Source of the DNA: an uncultured Chitinophagaceae bacterium
GTDB lineage: Bacteria > Bacteroidota > Bacteroidia > Chitinophagales > Chitinophagaceae
Direction of reading: 5' to 3'
Assembly: GCA_903884185.1 (NCBI GenBank)
Contig: CAISDV010000021.1
Coordinates: forward strand, 1 to 46,943
DNA: 46,943 bases
Numbering within the stretch: the first letter of the stretch is position 1; each line of letters begins with the position of its first letter. The translations under genes were made by a program, and so were the position numbers. The notes beneath the pieces were generated by a model. It was not told the origin of the DNA, ran no database searches, and saw only the letters and a program-made list of their open reading frames with translations. This document shows positions 1 to 46,943 of this stretch, piece after piece.

Positions 1-12
1 ATAATAGATAAA

Positions 13-1179
13 TTATTTCTTTTTATCTTTTTTAACAGTCCTTGCTTTCTGGAGAAACCCTTTGCCAAACTTGTTTTTTACTTCATCAATGGCTTTGTAG
101 AGACTGGCCTTCTTCTCGGCATTATCAAACAGCCCGGCCTGTACAGCATGATCAGTGAATTCTGTCAAACGCACGCCCAGCAATCGAATGGGCCTCCCCT
201 TCTTATATAATTTATGGAAAAGGCTGATGGCAACGGGGATGAGTTCATCATCACGGAAAGTGTGTGGGATGGTGGTCTGTTTAGATGTGGTCTCAAAATC
301 GGGGTAGCGGATCTTTACGGCAATACAGGCTGCCAGTTTTCCATCCTGGCGTAATTCATACGCCACTCTTTCGGTCATCCTCACCAGTTCGCTCAATAAA
401 AAAACCATATCAGTCTTATTCTCGTCAAAAGTATTTTCTGTTGAAATGGATTTTGCTTCATGAAAAGGATGCACCGCACCCAAATGAATGCCTTGTGCTT
501 TACGGTGAAGTTCGGGGCCATATTTACCCAACTTATCTTCGAGTTCTTTGGGTGTATGTTTCAACAAGTCACCAATCAAGTGAATACCCATTTCTTTTAA
601 TACAATAAAAGTATGTTCGCCTACTCCCGGAAATTTATTCACCGGCAACGGACTTAAAAATTCCTTTTCTTTTCCTGGCTGCACAAATAAATATCCATTG
701 GGTTTTGCCTCATCAGTAGCGATCTTGGCGATCATTTTATTACTGGCCAATCCAAATGAAATGGGAAGTTTTGTTTTATCAATGATCTCCTGCCGCAGGC
801 TGATCGTCCATTGATATGGATCAAAGAATTTATCCATCCCTGTCAGGTCAATATAAAATTCATCCACGCTGGCTTTTTCAAACAACGGCGCTTTTGCCGC
901 AATGATATCTGTGACCCATTTTGAGTAACGGCCATATTCACTATAAGTTCCTCGCACCAAAATAGCATGCGGGCATAATTGTACTGCCTTCTTCATAGGC
1001 ATGGCGCTGTGTATGCCATATTTCCTTGCTTCATAATTACAAGCTGCCACCACACCACGTTGCCTGCTGCCACCAACGAGTACAGGCTTTCCTCTGAGAG
1101 ATGGATCGTTCAACATCTCAACACTTGCAAAAAAAGAGTCGAGGTCAAAATGTGCGATATAGCGTTGAGGCTGGCTCAT
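13..1179 (-). CDS. dinB: DNA polymerase IV (Y-family translesion polymerase)
   Basis: This 388-residue protein is a Y-family polymerase that copies damaged templates with low fidelity. The palm opens with HFDLDSFFASVE (D12 is the first metal ligand), and the second catalytic pair is in SVDEFYIDLTG (D106, E107). The helix-hairpin-helix stretch NKFPGVGEHT and the C-terminal little-finger domain follow, so the length is full for the family. The ATG at 1179 gives the usual short leader before the first catalytic strand. It is the last gene of a minus-strand run after rimM, with a 75-base gap that contains two small hairpins, so it may have its own transcription. No LexA-like operator was recognised. 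The family and completeness are clear from the sequence; the damage role comes from the family. Confidence 0.96.
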   Translation of the reverse strand: MSQPQRYIAHFDLDSFFASVEMLNDPSLRGKPVLVGGSRQRGVVAACNYEARKYGIHSAMPMKKAVQLCPHAILVRGTYSEYGRYSKWVTDIIAAKAPLFEKASVDEFYIDLTGMDKFFDPYQWTISLRQEIIDKTKLPISFGLASNKMIAKIATDEAKPNGYLFVQPGKEKEFLSPLPVNKFPGVGEHTFIVLKEMGIHLIGDLLKHTPKELEDKLGKYGPELHRKAQGIHLGAVHPFHEAKSISTENTFDENKTDMVFLLSELVRMTERVAYELRQDGKLAACIAVKIRYPDFETTSKQTTIPHTFRDDELIPVAISLFHKLYKKGRPIRLLGVRLTEFTDHAVQAGLFDNAEKKASLYKAIDEVKNKFGKGFLQKARTVKKDKKK

Positions 1180-1203
1180 CTGCTAAGTTAGAAAGATATT
1201 GGG

Positions 1204-1247
1204 CTCGACACAGTCGAGTTACCACAGCATCCCCGTCAGAGACGGGG
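1204..1247. repeat. Two adjacent small hairpins between rimM and dinB
   Basis: CTCGAC (1204-1209) pairs with GTCGAG (1213-1218), and CCCCGTC (1231-1237) pairs with GACGGGG (1241-1247) across 3-base loops. There is no T-tract on either side, so these are not typical intrinsic terminators. They look like a dispersed intergenic repeat, but could also act as RNA processing or stability hairpins between the two genes. Confidence 0.5.
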
Positions 1248-1254
1248 ACGAGAG

Positions 1255-1770
1255 TCATGAATATATTTCCAGCAAACCATCTGGTAGTGTAAGGTGCAAT
1301 TCTTTTTTCTTACGATCGATCTTATCCAGTGTTTCATCATGCAGCGGGATCAATGCTTCATTTCCATTAAGTGTGATGCGAAGCAAAACCTGGTGAGGCA
1401 TTTCAATAACTTCTTCTACCAGCGCTAATTTTTTCCCTTCATTTATGATCATATATCCTAGCAAAGAGATGGGCGCTGACTTACCGGCGAGATTGCGAAA
1501 ATCTTCTTCCTTCAGCCATACATTTTTCTTTACCAGCCTTTGCGCAGACTCTTTGGTGAGTATTCCTTCTACCTGTAAAAATATCTCATCTTCATTTTTT
1601 GCTTTCGATGCCGTTACAAAATAAGGAAGCCTGCTTTCTTTTTGTTCTTCAATAAAAACTGCTTCCACATTTTTCAATGCGGTCTTCTTTCCCAATGCAT
1701 GTTTGAGAACCAGTTCGCCCTTTGTACCGAATGTAGCAACGATACGGCCTATGTTGATATGCTGTTCCAT
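1255..1770 (-). CDS. rimM: Ribosome maturation factor RimM
   Basis: This 171-residue protein helps assemble the 30S head domain and binds ribosomal protein S19. The N-terminal RimM barrel is seen in IGRIVATFGTKGELVLKH, and the C-terminal PRC-barrel half ends in ALIPLHDETLDKIDRKKKELHLTLPDGLLEIY, which is the classic RimM tail. An in-frame GTG lies one codon earlier at 1773, but the ATG at 1770 fits better. It follows rpsP on the same strand with a strong intrinsic terminator between them. In many bacteria rpsP-rimM-trmD form one operon; here trmD is about 12 kb away on the other strand. Confidence 0.95.
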   Translation of the reverse strand: MEQHINIGRIVATFGTKGELVLKHALGKKTALKNVEAVFIEEQKESRLPYFVTASKAKNEDEIFLQVEGILTKESAQRLVKKNVWLKEEDFRNLAGKSAPISLLGYMIINEGKKLALVEEVIEMPHQVLLRITLNGNEALIPLHDETLDKIDRKKKELHLTLPDGLLEIYS

Positions 1771-1801
1771 CACCGGTTAATGAAAGATAATTATTGAAAA
1801 T

Positions 1802-1830
1802 AAAAAAGTCCCGGGCATACCGTCCGGGAC
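1802..1830 (-). terminator. Intrinsic terminator after rpsP
   Basis: Read on the minus strand, GTCCCGG pairs with CCGGGAC (plus positions 1824-1830 and 1808-1814) and is followed directly by a TTTTTT tract (1802-1807). It lies 37 bases past the rpsP stop and about 30 bases before the rimM start. It should end most rpsP transcripts and leave read-through or a separate promoter for rimM. Confidence 0.8.
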
Positions 1831-1866
1831 CTTACTAATTTTTGTACTCTGAAAAGAAATCCTGGC

Positions 1867-2334
1867 TTATGCTTCAGCCGGGCCTTCTTCAGGAGCAACT
1901 TCAACAGCAACTTTTTCTTCCACTTTCTTCACCACTGGTGTGTACTGGCGGCGTTCACGCTGTTGTTTACGATGTGTGTCTCCACGGCGCTGGATATTCG
2001 CTTCATGCTCATCATGCCATGCCTGGAATTTGGTCATAGCTGTAGCATCATCGAACAAGCCGAGTTTCACACCACGCAAAAGGTGTTTTAAGAACAATAC
2101 TCCTTTGAATGAAAGGATCCTGCGGACCGTATCAGTAGGCTCTGCTCCTTTGTGAAGCCACTCAAGGGCTTTCTCGCGATCTAACTGAATGGTGGCGGGT
2201 ACTGTCAGGGGATTATAAGTCCCGATCTTCTGGATGAATTTACCATCCCTGGGTGCACGGGCATCGGCCACTACTATAAAGTAGAATGGGCGTTTTTTGC
2301 TGCCGTGTCTTTGCAAGCGCATTTTTACTGCCAT
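1867..2334 (-). CDS. rpsP: 30S ribosomal protein S16
   Basis: This protein binds 16S rRNA and helps fold the 5' domain. The start [42 protein letters not shown] and the later [14 protein letters not shown] are diagnostic of S16. At 155 residues it is about twice the length of the E. coli protein. The extra part is a charged C-terminal tail (from about residue 85) rich in Lys, Arg, Glu and Ala, as is common in Bacteroidota S16. A promoter-like pair lies upstream at 2388-2419 and an intrinsic terminator follows at 1802-1830, so it can be transcribed alone. Confidence 0.97.
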
Positions 2335-2387
2335 TTTAAATAGAAATTTAAAGGCGTTAAGAAATAAGGTTTCAAGTTATTGGACGG

Positions 2388-2419
2388 CGAAAGTAATTTG
2401 AAATCTTTACAATTCCAAA
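2388..2419 (-). promoter_or_regulatory. Bacteroidota-type promoter for rpsP
   Basis: On the minus strand TTTG (2416-2419) is followed after exactly 20 bases by TACTTTCG (2388-2395). This fits the Bacteroidota -33 TTTG / -7 TANNTTTG pattern with one mismatch. The implied transcription start, near 2381, leaves a leader of about 47 bases before the rpsP ATG. Confidence 0.55.
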
Positions 2420-2485
2420 GTCCAAAAAGCTAATTTTTATCGAAATGCGGCAAGAATTAAGCCAATTTGGGTGTTTTTCAGGCTG

Positions 2486-3814
2486 TTAGCGCCTCATTCC
2501 CTTTATTCCGGGGAAGCCGCCGGCTGGCATTTTATTCATCATCCCCATCATTTTCTTCATTTGTTCAAACTGTTTCATAAAGGCATTCACATCACTTAAT
2601 TCCTTTCCACATCCTTTAGCAATGCGAAGTTTTCTTTTCTGGTCTATGAGGTCGGGGTTGCTCCTTTCCGCAGGTGTCATGGATTTAATGATGGCTTCAA
2701 TCCCCTTAAAGCTATCGTCGTTGATATCTACATCTTTCACTGCTTTTCCAACACCGGGTATCATTCCCATCAAATCTTTCAGGTTACCCATTTTTTTGAT
2801 CTGCTGTAACTGGTCAAGAAAATCCTGGAAGTCGAATTGGTTCTTGCGGATCTTTCTTTCTAATTTTTTTGCCTGCTCCTCATCATACTGTGCCTGCGCT
2901 TTTTCTACGAGTGAAGCAATATCACCCATTCCTAAAATACGCTGCGCCATACGGTCTGGATAAAACACATCCAGCGTATCCATCTTCTCACCACTGCTCA
3001 TGAATTTGATGGGCTTGTCGACAGTGTATTTGATGGACAATGCTGCTCCACCTCTTGTATCACCATCGAGTTTTGTAAGCACCACACCTGTAAAATCAAG
3101 ACGGTCATTAAATGCTTTGGCAGTGTTCACTGCATCTTGTCCGGTCATCGCATCCACCACAAAAAGTATTTCTGTGGGATTGACAGCAGCCTTGATAGCA
3201 GCCACTTCGGCCATCATCACTTCATCAATGGCGAGGCGGCCAGCAGTATCTATGATGACAACATTCTTGTTTTTTGCTTTTGCTTCTTTTATCGCATTGC
3301 GTGCAATTTCTACAGCATCTTTATTTTCTCTTTCAGCATAAACATCTACACCTATCTGTTCGCCTAAAATGGCCAATTGATCTATCGCCGCAGGGCGATA
3401 AATATCTGCAGCAACAACAAGTGGTGATTTGCCTTTTTGTGTTTTGAGATAATTGGCGAGCTTGCCTGTAAATGTTGTTTTACCACTACCCTGCAAACCT
3501 GCGATAAGTATTACTGCAGGATTGCCAGTTACATTGAAGTCGGCTTCCTTGCCACCCATGAGTTCAGTCAACTCATCCTGTACGATCTTCACCATCAACT
3601 GCCCCGGGCTAATGGCATTCAGCACTTTTTCTCCGGCTGCTTTCTCTTTTACTTTATCGGTGAATTCTTTCGCAATCTTAAAATTTACATCGGCATCTAT
3701 CAATGCACGGCGGATATCTTTTAAGGTATTGGCAATATTGAGGTCGTTGATGCGCGCCTCTCCTTTTAAATTCTTAAACGCACTCTCTAATTTCTCTGAT
3801 AATGAATTGAACAT
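2486..3814 (-). CDS. ffh: Signal recognition particle GTPase Ffh
   Basis: This 442-residue GTPase binds signal sequences and SRP RNA and delivers ribosomes to the membrane receptor FtsY. In order it shows the N-domain helices, the G1 loop GLQGSGKTT (residues 106-114), DTAGRL, TKLDGDTRGGAALS and the methionine-rich M domain ending in QMKKMMGMMNKMPAGGF. An upstream in-frame start at 3940 would add 42 residues, but these overlap the sigma gene and the promoter region. The ATG at 3814 gives the standard MFNSLSEKLE start. A perfect TATCTTTG -7 box at 3876-3883 and a hairpin at 3848-3865 lie just upstream. Confidence 0.97.
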   Translation of the reverse strand: MFNSLSEKLESAFKNLKGEARINDLNIANTLKDIRRALIDADVNFKIAKEFTDKVKEKAAGEKVLNAISPGQLMVKIVQDELTELMGGKEADFNVTGNPAVILIAGLQGSGKTTFTGKLANYLKTQKGKSPLVVAADIYRPAAIDQLAILGEQIGVDVYAERENKDAVEIARNAIKEAKAKNKNVVIIDTAGRLAIDEVMMAEVAAIKAAVNPTEILFVVDAMTGQDAVNTAKAFNDRLDFTGVVLTKLDGDTRGGAALSIKYTVDKPIKFMSSGEKMDTLDVFYPDRMAQRILGMGDIASLVEKAQAQYDEEQAKKLERKIRKNQFDFQDFLDQLQQIKKMGNLKDLMGMIPGVGKAVKDVDINDDSFKGIEAIIKSMTPAERSNPDLIDQKRKLRIAKGCGKELSDVNAFMKQFEQMKKMMGMMNKMPAGGFPGIKGMRR

Positions 3815-3841
3815 GTATAACTGGTTTCGGTCTTCACAAAT

Positions 3842-3865
3842 AAAAAAGTGAACGGCGAAGTTCAC
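3842..3865 (-). terminator. Hairpin plus T-tract between the sigma gene and ffh
   Basis: On the minus strand GTGAAC (3860-3865) pairs with GTTCAC (3848-3853), followed by TTTTTT. It sits 58 bases past the sigma gene stop, which suits a modest intrinsic terminator with a six-pair stem. It also falls just after the likely ffh transcription start, so the same hairpin would lie at the 5' end of the ffh mRNA. Confidence 0.55.
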
Positions 3866-3875
3866 CCTGAAAACG

Positions 3876-3883
3876 CAAAGATA
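3876..3883 (-). promoter_or_regulatory. Promoter -7 box for ffh
   Basis: The minus strand reads TATCTTTG, a perfect match to TANNTTTG, 62 bases before the ffh ATG. No clear TTTG is seen at the expected -33 position, so this rests on the -7 box alone. Confidence 0.45.
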
Positions 3884-3923
3884 AGTAGTAGAAAGATTTG
3901 GCTGAAGTAATGTAAGTAGTTCA

Positions 3924-4796
3924 TCAACCCAAATAAACACGCAGGTGTTTACAGCGGCTGGTGATGCGTAATTTATTAATGGCCTTGTCTTTTATCTGGC
4001 GCACCCTTTCACGGGTAAGGTTAAAGCGTTCGCCAATATCTTCGAGGCTGAGGGCATTTTCCATGCCAATGCCAAAGAAATAGCAGAGTACTGCTTTCTG
4101 ACGGTCTGTGAGTGCCAGTAAACTTCTTTCAATTTCTGTCCGAAGTGATTCATGATGCACAAGGCGCTCATCCGTTTTTTCTGCATTGGGGTTTTCCATC
4201 AGGTCTATCAAACTATTTTCTTCGCCATCGATCAGGGGAGAATCCAAACTGATATGCCGGGTTCCAACATTCATGGCAGCCGTGATCTCTTCCACTTCCA
4301 TATCAAGAATGGTGGCCAGTTCCTGTGCACTTGGTTCACGTTCAAATTCCCGTTCCAACTGCTGGTATGCACGGCTGATGCGGCTGGTGAGTCCAACTTT
4401 GTTCAGCGGCAGGCGTACAATACGGCTCTGTTCGGCCAAAGCCTGTAAAATGCTCTGGCGTATCCACCACACGGCATAAGAAATAAATTTAAAGCCTCTT
4501 GTTTCATCAAAACGAAGAGCGGCTTTAATCAATCCAAGATTGCCTTCATTGATCAGGTCGGGAAGCGTTAATCCCTGGTTCTGGTATTGCTTGGCAACAG
4601 AAACAACAAAACGTAAATTGGATTTCACCAAACGATCAAGCGCAAGCTGGTCGCCATGTTTGATGCGCATAGCAAGTTTTACTTCTTCTTCGGGAGTGAT
4701 CAGATCAACTTTACCGATCTCCTGCAAATATTTTTCTAAACTCTGGCTTTCGCGGTTGGTGATAGATTTAGATATCTTGAGCTGACGCATACTCAT
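3924..4796 (-). CDS. rpoD: Primary sigma factor, sigma-70 family
   Basis: This 290-residue protein directs RNA polymerase to housekeeping promoters. It has region 1.2 ([23 protein letters not shown]), region 2 ([31 protein letters not shown], then the DNA-melting [15 protein letters not shown]), region 3, and the region 4 helix-turn-helix [24 protein letters not shown]. It lacks region 1.1 and the non-conserved insert, as is usual for Bacteroidota primary sigma factors. The start may be the ATG at 4796 or the one at 4790 ([11 protein letters not shown]), which is the more typical beginning. Promoter boxes in this window follow the Bacteroidota pattern expected from this factor. Confidence 0.95.
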
Positions 4797-4943
4797 ATAT
4801 GCAGGGTTTTGGTTAGATCGGGGGTAAAAGGGGTTCGTTTCTAAAAAACCAGGATTCGCGTCTTCAGCTACACCATAGCAATTTATGAAAGTTCAATCAT
4901 ACATTCCAAAAAAAACTGGGATTGCCTGAAAATGCTGATTTTA

Positions 4944-4990
4944 TCCGCCCAGGCGGACGAAACACAGGTTTGCGCAGGCGTAAAAACGCC
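4944..4990. repeat. Paired small hairpins upstream of the START-like gene
   Basis: TCCGCC (4944-4949) pairs with GGCGGA (4952-4957), and GGCGT (4977-4981) pairs with ACGCC (4986-4990) followed by TTTTCT. They lie in the 275-base gap between the divergent sigma and START-like genes. The second one looks like a weak plus-strand terminator. The first resembles a dispersed GC-rich palindrome. Function is unknown. Confidence 0.35.
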
Positions 4991-5071
4991 TTTTCTAAAA
5001 AAACATTTGGATGCTATGGATTATTTGATATTATTGCAGCACTACGCATGTCGTTAGATAAAGAGTTTGTA

Positions 5072-5455
5072 ATGAGTAAGAAGCAATTATTTACATTAGA
5101 GTTCCCCGTTCGATGCTCCCCCGGTATTTTGTATGAATTTTTGAGTACTCCTGCCGGATTACAGGAATGGTTTGCAGATAAAGTGGATGAATGGGAAGGT
5201 GTTTACAGTTTTAGCTGGGGCGGTGGCGCTCCCGATAAAGCAGAGATCAAAGAACGCGAACAGGATAAATTCATCCGCTATCGTTGGCTGCACAGTGATA
5301 AAAATGAATATTTTGAATTCAAGATCGAGAAGACAGAGATCTCCAATCAAACTATTTTAGTGATAAGGGATTTTGCTGAAAAAAATGAGATCAAAGACCA
5401 GAGCCGTTTGTGGGAATACCAGTTAAAAGAACTTTTCCATCGCTTAGGAAGCTGA
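5072..5455 (+). CDS. START-like domain protein
   Basis: This 127-residue protein looks like a small helix-grip (START-like or AHSA1-like) fold. The start FTLEFPVRCSPGILYEFLSTPAGLQEWFADKVDEWEGVYSFSWGG matches the ligand-cavity strands and the conserved LxxWFAD segment of the Bacteroidota START-like family. The substrate is not known. The reading frame is open back to 4922, but that stretch covers the hairpins above and reads like non-coding sequence. The ATG at 5072 gives MSKKQLF; another ATG at 5048 is possible. Its 3' end overlaps the convergent downstream gene by 12 bases. Confidence 0.75.
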   Translation: MSKKQLFTLEFPVRCSPGILYEFLSTPAGLQEWFADKVDEWEGVYSFSWGGGAPDKAEIKEREQDKFIRYRWLHSDKNEYFEFKIEKTEISNQTILVIRDFAEKNEIKDQSRLWEYQLKELFHRLGS

Positions 5456-6052
5456 GCCTGAAAGAATGTTCATTATCTCAATAAAACCATTTTGCAAAAA
5501 AATTTCTGTTTCATCCCACTCCTGCAGTGGGATTTTTTTTGCGAGTTTAATAAATGAGAGTTCCTTTATTTTTTTTGTACCCGATATTGATATGGGCTGA
5601 TAATTATCTTCTTCAAAATGATGTTCCCATTTATCTTCATTACAGCAGAAGAACCAATGCTGTGTATCGTTCCGGCTTATCCATGTTTCAATGGCCGCAG
5701 CATATTGTTGCTGAAATTTTCCTGATAAAAGCAAACTAATACTGCAGTAATTTCCCCACCAGAAAAATGTGCGCACAGAAAAAATATCATCGCCCGAAAA
5801 ATAGCGTGGGTAATCCAGCATCACCCAGGGCAGGCCAAGATAATTTTCGCCTTTGGATATTTTTGGTTGAATAGAAAGCGGCTCCTGTGCCAGTACATTT
5901 ATATGTTGCTGCGCCTGTTCAGTGTAATGAGATGACAACCTGCCAAACAATTCATACACTTTGGCTATAATATTGTTCTTTGTTAAAATAATCTGGGCAT
6001 TTATCATCAATTCCCTTTCTGCCTGTGAAAGTTTTACATTTGCCATGATCAT
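5444..6052 (-). CDS. Uncharacterised protein, Bacteroidota type
   Basis: I do not recognise a named family. The protein has 202 residues, is soluble, and has no signal peptide or membrane segment. It is rich in aromatic residues, with clusters such as GLPWVMLDYPRYF, RTFFWWGNYCSISLLLSG and WFFCCNEDKWEHHF. The pattern suggests a compact globular domain, but no catalytic motif is visible. The start can be the ATG at 6052 or the one at 6046 (MANVKL). It is divergent from the permease gene with 17 bases between starts, and convergent with the START-like gene with overlapping ends. Confidence 0.75.
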   Translation of the reverse strand: MIMANVKLSQAERELMINAQIILTKNNIIAKVYELFGRLSSHYTEQAQQHINVLAQEPLSIQPKISKGENYLGLPWVMLDYPRYFSGDDIFSVRTFFWWGNYCSISLLLSGKFQQQYAAAIETWISRNDTQHWFFCCNEDKWEHHFEEDNYQPISISGTKKIKELSFIKLAKKIPLQEWDETEIFLQNGFIEIMNILSGSAS

Positions 6053-6069
6053 ATATTCAGAAGGCCAAA

Positions 6070-7506
6070 GTGATAAAAAAACTTGATATACTCATCATCC
6101 GTGCATTTATCGGCCCCTTCGCCGCTACTTTTCTTATTACACTGTTCGTACTCATCCTGCAATTTTTCTGGGTATACCTGGATGATATTGTAGGAAAAGG
6201 CCTGGATATGGGAACCCTGGCTTATCTCACAGGCGTGGTTGCCGTTACGACGGTGCCCATGGCACTTCCCCTTGCATTATTGCTTTCTTCAATCATGACC
6301 TTTGGTAACCTGGGCGAAACATTTGAGATAGTTGCCATCAAATCTGCCGGTATCCCTTTGCTGCGCTTTATGAGGCCATTACTGATCATCACTGTTTTTA
6401 TCAGTGGTATCGCCTTCCTGTTTGCCAATAATATCATCCCTGTGGCAAAATTAAAACTGGCCACTTTAAAATTTGATATTATCCGTGCCAAGCCTTCCTT
6501 TGATATCAAAGAAGGAGTATTCTATGACAAGATCGACGGCTATGTGATCAAACTTGGGAAAAAAGAAAAAGACGACAGCACCATCCGCAATATCATTATC
6601 TACCAAAAAAAATATGGTTTGCAGGATAACCTGATCATTGCTGAAAGCGGGATCATGAGGATCACCGCCGATGAAAAGTTTATGGAATTCATTCTGAAGA
6701 ACGGATCCAGCTATGAAGAAAAAGGCCCTTCGGGTACCATTGCCACAGATTTTACCAGGTCTGGATTTAAAGAATATAAGAAGGTGTTTGACCTCAACAG
6801 TTTTAAAATAAACAAAACAAGGGACAGCGTTTTTCAATATGATCCACAGATGCTGAGTGTGCGGCAATTAAATGTTACGATCGATTCACTTCAAAAGACC
6901 AGCAAGCTTTTCCTGAAAAGGGCCAGGGCCGAGGTTGACCCGTTTATTGCATTTGCTAAATATTCAGACAGCAGTTGGGCGCAGTCCAATAAAAAAGACT
7001 GGCAAAAAGTGGACACATTTTCTAAGCTGCTCCCCGATTCGGTCCGTGTATCGGTTTACCAGCAAAGCGTTTCAGAATGGGGCAGCATCCGCAGTAATAT
7101 TATTGTATTAGCTGGTGATTATGATATGAAGGCGCAGTCGCTGGGCATGCACGAGATAGAGTGGCACCGCAAATTCACACTTTCTGTTGCCTGCCTGGTA
7201 TTGTTCCTGATTGGAGCGCCCCTGGGTGCCATTATACGCAGGGGCGGACTGGGCCTGCCACTTGTTTTTGCGATCATCTTTTTTGTGGTCTTTCATTTAC
7301 TCAACACATTCGGGGAAAAATTTGCAAAGAGTGGTTCTATCAGCCCCTTTACCGGCCTTTGGCTGTCTACATTAGTACTCATACCCATTGGCGCTTTCCT
7401 GACCTATAAGGCCATGCGTGACTCCCAGTTATTCAACAAGGAATTTTACTACCGTAGTTTGAGAAGCATCAAAACCTTTTTGACTAACTTTAAGCCCTTC
7501 AAATAA
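6070..7506 (+). CDS. LptF/LptG-family permease (YjgP/YjgQ)
   Basis: This 478-residue inner-membrane protein belongs to the family that, with LptB and LptC, extracts lipopolysaccharide from the inner membrane and feeds it to the periplasmic bridge. It has the family layout: two groups of three membrane helices (roughly residues 10-125 and 365-460) around a large periplasmic domain. The start IKKLDILIIRAFIGPFAATFLITLFVLILQFFWVYLDD is characteristic. The start is a GTG at 6070. Bacteroidota often carry one long LptF/G-like gene, so LptF and LptG cannot be told apart here. The superoxide dismutase gene starts 9 bases after its stop, so they probably share a transcript. Confidence 0.88.
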   Translation: MIKKLDILIIRAFIGPFAATFLITLFVLILQFFWVYLDDIVGKGLDMGTLAYLTGVVAVTTVPMALPLALLLSSIMTFGNLGETFEIVAIKSAGIPLLRFMRPLLIITVFISGIAFLFANNIIPVAKLKLATLKFDIIRAKPSFDIKEGVFYDKIDGYVIKLGKKEKDDSTIRNIIIYQKKYGLQDNLIIAESGIMRITADEKFMEFILKNGSSYEEKGPSGTIATDFTRSGFKEYKKVFDLNSFKINKTRDSVFQYDPQMLSVRQLNVTIDSLQKTSKLFLKRARAEVDPFIAFAKYSDSSWAQSNKKDWQKVDTFSKLLPDSVRVSVYQQSVSEWGSIRSNIIVLAGDYDMKAQSLGMHEIEWHRKFTLSVACLVLFLIGAPLGAIIRRGGLGLPLVFAIIFFVVFHLLNTFGEKFAKSGSISPFTGLWLSTLVLIPIGAFLTYKAMRDSQLFNKEFYYRSLRSIKTFLTNFKPFK

Positions 7507-7515
7507 ATTCCTCTT

Positions 7516-8274
7516 ATGAAAAATAAAAATACCAGCCGCCGGGAATTCATCACAAATACCGGTAAGGCAAGCCTGGCCATTGGCCTTGCTACCACTGCAC
7601 TTCCTTCATTGGCAAATAATTTTATGAGCAACCGTGCTGAAGGAATTCCATTTACACAACGCCCATTGCCTTATGGATATAAAGACCTGGAAGCGGCCAT
7701 TGATGCCATGACAATGGAAATTCATTACACAAAACATGCAGCTGGTTATACAAAAAACCTGTCAGATGCATGTGCCACCGAAAAAGTAAATATGGGTTCT
7801 ACCTCTCTTGAAGGATTGTTATCACAAATCTCCAAATACAGTCCGAAGATGCGCAACAATGCAGGCGGGCACTATAATCATGAATTATTCTGGCAAAGCA
7901 TGAGCCCCACATCAACCGGCAAACCAACTGGGAATCTGATGCTGGCAATAGAAAGGGATTTTGGCTCCTTCGATGCATTTAAAACACAATTCGCCGATGC
8001 TGGCAAGAACAGGTTTGGCAGCGGTTGGGCATGGCTGGTAAAAACAGGCGGCTCTAAATTAGTGGTAAGCTCTTCTCCCAACCAGGATAATCCTTTAATG
8101 GATATCAGCGAGGTGAAAGGCACACCACTATTAGGATTGGATGTATGGGAACACGCCTATTACCTGCGTTACCAGAATAAACGCCCTGATTATATCACCA
8201 ATTGGTGGAATGTAGTGAACTGGGAGAAAGTGCAGTCGAGGCATGAGATGACGGAACTGGGAGGCGGCATGTGA
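7516..8274 (+). CDS. sodA: Exported Mn-type superoxide dismutase with Tat-like signal
   Basis: This enzyme dismutes superoxide to oxygen and peroxide. The metal ligands are H70, H122, D209 and H213, in MEIHYTKH, NHELFW and LDVWEH. GG in NNAGGHYNH and Q190 in NQDNPLM are the marks of the manganese type rather than the iron type. The N-terminus carries SRREFI followed by a hydrophobic stretch (about residues 16-33), which is a twin-arginine-type signal. The mature enzyme, about 210 residues, probably works in the periplasm. It is directly downstream of the LptF/G-like permease gene. Metal preference is inferred from motifs; export is inferred from the signal. Confidence 0.92.
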   Translation: MKNKNTSRREFITNTGKASLAIGLATTALPSLANNFMSNRAEGIPFTQRPLPYGYKDLEAAIDAMTMEIHYTKHAAGYTKNLSDACATEKVNMGSTSLEGLLSQISKYSPKMRNNAGGHYNHELFWQSMSPTSTGKPTGNLMLAIERDFGSFDAFKTQFADAGKNRFGSGWAWLVKTGGSKLVVSSSPNQDNPLMDISEVKGTPLLGLDVWEHAYYLRYQNKRPDYITNWWNVVNWEKVQSRHEMTELGGGM

Positions 8275-8441
8275 TTAGGATTTGACTAGGATTCGTAGGA
8301 TTTAATGATTGAAGGATTGAATCGTCAAATTTGATTCTACTTTCTTATTTCAGATCCTGGTTATGATTTACCTATAATAAATATCCTTCAAATCAATTAA
8401 TCCAAATCCTTTAATCCTCCATTAATCCTATAAATCCTAAT
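8273..8441. repeat. AGGATT-rich imperfect inverted repeat filling the sod-osmC gap
   Basis: The gap consists almost wholly of AGGATT-type units on the left (ATTAGGATTTGACTAGGATT, then GTAGGATTT and GAAGGATTG) and their complements on the right (TTAATCCT, AAATCCTAAT). The two halves can pair imperfectly. The repeat begins within the sod stop codon and ends just before the osmC ATG. It looks like a dispersed intergenic repeat. Confidence 0.6.
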
Positions 8442-8443
8442 TT

Positions 8444-8854
8444 ATGGTGACGACTGCAAAATGGGTAAGCGCCCTTGCTTTTGATGCTACCAGCGATAAC
8501 GGCCATACAGTAAGAATAGATACCACTGTTGCTGGTGGAAGTTTGGATAGTGGCATGAGCCCAAAACAAATGCTTCTCGGCTCTTTGTGCGCTTGCAGTG
8601 GTATGGATGTAGTAAGTATTTTGGATAAGATGAAAGTAGCCTATACAAAATTGGAAATATCTGCTGAGGCAGAACAAACACACGATCATCCCAAAGTATT
8701 TAAGTGGGTAAAAATGATCTACCGCAGCGACCTGAAAAAAGAAGCCATCGATAAATTAGAAAAAGCCATCGGGCTTTCGCATGATAAATATTGTGGTGTG
8801 TCTGCTATGCTTAAAAAACATTGTGAGATCACGCATACAGTCGAGTTGATTTAA
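8444..8854 (+). CDS. OsmC/Ohr-family peroxidase-like protein
   Basis: This 136-residue protein belongs to the OsmC family, which reduces organic hydroperoxides with a pair of reactive cysteines. The conserved cysteines are in GSLCACSGMD (C49, C51) and DKYCGVSAML (C117), and the length is full. The family fold is supported by PKQMLLGSL and by the terminal CEITHTVEL strand. It lies after the superoxide dismutase, which fits an oxidative stress setting, but an AGGATT repeat separates the two genes and co-transcription is uncertain. Osmotic versus Ohr-type substrate cannot be decided from sequence alone. Confidence 0.9.
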   Translation: MVTTAKWVSALAFDATSDNGHTVRIDTTVAGGSLDSGMSPKQMLLGSLCACSGMDVVSILDKMKVAYTKLEISAEAEQTHDHPKVFKWVKMIYRSDLKKEAIDKLEKAIGLSHDKYCGVSAMLKKHCEITHTVELI

Positions 8855-8893
8855 TAACAGGTAACTCCTACTTTCAATCTTCAAATTTTTCTC

Positions 8894-9901
8894 TTGCAAC
8901 AAGCCCGGCAAAATTATCGACTGCAAACCTGGATAACGGCCCTGAGTATTTTTCTGTTCCTTGCAAAGATCACTGCATATTATTTTACTCATTCTCTCGC
9001 GATCCTGACAGACGCACTCGAAAGTATTGTAAATGTGCTGGCTGGATTTATTGGCTTGTACGCTTTGTGGGTTGCCGCAAAGCCCCGCGACCAGGAACAT
9101 CCTTATGGACATGGCAAAGCCGAATTTATTTCTGCTGCAGTTGAAGGCGCACTCGTTGTTTCAGCGGGCATCCTCATTATTTATCAAACTATTGAAAATA
9201 TTTTCAGCAGCCGTACCGTAGAAAAACTCGATACAGGCCTTATTCTCGTTGCCATTACAGCGATCATTAATTATGTTGCCGGGTACTTCTGTCTTTCCCT
9301 CGGCAAGAAAAATAATTCCCTCGCATTAGTATCAAGCGGTAAACATTTACAGGTGGATACTTTGTCGACCCTTGCGGTTATTGCAGGATTGATCCTGATG
9401 TTGTTCACACATTTATACTGGCTGGATAAAGTGATCGCATTTATCATCAGCATTTTTATACTCTACAATGGTTACCGGATCATCCGCGCTTCATTGGCGG
9501 GGATCATGGATGAAGCGGATACAGAATTACTGAAAAAATTTGTTGCTATTTTAAATCAAAGCAGAAGGCCCAACTGGATTGACCTTCACAATCTGCGTAT
9601 CATAAAATATGGCAGCACTTTGCATTTTGATTGCCATCTCACTGTTCCCTGGTACCTGAATATTCATGAAGCCCATGTAGAAGTGGATGCCCTGAAAGAC
9701 CTGATCATGGAGGCTTTTGGCGATTCAATAGAATTATTTGTACATACAGATGGATGCCTGCCTTTTGGTTGCCCCATCTGCATTAAAACGGATTGTGATA
9801 AAAGGCAACATCCTTTTACGCACAGGCTGGAGTGGACTCTGGCAAACATCATCTCCAATCAAAAGCATAATTCAAACAAGGCAATAACCAGTAACCCGTA
9901 A
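8894..9901 (+). CDS. Cation diffusion facilitator (metal efflux) protein
   Basis: This 335-residue membrane protein exports divalent metal ions in exchange for protons. It has six predicted membrane helices and the family motifs LTDALESIVNV in helix 2, HPYGHGKAEF between helices 2 and 3, and SGKHLQVDTLS in helix 5, where the H..D pair binds metal. The cytoplasmic tail has a cysteine cluster, GCLPFGCPICIKTDC, which probably binds metal. There is no upstream ATG before the in-frame stop at 8855, so the TTG at 8894 is the likely start. The last codons and the stop fall in a simple repeat. Which metal it carries is not known. Confidence 0.9.
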   Translation: MQQARQNYRLQTWITALSIFLFLAKITAYYFTHSLAILTDALESIVNVLAGFIGLYALWVAAKPRDQEHPYGHGKAEFISAAVEGALVVSAGILIIYQTIENIFSSRTVEKLDTGLILVAITAIINYVAGYFCLSLGKKNNSLALVSSGKHLQVDTLSTLAVIAGLILMLFTHLYWLDKVIAFIISIFILYNGYRIIRASLAGIMDEADTELLKKFVAILNQSRRPNWIDLHNLRIIKYGSTLHFDCHLTVPWYLNIHEAHVEVDALKDLIMEAFGDSIELFVHTDGCLPFGCPICIKTDCDKRQHPFTHRLEWTLANIISNQKHNSNKAITSNP

Positions 9902-9918
9902 CCAGCAACTAGCAACCC
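9884..9918. repeat. Degenerate GTAACC/CAACC repeat across the CDF stop codon
   Basis: About 35 bases of AACCAGTAACCCGTAACC-type units followed by CAGCAACTAGCAACCC span the stop codon of the cation efflux gene (TAA at 9899-9901). The final residues AITSNP are encoded by the repeat. Confidence 0.5.
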
Positions 9919-9953
9919 TCCGTATATTCGCATTTCAAATAAAAATACAGATC

Positions 9954-11324
9954 ATGCAGGCATGGAAAGATTACCAGCAAGAAAACAAAGACAGGTTTCT
10001 CAACGAATTACTTGACCTGTTACGGATACCAAGTGTAAGTGCAAGAAGTGAACACAAACCAGATATGATCCGCTGCGCGGAAGCAGTAAAACAAAGATTG
10101 CTGGAAGCAGGTGCAGGCAAAGTGGAAATATATCCTACTGAAGGGCATCCGGTTGTGTATGCCGAGAAAATGATCGATGCTTCTAAACCTACAGTTTTGG
10201 TATATGGCCATTATGATGTGCAGCCTGCTGATCCGCTGGAACTATGGCATAGCGGGCCTTTTGAGCCTGTGATCAAAGACGGAAAAATATTTGCACGCGG
10301 TTCCTGCGATGATAAAGGTCAATTCTATATGCATGTAAAAGCATTAGAAACTTTAGTAAAAACAAATACCCTTCCCTGCAATATGAAATTTATTATTGAA
10401 GGAGAAGAAGAGATCGGTAGCCCCAACCTTGCAAAATTTGTAAAAGAAAATACAAGTTTATTAAAAGCAGATGTGATATTGATCAGTGATACTTCTATGC
10501 TGAGTATGGATACCCCTTCGATAGATGTTGGCGTGCGTGGGTTGAGCTATATTGAAGTGGAAGTAACAGGGCCTAACCGCGATCTGCATAGTGGTGTGTA
10601 TGGTGGCGCTGTTGCAAACCCGGTAACCATGCTGGCAAAGATGATCGCATCCTGTCACGATGAAAATAATCATATCACCATTCCCGGTTTTTATGATGAT
10701 GTGGTGGAAGCAAGTTCTGAGGAAAGAAAAAAAATGGCGCAGGCTCCATATGATGAAGCTGCATATAAAAGAGATCTTGGTGTAGATTCTTTATGGGGTG
10801 AGAAAGGATATACCACTAATGAAAGAACAGGCATCCGCCCAACCATCGAAGTGAATGGCATTTGGGGTGGTTATATTGGAGAAGGTGCAAAAACGGTATT
10901 GCCCGGAAAAGCTTTTGCTAAAATATCTGCGAGGCTGGTGCCTAATCAATCATCTGTGAAGATCACGGAGAAGCTATTAAATTATTTCAGAAGCATTGCA
11001 CCGGCGGGCGTTACCGTAAAAGCAGAAGAACATCATGGTGGCGAACCTTATATGACACCTATCGATTCTAACGAATACCGTGCCGCCGCAAAAGCGATCA
11101 CAACTACGTTTGGTAAAGAACCCATTCCCGTTCGTGGAGGTGGCAGCATTCCTATCTGTGCGTTATTTGAAAAAGAATTAGGTATCAAGATCGTGTTCAT
11201 GGGATTTGGATTGGATAGCGATAATCTGCACAGCCCTAATGAAAAATATGATGTGTTCAATTTTTATAAAGGGATTGAAACCATTCCTTACTTCCATCAG
11301 TATTATACGGAGATGAAGAAGTAA
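9954..11324 (+). CDS. M20-family dipeptidase
   Basis: This 456-residue zinc peptidase resembles the carnosinase/CNDP group that cleaves dipeptides. The metal-binding segments are VYGHYDVQPAD (His and Asp ligands), ARGSCDDKGQ (bridging Asp) and EGEEEIGSPN (Glu pair, including the general base). The dimerisation (lid) domain follows, with the conserved NRDLHSGVYGG. There is no signal peptide, so it is probably cytoplasmic. A TATATTCG box at 9923-9930 could be its -7 element. The exact dipeptide substrate cannot be read from the sequence. Confidence 0.92.
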   Translation: MQAWKDYQQENKDRFLNELLDLLRIPSVSARSEHKPDMIRCAEAVKQRLLEAGAGKVEIYPTEGHPVVYAEKMIDASKPTVLVYGHYDVQPADPLELWHSGPFEPVIKDGKIFARGSCDDKGQFYMHVKALETLVKTNTLPCNMKFIIEGEEEIGSPNLAKFVKENTSLLKADVILISDTSMLSMDTPSIDVGVRGLSYIEVEVTGPNRDLHSGVYGGAVANPVTMLAKMIASCHDENNHITIPGFYDDVVEASSEERKKMAQAPYDEAAYKRDLGVDSLWGEKGYTTNERTGIRPTIEVNGIWGGYIGEGAKTVLPGKAFAKISARLVPNQSSVKITEKLLNYFRSIAPAGVTVKAEEHHGGEPYMTPIDSNEYRAAAKAITTTFGKEPIPVRGGGSIPICALFEKELGIKIVFMGFGLDSDNLHSPNEKYDVFNFYKGIETIPYFHQYYTEMKK

Positions 11325-11358
11325 ATAATTCTTCCAGAAGCCAAATCTTATATCACAA

Positions 11359-12372
11359 ATGCCTGCAAGAAAAATTTATTACTTTATTTTTTTTGTTCCT
11401 GTCATTTTTATTGCCTGTCAGTCAATTCAATCAAAAATGCCCAATCACTTAGAGTATCAGCTTGTAAAAGAATGGCCCCAATTGCCTCCCGGCTTTGTAT
11501 TGGGTAGTCCAACAGGCATTGGGATCGACACAAGCCAGAATGTTTTTATTTTTTGCAGGGCAGGAAGGGAATGGCCTTTGTTCAGTTCTATGCCCAAGGC
11601 CCCTATTTCTTCAAAAACAATTTTGATCCTCGACAGGAATAGCGGAAAAATATTGAATAGCTGGGGCAATGATCTTTTCATCATGCCACATGGCCTAATC
11701 GTTGATAAGGATAATAATGTTTGGGTAACAGATGTTGGGCTGCACCAGGTCTTTAAATTTACCCATGATGGAAAATTATTAATGAAACTCGGAGAAGCCA
11801 GGGTTTCGGGAAATGATCATTCGCATTTTAATCTTCCCACAGATATAGCAGTTACCCCAGATGGCTCTTTTTATGTGAGTGATGGTTATGGCAACAGCAG
11901 GGTAGTAAAATTTTCTGCTGCAGGAGAATATCTTTTTGAATGGGGAAGAAAAGGAAGCGGAGATGGCGAATTTAATATTCCGCATGCAATTGATCTTGAC
12001 GACAAGGGAAATGTATATGTTGCCGACAGGGAGAATAAACGCATACAGGTGTTTGATGCTTCGGGTAAATTCCTGAAACAATGGACGGACAATAGTTTTG
12101 GGAAGATTTGCTCTGTTGTATTCGACAAAAAAGAAAAAAGGATCATTGCAGTAGATGATGCCAATTCATGGTTTGGTTTGAAACACAATGGCTCTGATAT
12201 CATTCTATTTGATTCGCTGGGAAATGTGACCGCTAAATTTGGGAAAGGCATTTTAAAAGCAGAGGGAACCAAGTGCTGGTACCATGATGTGGCTGTTGAC
12301 GATCAGCAAAATATTTATGTGGGTGATATTCTTGGGAACAGGATACAGAAATTTAGAAAGATCAATAAATAA
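11359..12372 (+). CDS. NHL-repeat lipoprotein, peptidyl-hydroxyglycine lyase-like
   Basis: This 337-residue protein starts with a lipoprotein signal (lipobox near VIFIACQS, Cys about 20) and continues as a six-bladed NHL beta-propeller. Repeats are visible in MPHGLIVDKDNNVWVTD, LPTDIAVTPDGSFYVSD, IPHAIDLDDKGNVYVAD and YHDVAVDDQQNIYVGD. The His or Thr before each blade resembles the metal and substrate layout of the alpha-amidating lyase (PAL) half of PAM. Bacterial members have unknown substrates, so the reaction is not assigned. It follows the M20 peptidase closely and precedes the GNAT gene by 6 bases. Confidence 0.82.
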   Translation: MPARKIYYFIFFVPVIFIACQSIQSKMPNHLEYQLVKEWPQLPPGFVLGSPTGIGIDTSQNVFIFCRAGREWPLFSSMPKAPISSKTILILDRNSGKILNSWGNDLFIMPHGLIVDKDNNVWVTDVGLHQVFKFTHDGKLLMKLGEARVSGNDHSHFNLPTDIAVTPDGSFYVSDGYGNSRVVKFSAAGEYLFEWGRKGSGDGEFNIPHAIDLDDKGNVYVADRENKRIQVFDASGKFLKQWTDNSFGKICSVVFDKKEKRIIAVDDANSWFGLKHNGSDIILFDSLGNVTAKFGKGILKAEGTKCWYHDVAVDDQQNIYVGDILGNRIQKFRKINK

Positions 12373-12378
12373 GCATTC

Positions 12379-12984
12379 ATGGCAAACTGGATCGATCCAT
12401 CTATTGGACTAAGCGGGGAGATCGTAGAATTAATTCCGCTGGATAAAAAACATTTTACAGAACTGGAAGCTTTGTCAAAGGATAAACGCATCTGGGAATT
12501 CTACACTTTCGATGGCACTGATTTTACTGCCTTTTCAAAAGTTTTTAATGCCGCATTTATTGAAAGGGATAAAGGAACACAACTTCCATTTGCCATTTTT
12601 CATAAACAACTCAATAAATTGATCGGAAGCACCCGGTTCCTGGATATCCAGCCACAGCATAAAAAACTGGAGATCGTTTCTACCTGGCTGCACCCGGATC
12701 ACTGGGCAACAGTGGTAAACCTGGAATGCAAATTATTGCTACTCACTTATTGTTTTGAAACTCTTGGCGCTGTTCGTATTCAGCTAAAAACAGACGAGAA
12801 TAATATGCGCTCAAGAAAAGCAATCGAAAAGATAGGTGGGCAGTTTGAAGGGATATTGCGCAATGACATGATACGCGATAACCAAACCAGGAGAAACTCA
12901 GCGTACTTCAGCATCATCCAGGAAGAATGGAATGAAAAGAAAAAACGACTGATAGAATTATATCTTGCAAAAAAGAATGTCTGA
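12379..12984 (+). CDS. GNAT-family N-acetyltransferase (RimJ/RimL-like)
   Basis: This 201-residue protein has the GNAT fold used to acetylate amines with acetyl-CoA. The order of segments (IVELIPLDKKHFTELEALS, IGSTRFLDIQPQHKKLEIVSTWLHPDHW, then AVRIQLKTDENNMRSRKAIEKIGGQFEGILRN) is that of the RimJ/RimL or ribosomal-protein-alanine acetyltransferase group. The SRKAIEKIG segment is the CoA pyrophosphate-binding region. The substrate is unknown. It starts 6 bases after the NHL lipoprotein and overlaps the S4-domain gene by 8 bases, so translation is probably coupled. Confidence 0.88.
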   Translation: MANWIDPSIGLSGEIVELIPLDKKHFTELEALSKDKRIWEFYTFDGTDFTAFSKVFNAAFIERDKGTQLPFAIFHKQLNKLIGSTRFLDIQPQHKKLEIVSTWLHPDHWATVVNLECKLLLLTYCFETLGAVRIQLKTDENNMRSRKAIEKIGGQFEGILRNDMIRDNQTRRNSAYFSIIQEEWNEKKKRLIELYLAKKNV

Positions 12985-13366
12985 AGCAAAAGAAAAATTA
13001 CGCGTTGATAAATATCTCTGGGCCATCCGCCTTTTCAAAACAAGGAGCCTGGCCAGTGATGCCTGCGATAAAGGCAAGGTAAAAATGCAGGGCATTTCTC
13101 TCAAACCATCCAAAACAGTAAATATTGGCGATGAATATGAGGTAAAGACAGAAGCAAAAAAATGGGTGATCAAGGTAACGGGCTTATTGCATGCCCGCGC
13201 AGCTTACAGTGAGGCAATTCATCATTATATAGACATCACACCTGCTGAAGAAACAGAGAGGCTCAAATCTCTTGCAGCATCGTTCAGCACAGGCAAAAGG
13301 CAAAGCAAGATCGGAAGGCCCACTAAAAAAGAAAGAAGGGGATTGAATGATTTCTTAGATTTATAA
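12977..13366 (+). CDS. S4-domain RNA-binding protein (Hsp15-like)
   Basis: This 129-residue protein carries an S4 RNA-binding domain (RVDKYLWAIRLFKTRSLASDACDKGKVKMQGISLKPSKTVNIGDEYEV) and a basic C-terminal tail with GRPTKKERRGL. This is the layout of Hsp15 (HslR), which in E. coli rescues 50S subunits carrying a stalled nascent chain. The ATG at 12977 is preferred over the TTG at 12965, and it overlaps the GNAT stop by 8 bases. Role by family; direct target not shown. Confidence 0.9.
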   Translation: MSEAKEKLRVDKYLWAIRLFKTRSLASDACDKGKVKMQGISLKPSKTVNIGDEYEVKTEAKKWVIKVTGLLHARAAYSEAIHHYIDITPAEETERLKSLAASFSTGKRQSKIGRPTKKERRGLNDFLDL

Positions 13367-13371
13367 AAAAT

Positions 13372-13785
13372 ATGCGCAGCATTCTCATTGCATTGGCCTT
13401 TTTCACTTTCTTCCAGCTGGCTGGAGAAAAAACTATTGCGCAGAAAAAAGATTCATCTGAATTATTTACCGGCGTGCCGGATAAAGATCCCCAGTTTCCC
13501 GGCGGACAAGCGGCATGGATAAAATTTATTGAGAAATATGTTCATCCTGAAGTTGCATCACAGAAAAATGCTCCTGCGGGCAAATACACTTCTATCATTA
13601 GTTTTCTGATAGACAGCTTAGGTAATACATCTGATTTTGTTGTTGAGAAAGATGCCGGGTTTGGAACTGCAGAAGAAGCATTGCGGGTACTAAAAAGAGG
13701 GCCCAAATGGATCCCCGCCGTAGTAAATGGCAGGCCAGTACCCATAAGGAAATCTCAATCCATTACTTTTATGGTTTCAAAATAA
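13372..13785 (+). CDS. Secreted TonB C-terminal domain protein
   Basis: This 137-residue protein has a signal peptide (residues 1 to about 23, ending near TIAQ) followed directly by a TonB C-terminal fold: PQFPGGQAAWIKFIEKYVHPE, then VVEKDAGFGTAEEALRVLKRGPKWIPAVVNGRPVPI. Classical TonB has a membrane anchor and a proline-rich spacer; both are missing here, so it cannot span to ExbBD in the usual way. Short proteins of this type are common in Bacteroidota and their role is unclear. It starts 6 bases after the S4 gene and ends 3 bases before trmD. Confidence 0.85.
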   Translation: MRSILIALAFFTFFQLAGEKTIAQKKDSSELFTGVPDKDPQFPGGQAAWIKFIEKYVHPEVASQKNAPAGKYTSIISFLIDSLGNTSDFVVEKDAGFGTAEEALRVLKRGPKWIPAVVNGRPVPIRKSQSITFMVSK

Positions 13786-13788
13786 TCC

Positions 13789-14481
13789 ATGAAGATCGAT
13801 ATCCTCACTGTTGTTCCTGAACTTCTCGAAAGCCCCTTTGCACATAGCATTATGAAACGCGCAAATGAAAAAGGGCTGCTTACCGTGCGTGTATATAACC
13901 TGCGCGATTGGGCAATAAATAAGCACGGGCAGGTAGATGATTACCAGTATGGCGGCGGAGCAGGCATGGTGATGATGTGCGAGCCATTGGCCAATGCCAT
14001 TGAGGCGCTTAAGAAAGAGGCCAGCTATGATGAGATCATTTATATGACACCTGATGGCGATAACTTCAATCAATCAACTGCCAACCAATTATCGCTCAAA
14101 GAAAATATTCTTATCATCTGCGGGCATTACAAAGGAATAGACCAGCGCATCCGCGATCATTATGTTACCAAAGAAATTTCTATTGGCGATTATGTATTGA
14201 GTGGTGGTGAACTGGCCGCTGCTGTGGTGGTAGATGCCATTGGAAGGTTGTTGCCGGGAGTATTGAATGATGAAACTTCTGCCCTGTTTGATTCGTTCCA
14301 GGATAATTTATTAGCGCCCCCTGTATATACGCGCCCTGCTGATTTTAACGGATGGAAAGTGCCGGAGATATTATTGCAGGGTGATCCAAAAAAAGTAGAC
14401 GACTGGCGCCATGAAGAAGCCCTGAAACGTACAAAAGAAAAAAGGCCGGGGCTTTTAGAAGACCCCGGCCAAATACATTAA
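13789..14481 (+). CDS. trmD: tRNA (guanine-N1)-methyltransferase TrmD
   Basis: This 230-residue SPOUT-class enzyme methylates G37 of tRNAs with SAM, which prevents frameshifting. The start KIDILTVVPELLESPFAHSIMKRA, the cofactor knot IGDYVLSGGELAAAVVVDAIGRLLPGVL, and the C-terminal domain with WRHEEALKRTKEKRPGLL are full and typical. It ends an apparent plus-strand run, with 3 bases to the preceding TonB-C gene. Its last 12 codons contain a GC-rich hairpin (14444-14470) that works as a terminator for the opposite strand. Its stop codon shares four bases (TTAA) with the stop of the convergent gene. Confidence 0.97.
   Translation: MKIDILTVVPELLESPFAHSIMKRANEKGLLTVRVYNLRDWAINKHGQVDDYQYGGGAGMVMMCEPLANAIEALKKEASYDEIIYMTPDGDNFNQSTANQLSLKENILIICGHYKGIDQRIRDHYVTKEISIGDYVLSGGELAAAVVVDAIGRLLPGVLNDETSALFDSFQDNLLAPPVYTRPADFNGWKVPEILLQGDPKKVDDWRHEEALKRTKEKRPGLLEDPGQIH
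14431..14470 (-). terminator. Intrinsic terminator embedded in the trmD coding end
   Basis: On the minus strand GGCCGGGG (14463-14470) pairs perfectly with CCCCGGCC (14444-14451) around an 11-base loop, followed by TTTTTTCTTTTGT. It lies 8 bases beyond the stop of the minus-strand LolA-like gene, so it should end that transcript. On the plus strand it has an A-tract before it and no T-tract after it, so it should not stop trmD transcription. Confidence 0.8.
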
Positions 14482-15374
14482 TCCAACAAATACCATTTTT
14501 GTTCTATCGGTTCATTGATCTTGATTTTCTCATTAACCAATTCAATATCCAACGCACCAAACTGAAGTTTCTGCTTACCTGGATATTTCATTCCGCCGAA
14601 ATTTTTATACTCGCTGTACCCCATTGTCAGTTTCTGGGTATCTCTACCGCCTGCACCCATCATAGCTAACATTGGTGCCATGCCTAACTGCTGCATCATC
14701 ACTTTTGCAGGTGCTTCGGATTGCACGATCAGGTAGTCAACACTGCTGATATAGTAAGTTGTTTCCTGCCCTGTTTTTAAAGTGAGCTTTACTTTAAAAC
14801 AATCTACTTTATTCACTTTTGCTGTTCCCAGTAATTCTGCTTTGTTTCCTTTTGAAGCATAATGCACCAGTGGAGCAAATGGCCCTGCCAGGTCCAATTC
14901 AAAAAGATTAGCAGCCAATTGCACAGAATCCATCTGTACAGGTTTTGCCTGCTGGCCACCCTGTCCGCCTGGACCACCACCGGGCCCTGCCCTGCCAGCT
15001 ACTACAACTCTGTCTCCACCTCCACCTCCTCCGCCGCCAAAATCACCACCACCCCCACCAAATCCTCTCATAGCCGGAGTAAAGGTGTAGCCTTCACCCG
15101 GAGTAAGGATCGTATAAGAATTACCCATGCCCATTATACCCGAAACCTGGCGACGGAAAAACTTGGCCCTGTCGCGGATGGTCGTGATCGTGATGCTCAT
15201 ATTCTGATTCATCATATCAAACTTAAGAGTACTTGTAATTTGCAGAGACTGGATCGCACTGAGTCCATCACCACCAATAGCTTCTTCAAACTTGCTTACT
15301 ACATCATCAACTGTTTGCGCCTTTACAGCAGCAAAAAGAAATAAGGAAAAAAATACGGCAATTAACTTTTTCAT
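14478..15374 (-). CDS. Exported LolA-like protein with a glycine-rich insert
   Basis: This 298-residue protein has a signal peptide (MKKLIAVFFSLFLFAAVKAQ) and then a sequence resembling the outer-membrane lipoprotein-sorting (LolA/LolB) fold: VSKFEEAIGGDGLSAIQSLQITSTL, later KVDCFKVKLTLKTGQETTYYIS. Between about residues 104 and 145 sits a run of glycines with a few charged residues, an insert that looks flexible. It is probably periplasmic or surface-associated; its function is not known. A TAATTTTG box lies at 15400-15407 upstream, and a strong terminator lies inside trmD downstream. Confidence 0.72.
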   Translation of the reverse strand: MKKLIAVFFSLFLFAAVKAQTVDDVVSKFEEAIGGDGLSAIQSLQITSTLKFDMMNQNMSITITTIRDRAKFFRRQVSGIMGMGNSYTILTPGEGYTFTPAMRGFGGGGGDFGGGGGGGGDRVVVAGRAGPGGGPGGQGGQQAKPVQMDSVQLAANLFELDLAGPFAPLVHYASKGNKAELLGTAKVNKVDCFKVKLTLKTGQETTYYISSVDYLIVQSEAPAKVMMQQLGMAPMLAMMGAGGRDTQKLTMGYSEYKNFGGMKYPGKQKLQFGALDIELVNEKIKINEPIEQKWYLLD

Positions 15375-15399
15375 TGTATGGCTTGGTTTAAAATTTGCT

Positions 15400-15407
15400 C
15401 AAAATTA
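15400..15407 (-). promoter_or_regulatory. Promoter -7 box for the LolA-like gene
   Basis: The minus strand reads TAATTTTG, a perfect TANNTTTG match 26 bases before the start codon. No clear -33 TTTG is present at the usual distance. Confidence 0.4.
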
Positions 15408-15503
15408 CCTGATTACCTTTTATAAATTTGGTTAAAATGATACAAAGAGGATGAATGGCGGGTATGCTCATCCATTAATTTTATAAACCTTTACATTCGT
15501 ATC

Positions 15504-17168
15504 ATGAATAACCGCTCCTTTATAATAACAGGAAATTTAGTGGATGTTTGGAAAAAAGATATCTATCCCGCCAGAATATCGGTGAAAGACGGGAAAATCT
15601 CCGCTATAACTCCAATGCCAGGGCTGATTTCTTCAGCCTATATCCTCCCGGGTTTTACAGACAGCCATATTCATATTGAAAGCAGTATGCTGGTGCCGAG
15701 TGAATTTGCCAGGCTGGCAGTGGTACACGGTACTGTTGCTACTGTGAGCGACCCGCATGAAATAGCGAACGTATGTGGCATGAAAGGCGTTGAATTCATG
15801 ATCGAAAATGGGAAGAAGGTAAACTTCAAATTCAATTTTGGTGCGCCAAGCTGTGTACCCGCTACCATTTTTGAAACAGCAGGTGCAGCACTGAATAGTG
15901 ATGATGTAAAAAAATTACTGGAAAAAGACGAGGTAAAATACCTGAGTGAAATGATGAACTTCCCCGGTGTGTTATTTAAAGATGATGAAGTGATGAAGAA
16001 GATCGCGGCTTCACTGGCATTGAATAAGCCTGTTGATGGACATGCACCTGGATTACGTGGTGAACAGGCAAAACAATATATTGAAGCCGGTGGCGATGAT
16101 GGAACTGTTTCTATTTCTACCGACCATGAATGTTTTACGGCCGACGAAGCGCTGGATAAATTAAAATATGGAATGAAGATCCTTATCCGCGAGGGAAGCG
16201 CCGCAAAAAATTTTGAAGCGTTGATCGGTTTATTGAATGACCATTCCGATATGATGATGTTTTGTAGTGACGACAAACATCCCGATAGTCTTGTAGCCGG
16301 ACATATCAATCAATTATGTGCAAGGGCTGTAGCAAAGGGCATTGATATTTTTAAAGTGATACAGGCTGCGTGCATCAACCCTGTGTTGCATTATAAGCTG
16401 GATGTGGGTTTGCTGCGCGAAGGAGATGATGCAGATTTTATTGTAGTGGAAGACCTGGTTCATTTTAATATCAAACAAACCTATATCAATGGCGAACTGG
16501 TAGCGGAAAATGGAAAATCATTTATTAACTCTGTCCCTGTCGTTCCTATCAACCAGTTTGATTGCAATGAAATAAATGCTGATCAATTAAAGATAAACAC
16601 AAGCGATTATCCATCGGAGCAAGGAAAGATACCTGTGATAGAGGCGCTTGACGGGCAACTCATCACCAATAAATTAATGCTTGCAGGAAAAATTGAAAAT
16701 GGCAATTGGGTGAGTGATCCATCGAATGATATTTTAAAAATGGTGGTGGTGAACAGATATTCCTCTGCACCCATTGCAAAATGCTTTATAAAAAACTTCG
16801 GGTTTGCGCATGGCGCCATTGCTTCTTCTGTTGCGCACGACAGTCATAATATTGTTGCTGTTGGAGTTGATGATGAAAGCCTGGCAAGAGCCATCAACCT
16901 TGTGATACAAGCAAAAGGTGGCGTGAGTTGTGTGGATGATAAAAATGAAAAGATAGTAAGCCTGCCTGTTGCCGGATTAATGAGCGCCGAAGATGGCTAT
17001 AAAGTAGCAGAAGCCTATACTGCCATTGATGCCATGGCAAAGGGGCTGGGAAGTAAGCTGGGTGCGCCTTTTATGACATTAAGTTTTATGGCGCTTTTGG
17101 TGATACCGCATTTAAAACTCAGCGACCTGGGATTGTTTGACGGAGACAGTTTCAGCTTTGTGAAATAA
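15504..17168 (+). CDS. ade: Adenine deaminase
   Basis: This 554-residue amidohydrolase deaminates adenine to hypoxanthine in purine salvage. The metal-binding HxH lies in [13 protein letters not shown], and other conserved segments are [36 protein letters not shown] and [11 protein letters not shown]. The C-terminal half with [16 protein letters not shown] completes the adenine deaminase family. A TACATTCG box at 15492-15499 lies only 5 bases before the ATG, so the message may be leaderless or nearly so. Its stop codon touches the stop of the convergent lipoprotein gene. Uracil phosphoribosyltransferase, another base-salvage enzyme, is nearby. Confidence 0.95.
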
Positions 17169-17591
17169 TTATTTCTGATCCGCCGCTTTCGCACTCATGA
17201 TATATACCGCAACACTATCTGTACCCCTTGGCGTTTTATATTTTGCTTTAAAGCTATAATCATCATTAGGCGAAATAGAGTTATCGAAAAGTTCTTCGTG
17301 ATTGGCTACCTGTACACCGGCTTTAAAATATAATAGTTTCACCCGCACATCCCTGTAAGAACAAAGGGTGGCCTTATTGGTGATCGTTCCTTTGTAAACT
17401 GTTTGTCCCCAGATATTTCTTCTGTCGTCTCCTTCAATTTTTAAGAATTGTAAGGGATGGTTTTTCTCTTTATCAAGCAGGCTTGTTTTCTGCTCTTCGT
17501 AAGTGTGGTTATCGAATTTTTTTTCTTTGTCTTTACTGCCGCAGGCAATAAGACCGGTTACAATTATTGCAATGAATATGATTTGCTTCAT
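17169..17591 (-). CDS. Small lipoprotein of unknown function
   Basis: No named family was recognised. The protein is 140 residues, with a lipoprotein signal MKQIIFIAIIVTGLIACGSKDKEKKF (lipobox LIAC). The mature part has an immunoglobulin-like strand pattern: VYKGTITNKATLCSYRDVRVKLLYF, then NDDYSFKAKYKTPRGTDSVAVYIM. This resembles domains that compare or extend beta sheets at the cell surface. A longer reading frame begins at 17621, but the ATG at 17591 gives a normal signal peptide. It follows anmK on the same strand after a repeat. Confidence 0.75.
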   Translation of the reverse strand: MKQIIFIAIIVTGLIACGSKDKEKKFDNHTYEEQKTSLLDKEKNHPLQFLKIEGDDRRNIWGQTVYKGTITNKATLCSYRDVRVKLLYFKAGVQVANHEELFDNSISPNDDYSFKAKYKTPRGTDSVAVYIMSAKAADQK

Positions 17592-17623
17592 AATATTATT
17601 TTCAGGTTCAAGATAATACATTT

Positions 17624-17683
17624 CCCAAATCCCCTATCCCCCATCACGTATCCCGAGTCCCGCATCCCGTATCTCCTATCCCG
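17624..17683. repeat. GATAGGGGAT/GATACGGGAT-type degenerate repeat at the anmK stop
   Basis: On the minus strand, units such as GATAGGAGATACGGGATGCG, then GGGATACGTGATGG and GGATAGGGGATT follow each other for about 60 bases. The anmK stop TAG (17676-17678) lies within the first unit. A shorter copy of the same family lies at the mpg stop (25464-25497). Confidence 0.6.
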
Positions 17684-18749
17684 CCACCCAAAACGCCCCA
17701 CCCACACTAGATTTCAAAGCTCCTGTAACACTATTCAGAACAGTATTTTCTTCTCTAATTCTCAGCACTCCCAGGAAAGCCATCACCAGCGCTTCTTTAT
17801 AATCTATCGTCTCTTTGCCTGGCACAACGATCTCTACTTTGTGCGATTTCAAAACCGCTTTGATCCGCTCAACTAAAAAAGTATTGTGTACACCTCCGCC
17901 TGTGACCAACAATTTTCCTTCTTTATTTCCAACAGGAATGGTTTTACTTATTTGGATCGCAATATGTTCAACAAAAGTTCGCAATGCATCTGCATGAGAC
18001 AATTGAAATGATTTAATTAAAGGGTACACTGTATCTGTTCCAAAATTATTGGATAATGATTTTGGGTATTTTAAAGAATAGTAATCCAATGCATTCAATC
18101 GCGCCAGCAAATCATTATTTATACTTCCTTTTGCAGCCATTTCGCCACCTGCATCATATTTTTTTCCCGCATCATTGGCCAGCATATTCAATACCCGGTT
18201 GGCAGGACAAACATCAAACGCGATATATTCACTTTCGTTATTGATGGAAATATTAGCAATACCACCAATGTTCAGGAAATATTGGTAACCGTTTAATAAC
18301 CACTTCTCACCCATTGGTACTATTGGTGCGCCTTGTCCGCCAAAAGCCATATCCAGTGCCCGCAGGTCACTTACCGTATTGATACCTGTGGTAGCAGCGA
18401 TCGCAGCGCCATCACCCAATTGTGCCGTCATATTATTTTCGGGCGAATGAAAAGCGGTATGCCCATGTGTTGCGATCAACTGCACTTCTTTCAATTGATT
18501 CTCTTCTATAAACCTGTTTATTTTTTGCCCAATGTATTTGCCATAAGCAGTATGCAACAATAAATAATTGTAAGCATCCAGCCCGGTTGCATGTTCCAAC
18601 CGCTTCAGCCAGCCTGCTTCATATTCATAACAGGCCGCGGCCTTGATCTTATACTTCCACTCACCCGCCGATTCATCAAACTCAACAAAAACTATGTCCA
18701 GCCCATCCAGGCTGCTGCCGCTCATGACACCTATTGCACGGTAAAGCAT
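17676..18749 (-). CDS. anmK: Anhydro-N-acetylmuramic acid kinase
   Basis: This 357-residue kinase phosphorylates anhydro-MurNAc, opening the ring to MurNAc-6-phosphate during peptidoglycan recycling. The N-terminal nucleotide loop is GVMSGSSLDGLDIVFVEF; later come IATHGHTAFHSP, INTVSDLRALDMAFGGQGAPIVP, LNIGGIANIS, and KLLVTGGGVHNTFL. An open frame extends to 18935, but it crosses into the divergent upp gene; the ATG at 18747-18749 gives MLYRAIGVMSG, the standard start. The upp start lies 73 bases away in the opposite direction. The last two codons, including the TAG stop, are part of the repeat. Confidence 0.95.
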   Translation of the reverse strand: MLYRAIGVMSGSSLDGLDIVFVEFDESAGEWKYKIKAAACYEYEAGWLKRLEHATGLDAYNYLLLHTAYGKYIGQKINRFIEENQLKEVQLIATHGHTAFHSPENNMTAQLGDGAAIAATTGINTVSDLRALDMAFGGQGAPIVPMGEKWLLNGYQYFLNIGGIANISINNESEYIAFDVCPANRVLNMLANDAGKKYDAGGEMAAKGSINNDLLARLNALDYYSLKYPKSLSNNFGTDTVYPLIKSFQLSHADALRTFVEHIAIQISKTIPVGNKEGKLLVTGGGVHNTFLVERIKAVLKSHKVEIVVPGKETIDYKEALVMAFLGVLRIREENTVLNSVTGALKSSVGGAFWVAG

Positions 18750-18822
18750 AATTTTGATTTTAGATTTCGTTGCAAATTCACGATTTCGTGCTACTTTTCG
18801 CCTGCAATCTACAATTTTGAAC

Positions 18823-19476
18823 ATGATCATAAATTTAAGTGACCAGCATAGTTTAGTAAGCAATTGGGTGGCAGAGTTGCGCGACACCACCATACAGGTT
18901 GACCGCATGCGTTTTCGCCGCAACCTGGAACGCATTGGCGAAGTAATTGCTTACGAGATCAGCAGGGAAATGGAATGGATGGAAGTAGAAACACAAACAC
19001 CCCTTGGCATTCATAACAGTAAAGTATTAAAGAGCCAGCCTGTTCTTGCTACTATCCTGCGCGCCGGGCTTCCTTTGCACCATGGCATGATGAATTATTT
19101 TGACAAGGCAGACAATGCTTTTATTTCTGCTTACCGCAAACACCACCACGACGGCACTTTCGAGATCAGCCTTGATTATATGAGTTGCCCTTCATTGAAT
19201 GGAAGGGTAGTGATCGTGAGCGACCCAATGCTGGCAACAGGTTCTTCATTAGTAAAGACCATCAACTTCATGCGAGAAGAGAATGCCCCTTCTGCCATTC
19301 ATGTTGTTGTGGCCATTGCCTGTACCACCGGAATAGAGTTCATTCACCGCGAATGTGGCAATAATATAAAGATATGGTGCGGTGATATTGACGATGAATT
19401 GACTGCCAAAGGATATATCGTCCCCGGTCTGGGAGACGCTGGCGACCTGGCTTTTGGTACCAAAATGCAAGCATAA
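18823..19476 (+). CDS. upp: Uracil phosphoribosyltransferase
   Basis: This 217-residue enzyme converts uracil and PRPP to UMP in pyrimidine salvage. The PRPP-binding loop is VIVSDPMLATGSSLVKTINFM, and the uracil-binding C-terminus is GYIVPGLGDAGDLAFG. The N-terminus carries the usual RDTTIQVDRMRFRRNLERIGEVIAYEI. An in-frame start at 18754 would read through the anmK upstream region; the ATG at 18823 gives the normal length. A TACTTTTC box at about 18793 may be its promoter. It is divergent from anmK. Confidence 0.95.
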   Translation: MIINLSDQHSLVSNWVAELRDTTIQVDRMRFRRNLERIGEVIAYEISREMEWMEVETQTPLGIHNSKVLKSQPVLATILRAGLPLHHGMMNYFDKADNAFISAYRKHHHDGTFEISLDYMSCPSLNGRVVIVSDPMLATGSSLVKTINFMREENAPSAIHVVVAIACTTGIEFIHRECGNNIKIWCGDIDDELTAKGYIVPGLGDAGDLAFGTKMQA

Positions 19477-19580
19477 ATGCGTGATAATCCGTAATTTACA
19501 GTTTGCTTGTATTTGTTAAATCCTGAAAAGGGCGCTTTTACTTACAGCATTTCATTTATTTTAGATGTCTTGATTAACTG

Positions 19581-20588
19581 ATGAAAAGACTTATCTCTTT
19601 TTGCTTACTGATTTTTGTGCTTGGGAAAACCCATGCGCAGGATCCGCATTTCTCGCAATTCTTCTCATCTCCGCTTACATTAAACCCTGCTTTTACTGGC
19701 AAATTCGATGGCACTTTTCGTGTAACAGGCGATTACCGCAACCAGTGGCCTACCATCAATAATGCATTTACAACAGCAACTGCATCTGTAGATTTTCATA
19801 TTCTCTCGGGCCATATACCAACCAACGATACCTGGGGTGTTGGCATAATGGCTTATAACGACAATAGTGCAAACGGAGCTGTGAAATTTAATTATGCTAC
19901 TCTTTCCACTGCTTATCATAAAGGATTGGATGAAGAAGGCTATCATCAACTCGGGTTAGGTGTGCAGGTCACGTATGCCAATATGCTGATCAATACAACT
20001 GATCTCAAATTCGAGGATCAGTTAACAACCTCTGGTTTTACAGGCGTGTCTAACGAAATATTTAATAATGCGGTTCTTAAATCAAATTATATAGATGTAA
20101 ATGCGGGCATACTTTATACCGGTAGCAGCAGTGATAAGAATAATTATTATTTCGGGGTAAGTTTATATCATATTACTCGTCCTACCCAACAGTTTACCGG
20201 CGCTTTGTATTCACTTAATTCAAGGGCAACGATACATGCAGGCACTTATTTTCCAGTGGGAGAAAATTCAATGTTGCATTTAAGTGGATTGCAGAGTTTC
20301 CAGGGTGGGGCTTCTGAAACTGTTATTGGTGGTGCATTACAACTGACAGCTGTATCCAGTGATGTTGACAAACCAACTAATTTGTATATCGGCAGCTGGA
20401 TACGTTTTGGCGATGCCATTATTCCTTATATCGGCCTTGAGTTTGGCGATTTCCGTTTTGGTACTACTTATGATGTTAATACTTCTTCATTGAAGACTGC
20501 TTCACAGGGACAAGGGGGCTTTGAAGTTTCATTGATCTATATCCGCAAGCCAAATTCTGACAGGTCATTGCATTGCCCGAAGTTTTAG
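19581..20588 (+). CDS. Type IX secretion system outer-membrane protein, PorP/SprF family
   Basis: This 335-residue protein has a signal peptide (ending near THAQ) and the PorP/SprF start QDPHFSQFFSSPLTLNPAFTGKFDGTFRVTGDYRNQW, which is diagnostic. The rest is a beta-barrel with alternating strands and a terminal CPKF, also typical of the family. PorP/SprF proteins anchor surface adhesins or effectors secreted by the type IX system. In many genomes they are encoded next to a large repeat adhesin, which is not seen here; upp is upstream and a gene-free region is downstream. Confidence 0.93.
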   Translation: MKRLISFCLLIFVLGKTHAQDPHFSQFFSSPLTLNPAFTGKFDGTFRVTGDYRNQWPTINNAFTTATASVDFHILSGHIPTNDTWGVGIMAYNDNSANGAVKFNYATLSTAYHKGLDEEGYHQLGLGVQVTYANMLINTTDLKFEDQLTTSGFTGVSNEIFNNAVLKSNYIDVNAGILYTGSSSDKNNYYFGVSLYHITRPTQQFTGALYSLNSRATIHAGTYFPVGENSMLHLSGLQSFQGGASETVIGGALQLTAVSSDVDKPTNLYIGSWIRFGDAIIPYIGLEFGDFRFGTTYDVNTSSLKTASQGQGGFEVSLIYIRKPNSDRSLHCPKF

Positions 20589-20669
20589 GCACGAACTCCA
20601 TCATTACGAATCCATCACTGCAGTTCCGTCATTCCGAATCCCCACTTAACGGATGTATATCATTTTACG
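20589..20669. other. Gap after porP with short degenerate repeats
   Basis: The stretch holds near-repeats such as CATTACGAATCC and CATTCCGAATCC. CATTTCGAATCC, on the minus strand of 21161-21172, is the same word. I see no gene and no T-tract terminator for porP. Confidence 0.4.
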
Positions 20670-21071
20670 TGCAAAATCCAATTAAATTGACCACCCGTTT
20701 CCGACGCCAATTGACCACCATTTTAGCTGGCGAAAATTTGAATTTTTTCTTCTTAAATAATTAGTGATTCTTGTAGCAATTTGCATTGTCTGTAGACACT
20801 TGATCTCTACAAATCTAATACTACCCCTTACAATTTCCTACTGGTGTTTATCCATTGATTCTATGCAGTGTGGCTATTGATCTGCCAGGGTCTAATGATC
20901 TTTTGGTGGAAATGGTTTGCTGTTCGCGAGGTTAGCTAATGATAAAAACGCCCAAACGTTTTTATCATTAGCGGGTGATCAGTTTCGATCGGTTGGATAT
21001 GGTCAGTTTCAATCGGTTGGAGGTGTATAGTCTAAATCGGACTGAAGTGGTCAATGCAATCGGATTTTGCA
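20670..21071. mobile_element. Decayed IS21-like element with ends only (402 bases)
   Basis: The outer 35 bases at each side form imperfect inverted repeats (27 of 35 identical). Both begin TGCAAAATCC and share ATTGACCAC and TCCGA at the same spacing. Inside each end a motif recurs every 24 bases: TTGACCACC at 20687 and 20711 on the left, and TCAGTTTC at 20979 and 21003, with weaker units at 21027 and 21051, on the right. Terminal TG and multiple end repeats resemble IS21-family ends. No istA or istB reading frame remains between them. No clear target duplication was seen. Confidence 0.6.
20935..20972. repeat. Perfect 16-base inverted repeat inside the decayed element
   Basis: GCTAATGATAAAAACG (20935-20950) is repeated as its exact complement (20957-20972) around the loop CCCAAA. 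It lies just inside the right-end array of the element. It has no T-tract after it, so it is not an obvious terminator. Confidence 0.8.
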
Positions 21072-21110
21072 ATCTTCCACAAGTCCGCTTAAATGCACGT
21101 AGAGATTTCT

Positions 21111-21175
21111 CACCCCCGCGATAATGTTTTGTAAATATGACAATTATTCGTTTCGCGGGGGATTCGAAATGACGC
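21111..21175. repeat. REP-like element with CCCCCGCGA arms
   Basis: CCCCCGCGA (21113-21121) pairs with TCGCGGGGG (21153-21161) around a 31-base AT-rich loop. Just before it lies GAGATTTCTC (21102-21111 approx.), and just after it TTCGAAATGACG. These words read like a dispersed intergenic repeat of Bacteroidota genomes. Confidence 0.5.
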
Positions 21176-21190
21176 GCTGAACTAAAATTT

Positions 21191-21233
21191 GTTTAACCCC
21201 TTGGAGGGTTATTAACCCTCCAAGGGGTTAAAC
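21191..21233. repeat. 43-base near-perfect palindrome
   Basis: Two arms of 21 bases (21191-21211 and 21213-21233) are exact complements around a single T at 21212; each arm contains AACCCCTTGGAGGGTT. It directly follows the M1 peptidase terminator in the minus-strand direction. It could extrude as a cruciform or fold as a long hairpin in RNA. Confidence 0.9.
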
Positions 21234-21262
21234 AAAAAAAGCCACTCCTTCCGGAATGGCTT
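21234..21262 (-). terminator. Intrinsic terminator of the M1 peptidase gene
   Basis: On the minus strand a 10-pair stem with one mismatch (21253-21262 with 21239-21248) closes a GGAA loop and is followed by seven T residues (21234-21240). It starts 20 bases after the M1 peptidase stop codon. Confidence 0.85.
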
Positions 21263-21281
21263 CTCTTATTTTCATAATGGC

Positions 21282-23348
21282 TTATTTCTTCTTCCAGACA
21301 TTATTATCTGAATTATAATCAGGGAATACATGATCAGGATCATAAGTAACTGATTCTATCTCTTCGGTAGAAGGATATTTGAATCTCCAGGATGTATTGC
21401 GTTCCCATATTTCTACAGGTAACTTAATACGGTCTGTTTTTCCACTCTTGAATTTAACTTCCAGTATAACAGGCATTGCCATCTTCTCCAGGTTATCTAT
21501 GGTAATAAGTGAACCTTTTGAAAAATCTGTGCTGTCGTTATATCTAACATTACGTACACCTACATCCAAACGCCATGTATTGGCAAACCATCCGCGCCAG
21601 AACCATTGCAGGCTTTCACCAGATACATTTTCCATCGTGCGGAAAAAATCATCCGGTGTAGGATGTTTGAATGCCCACCTGTTAATATAGGTCTGGAAAG
21701 CACGGTCAAAACGTTCAGGCCCCAATACCTGTTCGCGAAGCATTACCAAGCCTGCACTGGGCTTGCTGTATAAAAGAGTACCATTGTTATTTTCGTTTAA
21801 GTTATCGGCGCCATTGCTTAGAATGGGTTCTAATGTAGGTCGGGTATAACCATTTGCCTGGTTATGCAAATCAGGAACCCTGCCTTTAAATTCGCCATTA
21901 TTAAAATTATTAGTTGACAATGTATTGATGAAAGTATTAAACCCTTCATCCATCCAACCATATAAACGTTCATTGGAACCAACGATCATTGGGAACCAGG
22001 TGTGCCCGAATTCATGATCATTCACTCCCCATAGGCCACGTCCGCCACTACGCGCGCCGCAGAAAACAATACCCGGATATTCCATTCCGCCCGGAGTACC
22101 CGCAACTGCTGTTGCAGCAGGATAAGGAAATTCAAACCATTTGGCTGAATTATATTCAATAGATTTTTTTACAAACTCTGTAGAACGCCTCCAACCGGTT
22201 GATGTATCGCTTTCAACAGGATATGCCGAAATGGCCATTGATTTTTTTCCGCTTGGCAGGTCCATCTTCGCTGCATCAATTACAAATGCAGAAGAAGCAC
22301 CCCATGATGCATCACGAGCATTTTTAATTTTGAAATGCCATGTCAGTTCTGCTTTACCAGCAGGGCGTGATTTAGGATCTGTTACTTCAGGGCCTGAACG
22401 TATCACAACTGTCTTCTCGCTTTTTGCAGCTTCAGCCCAACGTTTTTGTTGTTCGGGTGTGTACACATCCTGCGGGTTTAATAATTCACCAGAGCAAACA
22501 ACAATATCTTTTGCCTGTGCGGTGATGCTGATATCAAAATCGCCATACTCTAAATAAAACTCACCGGGACCTGTGTAAGGCAACGGATTCCATCCGCTGA
22601 TATCATCAAACACATACATGCGGGGGTACCATTGTGCAACGGTAAATATTTTTCCATTCTTTGTTTTCATAATGCCCATACGATCAGAACCGTAATCAGG
22701 CGATATAAATGAATACTCAATTTTCAATTTTAAAACACCGCCGTTTGCGCTCAGCTCTTTTGGTAAAAAAACCTGCATACGGGTATCTTCCACCATAAAC
22801 TTTACATCGGTGGCAACATTTGCTGCGTTGATCATCTTAACCGATTTGATCTTATAGCCCGCATCAAAATCTTGTCCGCGCCCGCCATTACGGCTACCGG
22901 CCATTGGAACAATGATACTGCCGCGTGATTCTTTTTTAAAAAGGTTTTGATCCAACTGCATCCAGATAAAATCCATTTTCAGCGGACTGTTATTGGTGTA
23001 CGTCAGCACTTCTGTTCCTGTGATCTCATTTGTTTCGTCATTCAGTTTTGCTGCTAATTGATAGTCGGCACGGTTCTGCCAGTATTTTGGTCCCGGCTCA
23101 CCTGTTGCTGCCCTGTAATCTGTTCCGTTCTTGGTATAAAAGAAAGGAGCAAATGCTGCAGTGTAATCATATTTTGTAGTGGGTGCTGGGAGATCGGGTG
23201 CTTCTGGCGGCCTGCCCCCTCCCCGTCTTCCTGCGGGTGCTGCTCCATTACCCGGAGGTAGCGGAGGTGGTGGCGTTGTTTGTGCTGCTGTGATACCGAT
23301 GGTTGCTGCCATAACAAGAGATAGGCAGCTCATGTGCATTAGTTTCAT
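21282..23348 (-). CDS. Exported M1-family metallopeptidase
   Basis: This 688-residue zinc aminopeptidase-like protein is exported by a signal peptide ([23 protein letters not shown]). After it comes a Pro/Gly-rich linker with [10 protein letters not shown]. The zinc site is HEFGH followed after 18 residues by Glu in WMDEGFN, the exact HExxH-X18-E spacing. GGMEYPG takes the place of the GAMEN substrate motif, as in many Bacteroidota members. The C-terminal region has a beta-rich domain; no type IX sorting tail was seen. An in-frame start lies at 23378, but the ATG at 23348 gives a normal signal peptide. The likely job is peptide nutrition in the periplasm. Confidence 0.92.
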
Positions 23349-23505
23349 TGCGTGGATTTTTATAGTTGTAGAAAGCACAATAGTACTGCAAAAAGGGTAA
23401 TGGCGTGTAGCATTGCAGAAGCTATGGCGCAGTGCCTGTTGGGCTTATCGGTAAACAGGCTTGGGGGTCGGTGAAAATAGATATTAAGAGAGTGGGGCTT
23501 GGGTA

Positions 23506-23997
23506 TCACTTCTGCTCAAAAAATCCCACCTGCCTTAAAAAAGCTACCTGATCAAAATAACTCACAGACTTCATGATCTTTCCGTCTTTGATCTCAAAGC
23601 GGGTACTGTTTTTTAATGTGTATGTTTTGCCCAACATATATGCCGGTCCACCGTCTTCCAGGTGCATCATTGTTCCATGTGATTCATATTCTACTACAAT
23701 TTCATTTTCAGTTGATAAGATATGGCTGATGGTATATTTCAGATCAGGCGATGAAATAAAATATCTTGAATACACTTCCCTCGCTTCTGCAGGGCCTTTC
23801 TTCGTTCCTTCCCAATTTGGCGATTCCAATGTGGCGCTATCGGAATAAAATTTTGAGATGGCAATCGTATCATGCCTGTTCATCGCTTCAAAATGCGCGG
23901 TAATGATATCCTGTAATGAATTTTTCTTATCCGCTGTACACTGGCTAAGGAATAGCCCGGTCAATGCTATTAAGCTTATCACTAATATTTGTTTCAT
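23506..23997 (-). CDS. SnoaL-like lipoprotein
   Basis: This 163-residue protein has a lipoprotein signal (MKQILVISLIALTGLFLSQC). Its body resembles the SnoaL/NTF2-like fold: LQDIITAHFEAMNRHDTIAISKFYSDSATLESPNWEGTKKGPAEAREVYSRYF, then FEIKDGKIMKSVSYFDQVAFLRQVG. SnoaL-like domains are small cone-shaped barrels that act as cyclases, isomerases or plain binding proteins. No catalytic residues could be assigned. A perfect 8-base inverted repeat lies four bases upstream of its start. Confidence 0.8.
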   Translation of the reverse strand: MKQILVISLIALTGLFLSQCTADKKNSLQDIITAHFEAMNRHDTIAISKFYSDSATLESPNWEGTKKGPAEAREVYSRYFISSPDLKYTISHILSTENEIVVEYESHGTMMHLEDGGPAYMLGKTYTLKNSTRFEIKDGKIMKSVSYFDQVAFLRQVGFFEQK

Positions 23998-24001
23998 AAG
24001 G

Positions 24002-24024
24002 GTAGTTTGGCTTTCACAAACTAC
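24002..24024. promoter_or_regulatory. Inverted repeat next to the SnoaL-like gene start
   Basis: GTAGTTTG (24002-24009) and CAAACTAC (24017-24024) are perfect complements with a 7-base spacer. The site lies 4 bases before the start codon on the minus strand, so it could be an operator or a hairpin over the ribosome-binding region. Confidence 0.4.
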
Positions 24025-24212
24025 ACATTATTTCGGTTTTCTTTTGTCAACTCGCATAATACTCCTCTAATTGTATTAAATTTGAGTCTCCCCTAAAACA
24101 ACATGGCTTTAAACAACGGCAAGGCATGCCTGTCCATAAGAATTATTATGGGTTTTAAGCTATTGTATCAATCGTGGCACTATTATTTCGGTAACTTTTA
24201 AAATCATATCCT
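24025..24212. other. Gap between divergent genes
   Basis: The gap holds a short hairpin (CCATAA, GAATTA loop, TTATGG, near 24135) and AGGCATGCCT. I see no gene or clear promoter in it. Confidence 0.3.
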
Positions 24213-24641
24213 ATGAACACAGAACAGTTTGAATTTGAAAAATCACCCATGACCAAATCCATCTTCGCCGGGCTTTTCGCAGGCTTTATTGCAACGATCG
24301 TTTGCCTTGCATACAATTATGCTTACCGCGACATCACTGAGTTTGCGCCTTCGTCTATTTTTAATGTTTCATCCATTATTTTTGGAGTGCTCATTTTATC
24401 GGTTCTGGCGGGATTAGTTTATTATCTCTTTACCAGTTTGTTCAAAAAAGGGACACTCGTGTTTACTATTTTATTTATTGCTCTTGCATTAATAATCCTG
24501 AACAGGATACGCGCATTGCATTCGGATGGTTCAATAGTAAGCCTGAGAGGTGGGTTAGGATTGGGGATAGGTTTGATCATGTGTCTCCTGGTAGCATTAC
24601 TTATTCCTTATTTCTCTAAGCATTCGAGGGAGTATATTTAA
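24213..24641 (+). CDS. Small membrane protein with four helices
   Basis: No named family was recognised. The 142-residue protein has a charged soluble start (MNTEQFEFEKSPMTK) and four hydrophobic segments at about residues 15-35, 48-72, 80-95 and 110-132. FAGLFAGFIATIVCLAYNYAYR is the first. There is no signal peptide and no motif that shows a function. It is divergent from the SnoaL-like lipoprotein and convergent with another lipoprotein gene, with a 36-base gap. Confidence 0.75.
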   Translation: MNTEQFEFEKSPMTKSIFAGLFAGFIATIVCLAYNYAYRDITEFAPSSIFNVSSIIFGVLILSVLAGLVYYLFTSLFKKGTLVFTILFIALALIILNRIRALHSDGSIVSLRGGLGLGIGLIMCLLVALLIPYFSKHSREYI

Positions 24642-24677
24642 GCAGGAATTTTTGTCTTTCTTAAATCATCGGAAAGT

Positions 24678-25394
24678 CTAATTATGATCTTTTCCATACT
24701 TATAATATGCCCTATATTTAATTTTATATTTTTCTCCGAAAGAAACAGAAACGCCTTCGGAATTAAATTCTTCAGACAAAGTCTTGTGATTTTTATCTGT
24801 TACAATTTTGATTGATTCAGCACATTTGTATGAAAGCGCTTTACTAGTTTGTGTTACGCAATTGCTATCATATTGAAGATTGCTAATTTCTGATAAAGAG
24901 TATTTTGGATTTGCACTGTCCATATAGTCTTTTTGGCTTTCTTCATTATCGTTAAAAAAGGCTTTGTAATGCTTTACGTTAATAGGCCTGCCTCTATCGT
25001 CGTACTTAAAAATATACTTATTCCACGCACTTTGCCCTCCCGTCTGACAAACCTTTGGGTTAAATGTTTCATAAACAGATCGGTAATTTATCGCTGAATC
25101 AACAATACGGTCCTTTACAATAATATCACTTAGCGATTCATTTAGCGGAAGCCTATATTCGTAACCTGTCTTTTTTATTAAGGAGTCATGAATAAACCAC
25201 AATTCTGAAATTAACAAACTATCTGTTTGTGTGCTGTCAAATCTAAAAATAGCAACATATTTGTAAAAATAAGTAGAGTCAGAATTATTATTTACAGTCA
25301 ATTGTTTTCCCTGGGTTTTAGGTGATGGATTATTCAGGCACCCAAAAAATAGGATTAAAAAGAATGCATATGTCATGAGGGAAGTTATCTTCAT
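24678..25394 (-). CDS. Uncharacterised lipoprotein
   Basis: I do not recognise this 238-residue protein. It has a lipoprotein signal (MKITSLMTYAFFLILFFGC, Cys 19) and a mature part rich in Ser, Tyr, Asp and Lys, with IFKYDDRGRPINVKHYKAFFND and SEISNLQYDSNCVTQTSKALSY. The repeated Y-D-x-x-G-R pattern resembles YD-like or RHS-like beta strands, but the match is loose. Its codons look more AT-rich than those of its neighbours, so recent arrival or fast drift is possible. Confidence 0.7.
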   Translation of the reverse strand: MKITSLMTYAFFLILFFGCLNNPSPKTQGKQLTVNNNSDSTYFYKYVAIFRFDSTQTDSLLISELWFIHDSLIKKTGYEYRLPLNESLSDIIVKDRIVDSAINYRSVYETFNPKVCQTGGQSAWNKYIFKYDDRGRPINVKHYKAFFNDNEESQKDYMDSANPKYSLSEISNLQYDSNCVTQTSKALSYKCAESIKIVTDKNHKTLSEEFNSEGVSVSFGEKYKIKYRAYYKYGKDHN

Positions 25395-25463
25395 TTTATC
25401 ACAGCTAACACTTAAATGTACACACCTTTTTGTTACTTGAATTTGTTTTCAACGGGCACTACC

Positions 25464-25497
25464 TCGTATCCCCTATCCAGCATCCCCTATCTCTTCC
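25464..25497. repeat. GATAGGGGAT-type repeat at the mpg stop
   Basis: On the minus strand GATAGGGGATGC, then TGGATAGGGGATACGAGG follow the last codons of mpg, whose TAG stop (25487-25489) lies inside the first unit. The words match those at the anmK stop. Confidence 0.6.
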
Positions 25498-26113
25498 CAC
25501 TCACATAAGCATTCCCCTTTACAATAAACCTATACGGCAGCAACGCATCATCACCCGCATAATCCACTCCAATACGCGGGGTGGCAAGTATTTGATTGCG
25601 GCTTAATTTATATCCATCGTCTGCAATAAAAATATGGGTACTCTTTAAGTCAGCCCCGGTGTGATGCGTATGTATTCCCAATGCTTTGGAAACATTTCCC
25701 GGGCCTTTGGTTAAAGTGTTATCTAATTTTTTCTTGCCCGTGCGTATCAACATATCTTCTATACCAATTATGGGTTCTACTGCGCGAATAAGAATGGCAT
25801 GTGGTGTGCCTTCAACATTTGTTACCACATTAAATAAATGATGTATGCCATAACACAAATACACATAAGCTTTACCGCCATTTGCATACATCACTTCGGT
25901 GCGGTCGGTTCGCCTGCCACCAAAAGCATGTGAGGCCTTATCAATAATACCATTATATGCCTCAGTTTCCACGATCCTGCCTGCAGTAAGAACCCCTTCA
26001 AAACGAGTGACCAATACCTTCCCCAATAATTCCTTGCCTATTACCAATACATTTTTTCTTTCATAGAATGAGATGGGCAATTTCTTCCATTGATGTGGCG
26101 TTCTTTCTTTCAT
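25487..26113 (-). CDS. mpg: 3-methyladenine DNA glycosylase (AAG/MPG family)
   Basis: This 208-residue enzyme removes alkylated purines from DNA. The catalytic Glu lies in AGRIVETEAYNG, the base-flipping region in GGKAYVYLCYGIHHLFNVVT, and GPGNVSKALGI is the conserved late segment. The length and order are full for the AAG family. The ATG at 26113 gives MKERTPHQWKKLPISFYERKNVLVIGKELLGKVLV. It is divergent from the EI24 gene by 52 bases. Its stop is part of a repeat. Confidence 0.93.
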   Translation of the reverse strand: MKERTPHQWKKLPISFYERKNVLVIGKELLGKVLVTRFEGVLTAGRIVETEAYNGIIDKASHAFGGRRTDRTEVMYANGGKAYVYLCYGIHHLFNVVTNVEGTPHAILIRAVEPIIGIEDMLIRTGKKKLDNTLTKGPGNVSKALGIHTHHTGADLKSTHIFIADDGYKLSRNQILATPRIGVDYAGDDALLPYRFIVKGNAYVSGKR

Positions 26114-26136
26114 AGTGTTTTGCGTACCGAAACAGT

Positions 26137-26144
26137 TAAATTCG
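26137..26144 (+). promoter_or_regulatory. Promoter -7 box for the EI24 gene
   Basis: TAAATTCG lies 21 bases before the GTG start and fits TANNTT(T/C)G. A TTTTG lies 14 bases upstream, shorter than the usual spacing, so the -33 part is doubtful. Confidence 0.3.
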
Positions 26145-26165
26145 CATGGCTAAATTACCCAATCA

Positions 26166-26930
26166 GTGCTGAAAGATATCATTACAGCCATACAGGCATA
26201 TTTTGAGGCGCACCGCTTTATCCGCGAACATAAATTGTGGAAATGGATACTTGCGCCCGGTATTCTCTATGCCATCCTCTTCATGATCAGCATGTATTAT
26301 TTCGGGCATACGGCCAACAGTTTTATTGAGTGGCTGAGCCTGAAGACCGGCTTAAAGACCTGGCTGGATAAAATGAATGACGGGCTGCTAAGTTTTCTCT
26401 TTACCCTCGGCAACCTGGTATTCTGGCTGGTAATGATGCTCTTCTATTTTTCGCTGTTTAAATTTTTTATCCTTGTTGCGGGTTCACCGGTATTCGCTTA
26501 TTTGAGTGAAAAAACAGAAGCCATCATCGAAGGAAAAGATTACCCATTTAGTTTCAGGCAACTTACAAAAGATATTGCGCGGGGCATTCGAATTGCATTA
26601 CGGAATTGTGCCTGGCAAACGGTGTATACATTTTCCATTCTCGTATTGAGCATTGTTCCGGTAATTGGATGGATCACTCCCATCTTAGCACTGATGGTTG
26701 AATGCTATTTCTATGGGTTTTCTATGCTTGATTACAGCATGGAGCGGCATAAAAAAACGGCCGCTGCAAGTATTGTTTATATCGGCAATCACAAAGGACT
26801 TGCCATCGGTAATGGAATGGCTTTTTATTTTATGCACCTGGTTCCTTTTGTTGGATGGGTGCTGGCGCCTGCTTATGCTGTGATCGCTGCTACACTTAGT
26901 ATGTATCCGCTGAAAGAAGAAACTCGTTAA
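26166..26930 (+). CDS. EI24/CysZ-like membrane protein
   Basis: This 254-residue protein matches the EI24 (CysZ-like) family. The start LKDIITAIQAYFEAHRFIREHKLWKWILAPGILYAIL is typical, and the hydrophobic segments lie at about residues 30-45, 77-102, 150-185 and 217-245. CysZ members transport sulfate, but this group in Bacteroidota has no proven substrate. The start is a GTG at 26166; no ATG precedes it in frame. The RsmI-like gene starts 14 bases later, so the two are probably co-transcribed. Confidence 0.85.
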   Translation: MLKDIITAIQAYFEAHRFIREHKLWKWILAPGILYAILFMISMYYFGHTANSFIEWLSLKTGLKTWLDKMNDGLLSFLFTLGNLVFWLVMMLFYFSLFKFFILVAGSPVFAYLSEKTEAIIEGKDYPFSFRQLTKDIARGIRIALRNCAWQTVYTFSILVLSIVPVIGWITPILALMVECYFYGFSMLDYSMERHKKTAAASIVYIGNHKGLAIGNGMAFYFMHLVPFVGWVLAPAYAVIAATLSMYPLKEETR

Positions 26931-26944
26931 TCATAATTACTGCA

Positions 26945-27649
26945 ATGGGCTTAGGCAAAGTTTATTTAATACCCTGTTCACTTCACGAAGAAGCGATTGA
27001 CGCTGTTCCTCCCAATATTTTACCCTCCATCCAGGACTGCGATGTCTTTTTTACTGAAAATGAAAAGACAGCAAGAAGGTATTTTAAAAAGTTATGGAAG
27101 GAGATGGTGATCGACAACTACCAATGGTTCACCATTCACAAAGCGGAAGAAGAAGTAAAACAATCGTTTATACAATTGTTGAAACAGGGAAAAAATATCG
27201 GCATCATTAGCGAAGCGGGTTGTCCCGGTATTGCTGATCCCGGACAAATATTAATAGATGCCGCACAGCAATTGAATGTTACCGTAAAACCATTGGTAGG
27301 ACCGAGTTCCATCCTGCTTGCATTAATGGCCAGCGGAATGAACGGGCAATGCTTCCAGTTTAACGGGTATATTCCTATCGACAGCCTGGAAAGAAAAAAA
27401 GCGATCACTGCTATGGAAGCAGATTCGCAGAAACGCCAGTGCACACAAATATTTATTGAAACACCCTATCGCAATAATGCTTTGATAAAAGACCTGCTGC
27501 AAACATGCAAGGATGGAACGAAACTTTGTATAGCAGTTGATATCACTGCTCCTTCAGAAAGTATTCAGACCAAAACAATTCAGCAATGGAGGTCACAGGT
27601 TCCGGATATTCATAAACGCCTTGCGATATTTTTATTGATTGCTGTATAA
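26945..27649 (+). CDS. RsmI-like SAM-dependent methyltransferase
   Basis: This 234-residue protein has the tetrapyrrole-methylase fold also used by RsmI, which 2'-O-methylates 16S rRNA C1402. Conserved pieces are LGKVYLIPCSL, CDVFFTENEKTARRYFKKL, IGIISEAGCPGIADPG, VKPLVGPSSILLALMASGMNGQCFQFNGYIP, and IFIETPYRN. The usual RsmI start differs, since it opens GKVYLIPCSL where RsmI has LYVVATPIGN, so it is a paralogous group and the target is uncertain. It ends one base before the stop of the convergent M28 gene. Confidence 0.86.
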   Translation: MGLGKVYLIPCSLHEEAIDAVPPNILPSIQDCDVFFTENEKTARRYFKKLWKEMVIDNYQWFTIHKAEEEVKQSFIQLLKQGKNIGIISEAGCPGIADPGQILIDAAQQLNVTVKPLVGPSSILLALMASGMNGQCFQFNGYIPIDSLERKKAITAMEADSQKRQCTQIFIETPYRNNALIKDLLQTCKDGTKLCIAVDITAPSESIQTKTIQQWRSQVPDIHKRLAIFLLIAV

Positions 27650-27650
27650 T

Positions 27651-29021
27651 TTACAACCCGTATTTATCAATCAGGTAGATCAGTCCTGCCATATTCACCG
27701 CTCCCAATAACAATTCTCTTTTGTTTACTGCTTCGAAAACATCGGTTCGTGCATGATGAATATCAAAGTAGCGTTGGTTATCCGGGATAAGTCCGGAAAG
27801 TGGTGTTTTAAATGTTTGCCCCAATGGACCAATATCAGATCCGCCGCCACCGGCAGAAAGATCGGATGTACCGTAAGGGTGTAACAAAGGCATCCACGCC
27901 TGAACCTTGATTAATTGCTCTGCACTCATGGTAAATCCAAAGCCACGAGGCGTAAATCCACCTTCATCACTTTCAAGTGCAAAAATGTGTTTCTCATTTT
28001 TCGCCTTTGCTTCGGCTGCATATTTCTGTCCGCCCCTGCCGCCATTCTCTTCGTTGGCAAACAATACAAAACGGATGGTGTGTTTTGGTTTATATCCGAT
28101 TGCTTTCAGCGCACGCATTACTTCAATGGTATGCACTACGCCTGCACCATCATCATGCGCACCTTCATTCACATCCCAGCTATCCAAATGTCCGCCCACT
28201 GTAATGTATTGATCAGGAAATTCTGTTCCAATCAATTCACCTATCACATTATGCCCTATCGTATCAGGTTGAAAATGTGCATTGGTCACGAGTGATATTT
28301 TTACCGGAGATGCTTTGCATTTCTCCCACAATAGATCAGCATCTTTTAATCCCAGTGCGGCAGCAGGAATTTTCGGATACTGTTCATCATACACCATGGC
28401 GCCTGTATGCGGATTATTATCTGTAGCCTCCGTAAGCGAACGCACCAAAACTGCTACAGCGCCGTATTTGGCAGCGCGACTTGCTCCACTTCTTCTGTAC
28501 ACACCAGATTCACCATAGGCCCTTCCCGGAACGATATAAGTTGGGTTAAAAGGATAATTATAAAAAACGATCTTTCCTTTTATCTCATCTTTTCTTTTTT
28601 CCAGTTCGTCATAATTGGCAACGGCTATCACATCGGCAGTAACACCTTTTGGTCCACTGCCTATTGAATTACCCAATGCCAGTGCATCTAATTTGATTTG
28701 TTCTTTTTTCTTGTTGATCTCAACAACGGTTACTTTGTCCTGTCCGCCGCGTACCCAATGCGGCACCATACATTCCTGCAAGTACACACGATCGGCACCC
28801 ATGGCTTCCATAGAAACCTTCCCCCATTGCACTGCTTTTGCAAATTGCGGAGAGCCTGCCAGCCTGCCTCCTACCTGCTTTGTAAGCTGGTGTAGCAGGT
28901 CGTATGCCTTGCCATTGGCCATTATTTCATCTGATATTTTTTTGATAAAGATTGAATCCGTGTTGGATTGTGCGCCTGCCATAAATGGGGCAAGCAGAAA
29001 GAGTAGGTATAGTTTTTTCAT
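27651..29021 (-). CDS. Exported M28-family peptidase
   Basis: This 456-residue zinc peptidase is exported by a signal peptide (MKKLYLLFLLAPFMAGAQ). The catalytic domain has the first metal ligands in VGGHLDSWDVNEGAHDDGAG and the later ones in FVLFANEENGGRGG and ESDEGG. A protease-associated domain is inserted at about residues 120-240. The order is that of the carboxypeptidase Q (plasma glutamate carboxypeptidase) group, which splits dipeptides. It likely works in the periplasm, together with the M1 and M20 enzymes in this window. A TATCTTAG box at 29026-29033 lies only 5 bases from the start. Confidence 0.92.
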   Translation of the reverse strand: MKKLYLLFLLAPFMAGAQSNTDSIFIKKISDEIMANGKAYDLLHQLTKQVGGRLAGSPQFAKAVQWGKVSMEAMGADRVYLQECMVPHWVRGGQDKVTVVEINKKKEQIKLDALALGNSIGSGPKGVTADVIAVANYDELEKRKDEIKGKIVFYNYPFNPTYIVPGRAYGESGVYRRSGASRAAKYGAVAVLVRSLTEATDNNPHTGAMVYDEQYPKIPAAALGLKDADLLWEKCKASPVKISLVTNAHFQPDTIGHNVIGELIGTEFPDQYITVGGHLDSWDVNEGAHDDGAGVVHTIEVMRALKAIGYKPKHTIRFVLFANEENGGRGGQKYAAEAKAKNEKHIFALESDEGGFTPRGFGFTMSAEQLIKVQAWMPLLHPYGTSDLSAGGGGSDIGPLGQTFKTPLSGLIPDNQRYFDIHHARTDVFEAVNKRELLLGAVNMAGLIYLIDKYGL

Positions 29022-29105
29022 GTGGCTAAGATATTGAATTATGTTATTCTTACTCTATGACGAGTGGGAGATATAAATGGGGAATAGTTGGTACTTTCGG
29101 GCTTG

Positions 29106-29168
29106 AAGATGTACGATGTCAGATGTACGATGTTAGATGTGGCCCCGGAGGATCACATCGTACATCTT
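29106..29168. repeat. Tandem and inverted AGATGTACGATGT repeat
   Basis: AGATGTACGATGT occurs at 29107-29119 and 29121-29133 as a 14-base tandem repeat, and its exact complement ACATCGTACATCTT lies at 29155-29168. The copy at 29106-29119 and the last copy can form a 14-pair stem. It sits between the divergent M28 and bshA genes, 48 bases before the bshA start. Confidence 0.75.
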
Positions 29169-29216
29169 ACATTAAGAATGGGGGAATAAATTTTACTAAG
29201 CTTATAAAATAGAACT

Positions 29217-30356
29217 ATGCGTATAGGGATTGTTTGTTATCCAACTTTCGGGGGAAGCGGTGTATTAGCTACTGAGTTGGGAAAGGCATTAGCCGATAAA
29301 GGCCACCAAGTTCATTTCATTACCTACCAGCAGCCCGTAAGGCTGAATGTTTTTAATGCCAATATCTTTTATCATGAAGTGAGGGTGCCCACTTACCCTT
29401 TATTTGATTTTGCGCCTTATGAAGTGGCATTGGCGAGTACCATGGTAGATGTGATCATGAATCATGACCTCGACCTGCTGCATGTGCACTATGCCATTCC
29501 GCATGCTTCTGCTGCATACATGGCAAAGCAGATCGTGAAAAGCAAGAACGGGCGCAATGTGCCTGTGATCACCACTTTGCATGGTACTGATATTACATTG
29601 GTAGGCCGCGATAAAACCTATGAACCCGTTGTTACTTTTTCCATCAATGAAAGTGATGCTATAACGGCAGTGTCTGAAAATCTAAGGGAAGAGACCTTTA
29701 AAAGTTTTCCCATCACCAAAGAGATCACTGTCATTACCAATTTTGTAGATGTATCCCGTTTTAATAAAAAACCATTTGATGCTTTCAAGAAAGTGATCGC
29801 TCCTGATGGAGAAAAGATCCTTGTTCATGCATCCAATTTCAGGAAAATAAAAAGGGTGGATGATGTGGTAGAAATATTTGCCAGGGTAAGAAAGCAAATG
29901 CCCGCTAAATTATTAATGGTAGGTGATGGCCCCGAAAGGCCTGTAGCAGAAGAACTGGCAAGAAACCTTGGGGTAGCGGATGATGTGCGCTTTGTAGGAA
30001 AACAGGAACAGATGGAAGAGATCATGGCGGTGAGTGATATCTTTTTACTAACCAGCGATTATGAAAGCTTTGGTTTATCGGCGCTTGAAGCCATGGCTGC
30101 AAGAGTAGTAGTGATCAGTACTAATGCTGGAGGGCTTCCTGAAATAAATATCCAGGGAAAAACAGGCTTTATGGCAAATGTGGGAGATGTAGAAGCGATG
30201 AGTGATTATGCCATCGAATTATTAAAGGATGAAGACCGTTTGAAAAAGATGAAAGAAGCGGCTTATGCGCAGGCTTGTAAGTTTGATATTAAGAACATCG
30301 TACCTCAATACGAAAAATTATACAGCAGGTTTTGCAGGATGGAACCTTGCGTATAA
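29217..30356 (+). CDS. bshA: N-acetyl-alpha-D-glucosaminyl L-malate synthase (bacillithiol pathway)
   Basis: This 379-residue GT4 glycosyltransferase joins UDP-GlcNAc and L-malate in the first step of bacillithiol synthesis. The start RIGIVCYPTFGGSGVLATELGKALADKGHQVHFITYQQPVRL is nearly diagnostic of BshA. Later come TTLHGTDITLVG, NFVDVSRF, GDGPERPVAEELA and the E-x7-E motif ESFGLSALEAM. The BshB and BshC partners are not in this window. The OsmC-type protein elsewhere in the window would also use thiol chemistry, but they are not linked. Confidence 0.93.
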   Translation: MRIGIVCYPTFGGSGVLATELGKALADKGHQVHFITYQQPVRLNVFNANIFYHEVRVPTYPLFDFAPYEVALASTMVDVIMNHDLDLLHVHYAIPHASAAYMAKQIVKSKNGRNVPVITTLHGTDITLVGRDKTYEPVVTFSINESDAITAVSENLREETFKSFPITKEITVITNFVDVSRFNKKPFDAFKKVIAPDGEKILVHASNFRKIKRVDDVVEIFARVRKQMPAKLLMVGDGPERPVAEELARNLGVADDVRFVGKQEQMEEIMAVSDIFLLTSDYESFGLSALEAMAARVVVISTNAGGLPEINIQGKTGFMANVGDVEAMSDYAIELLKDEDRLKKMKEAAYAQACKFDIKNIVPQYEKLYSRFCRMEPCV

Positions 30357-30361
30357 ATTAA

Positions 30362-30685
30362 TTATTTTTTAAAAAGGCTATAGGCCAGTTTTAATATACT
30401 CATCAACCCGGCTTGTTTAGCTGTGTCGTTCTCTTCTTCTTTTTTCTTTTTCCCTGAAAACAGGGTGAATGCTCCTTTCAGCAGTTTCCATGCAGCCCCC
30501 GCTATGCTTGCATTCCGGAAAACAGGTACTACTGCACCAATAGTAGCTTTAAAGGTCTCCTGAGGTAAGCGCTCCCATCTTTGTGCAAGGTTATGCTCAT
30601 CTTCACGGATACGTTTTTTAACACGCTCCTTTTCAGCCTGGAGGCTTTCCCATGAATCTATTTTAGAATGCCTGTTCGTTGTCAT
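30362..30685 (-). CDS. Uncharacterised basic protein of the YtxH/holin cassette
   Basis: No named family was recognised. The 107-residue protein has a basic coiled N-terminal half (SKIDSWESLQAEKERVKKRIREDEHNLAQRWERLP) and a weakly hydrophobic middle (TIGAVVPVFRNASIAGAAWKLLKGAFTLF), then a highly charged lysine-rich stretch. The start could be the ATG at 30685 or 30694; a TTG at 30703 is also in frame. It overlaps the holin-like gene by about 23 bases and is the last of three genes. A membrane-surface role is inferred from its neighbours. Confidence 0.75.
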   Translation of the reverse strand: MTTNRHSKIDSWESLQAEKERVKKRIREDEHNLAQRWERLPQETFKATIGAVVPVFRNASIAGAAWKLLKGAFTLFSGKKKKEEENDTAKQAGLMSILKLAYSLFKK

Positions 30686-31037
30686 CGTTATCATTTTTTT
30701 CAAAGAATACTTTTATTACAGCATCTGTTACCAGTTTCCCGATCAGCTTTTTTCGCAGTTTCACAACTACCAGCAATAATATCAAATACAAAGCAGCGAT
30801 AATACCAAAACCGATATAGAAGCTATGTGTTAATTCTGCAAAAAAATATCCAGCCATGAAACTGATAAACAGCAGGACAAAGAATCCCAGCAGCGCTATG
30901 ATCAATCCTGAAAATATCAACCCTGCCATCTTCGATATTTTCTCGGCTACCTGGATCTTGATCAATAAGATCCTGTCCTTCACATACTCTTCAATCTTTT
31001 TGCCTGAATCGGAAAAGAATTTTTCTTCGTGTTCCAT
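30663..31037 (-). CDS. Phage holin family (holin superfamily III-like) membrane protein
   Basis: This 124-residue protein has a charged N-terminal helix (KKIEEYVKDRILLIKIQVAEKISKMAG) and two strong membrane segments (residues 39-70 and 73-99), followed by a charged tail. This is the layout of the family annotated as putative actinobacterial holin X / phage holin family, which in Bacteroidota is a chromosomal gene and not part of a prophage. It lies between the YtxH-like gene (9-base gap) and the basic protein gene (overlap). The molecular role is unknown; the name should not be read as lysis function. Confidence 0.8.
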   Translation of the reverse strand: MEHEEKFFSDSGKKIEEYVKDRILLIKIQVAEKISKMAGLIFSGLIIALLGFFVLLFISFMAGYFFAELTHSFYIGFGIIAALYLILLLVVVKLRKKLIGKLVTDAVIKVFFEKNDNDDNEQAF

Positions 31038-31046
31038 ACAATTTAT

Positions 31047-31295
31047 TTAGGAGATGATGTCTTTTGCCCTGTTTTCTACCTCACCCGCAAATGACTTTCC
31101 TTTCTCAAGCAGATCATTTACTTCTTTTCCAAGGCCTTCTAATTTGTTCTTGATATTTTCTGCCCAGTCTTCTGCAGTTTCTTTTGCATCTTCTATTACC
31201 TCTTTGCACTTCTCGCCCGAAAGAAAAATGGCTAATGCTGCCCCGGCAACTGCCCCAAGAATAAGCCCGGCAATGAATTTCTTATTATCGCTCAT
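31047..31295 (-). CDS. YtxH-domain protein
   Basis: This 82-residue protein has a single glycine-rich membrane segment near the N-terminus (FIAGLILGAVAGAALAIFLS) and a long charged amphipathic helix with AKETAEDWAENIKNKLEGLGKEVNDLLEKGKSFAGEVEN. That is the YtxH pattern, found in general stress proteins. It is the first gene of the three-gene cassette, and the divergent AI-2E family gene begins 66 bases away. Confidence 0.88.
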   Translation of the reverse strand: MSDNKKFIAGLILGAVAGAALAIFLSGEKCKEVIEDAKETAEDWAENIKNKLEGLGKEVNDLLEKGKSFAGEVENRAKDIIS

Positions 31296-31321
31296 AAGTT
31301 AAGATTTAGTACAGGATTTGG

Positions 31322-31329
31322 TAACTTTG
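31322..31329 (+). promoter_or_regulatory. Promoter -7 box for the AI-2E family gene
   Basis: TAACTTTG is a perfect TANNTTTG match 32 bases before the ATG. No clear TTTG lies at the expected -33 position. Confidence 0.4.
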
Positions 31330-31361
31330 AAAGGCATAGTGCAATCTTTATACCAAATTAC

Positions 31362-32474
31362 ATGGAAAACAGCCAGGACCATAAATTGAACCGAAACATA
31401 TTTTTAGCGATCATCCTCCTTTTCGCAGTATTTCTTGTGTTTTCACTAATGGAATTTTTTACCGCCTTTCTGGCAGCCATCATGTTTTATGTGCTTAGCC
31501 GCAGGCCAATGGAATGGCTGATAAAAAGGTGGAATTGGAAAAGATCCATAGCCGCCTTTGTCATTATCCTTATCTCTTTCTTTATTATCCTTCTGCCCAT
31601 TTCCCTAATGGCCACTCTTCTTTATAAAAAGGCAGTAATGATCGTCTCCAACCAGGAAGCCATCATCGCTTCCCTGAAGCACTTCGATGCTACCATGCAG
31701 GATCGTTTTCATTTCAGTATCATACCCGATAATGTTTTACAGGACGCAGGTAAATATGGCGCTTCAATCCTTTCAACTGTTCTCAATTCAGGGTTCAATT
31801 TTTTCACTACCATGATCATGATGTATTTCTTTTTATACTTCCTGCTCATCAATATCAACAAGCTCGAAGCGGGGATCATTTTATATCTGCCTTTCGATAG
31901 CACCAAGATCAGCCTTTTTGGAACTGAGCTGGTCTCACAAACTTTCAGCAATGCAGTAGGTGTGCCATTAATAGCCGTGATGCATGGGATATTGGCTTAC
32001 ATCGCATATAAAATAGCCGGGCTGGATGAATCGGGTTTCTGGGCAGTGATAACAGGCTTTGCTTCTGTAATTCCTGTTATTGGAACAGGCATTGTATGGA
32101 TACCCGCCGGTCTTTTCCTGCTTGCCACCGGACATTCATGGCAAGGATTCTTTGTATTGGGCTGGTGCCTGATCATACTCGGCAGCAGTGATAATCTTGT
32201 CAGGTTTATGCTGGCAAAAAAAATGGCCAATGTACATCCTGTCGTTACCGTGTTGGGAATCATTATCGGGTTAAAATATTTTGGTATTACTGGGCTGATA
32301 TTCGGTCCACTGCTCATTTCTTACTTCCTCATTTTGCTGAAGATCTATTATGTAGAGTACCAGATGCCGGGCGTTGAAAAAAAGCATGTTATAAAAAAAT
32401 TGCCTGCCTATTTAAATCCTTTCGGAAACAGGCAGGCAAAGAAAAAAGATGATGATATCAAAAACAATTCCTGA
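31362..32474 (+). CDS. AI-2E family transporter (UPF0118/PerM-like)
   Basis: This 370-residue membrane protein has about eight hydrophobic segments, first at residues 12-45 and then 62-88, 145-168 and four to five in the C-terminal half. The motifs WAVITGFASVIPVIGTGIVWIPAGLFLLATGH and KYFGITGLIFGPLLISYFLILLKIY are the family signature. Members are proposed to move autoinducer-2, Na+/H+ or other solutes; the name does not prove quorum sensing. Its charged tail is long (about 30 residues). The stop lies 7 bases from the stop of the convergent methyltransferase. Confidence 0.9.
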   Translation: MENSQDHKLNRNIFLAIILLFAVFLVFSLMEFFTAFLAAIMFYVLSRRPMEWLIKRWNWKRSIAAFVIILISFFIILLPISLMATLLYKKAVMIVSNQEAIIASLKHFDATMQDRFHFSIIPDNVLQDAGKYGASILSTVLNSGFNFFTTMIMMYFFLYFLLININKLEAGIILYLPFDSTKISLFGTELVSQTFSNAVGVPLIAVMHGILAYIAYKIAGLDESGFWAVITGFASVIPVIGTGIVWIPAGLFLLATGHSWQGFFVLGWCLIILGSSDNLVRFMLAKKMANVHPVVTVLGIIIGLKYFGITGLIFGPLLISYFLILLKIYYVEYQMPGVEKKHVIKKLPAYLNPFGNRQAKKKDDDIKNNS

Positions 32475-32481
32475 TACAGGC

Positions 32482-33234
32482 TTATTTTTTTGACTTCAGA
32501 AAAGGAAACAGCATAGGCACATTCTTTTTATACGCCGCATATTCCACAGGGTGCGCTTTCATCAGGTCGCGCTCTTCCAAAAATTTAACTGCGATCAAAA
32601 TATAAAGCGTAGATGTTGCCGTAAAGACAAGATGGCCAACCGTCATTACAGGTGCTGACCAAAATGCGATAATAAAGCCCAGCATGATTGGGTGCCTGAC
32701 AATTTTGTAGAACCAGTTTACACGAAACTGGCCGGGGCCAGGTTGTATGCCTTTCATGTTATTGTACACTTGCTTCAAACCAAAAAGATCAAAGTGGTTG
32801 ATCATGAATGTAGAAAAGAAAACGATCAGCCATCCAAGATAGTAAAGTACGGTAAGGATGTTGGCCACTACGCCATCTGCTTTCCAAACAACATCTGTCA
32901 TAGGCTGCCATTTCCAGTAAAGCAATAAAAGAGCCAGTGAGGATAACAGAACATATGTGCTGCGTTCAATGGCCGGACTAACAATAGTAGTCCACCATTT
33001 TTTGAAAGCTGGCCTTGCCATCACACTATGCTGCAATGCAAATACACTAAGCAAACATGCATTGATGAGAAGTGATTGCATAAAAGATCCTGTAGTCCCG
33101 GAATCAATGACTTTCGGAAAAGTGATACTTCCTAAAGAAGCAATGTTTCCGACAAAAATGATCGCGTAAAGAAACGCTACGAGAAAAACTGCATATGCAA
33201 TGATCCCATAGAGAAATGAAAGTACTCTTGTCAT
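32482..33234 (-). CDS. mddA: Methanethiol S-methyltransferase (NnrU-type membrane protein)
   Basis: This 250-residue protein has five to six membrane segments and belongs to the NnrU / isoprenylcysteine methyltransferase superfamily. I assign MddA, which methylates methanethiol to dimethyl sulfide with SAM, because of the order LLSVFALQHSVMARPAFKKWW, AIERSTYVLLSSLALLLLYWKWQP, STFMINHFDLFGLKQV, and the SAM-binding KIVRHPIMLGFIIAFW plus EERDL near the end. The frame is open to 33399, but the ATG at 33234 gives the usual start. The reaction is inferred from family resemblance. Confidence 0.78.
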   Translation of the reverse strand: MTRVLSFLYGIIAYAVFLVAFLYAIIFVGNIASLGSITFPKVIDSGTTGSFMQSLLINACLLSVFALQHSVMARPAFKKWWTTIVSPAIERSTYVLLSSLALLLLYWKWQPMTDVVWKADGVVANILTVLYYLGWLIVFFSTFMINHFDLFGLKQVYNNMKGIQPGPGQFRVNWFYKIVRHPIMLGFIIAFWSAPVMTVGHLVFTATSTLYILIAVKFLEERDLMKAHPVEYAAYKKNVPMLFPFLKSKK

Positions 33235-33331
33235 GGTTAAAGTTTTAAGGGGTATGGGTTGAGGTGCCGCTAACAAGATAGAAACATTTCTGACAAAAGA
33301 AGATAAATCGGGGTTTAATTCAGGCAGGGCG

Positions 33332-34525
33332 CTATTTCCCGGAACAACAGTGCTGGATACTTTCCGAAACGATACCACAGATCTTTTGCAATTCTTCATT
33401 AGTGGCGGTCAACGGTGGCGCAATACGCATGCATGCAGGCGCAAACAGGAACCAGTCTGTGATCAATCCATTTGCAATGCATTGTTTGATGATGGCATGG
33501 CATATTTCTACCGACTCAAATTCCACTGCCATCCATAACCCGCAGCAGCGAACTGCTTTAATAACAGGGTGTTGCATGTACTTTATTAATAATGCGGCTT
33601 TCTCTTTTACCTGCTGAACACAGCCTTCATCTAATAGTACATTCAATGCCGCCTTACCTGCTGCACAGGAAACAGGATGTCCGCCAAATGTGGTGATATG
33701 CCCCAACACCGGGTCGTGCGTTAATGCACTCATCAATCTTTTATCAGCAATAAAAGCACCTAATGGCATTCCGCCTCCGAGTGCTTTTCCTAATAATAAT
33801 ATATCGGGCACTATTCCAAATTGTTCAAATGCCCATAGAGTGCCTGTGCGCCCAAAGCCTGCCTGTATCTCATCTAATATCATCAAGACACAATGTTCAT
33901 CGCATTTTTTGCGGATAGCATTTATCCATTCTTTTTCAGGTTGAATGATACCGGCTTCCGCCTGCAAGGTTTCCAAGATCACACAAGCGGTATTACTATC
34001 AATTGCAGCGACCGCTTCATCAGTCCCATAATCAAAATGATATACATCCGGTAACAAAGGCCTGAAGGCGTTGCGCCAGTATTCATCTCCCATTACACTC
34101 AATGCACCTTGTGTGCTTCCATGGTAAGATCTGTTAAAAGAAATAATTTTAGACCGTCCCGTAATGCGCTTAGCCAATTTCATTGCCCCTTCTGTTGCTT
34201 CAGCACCGCTATTGGTAAAATACACGCAGTTGAGGGATGGAGGAAGATGATCTGTTAGCAATTTTGCATAAGACACCTGGGGTTGTTCAATAAATTCACC
34301 ATACACGATCAGGTGCATGTATTCGCCTGCTTGCTCCTGCACAGCTTTCACCACTTTCGGATTGCTATGACCAATGTTGGCCACACTAAATCCTGATATG
34401 GCATCAATATATTCCTTACCCGAAGCATCATATAAATAAATGCCCTTTGCTTTCACCATTTCAATTCCGATGGGTTCAGAAGAGGTTTGGGCAATATGGT
34501 CCTGGAATAATTGGCGGATGTTCAT
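33332..34525 (-). CDS. Class III aminotransferase (acetylornithine/ornithine type)
   Basis: This 397-residue PLP enzyme moves amino groups between an omega- or alpha-amino compound and a keto acid. The PLP Lys lies in LLLGKALGGGMPLGAF, and other marks are YFTNSGAEATEGAMKLAKRITGRSKIISFNRSYHGSTQGALS, MILDEIQAGFGRTG and ITTFGGHPVSCAAG. The ATG at 34525 (MNIRQLFQDHIAQTS) is chosen over the open frame to 34585. The specific substrate is not known; ArgD, RocD and GabT all resemble it. It is divergent from the gamma carbonic anhydrase gene, with a 127-base gap. Confidence 0.9.
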   Translation of the reverse strand: MNIRQLFQDHIAQTSSEPIGIEMVKAKGIYLYDASGKEYIDAISGFSVANIGHSNPKVVKAVQEQAGEYMHLIVYGEFIEQPQVSYAKLLTDHLPPSLNCVYFTNSGAEATEGAMKLAKRITGRSKIISFNRSYHGSTQGALSVMGDEYWRNAFRPLLPDVYHFDYGTDEAVAAIDSNTACVILETLQAEAGIIQPEKEWINAIRKKCDEHCVLMILDEIQAGFGRTGTLWAFEQFGIVPDILLLGKALGGGMPLGAFIADKRLMSALTHDPVLGHITTFGGHPVSCAAGKAALNVLLDEGCVQQVKEKAALLIKYMQHPVIKAVRCCGLWMAVEFESVEICHAIIKQCIANGLITDWFLFAPACMRIAPPLTATNEELQKICGIVSESIQHCCSGK

Positions 34526-34597
34526 GCTATGTGAAGTTAAGGACAAGTATGGTAGGGTTCTTCCCGGCTTAAAAAGTAAATACATTCACCGGTTTTG

Positions 34598-34628
34598 TTG
34601 CAGAAAAATTTAAATAGAAGTATCTTCA
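34598..34628 (+). promoter_or_regulatory. Promoter for the gamma carbonic anhydrase gene
   Basis: TTG (34598-34600) is followed after 20 bases by TATCTTCA (34621-34628). This fits the Bacteroidota promoter with a variant end of the -7 box. The ATG lies 24 bases further. Confidence 0.4.
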
Positions 34629-34652
34629 CGTATACCTCTTTAACCAGTTCCT

Positions 34653-35189
34653 ATGGCACTTATAATTCCTGTCCATGATAAGCATCCACAGTTTGGAAAA
34701 AATTGTTTTGTAGCTCCCAACGCCACCATCATTGGTGATGTTGTGATGGGCGATGATTGTAGCGTCTGGTTCAATGCCGTTGTACGCGGCGATGTTCACT
34801 TCATTAAAATGGGCAACAAAGTAAATGTACAGGATGGTGCAGTGATACATTGCACTTTTGAGAGATGCCCTACTACCATTGGAAACAATGTTTCTATTGG
34901 CCACAATGCCATTGTACATGGGTGCACAATTTTTGATGATGTTTTAATTGGCATGGGTGCTATTGTTATGGACCGGTGCGAAGTACATAGCAATTCTATC
35001 ATCGCTGCCGGCGCAGTGGTACTGGAAGGCACCATCGTAGAAGAAGGAAGTATTTATGCAGGTGTCCCGGCAAGAAAAGTAAAAGAGATCGCAACAGATA
35101 TGATACACGGGGATATTGAAAGGATCGCAGCCAATTATGTAAAATATGGTTCCTGGTTCAGTGAACACAATGAAGTGCCTAAAAAATAA
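34653..35189 (+). CDS. Gamma-class carbonic anhydrase-like hexapeptide protein
   Basis: This 178-residue protein is a left-handed beta-helix built of hexapeptide turns. Gamma carbonic anhydrase features are the zinc His residues in VIHCT and IGHNAIVHGC, plus NVQDGAVIHC and the late VLEGTIVEEGSIYAGVPARKVKE. It forms trimers with metal sites at the interfaces. Some members of the group act on other substrates, so the activity is inferred. Its stop lies one base from the rsgA stop. Confidence 0.9.
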   Translation: MALIIPVHDKHPQFGKNCFVAPNATIIGDVVMGDDCSVWFNAVVRGDVHFIKMGNKVNVQDGAVIHCTFERCPTTIGNNVSIGHNAIVHGCTIFDDVLIGMGAIVMDRCEVHSNSIIAAGAVVLEGTIVEEGSIYAGVPARKVKEIATDMIHGDIERIAANYVKYGSWFSEHNEVPKK

Positions 35190-35190
35190 T

Positions 35191-36117
35191 TTACCAGGAT
35201 TTTTCTTCCATACTTGCCAGCAGGTTACAATAACTGGTGTAACGTTCTTCTGAGACCTTTCCATTTGCAACTGCTGCTTTTACTGCACAGCCGGGCTCAT
35301 TAATATGAATGCAATCATTGAACTGGCAATCATTTATCAATACACGCATTTCAGGAAAATAGTGTGAAAGTTCTTTGGGAGTGATATCGGCCAGCGCCAA
35401 TTCTCGAATACCCGGTGTATCAATTACTTTGCCACCAAAGGGCAGGTCGAACATTTCTGCAAAAGTAGTAGTATGCAAACCTTTCCCGCTCCAGTCGCTC
35501 ACTTCCTGCGTGCGCAGGTCAAGTTCAGGGAATATGAGATTGATAAAAGTAGATTTTCCAACACCACTATGTCCGCTCAGCAATGTTGTTTTGTCTTTTA
35601 ATATTGAACTGATCTCCTCCACCCCTTCCCCATTTAAAAGGCTTGCCAGCACTACTTTATAGCCGACAGCTTCATATATTTTCTTCAACTCCTCAAACTT
35701 TGTTAACTCTTTCTTTTTATACAGATCGGCCTTATTAAAAACAATGATCGCAGGTACATGGTACATTTCACAGGCAACTAAAAACCTGTCCATAAATCCT
35801 TGCGATGTTTTGGGTTCTTTCAGCGTAGCAAATAAAAGTCCCTGGTCAAGATTGGATGCAACAATATGGTGCTGGTGTTTGTTATGCGGACTGATCCTGG
35901 CCACATAATTCCTTCTTTGCAGTATTTCTGAGATCATTGCCGTTTGTTCCACTTCATTTTCCAGTTCCATTTCCACGTTGTCTCCTACAGCGATTGGATT
36001 AGTGGAGGTGATTCCATCTATCTTCAGCACGCCTTTGATACGGGCATTGTATATTTTGCCATCAGCTGTTTTAGCAACGTACCAATTGCCGGTAGATTTA
36101 TAAATAAGGGCTTCCAT
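35191..36117 (-). CDS. rsgA: Ribosome small-subunit GTPase RsgA
   Basis: This 308-residue GTPase checks the late-stage 30S subunit. The G motifs occur in permuted order: NKADL (G4) comes before GHSGVGKSTFINL (G1) and DTPGIRELAL (G3). The zinc cluster C-x4-C-x-H-x5-C is seen in CQFNDCIHINEPGC. The N-terminal OB-fold opens with MEALIYKSTGNWYVA. It is alone on its strand, convergent with the carbonic anhydrase gene. Confidence 0.95.
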   Translation of the reverse strand: MEALIYKSTGNWYVAKTADGKIYNARIKGVLKIDGITSTNPIAVGDNVEMELENEVEQTAMISEILQRRNYVARISPHNKHQHHIVASNLDQGLLFATLKEPKTSQGFMDRFLVACEMYHVPAIIVFNKADLYKKKELTKFEELKKIYEAVGYKVVLASLLNGEGVEEISSILKDKTTLLSGHSGVGKSTFINLIFPELDLRTQEVSDWSGKGLHTTTFAEMFDLPFGGKVIDTPGIRELALADITPKELSHYFPEMRVLINDCQFNDCIHINEPGCAVKAAVANGKVSEERYTSYCNLLASMEEKSW

Positions 36118-36167
36118 GTTATGCGAAGATAACAGGAAGCCCGCGTTCTATTCAATGGTGGTTTTTC

Positions 36168-37256
36168 TTAATTCACTTGCCTTACATAATTCGATCCGAT
36201 CAATGCAGGCTGGTTCCAAAGCTTGTAATCATCTGCAGGCAATGATTGCAGTCCGCTTATATTATATTTTCCGGGATTCAGTTTATATTGATCCGGGAAA
36301 GTGTTACTAAACTCATACACTTGTTTTGTAGAAGGGTCATACATTCTTTGTTTTCCCAGTATTCCATCACTTATTTTTTGGCTGCTGATATCCTGTGACT
36401 TTGTTTTATATTCCCACGACTTCATGAGTGTATTACTTCCTTCTGCAAGTGTTTTTCCAGCCTGTAAAACACCTTGTGTAAACTTGTCATTGGCAGCAAT
36501 GCAATTTGAAACATAAGAAGGGTCTATAGAAAATCCTTCCAGGCATTTTTCCATACCACCCACGAGCGCATCAAATTCATTTAGTGGGGCTGTGATACCC
36601 ATAAATGAATAGGCTATACCCATATTATCGCCCGGGCCGCCAGTATTCATTATAACTGATACAGCAGTTACCATAAATAAACCCTGGCTGGAAATAGTTC
36701 TTTCCCTGTTCGTGAAAACAGCCCTGATGATAGCTGTAGTGCTTGGGAAATTCCTGAAACCCGGAAGCTGCGGCTCTGAAGAAATGATAGATACATTATA
36801 TAGTTCAGGTAATTTTTCACTGGTTCTTCTTACTTCAGGCTGATCTGCAATCAAATGAAAATTTATTAGAAAATTTTCGGGAGTAAAAGGTTGTATAACT
36901 GGTGCGTCATTCCATGGGGTCCGCATACCTCCCATATTAACATATTGGTTAGTGATCTGTTTCTGGCGATAGGTTAAATAGATAGGGCCCGCTGTTCCAT
37001 AATGAAAAAATTGTCTTAGCGGATTTTTAGGATCCCAGGCAATAAACGACATATCCACACAATTCCCTCTTACAAAAAGTTTCCAGTCGGCTGGCATCTT
37101 TACAGAATAGCCATCAAATCTTTTTTCAACGGTTGAAGGAAGTGTTACCGTTGGTGGATTGGCGGCATTTCTAAAAGAATTATTCTGCCCGCAGGAACTT
37201 AATCCCTGTAACAATATGATGGCAGACAAGATCAGTGAATTTTGAAACGTTTTCAT
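36168..37256 (-). CDS. Uncharacterised lipoprotein
   Basis: No named family was recognised. This 362-residue protein has a lipoprotein signal (MKTFQNSLILSAIILLQGLSSC). The mature part opens with KRFDGYSVKMPADWKLFVRGNCVDMSFIAWDPKNPLRQFFHYGTAGPIYLTYRQK, and later parts resemble surface proteins with a PsbP/Mog1-like compact domain (aromatic, Pro-rich). A second region with QISSQKISDGILGKQRMYDPSTKQVYEFSN is also seen. Same strand as the Bat genes but separated from them by 116 bases, so linkage is not certain. Confidence 0.75.
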   Translation of the reverse strand: MKTFQNSLILSAIILLQGLSSCGQNNSFRNAANPPTVTLPSTVEKRFDGYSVKMPADWKLFVRGNCVDMSFIAWDPKNPLRQFFHYGTAGPIYLTYRQKQITNQYVNMGGMRTPWNDAPVIQPFTPENFLINFHLIADQPEVRRTSEKLPELYNVSIISSEPQLPGFRNFPSTTAIIRAVFTNRERTISSQGLFMVTAVSVIMNTGGPGDNMGIAYSFMGITAPLNEFDALVGGMEKCLEGFSIDPSYVSNCIAANDKFTQGVLQAGKTLAEGSNTLMKSWEYKTKSQDISSQKISDGILGKQRMYDPSTKQVYEFSNTFPDQYKLNPGKYNISGLQSLPADDYKLWNQPALIGSNYVRQVN

Positions 37257-37372
37257 GGTGTTGATTTTTGGGTGTGATGATTTAATCTTTGTAGACCAAA
37301 ACTAAAACAGCCGGTGTCCCTCGGGAATAGTCCTTTTGTACTATCCGGAAACTTCCCAAAAAATACATCTAT

Positions 37373-38380
37373 TTATGGGAATTTCTTAAAAATCGTCAGG
37401 CGGAGAGCCATTTCCAGTACAATACAAATCAATCCCGCCAGGAGAAAAGGCAGGAATTCTTCGGTGAAGCGGTTATATGTTGTTACCTGTACTTTGTTTT
37501 TTTCGAGCTGATTGATGCTGGCATATATTTTTTTCAATGCCTCATTATCGGTGGCATGAAAATACTGTCCACCTGTTTCTTTTGCCAGGCTTTGCAACAA
37601 TGATTCGTTGAACTCCATCTTTCTTCTTTGGGTGGTGGCGCCAAACTGCGATTGCACCTGCACATCCATTTCCTTTTCACTGCCTACACCTATTGTGTAC
37701 ACTTTAATGCCGTAGAGTTTTGCCATATTCTTGGCAATATCTGGGGGGATCACTCCCCCAAAATCAACTCCATCAGTCAATAAAATGATCACCTTGCTTT
37801 TTGATTTGCTGTTCTTCATCCTATCAACACTTGTTGCCAGCCCGGAGCCAATGGCTGTTCCATCAACACCCAAATAACCATTTTCTATATTATTGATCTG
37901 TGCCTGTACAGTATTGTGATCTGTTGTAAGCGGGCAAAGGGTAAAACTTTCGCTGCTGAATATGGTGATACCGATCCTGTCACCCGGCCTGCCCTGCACA
38001 AATTCGCGTGCCACTTGTTTGGATGCTTCCAGGCGATTGGGCGTAAAATCCTGTTCCGTCATACTGCCGCTGATATCAAAACACAACACAATGTCTATTC
38101 CTTCACCATCGGTTTGCTGTTCGGTAAATCTTTCACGCGGCCTCGCCAGCGCTATGATCAATGCTGCAAGCCCAATACATCGCAGCACAAACATGAAATG
38201 CCTCATGCGCGATTTCCAGTTTTTTATTCCTTGCAGAAAAAAAGTAGTGGTGACCTTGAAAGAACCCGTTTGATTTTGGTTGTTTTTGATATACCAATAG
38301 ATCATGTAAGGAATCACCAATAACAATGGCAATAACCAGGGGTAAGCAAAATCAGTATGGTGCAGCCAATCAACCAGCAT
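37373..38380 (-). CDS. batA: VWA-domain protein BatA
   Basis: This 335-residue membrane protein has two N-terminal segments (PWLLPLLLVIPYMIYWY and FMFVLRCIGLAALIIALA) flanking a cytoplasmic region, then a von Willebrand factor A domain with the metal site in LCFDISGSMTEQDF (DxSxS) and the later LTDG. A C-terminal membrane helix is at about 310-328 (LPFLLAGLICIVLEMALRL). BatA is the first of the Bacteroides aerotolerance proteins. The usual BatB and TPR BatC genes are not found after it. It overlaps the BatD-like gene by 11 bases. Confidence 0.9.
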   Translation of the reverse strand: MLVDWLHHTDFAYPWLLPLLLVIPYMIYWYIKNNQNQTGSFKVTTTFFLQGIKNWKSRMRHFMFVLRCIGLAALIIALARPRERFTEQQTDGEGIDIVLCFDISGSMTEQDFTPNRLEASKQVAREFVQGRPGDRIGITIFSSESFTLCPLTTDHNTVQAQINNIENGYLGVDGTAIGSGLATSVDRMKNSKSKSKVIILLTDGVDFGGVIPPDIAKNMAKLYGIKVYTIGVGSEKEMDVQVQSQFGATTQRRKMEFNESLLQSLAKETGGQYFHATDNEALKKIYASINQLEKNKVQVTTYNRFTEEFLPFLLAGLICIVLEMALRLTIFKKFP

Positions 38381-39335
38381 TATCCTTTTTTTGGAATTGA
38401 TATTGATAGATTGTTTGAAGGAATGATTTGCCTGTTACAATAGCTTCATCAGGCTCAGCACCCGATGGAATGAATTTTGCAAACTTTACTGCATCGGCGA
38501 GGCGCAATAATTGAAAGTATTTTACCTGCGCAGGCTCTGTGCCTATCTTTCCTTTCAATTGTATCATGTATTCATCCGTTGTTTTATCAGTGGTAACAAT
38601 GTTTAGTTGTACGTCTGAGAAACTCCTGCAGATGTCAATGAGTTTTGTAAAAAATAATTTATGCTTTCCTTTTTCGATCAATCCCTCTTTTTGCAATGCA
38701 TCTATTTGCGCCAAAGCTTCAGCAATTCCAAATTGTTTTGGTTTACTCTTGACAAATGTTTTTCGTTTTTTAAAATACCTGACAAGTAAAATAATAATGA
38801 TCACTAAAATAATAACGCCTCCTGCTATCAGTCCGATCATTAGCCAGTCTGTCTTGGGTTCTACCTTAATGATGTCTTTAATATCGTGATAATCCTTCAG
38901 CCCTGAAACATCTACTGGCAACACTGAAATGAGAATGGAATCAGTTGCTTTTACATTTTTAGATGTAAATGAAATAGGAAATGCGGGTATATACCATGAA
39001 CCCGAATCAAAAGAAGTGATGATGATCTTTTGCTGGTAAGTGATATTTCCGGCAACAGGTACCGTATCAATGGGAAACCGTTTTACTACTTCAAAATGAT
39101 TAAAACTATCCGGCACATCAAACCACTTGTCTACTAAAAATTTGGAAGGATCAATATTGTCCACCTTTAATTGTACTTCTATCTGTTCGCCTATCAGTAT
39201 TTTATCCCTGTTGACGGTTGCTGAAACGGTTTGGGAGAAAGAATGAAAACTGGCTAGCAATAAAAGCAGCGCGATAGCCGTAAAAGGTAACCAGCGCCTG
39301 AAGCGATTGTGTGCTGACTGGTTTTTTTCTCTCAT
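38370..39335 (-). CDS. BatD-like membrane protein
   Basis: This 321-residue protein has an N-terminal signal or anchor (RRWLPFTAIALLLLLASFHSFS), a periplasmic beta-domain with TVNRDKILIGEQIEVQLKVDNID, one membrane helix at about 165-188 (WLMIGLIAGGVIILVIIIILLVRYF), and a cytoplasmic tail of helices. This is the short BatD/DUF4381-like layout. The gene is embedded in the Bat operon: it overlaps batA by 11 bases and shares ATGA with the DUF58 gene. It may contact the VWA proteins; the role is inferred from context. Confidence 0.8.
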   Translation of the reverse strand: MREKNQSAHNRFRRWLPFTAIALLLLLASFHSFSQTVSATVNRDKILIGEQIEVQLKVDNIDPSKFLVDKWFDVPDSFNHFEVVKRFPIDTVPVAGNITYQQKIIITSFDSGSWYIPAFPISFTSKNVKATDSILISVLPVDVSGLKDYHDIKDIIKVEPKTDWLMIGLIAGGVIILVIIIILLVRYFKKRKTFVKSKPKQFGIAEALAQIDALQKEGLIEKGKHKLFFTKLIDICRSFSDVQLNIVTTDKTTDEYMIQLKGKIGTEPAQVKYFQLLRLADAVKFAKFIPSGAEPDEAIVTGKSFLQTIYQYQFQKKDNAG

Positions 39336-40198
39336 GCTCGCCTGATAAAAAATTGTTGTAAAGCTTTTACATAATCCTGTCCCGTGCTTATCTGCAACAG
39401 GTCTGCACCTGCAGTACGAAACACTTGTGATGCATCATTGCGGATCTTTTCAAATTGCTGCATATAATAATAGCGGATCATTGCATCGCCGGTATCCAGC
39501 CATGTCATTTTTCCTGTTTCAGCATCCTGTACTTGTATCAATCCAACATCAGGCAGGTTATTATCGGTTTTATCAAATACCTGCACTCCTATCACATCAT
39601 GTTTTTTTGCTGCCACCCGCAATGCTTCATGGTAGCCTGCGTCAGCAAAATCACTCAATACAAAAACAATACTCTTGTGCCTCGTAATATTATTTAAGAA
39701 CTGTAATGCTTTTACAATATTGGTCTCTTTAGCCTTGGGTTCAAAGCTGAGCAGTTCGCGCACTATATACAGAACATGGTCGCGGCCTTTTGAAGAGGGA
39801 ATATATTTTTCTACTCCATCAGTAAAAAAGATGATCCCCGTTTTATCATTATTGCTCAGCGCGCTAAAAGCAAGTACCGCACATATTTCAGTGATGAGTT
39901 CTTTTTTTGTCTGCTGGTTGGTACCGAATGAACTGCTGGCACTCGCATCCACCAACAGGTAGACACTCAATTCCCTTTCTTCTTCAAAAATTTTACTGTA
40001 GGTGCCATTCATCCGCGCACTCACATTCCAGTCAATAAAGCGTGTATCATCCCCCGCCTGGTATTCGCGCACTTCTTTGAACGACATGCCCTGGCCCTTG
40101 AATGCCGTATGGTATTCGCCGGTAAACAAATGGTTCGTGAGCCGTTTGCTTTTGATCTCAAGCTCACGAACCTTTTTTAATATTTCGGCTGCTGTCAT
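39332..40198 (-). CDS. DUF58 protein of the Bat operon
   Basis: This 288-residue protein is a DUF58 member with a VWA-like fold. Signature segments are YHTAFKGQGMSFKEVREYQAGDDTRFIDWNVSARMNGTYSKIFEEERELSVYLLVDASASSSFG, including the metal-site-like DASASS, and IVFVLSDFADAGYHEALRVAAKKHDVIGVQVFD. DUF58 and MoxR proteins are nearly always paired, with the ATPase thought to act on the VWA partners. The start overlaps the BatD-like gene by 4 bases. It is 18 bases after moxR, so one operon is likely. Confidence 0.92.
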   Translation of the reverse strand: MTAAEILKKVRELEIKSKRLTNHLFTGEYHTAFKGQGMSFKEVREYQAGDDTRFIDWNVSARMNGTYSKIFEEERELSVYLLVDASASSSFGTNQQTKKELITEICAVLAFSALSNNDKTGIIFFTDGVEKYIPSSKGRDHVLYIVRELLSFEPKAKETNIVKALQFLNNITRHKSIVFVLSDFADAGYHEALRVAAKKHDVIGVQVFDKTDNNLPDVGLIQVQDAETGKMTWLDTGDAMIRYYYMQQFEKIRNDASQVFRTAGADLLQISTGQDYVKALQQFFIRRA

Positions 40199-40216
40199 TC
40201 AGTGTGGATTAAAAAG

Positions 40217-41215
40217 CTATGGAACCTGGATAGTTTTCAGGATATCATCAATCAGTATTTCTGTTGTTACATTTTCTGCTTCTGCTTCATAAGTGAGCCC
40301 AATTCTATGCCGCATCACATCTTTTGCAATGGCTTTTACATCATCTGGGATCACGTAACCGCGCTGGTTCATAAAGGCATATGCTTTTGCAGCAAGCGCC
40401 AGGTTGATGCTTGCACGTGGCGATCCGCCATAACTGATCAGGTTTTTCATTTTTGCCAACCCAAATTGCTCAGGGTAACGCGTAGCAAAAACAATATCAA
40501 TAATATACTGTTCAATTTTTTCATCCATATAAACCTGCCGCACCAATTCCCTTCCACCCAAAATTTCCTTTGTCGTTACTACTTTTTCCAAAACAGGTAG
40601 TATCCCTCCCTGCACTTGTTGCCGTATGATGAGTTGCTCTTCTTTCCGGTCTGGATAACCTACAATTATTTTCAGCATAAATCTGTCAACCTGCGCTTCG
40701 GGCAATGCATACGTGCCTTCCTGCTCCAGTGGATTTTGTGTTGCGAGCACTAAAAAAGGTTCTTCCAGTTTATAAGTTGAATCACCAATAGTCACTTGTT
40801 TTTCCTGCATGGCTTCCAACAATGCGCTTTGCACTTTTGCAGGGGCACGGTTGATCTCATCTGCCAAAATAAAATTCGCGAAGATGGGCCCTTTGCGCAC
40901 CATGAATTCATTTTTAGGCTGATTGTAGATCATGGTACCAATCACATCTGCAGGTAACAGGTCGGGCGTAAATTGTATCCTGCTGAACTTTCCATCCACT
41001 GCCTGAGCCAATGATTTAATGGCAAGGGTTTTTGCAAGACCGGGTACCCCTTCCAATAAAATGTGTCCATTGCTTAATAGACCGATCAATAATCTGTCGA
41101 TCATGTATTGTTGCCCTACGATCAATTTTGCCAATTCATTTCTCAACCGCCCCACAAATGGAGATGCCTGTTGAATTCTTTCGTTGAGTTGTTGTATGTC
41201 TGCCGCTGTTTGCAT
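40217..41215 (-). CDS. moxR: MoxR-family AAA+ ATPase
   Basis: This 332-residue ATPase has the Walker A variant GVPGLAKTLAIKSLAQ, Walker B FILADEINRAPAKVQSALLEAMQE, sensor segment VLATQNPLEQEGTYALPEAQVDRF, and the late SPRASINLALAAKAYA. These give a confident MoxR assignment. MoxR ATPases are proposed to act as chaperones for VWA and DUF58 partners, which are encoded right after it. It is first in the operon, divergent from menG with 131 bases between starts. Confidence 0.95.
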   Translation of the reverse strand: MQTAADIQQLNERIQQASPFVGRLRNELAKLIVGQQYMIDRLLIGLLSNGHILLEGVPGLAKTLAIKSLAQAVDGKFSRIQFTPDLLPADVIGTMIYNQPKNEFMVRKGPIFANFILADEINRAPAKVQSALLEAMQEKQVTIGDSTYKLEEPFLVLATQNPLEQEGTYALPEAQVDRFMLKIIVGYPDRKEEQLIIRQQVQGGILPVLEKVVTTKEILGGRELVRQVYMDEKIEQYIIDIVFATRYPEQFGLAKMKNLISYGGSPRASINLALAAKAYAFMNQRGYVIPDDVKAIAKDVMRHRIGLTYEAEAENVTTEILIDDILKTIQVP

Positions 41216-41332
41216 GAAAGAAATTTAGGCGGTGAAAGTACAAAGGGTTAAGGATTGAATGGCAGCTAATTCGCGGAATTGGGAAATTTTTAAAAGGCCT
41301 CTTTTGTAATACAAGCCGGGTGCATAATTCAA

Positions 41333-41340
41333 TATCTTCG
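41333..41340 (+). promoter_or_regulatory. Promoter -7-like box for menG
   Basis: TATCTTCG fits TANNTTCG and ends 6 bases before the ATG. Transcription would start at or next to the ATG. TTTTG upstream is 26 bases away, wider than usual, so confidence is low. Confidence 0.3.
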
Positions 41341-41346
41341 CGGCTT

Positions 41347-42090
41347 ATGCCGAAGTTTGAACATGATACCATAGTGCCGGATAAATTCAGCCAACTGGGT
41401 AAAAAACAGCAGGTGGCAGGCATGTTTGATGATATTGCCGGGCGATATGATTTTTTCAACCGGTTCCTGAGTTTTGGAATTGATATATGGTGGCGGAAAA
41501 AAGCTATTGCACAGCTGGCATCCCTTCAACCCAAAAAAATATTAGACGTTGCTACAGGTACAGCTGATGTTGCGCTGATGATGTACAAAAAATTACAGCC
41601 CGAAAAGATCATTGGCATTGATATCAGTGAGGGAATGCTTGAACTGGGAAGAAAGAAGATCGATAAAATGGGATGGGAAAAACAGATCGAATTGGTAGTG
41701 GGCGATAGTGAAAAAATAAACTTTAGCGATAGCTCATTTGATGCCGTTACCGTTGCCTTTGGTGTGCGCAATTTTGAGGATTTGGAAAAAGGCCTCACAG
41801 AAATTCATCGTGTATTACAACCCGGCGGGAAGTTGATAGTACTTGAATTCTCAAAACCCGGAAATGGATTATTTAATATGCTTTGCAGATTTTATACAGG
41901 GGTGATAGGGCCCGGTATTGTACAACTGTTCTCTAAAAATAAAAGCGCTTACAAATATTTGAATGATAGTGTCCGCGCATTTCCTGAAGGGCAGGATTTT
42001 ATCAACTTACTTCAAAACGCAGGATTTACCCATACTTATTTACAGCCTCTTAGCGGCGGTATCTGTACTGTTTATTGCGGAAGTAAGTAA
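41347..42090 (+). CDS. menG: Demethylmenaquinone methyltransferase (MenG/UbiE)
   Basis: This 247-residue SAM methyltransferase makes menaquinone from demethylmenaquinone in the last step. The family start VAGMFDDIAGRYDFFNRFLSFGIDIWWRKKAI, SAM loop DVATGTADVALMM, VTVAFGVRNFEDLEKGLTEIHRVLQPGGKLIVLEFSKP and the C-terminal LQPLSGGICTVYCGSK are complete. The ATG at 41347 is preferred over a GTG at 41320. Bacteroidota use menaquinone, so MenG is the better name than UbiE. PorT follows on the same strand, the common order in this phylum. Confidence 0.94.
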   Translation: MPKFEHDTIVPDKFSQLGKKQQVAGMFDDIAGRYDFFNRFLSFGIDIWWRKKAIAQLASLQPKKILDVATGTADVALMMYKKLQPEKIIGIDISEGMLELGRKKIDKMGWEKQIELVVGDSEKINFSDSSFDAVTVAFGVRNFEDLEKGLTEIHRVLQPGGKLIVLEFSKPGNGLFNMLCRFYTGVIGPGIVQLFSKNKSAYKYLNDSVRAFPEGQDFINLLQNAGFTHTYLQPLSGGICTVYCGSK

Positions 42091-42222
42091 GTTCTATCTG
42101 TCTTTGTGGTTGTTAAAAAAATCCCCGGTTATTCGCCATAAAAGCCAAACTTGGTATATTGCAGTAGTAATCGCCTCATCTAAATGAACCGAATGCCCCT
42201 TATCTGTACTTTCTAATTACAT

Positions 42223-42978
42223 TTGGAAACCCAAACCATTGATTTTAAATTGATTACGAAATCATTCTTTTTACTGCGGAAGCAAGTGATCCTGCCCGTG
42301 CTATTCATTATTGCCGGTAGCTCCTGCTTTGCGCAAAGGGAGATCTATCATTCTGATCATGATAATGAGGCTTATTATTTTGGCATTACGCTGGGTTATG
42401 CTTCCTCTTCTTTACATGCCACTAAATCAACCAGGTTCCTGCAGGATGACAGTGTAATGTCAGCACAGCCGGGAGCAAGCGGTGGAGTGATTTTAGGATT
42501 ATTGGCAACAGGTAGATTGACTGACCGTTTTCAAATAAGGGTAAATCCACAGTTGGTCATTGGTGGATCAAGGTATTTGAATTATACATTGGGCAGTACT
42601 GCGCTAGGTGAATCAGTTATCCAGCAAAAAATATTGCCTACCATCCTTCTTAGCCTTCCATTGCAGTTCAAATTCAACTCAGACCGTATTGATAATTTCC
42701 GGACGTATCTTTTGGCGGGAATCAAATATGATATTGATATTGCCAGTAACTCCACCGCCAGGAATGCAGAGGGCATGGTGAAATTGAAATCAGGCGATTT
42801 TGGGTTGGAGGGAGGCATTGGCTTTAATTTTTTCCTGCCTTTTGTGACCATTTCGCCCGAGATCAAATTCAGTTATGGGCTCAGCAATATTCACCAGCGC
42901 GATCCCAACCTTAAATATTCCAGTGTCTTCGACGTTATTCAGTCGCGCATGATCGTTTTCTCCCTTCATTTTGAATGA
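42223..42978 (+). CDS. porT: PorT-family type IX secretion protein
   Basis: This 251-residue outer-membrane beta-barrel protein has a signal sequence (ITKSFFLLRKQVILPVLFIIAGSSCFAQ) and barrel strands such as AYYFGITLGYASSSLHATKS, FQIRVNPQLVIGGSRYLNYT, and FVTISPEIKFSYGLSNIHQ. These, and the position after menG, identify PorT, a translocon component of the type IX system. The start is TTG: either 42223 or the in-frame TTG at 42250, which gives a tighter signal peptide. No ATG precedes the stretch in frame without a stop. Confidence 0.85.
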   Translation: METQTIDFKLITKSFFLLRKQVILPVLFIIAGSSCFAQREIYHSDHDNEAYYFGITLGYASSSLHATKSTRFLQDDSVMSAQPGASGGVILGLLATGRLTDRFQIRVNPQLVIGGSRYLNYTLGSTALGESVIQQKILPTILLSLPLQFKFNSDRIDNFRTYLLAGIKYDIDIASNSTARNAEGMVKLKSGDFGLEGGIGFNFFLPFVTISPEIKFSYGLSNIHQRDPNLKYSSVFDVIQSRMIVFSLHFE

Positions 42979-43040
42979 TCCTTTCAGTTAAGTCAACATC
43001 CAACCAAAACATTTCATAATCTTGCTGTACAAGAAGCAGC

Positions 43041-44381
43041 ATGAGTAATTATATTATAAAAGATACCTGCATCATCAGCGACTCGAAACGAGTGTATGGC
43101 GATGTTTTAATAAAAAATCAACGGATCGAAAAGATCGGAACTGATATTGGATCTGCAGGAGCAGTTACCGAGATCAATGGCAATGGGAAGATTTTATTGC
43201 CCGGGGTAATAGACGACCAGGTTCATTTTCGCGAACCCGGGCTTACACATAAAGCAACGATTCAGACAGAAGCGAAAGCAGCCGTAGCAGGAGGTGTTAC
43301 CAGTTTTATGGAAATGCCAAACACAATGCCCCCGGCCTTTACACAGGAATTGCTCGAAGACAAATATCAAATTGCAAAAAGAAATTCTCTCGCCAATTAT
43401 TCTTTTTTCATGGGCACTTCAAACGATAACCTGGAAGAAGTGTTGAAGACAAATAAAAAAAAGAAGGATATCTGCGGCATCAAAATATTCATGGGTTCTT
43501 CTACCGGAAATTTATTGGTGGATAATTCATTGGTGCTTGATAAAATTTTTGGCAGCGCTGAAGTGTTGATCGCTACACATTGTGAAGAAGAACGAATTAT
43601 AAAAGCCAATCTTGAAGCACTAAAAGTAACAAAGAAAATATTAGAACCTTCCGATCATCCCGTGATCAGGAATGAAGAAGCATGTTTTGAATCTTCTTTC
43701 AAAGCCATACAGTTTGCCAAGAAACATGGAACCCGCCTGCATATTCTGCATATCAGCACTGCAAAAGAATTGCAGTTGTTCAGTAATATGCTTCCGTTGA
43801 GAGAGAAGCAGATCACTGCAGAAGTGTGTGTGCACCATCTTCATTTTACAAGCGATGATTATCCACGGCTGGGAAATTTTATTAAATGCAATCCAGCCAT
43901 CAAAGCGCCGGAGAATCGTGATGCCATTTGGCAAGGCTTATTAGATGACCGATTAGATATTATTGCCACCGATCATGCGCCGCATACATTAGAAGAAAAA
44001 CAACAGCCTTATGAAAAAGCGCATGCCGGGTTACCACTTGTGCAGCATTCATTGTTGCTGATGTTGCACTATGTACAGCAGGGAAAATTAAGCCTGGAAA
44101 AGATGGTGGAGAAAATGAGTCATGCGCCGGCAGAGTGTTTCCGCATCAAAGAACGGGGTTATATCCGCGAAGGTTATTTTGCAGATTTGGTATTGGTTGA
44201 TATGGCGCAGCCATCAATGGTTACCAAACAAAATATCTTATACAAATGCGGCTGGAGCCCGCTGGAAGGATTCTCATTCCCGGCAACTGTAACACATACT
44301 TTTATAAATGGGCATCCCGTTTATGGAAATGGAGTGTTTGATGAATCTATGATGGGAATGCGGCTGGAGTTTGAGAGATAG
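43041..44381 (+). CDS. pyrC: Dihydroorotase
   Basis: This 446-residue amidohydrolase closes carbamoyl aspartate to dihydroorotate in pyrimidine synthesis. It has GVIDDQVHFREPGLTHKATIQTEAKAAVAGGVTSFMEMPNT, the carbamylated Lys in GIKIFMGSSTGN, LHILHISTAKE, and DHAPHTLEEK. The usual first metal motif HxH reads QxH here (Q60, H62), a variant that I know from Bacteroidota dihydroorotases. The remaining metal and substrate residues look intact. It stands between porT and the MutS-like gene. Confidence 0.92.
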   Translation: MSNYIIKDTCIISDSKRVYGDVLIKNQRIEKIGTDIGSAGAVTEINGNGKILLPGVIDDQVHFREPGLTHKATIQTEAKAAVAGGVTSFMEMPNTMPPAFTQELLEDKYQIAKRNSLANYSFFMGTSNDNLEEVLKTNKKKKDICGIKIFMGSSTGNLLVDNSLVLDKIFGSAEVLIATHCEEERIIKANLEALKVTKKILEPSDHPVIRNEEACFESSFKAIQFAKKHGTRLHILHISTAKELQLFSNMLPLREKQITAEVCVHHLHFTSDDYPRLGNFIKCNPAIKAPENRDAIWQGLLDDRLDIIATDHAPHTLEEKQQPYEKAHAGLPLVQHSLLLMLHYVQQGKLSLEKMVEKMSHAPAECFRIKERGYIREGYFADLVLVDMAQPSMVTKQNILYKCGWSPLEGFSFPATVTHTFINGHPVYGNGVFDESMMGMRLEFER

Positions 44382-44434
44382 AAAATTTCAAAACTCAGTA
44401 CCTTGTTTTTTATACCCTACCCCTTTCATTACAT

Positions 44435-45751
44435 ATGCAAGTAGATAAAACAACTTTACACGATCTGTCCATCTTCCACAGCGATGAAGACCTTTCTGTT
44501 TTTCATCATCTCAACTTTACCCAGACAACAGGTGGCAGGGCATATTTGCACAGGATACTGGCGAATCCCCTCAATTCTATCAGCGCTATTAATGACACAC
44601 AGGAAACAATCCGGCACCTGATGGCTGTCTCGGCCCAATGGCCCTTTACGCTTATTACAAATGGCGCTATCATGGTGATAGAGAAATTTTTTGAAACACC
44701 TGTGGATGCGTATCCTTCGCATCCCGGCCCTCTCAATAGCTTTACTTACAAACTTCTTCATAAACCTGATTTTTCTCTTACCCGGTATTCTGTGGAGCAT
44801 TTCTCCAGTTTTGTAAGAGGATTGGAAAAGATCACTGAATTGCTTGTTTCCACCAAAAGCAGGCAATTGCAAACCTGGAATGAAAAGATCAGTCTTTTAC
44901 TCCATAGGCCACAGGTACAGGAGGTATTGCAACGCGATAAAGAAAAAGACCTTACTGATTCAGAAATATTACAATTGGGTAGTTTCATTTATAACCAGTT
45001 CAAACGCCAGTCTTTGGAACTGATAGATATCTATGACAGCCTGGATGCATACCTCGCATTGGCGCTTGCGTGTAAAAAATATGATTTTAATTTTCCTGTG
45101 TTCGAGGAAAGCGGGCACCCGTTTATTGAAACAAAAAATTTGTATCATTTATTACTGCCGGTTCCTGTTGCTTATAACGAAGACCTAAACCGGGAGAAAA
45201 ATTTCTTATTTCTCACCGGCGCCAACATGGCTGGCAAGAGCACTTTCATTAAAGCCATGGGGCTTTCGGTTTACCTGGCACATATTGGCATGGCCGTTCC
45301 TGGAGAGCAGATGCGCTTAAGTTTGTTTGATGGAATCCTCAGCAACATCAACGTGGTTGACAATATTGCAAAAGGTGAAAGTTATTTTTTTAATGAGGTA
45401 CAACGTATTAAGAATACCATTGAAAAGATCAGTGATGGAAAAAAATGGCTGATCCTGATCGATGAATTATTTAAAGGCACAAATGTGCAGGATGCCATGA
45501 AATGCAGCACTGCCGTGATCGAAGGCCTTCGTAAAATGCAAAACGCTTTATTTCTTCTTTCCACGCATTTATATGAGATCGGCGATGGACTGCGAAAATT
45601 TCCGAACATCAGCTTCAGATACTTTGAAACAACTGTTGAAGGCGACCAGCTCATTTTCAGCTACCAGCTTAAGGAAGGTATTAGCAACGACAGGCTAGGT
45701 TATCTCATTCTGAAAAAAGAAGGTGTAGTTGAGATGCTCGAAAAGTTGTGA
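44435..45751 (+). CDS. MutS-like ATPase without the mismatch-binding domain
   Basis: This 438-residue protein has the MutS core and ATPase domains only. The Walker A motif is FLTGANMAGKSTFIKAMGLSVYLAHIGM, and Walker B with the signature is LILIDELFKGTNVQDAMKCSTAVIEGL, followed by FLLSTHLYEIGDGL. It lacks the mismatch-recognition N-terminal domain and the Smr nuclease tail of MutS2. Proteins of this short group are widespread in Bacteroidota with no established role. The length is usual for them. Confidence 0.85.
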   Translation: MQVDKTTLHDLSIFHSDEDLSVFHHLNFTQTTGGRAYLHRILANPLNSISAINDTQETIRHLMAVSAQWPFTLITNGAIMVIEKFFETPVDAYPSHPGPLNSFTYKLLHKPDFSLTRYSVEHFSSFVRGLEKITELLVSTKSRQLQTWNEKISLLLHRPQVQEVLQRDKEKDLTDSEILQLGSFIYNQFKRQSLELIDIYDSLDAYLALALACKKYDFNFPVFEESGHPFIETKNLYHLLLPVPVAYNEDLNREKNFLFLTGANMAGKSTFIKAMGLSVYLAHIGMAVPGEQMRLSLFDGILSNINVVDNIAKGESYFFNEVQRIKNTIEKISDGKKWLILIDELFKGTNVQDAMKCSTAVIEGLRKMQNALFLLSTHLYEIGDGLRKFPNISFRYFETTVEGDQLIFSYQLKEGISNDRLGYLILKKEGVVEMLEKL

Positions 45752-45943
45752 TCTCAAACACTATCCAACTATTTGCAGGCAATAAGCTATCTTGTCGCTT
45801 CTTAATGAATCCTTAGTGCGCAGAATTCACTGCGTATATCTCCTCTTAGAATTTATCTCTCATTGAAATGGTACAATGCCTGTCAACACAACTGTGTTAC
45901 TATAGCATGATGTCATAAAGAAAAGGAAATTAAAAAAACAGAT

Positions 45944-46808
45944 ATGCTCGTAAAAACCTTTGGGAGTGCGGTTCATGGCGTGGAAGCCATTCAGATCACA
46001 ATAGAAGTAAACATCAGTGGCAGCGACCTGAAATATTATATTGTTGGGCTGCCCGATAATGCCGTGAAAGAAAGTATGCAGCGCATCGAAAGTTCTATCA
46101 AGACAAATGAGTATTCTATGCCACGCACTAAAATTGTTGTGAATATGGCGCCGGCAGACATTAAAAAAAAGTGGTTCCGCTTTCGATCTGCCCATAGCTC
46201 TCGGCATATTGGGCGCTTCAGAACAATTGGGTGACGCCGACAGGCTGAAGGATTATGTGATGATGGGTGAGCTTGGGCTGGATGGGAGCATACAACCTAT
46301 TCGCGGCGCCTTACCCATCGCTATCCAGGCCAGGCGTGAACGTTTCAAAGGATTGATCGTTCCCGAAGTCAATGCAAGAGAAGCCGGAATGGTAAATAAT
46401 TTATTGGTGTATGGCGTGAAGCATTTGAATGATGTGGTAGAATTTTTTAAAGATGAGAATTCATTGCAGCCATTACAGGTAAATACCCGCGAAGAATTTT
46501 TAGGTAATCAATATGAATTTGAATTTGATTTTAGCGATGTAAAAGGGCAGGAAAATATTAAACGTGCGCTTGAGATCGCAGCAGCAGGCGGGCACAATGC
46601 TATTTTAATAGGTCCTCCCGGCGCCGGTAAAACCATGCTGGCAAAGCGTTTGCCAACAATACTTCCACCGTTGAGTTTACAGGAAGCATTGGAAACAACC
46701 AAGATACATAGTGTGGCAGGTAAGCTTCCGGAGAATGCTTCTTTGATTTCAAAACGGCCATTCCGTTCCCCGCATCATACTATTTCAGATGTACTAATAT
46801 TAAAGTAA
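45944..46808 (+). pseudogene. comM: comM/yifB Mg-chelatase-like gene, frameshifted and cut off
   Basis: The product is the YifB/ComM family ATPase; ComM is a helicase that promotes branch migration during natural transformation. The first frame (45944 to 46234) gives MLVKTFGSAVHGVEAIQITIEVNISGSDLKYYIVGLPDNAVKESMQRI and PRTKIVVNMAPADI, then goes off frame at the A8 run (46163-46170). The next frame (overlapping from about 46171) continues with SAFDLPIALGILGASEQLGD, the ATPase Walker A IGPPGAGKTMLAKRLP and FRSPHHTISDV. After that it turns into LILK and stops. The rest, with Walker B and the C-terminal domain, is missing. Confidence 0.9.
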
Positions 46809-46943
46809 AAGTCTTACATTTATAGAAAGATATATCTATGAAAGTAGGCATTTACGCAAGAGTATCCACCTTAAAACAAGCAGAAAAAGGTATCTCAATT
46901 GACGACCAAATTAGGAGGGGGATTGACTTTTGTAATAAAAATA
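46791..46943 (+). mobile_element. Left end of a serine-recombinase element integrated in comM (continues past the window)
   Basis: The conserved comM sequence ends at about 46790. The following DNA is more AT-rich and carries the start of a serine recombinase gene at 46838 reading inward. This is the usual layout of an integrated element, with the attachment junction and the integrase at one end. The other end and the cargo are not in this window, so its size and class are unknown. Confidence 0.72.
46838..46943 (+). CDS. Serine recombinase (resolvase/invertase family), N-terminal part
   Basis: The first 35 codons are in the window and the gene continues past its end. MKVGIYARVSTLKQ carries the catalytic serine (S10), and EKGISIDDQIRRG is the next conserved segment, as in resolvases and large serine integrases. 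The YARVST-x-x-Q-x-x-x-G-x-S-x-x-x-Q pattern favours a large serine integrase over a small resolvase, but the missing part is needed to be sure. A TACATTTA box at 46815-46822 may be its promoter. Its start lies 29 bases after the truncated comM stop. Confidence 0.85.
   Translation, partial: MKVGIYARVSTLKQAEKGISIDDQIRRGIDFCNKN

Follow-up and report, generated by a model that had tools for sequence, protein, structure and literature searches.

A mobile island has almost certainly inserted itself into comM of an uncultured Chitinophagaceae bacterium, its own large serine recombinase (LSR) having joined an attP site of the element to an attB site in comM at the dinucleotide GA. The window, i.e., the whole stretch of 46,943 nucleotides that was analysed (contig C21 of the assembly), ends inside this island, and the other half of comM lies with the opposite junction on contig C12 of the same genome. 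The two junctions share their core, the element sides next to it form a palindrome, and the same insertion recurs in other genera together with recombinases of one family.

The two halves of comM

comM starts at 45944 on the plus strand, and its 5′ part (45944..46787) encodes the ChlI domain and Walker A as far as the codon HHTIS (PF13541 was matched across two frames, PF01078 with its positions 1-90). The gene breaks at 46788-46789, inside the Asp codon of HHTIS-D, whose first two bases, GA (46788..46789, plus strand), are the crossover dinucleotide. The first-pass annotation had read comM through ...FRSPHHTISDV into LILK and a stop, as is indeed the case (the ORF ends at 46808), and had called the frame intact; this holds for the stretch leading into the junction but not upstream, where a run of eight A (46163..46170, plus strand), about 620 bases before the insertion, shifts the frame, comM being read in an ORF at 45944-46234 and then in a different frame from about 46161 to HHTISD. 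A single frame is found at this position in the seven relatives printed, and the shift may be genuine, having arisen in a gene that was already broken, or may stem from an error of assembly. The serine-recombinase ORF begins 29 bases past the stop, at 46838, where it had been annotated, and is still open at the end of the window, which coincides with that of C21; its first 35 codons (46838..46942, plus strand) are visible, and the enzyme is presumably of the large type. In relatives whose comM is uninterrupted, the gene continues through the junction position.

The missing half of comM was recovered as the best match within the own genome at C12:29816-30184 on the minus strand, where it covers PF01078 positions 83-205. 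Besides this and positions 1-90 at the window end, PF01078 gave one further, weak match in the genome (2.1e-4), and because of its weakness no intact second comM is recognised there. The annotation had proposed looking for the 3′ part of comM beyond an element end and for a second attachment half-site; both are present on C12, the half-site with a core (C12:30171-30172, minus strand) shared with the window junction, and together they support its reading of an insertion. The order on C12 is the C-terminus of a methyltransferase, a BglII-like endonuclease facing it, ...CTTTTACTTTAACACTATAAGT-GATGTGGCATTGG..., and comM from VALVGGG on with its C-terminal part. The methyltransferase piece matches PF00145 and PADLOC MTase_II, and the endonuclease matches PF09195 (28.9 bits, cut-off 26) and has no match in PADLOC. 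We take the ComM ATPase to be cut between Walker A, in the window, and Walker B, on C12, a separation that would inactivate the ATPase and probably abolish ComM function. Elsewhere in the genome, genes of the ComEC and DprA families have kept open frames (703 and 393 aa), so a transformation pathway may otherwise be present.

Neither contig reaches further than about 1.1 kb into the element, whose middle is absent from the assembly, and any size given to the island would be an estimate. Searches of the own genome with PF00239, an LSR alignment and PF00145 found nothing beyond the known stubs except for a methyltransferase piece on contig C172. This piece was considered as part of the element and rejected: its frame is closed by a stop after 88 aa, and it seems to come from a different locus that has decayed, the start of C172 (L114 142-982) carrying a truncated C5-methyltransferase with a small ORF behind it, apparently the remains of a restriction-modification locus. 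As the own genome holds no other LSR piece, it is from the junctions that we infer C21 and C12 to be the two ends of one element. Downstream of comM on C12 (L005 about 330-1165), an ORF was seen by eye among copies of a CTCTTGGAGGGTTTAAAACCCTCCAAGAG-type palindrome; it had no Pfam match, and by its motif we presume a resemblance to REP-associated transposases.

The attachment site and the crossover

The inverted repeat of attL, TTAAAGTAAAAG, is mirrored by CTTTTACTTTAA of the C12 end. The element half of attL, i.e., one attP arm, occupies 46790..46811 on the plus strand, and the two sides of the attP are mirror images at 16 of 20 positions, with the GA of the Asp codon as their centre, compared with a mean of 6.3 at 12 shifted centres. 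When the C12 arm was compared with 46,918 positions of the window, only 46790, the base after GA, gave 16/20, and none of 20,000 shuffles reached this complementarity. The arm match, unique in the window, thus ties contigs C21 and C12 together. Five bases (GATGT) are common to both ends of the own pair, which taken alone would be compatible with a 5-bp target duplication.

Both junctions were read in 19 elements (G394, the same as G088, is left out of these pairs, its 5′ half ending at residue 222, before the junction), and the core dinucleotide was identical on the left and the right in all of them (GA in 16, AA in 3). The left-hand search pattern demanded [G/A]A after HHT(I/V)S and the right side was unconditioned, so that only the agreement with the right side counts as evidence for the core. 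No other offset was common to both sides in all 19, the highest values being 18 (offset -9) and 17 (offset +3), and seven elements (G265, G350, G195, G399, G401, G403 and G404) share just two contiguous bases. The attP arms had a mean complementarity of 13.1/20, against 8.8 when combined with the arms of other elements and 6.3 at shifted centres; those of G401 (9) and G407 (8) are no more complementary than mismatched pairs.

In the mechanism that we propose, the LSR, presumably full-length and active in the complete island, would join the palindromic attP of a circular element with an attB formed by the comM codons around HHTIS-D-VALVGGG. Strand exchange would occur at the GA of the Asp codon and would give rise to attL at 46788 of the window and to attR on C12, and the cargo beside attR would comprise at least a C5-methyltransferase and a BglII-like endonuclease, forming a type II restriction-modification pair.

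The recombinase clade and its target

The 35 visible residues of the own recombinase include IYARVST; they gave no Pfam match but were found by a profile of the comM-linked LSRs (E 1.1e-5). The nearest LSR compared with this stub is that of a Mucilaginibacter (L057; 77% over 26 aa), which lies at the same comM site, and 11 of the 15 BLAST matches listed are members of the 22-LSR clade described below. The annotation had named a full-length recombinase with a zinc ribbon among the features that would support its reading, and the catalytic, Recombinase and zinc-ribbon domains (PF00239, PF07508 and PF13408) are above the cut-off in all five comM-linked relatives scanned, whereas the own enzyme, with its 35 visible residues, is cut before the last two.

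A search of 394 genomes with the stub found one relative besides the own genome, the LSR of G088 (545 aa, from another genus), which abuts the 3′ half of comM. Used as a query in turn, this LSR had matches in 11 of the 394 genomes of the family. Five of the eight places above 100 bits abut comM at the same codon (G088, G265:C14, G350:C192, G195:C28 and G240) and three lie away from it (G350:C129, G265:C15 and G326:C12). The two comM halves stand on one contig around the element in G240 (~10.5 kb), G265 (~8.3 kb), G350 (~5.5 kb) and G195 (~36 kb). When the DNA of the element end was searched against 294 genomes, the matches outside the own genome were four short ones, in the comM part, and a single weak one. 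Among viral contigs, a degenerate junction pattern had no matches, and the first viral scan returned four distant loci, none with comM. The phage and plasmid collections contributed 529 and 233 LSR records, all below 60% identity, with 25 and 15, respectively, listed at 23-27%; no Bacteroidota phage was among the matches listed from either collection.

An alignment-based genome scan starting from five comM LSRs yielded 39 relatives, 18 in Bacteroidota and 21 in other phyla. It used two short peptide patterns from LSRs that had been chosen for their position at comM, and because of this preselection its list is neither complete nor unbiased. comM is broken near residue 281 at all 18 Bacteroidota loci; four of these are the query genomes, and so the agreement among the others is 14 of 14, three of which are Chryseobacterium with a nearly identical LSR and hence close kin. 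No comM was found on the stretches examined at the 21 loci of other phyla or at 19 viral loci. The genera include Mucilaginibacter, Eudoraea, Flavobacterium, Cochleicola, Tamlana, Aquimarina, Gaetbulibacter and Dokdonia. All 15 carriers searched (of the 18) contain sequence from the comM parts before and after the break; in 11 of them the two are on one contig, 7.2 to 32.8 kb apart, and in G394 the 5′ piece is on a separate contig. Element sizes overall range from 5.5 to 36 kb, and integration at HHTIS-[D/N] of comM was found for the LSR clade of this first comM site.

The halves themselves are mostly well preserved: the 5′ half is in one frame without a stop over its full length in 17 of 20 carriers and the 3′ half in 18 of 20. 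The exceptions are the own 5′ half (frameshift), that of G394 (stopping at residue 222), both halves of G401 (cut by contig ends) and the 3′ half of G265 (split at MNP by another LSR, distinct from the first). In G401, a Flavobacterium MAG, an intact comM was also observed on another contig (L116, G401:C227:47061-48590) besides the split one (L064), which may be a second copy or may reflect mixed strains or contamination. A second site in comM was observed as well, where LSRs outside the main clade interrupt the gene after LIASMNP and have the same following letters, TGARGTTGCGTTG (L044 2976-4463 in G265 and L046 about 9260 in G354); in G265 a single comM has been hit at both sites.

In a tree of 43 LSRs (the own stub being too short to include, G088 included, the root a midpoint for drawing only), the 19 comM-linked LSRs all fall into one clade of 22, with a support of 100/100, and each of them, located near the element end, is long (555-687 aa between stops). 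The clade spans at least Chitinophagaceae, Sphingobacteriaceae, Flavobacteriaceae and Weeksellaceae. Its other three members are a viral LSR (L094), identical to that of the G195 prophage and with no comM on the stretch examined, and the long-branched L048 and L031, found in genomes whose comM is already occupied. Since these three were not seen at comM, the tree requires four changes of the comM label, and so comM targeting would be old in the clade but not absolute. A truncated sibling LSR in G326:C12 (L047 about 4680-5055) lies beside what by eye is a different coding gene, with GATG...TTAAAGTAAG at the same spacing as in the comM elements; from its position, the clade can change its target.

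Cargo, alternative readings and known systems

The cargo was scanned in 13 elements (part of the ORFs, mostly the larger ones), and a restriction-modification or other named defence family was found in eight of them, a count with which no enrichment is claimed. The own element has the C5-methyltransferase fragment and the BglII-like endonuclease at its C12 end. G240 carries a HindV-like endonuclease with a C5-methyltransferase, an OLD-like protein and ShosA, G265 an Eco57I-type methyltransferase with a PADLOC REase_II, L057 a C5-methyltransferase with REase_II, and L066 ShosA and RmrA; G350 has a CfrBI-like endonuclease (no methyltransferase was identified with it), L058 a methyltransferase only and L064 a type IIG system. 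A weak AbiH match was found in L063. UvrD-type helicases in L060 and L072 and a ResIII/DEAD-type helicase at the cut-off in L070 are generic and were left out of the defence count, and L062 had no defence family among the proteins scanned. The 33-kb element of Cochleicola has PHROGs matches to phage-type replication, methyltransferase and tyrosine-integrase families. In G195, a terminase large subunit was found by PHROGs among the three proteins scanned, with long phage-like ORFs following it (by eye), and this element looks like a prophage.

Several further genes were observed in the islands. Two comM islands carry the DprA-like ShosA, in each case next to an ORF that by eye is HAD-like (L040:11677-14108 and L066:16573-18772), i.e., a DprA-like protein is carried on an element that splits comM, and ShosA of G240 is also near a phosphoribosyltransferase-like ORF that is below the Pfam cut-off. 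At least 12 of the 19 islands with ORFs listed have, in addition to the LSR, a small serine resolvase (about 200 aa), confirmed by PF00239 in two (L040:6828-7424 and L045:10944-11594) and by eye only in L018, L044, L057, L058, L061-L064, L070 and L072. No Tn7-type transposase genes were recognised by eye in the listed ORFs of the related islands.

The shared GATGT raised the reading that a Tn7-like (AbaR-type) transposon entered comM with a 5-bp duplication and that the serine recombinase is a mere resolvase inside it, for which the known AbaR islands in comM of Acinetobacter and the small serine resolvases inside related islands, two of them confirmed, also speak. However, the centre of symmetry of the own arms is GA, not the middle base of GATGT, and 16/20 is reached in the GA register alone; seven of the 19 elements have a contiguous overlap of just two bases, and a long LSR near the element end is the rule in the 19 comM-linked relatives. 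The pattern of a 5-bp target duplication flanked by terminal inverted repeats was not found, and this reading, now very improbable, was rejected on the palindrome register and the relatives. Even less credible is an explanation by which comM, decayed to a pseudogene as the frameshift at the A8 run in its 5′ half might indicate, was broken by an unrelated rearrangement or misassembly and the recombinase is there by chance. The early ends of both junction contigs inside the element would fit it, but in 18 other carriers for which both ends were read the junction falls in this same codon, isolates, Chryseobacterium and Gaetbulibacter among them, have both halves on one contig, and the arms match reciprocally.

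Under integration by the element's own LSR, comM might still be switched and not lost, if the element excises under some condition and restores the gene. The open 5′ and 3′ halves and the presence of both junctions in 19 elements are consistent with such reversibility, but open halves may only mean a recent insertion, and the own comM is frameshifted, so that excision would not restore an intact frame here; on the whole we consider a reversible insertion rather unlikely. Equally tentative, and offered as speculation more than expectation, is the idea of an old Bacteroidota LSR lineage, made up of both islands and temperate phages, that specialised on switching comM off; the split of this branch-migration helicase would lower recombination with foreign DNA and protect the element from being cured by transformation, with the restriction-modification cargo attacking incoming DNA.

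The prophage A118 of Listeria lies in comK and its excision is reversible. It has in common with the islands described here a serine integrase with an attB inside a competence gene, and it differs from them in that the gene is comK, not comM, and in that its excision is known to be reversible, which for the present islands is only a possibility. Targeting of magnesium chelatase genes (comM/yifB) accounts for 12.4% of predicted site-specific integrases in the main text of Durrant et al. 2022 (PMC10083194), which also gives competence genes as enriched among LSR targets and sites in or close to anti-phage genes as not enriched, a statement on target sites that is distinct from cargo. The elements of that study are, as its main text presents them, alike in that diverse LSRs integrate into the magnesium chelatase gene, whereas one Bacteroidota clade with one mapped crossover codon and its cargo is described here; 'Bacteroid' is not mentioned in that main text. 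The annotation had considered a serine integrase in comM of a Bacteroidota genome a distinct case. The kind as such is already published, and among the entries listed in the literature searches there was no Bacteroidota example or description; the Bacteroidota clade, the fixed codon and the matched att pairs look new and the general kind is known. Integration into comM by serine recombinases is thereby extended to several Bacteroidota families, and the nineteen matched attL/attR pairs, by which the crossover is pinned to two bases within a single codon, might be used in building genetic tools for Bacteroidota.

Mobile elements in comM have been described in several Gammaproteobacteria, namely in Acinetobacter (AbaR), Aggregatibacter, Mannheimia, Francisella and Pseudomonas, and in A. 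baumannii the Tn7-like AbaR islands make up over half of the comM insertions, with CBASS and Zorya in some, as far as the parts of PMC4774983 and PMC11472951 considered here go. According to the same parts, these elements resemble the present ones in that comM is disrupted and some insertions carry defence genes; the main text of PMC4774983, which includes the comM integrase CF65_00446, does not mention 'serine'. That a comM insertion protects mobile elements from curing by transformation is an idea put forward in that text (PMC4774983), and the Bacteroidota islands could serve as a test bed for the view that mobile elements disable transformation genes to avoid curing. The serine recombinase sr1WO of prophage WO, integrated in the magnesium chelatase gene of Wolbachia, is similar, in the portion of PMC9203015 considered, both in the enzyme type and in the gene portions found on both sides of the element; prophage WO is a Wolbachia phage, whereas the elements described here are mostly Bacteroidota islands, several of them with restriction-modification genes, and include one recognised prophage (G195).
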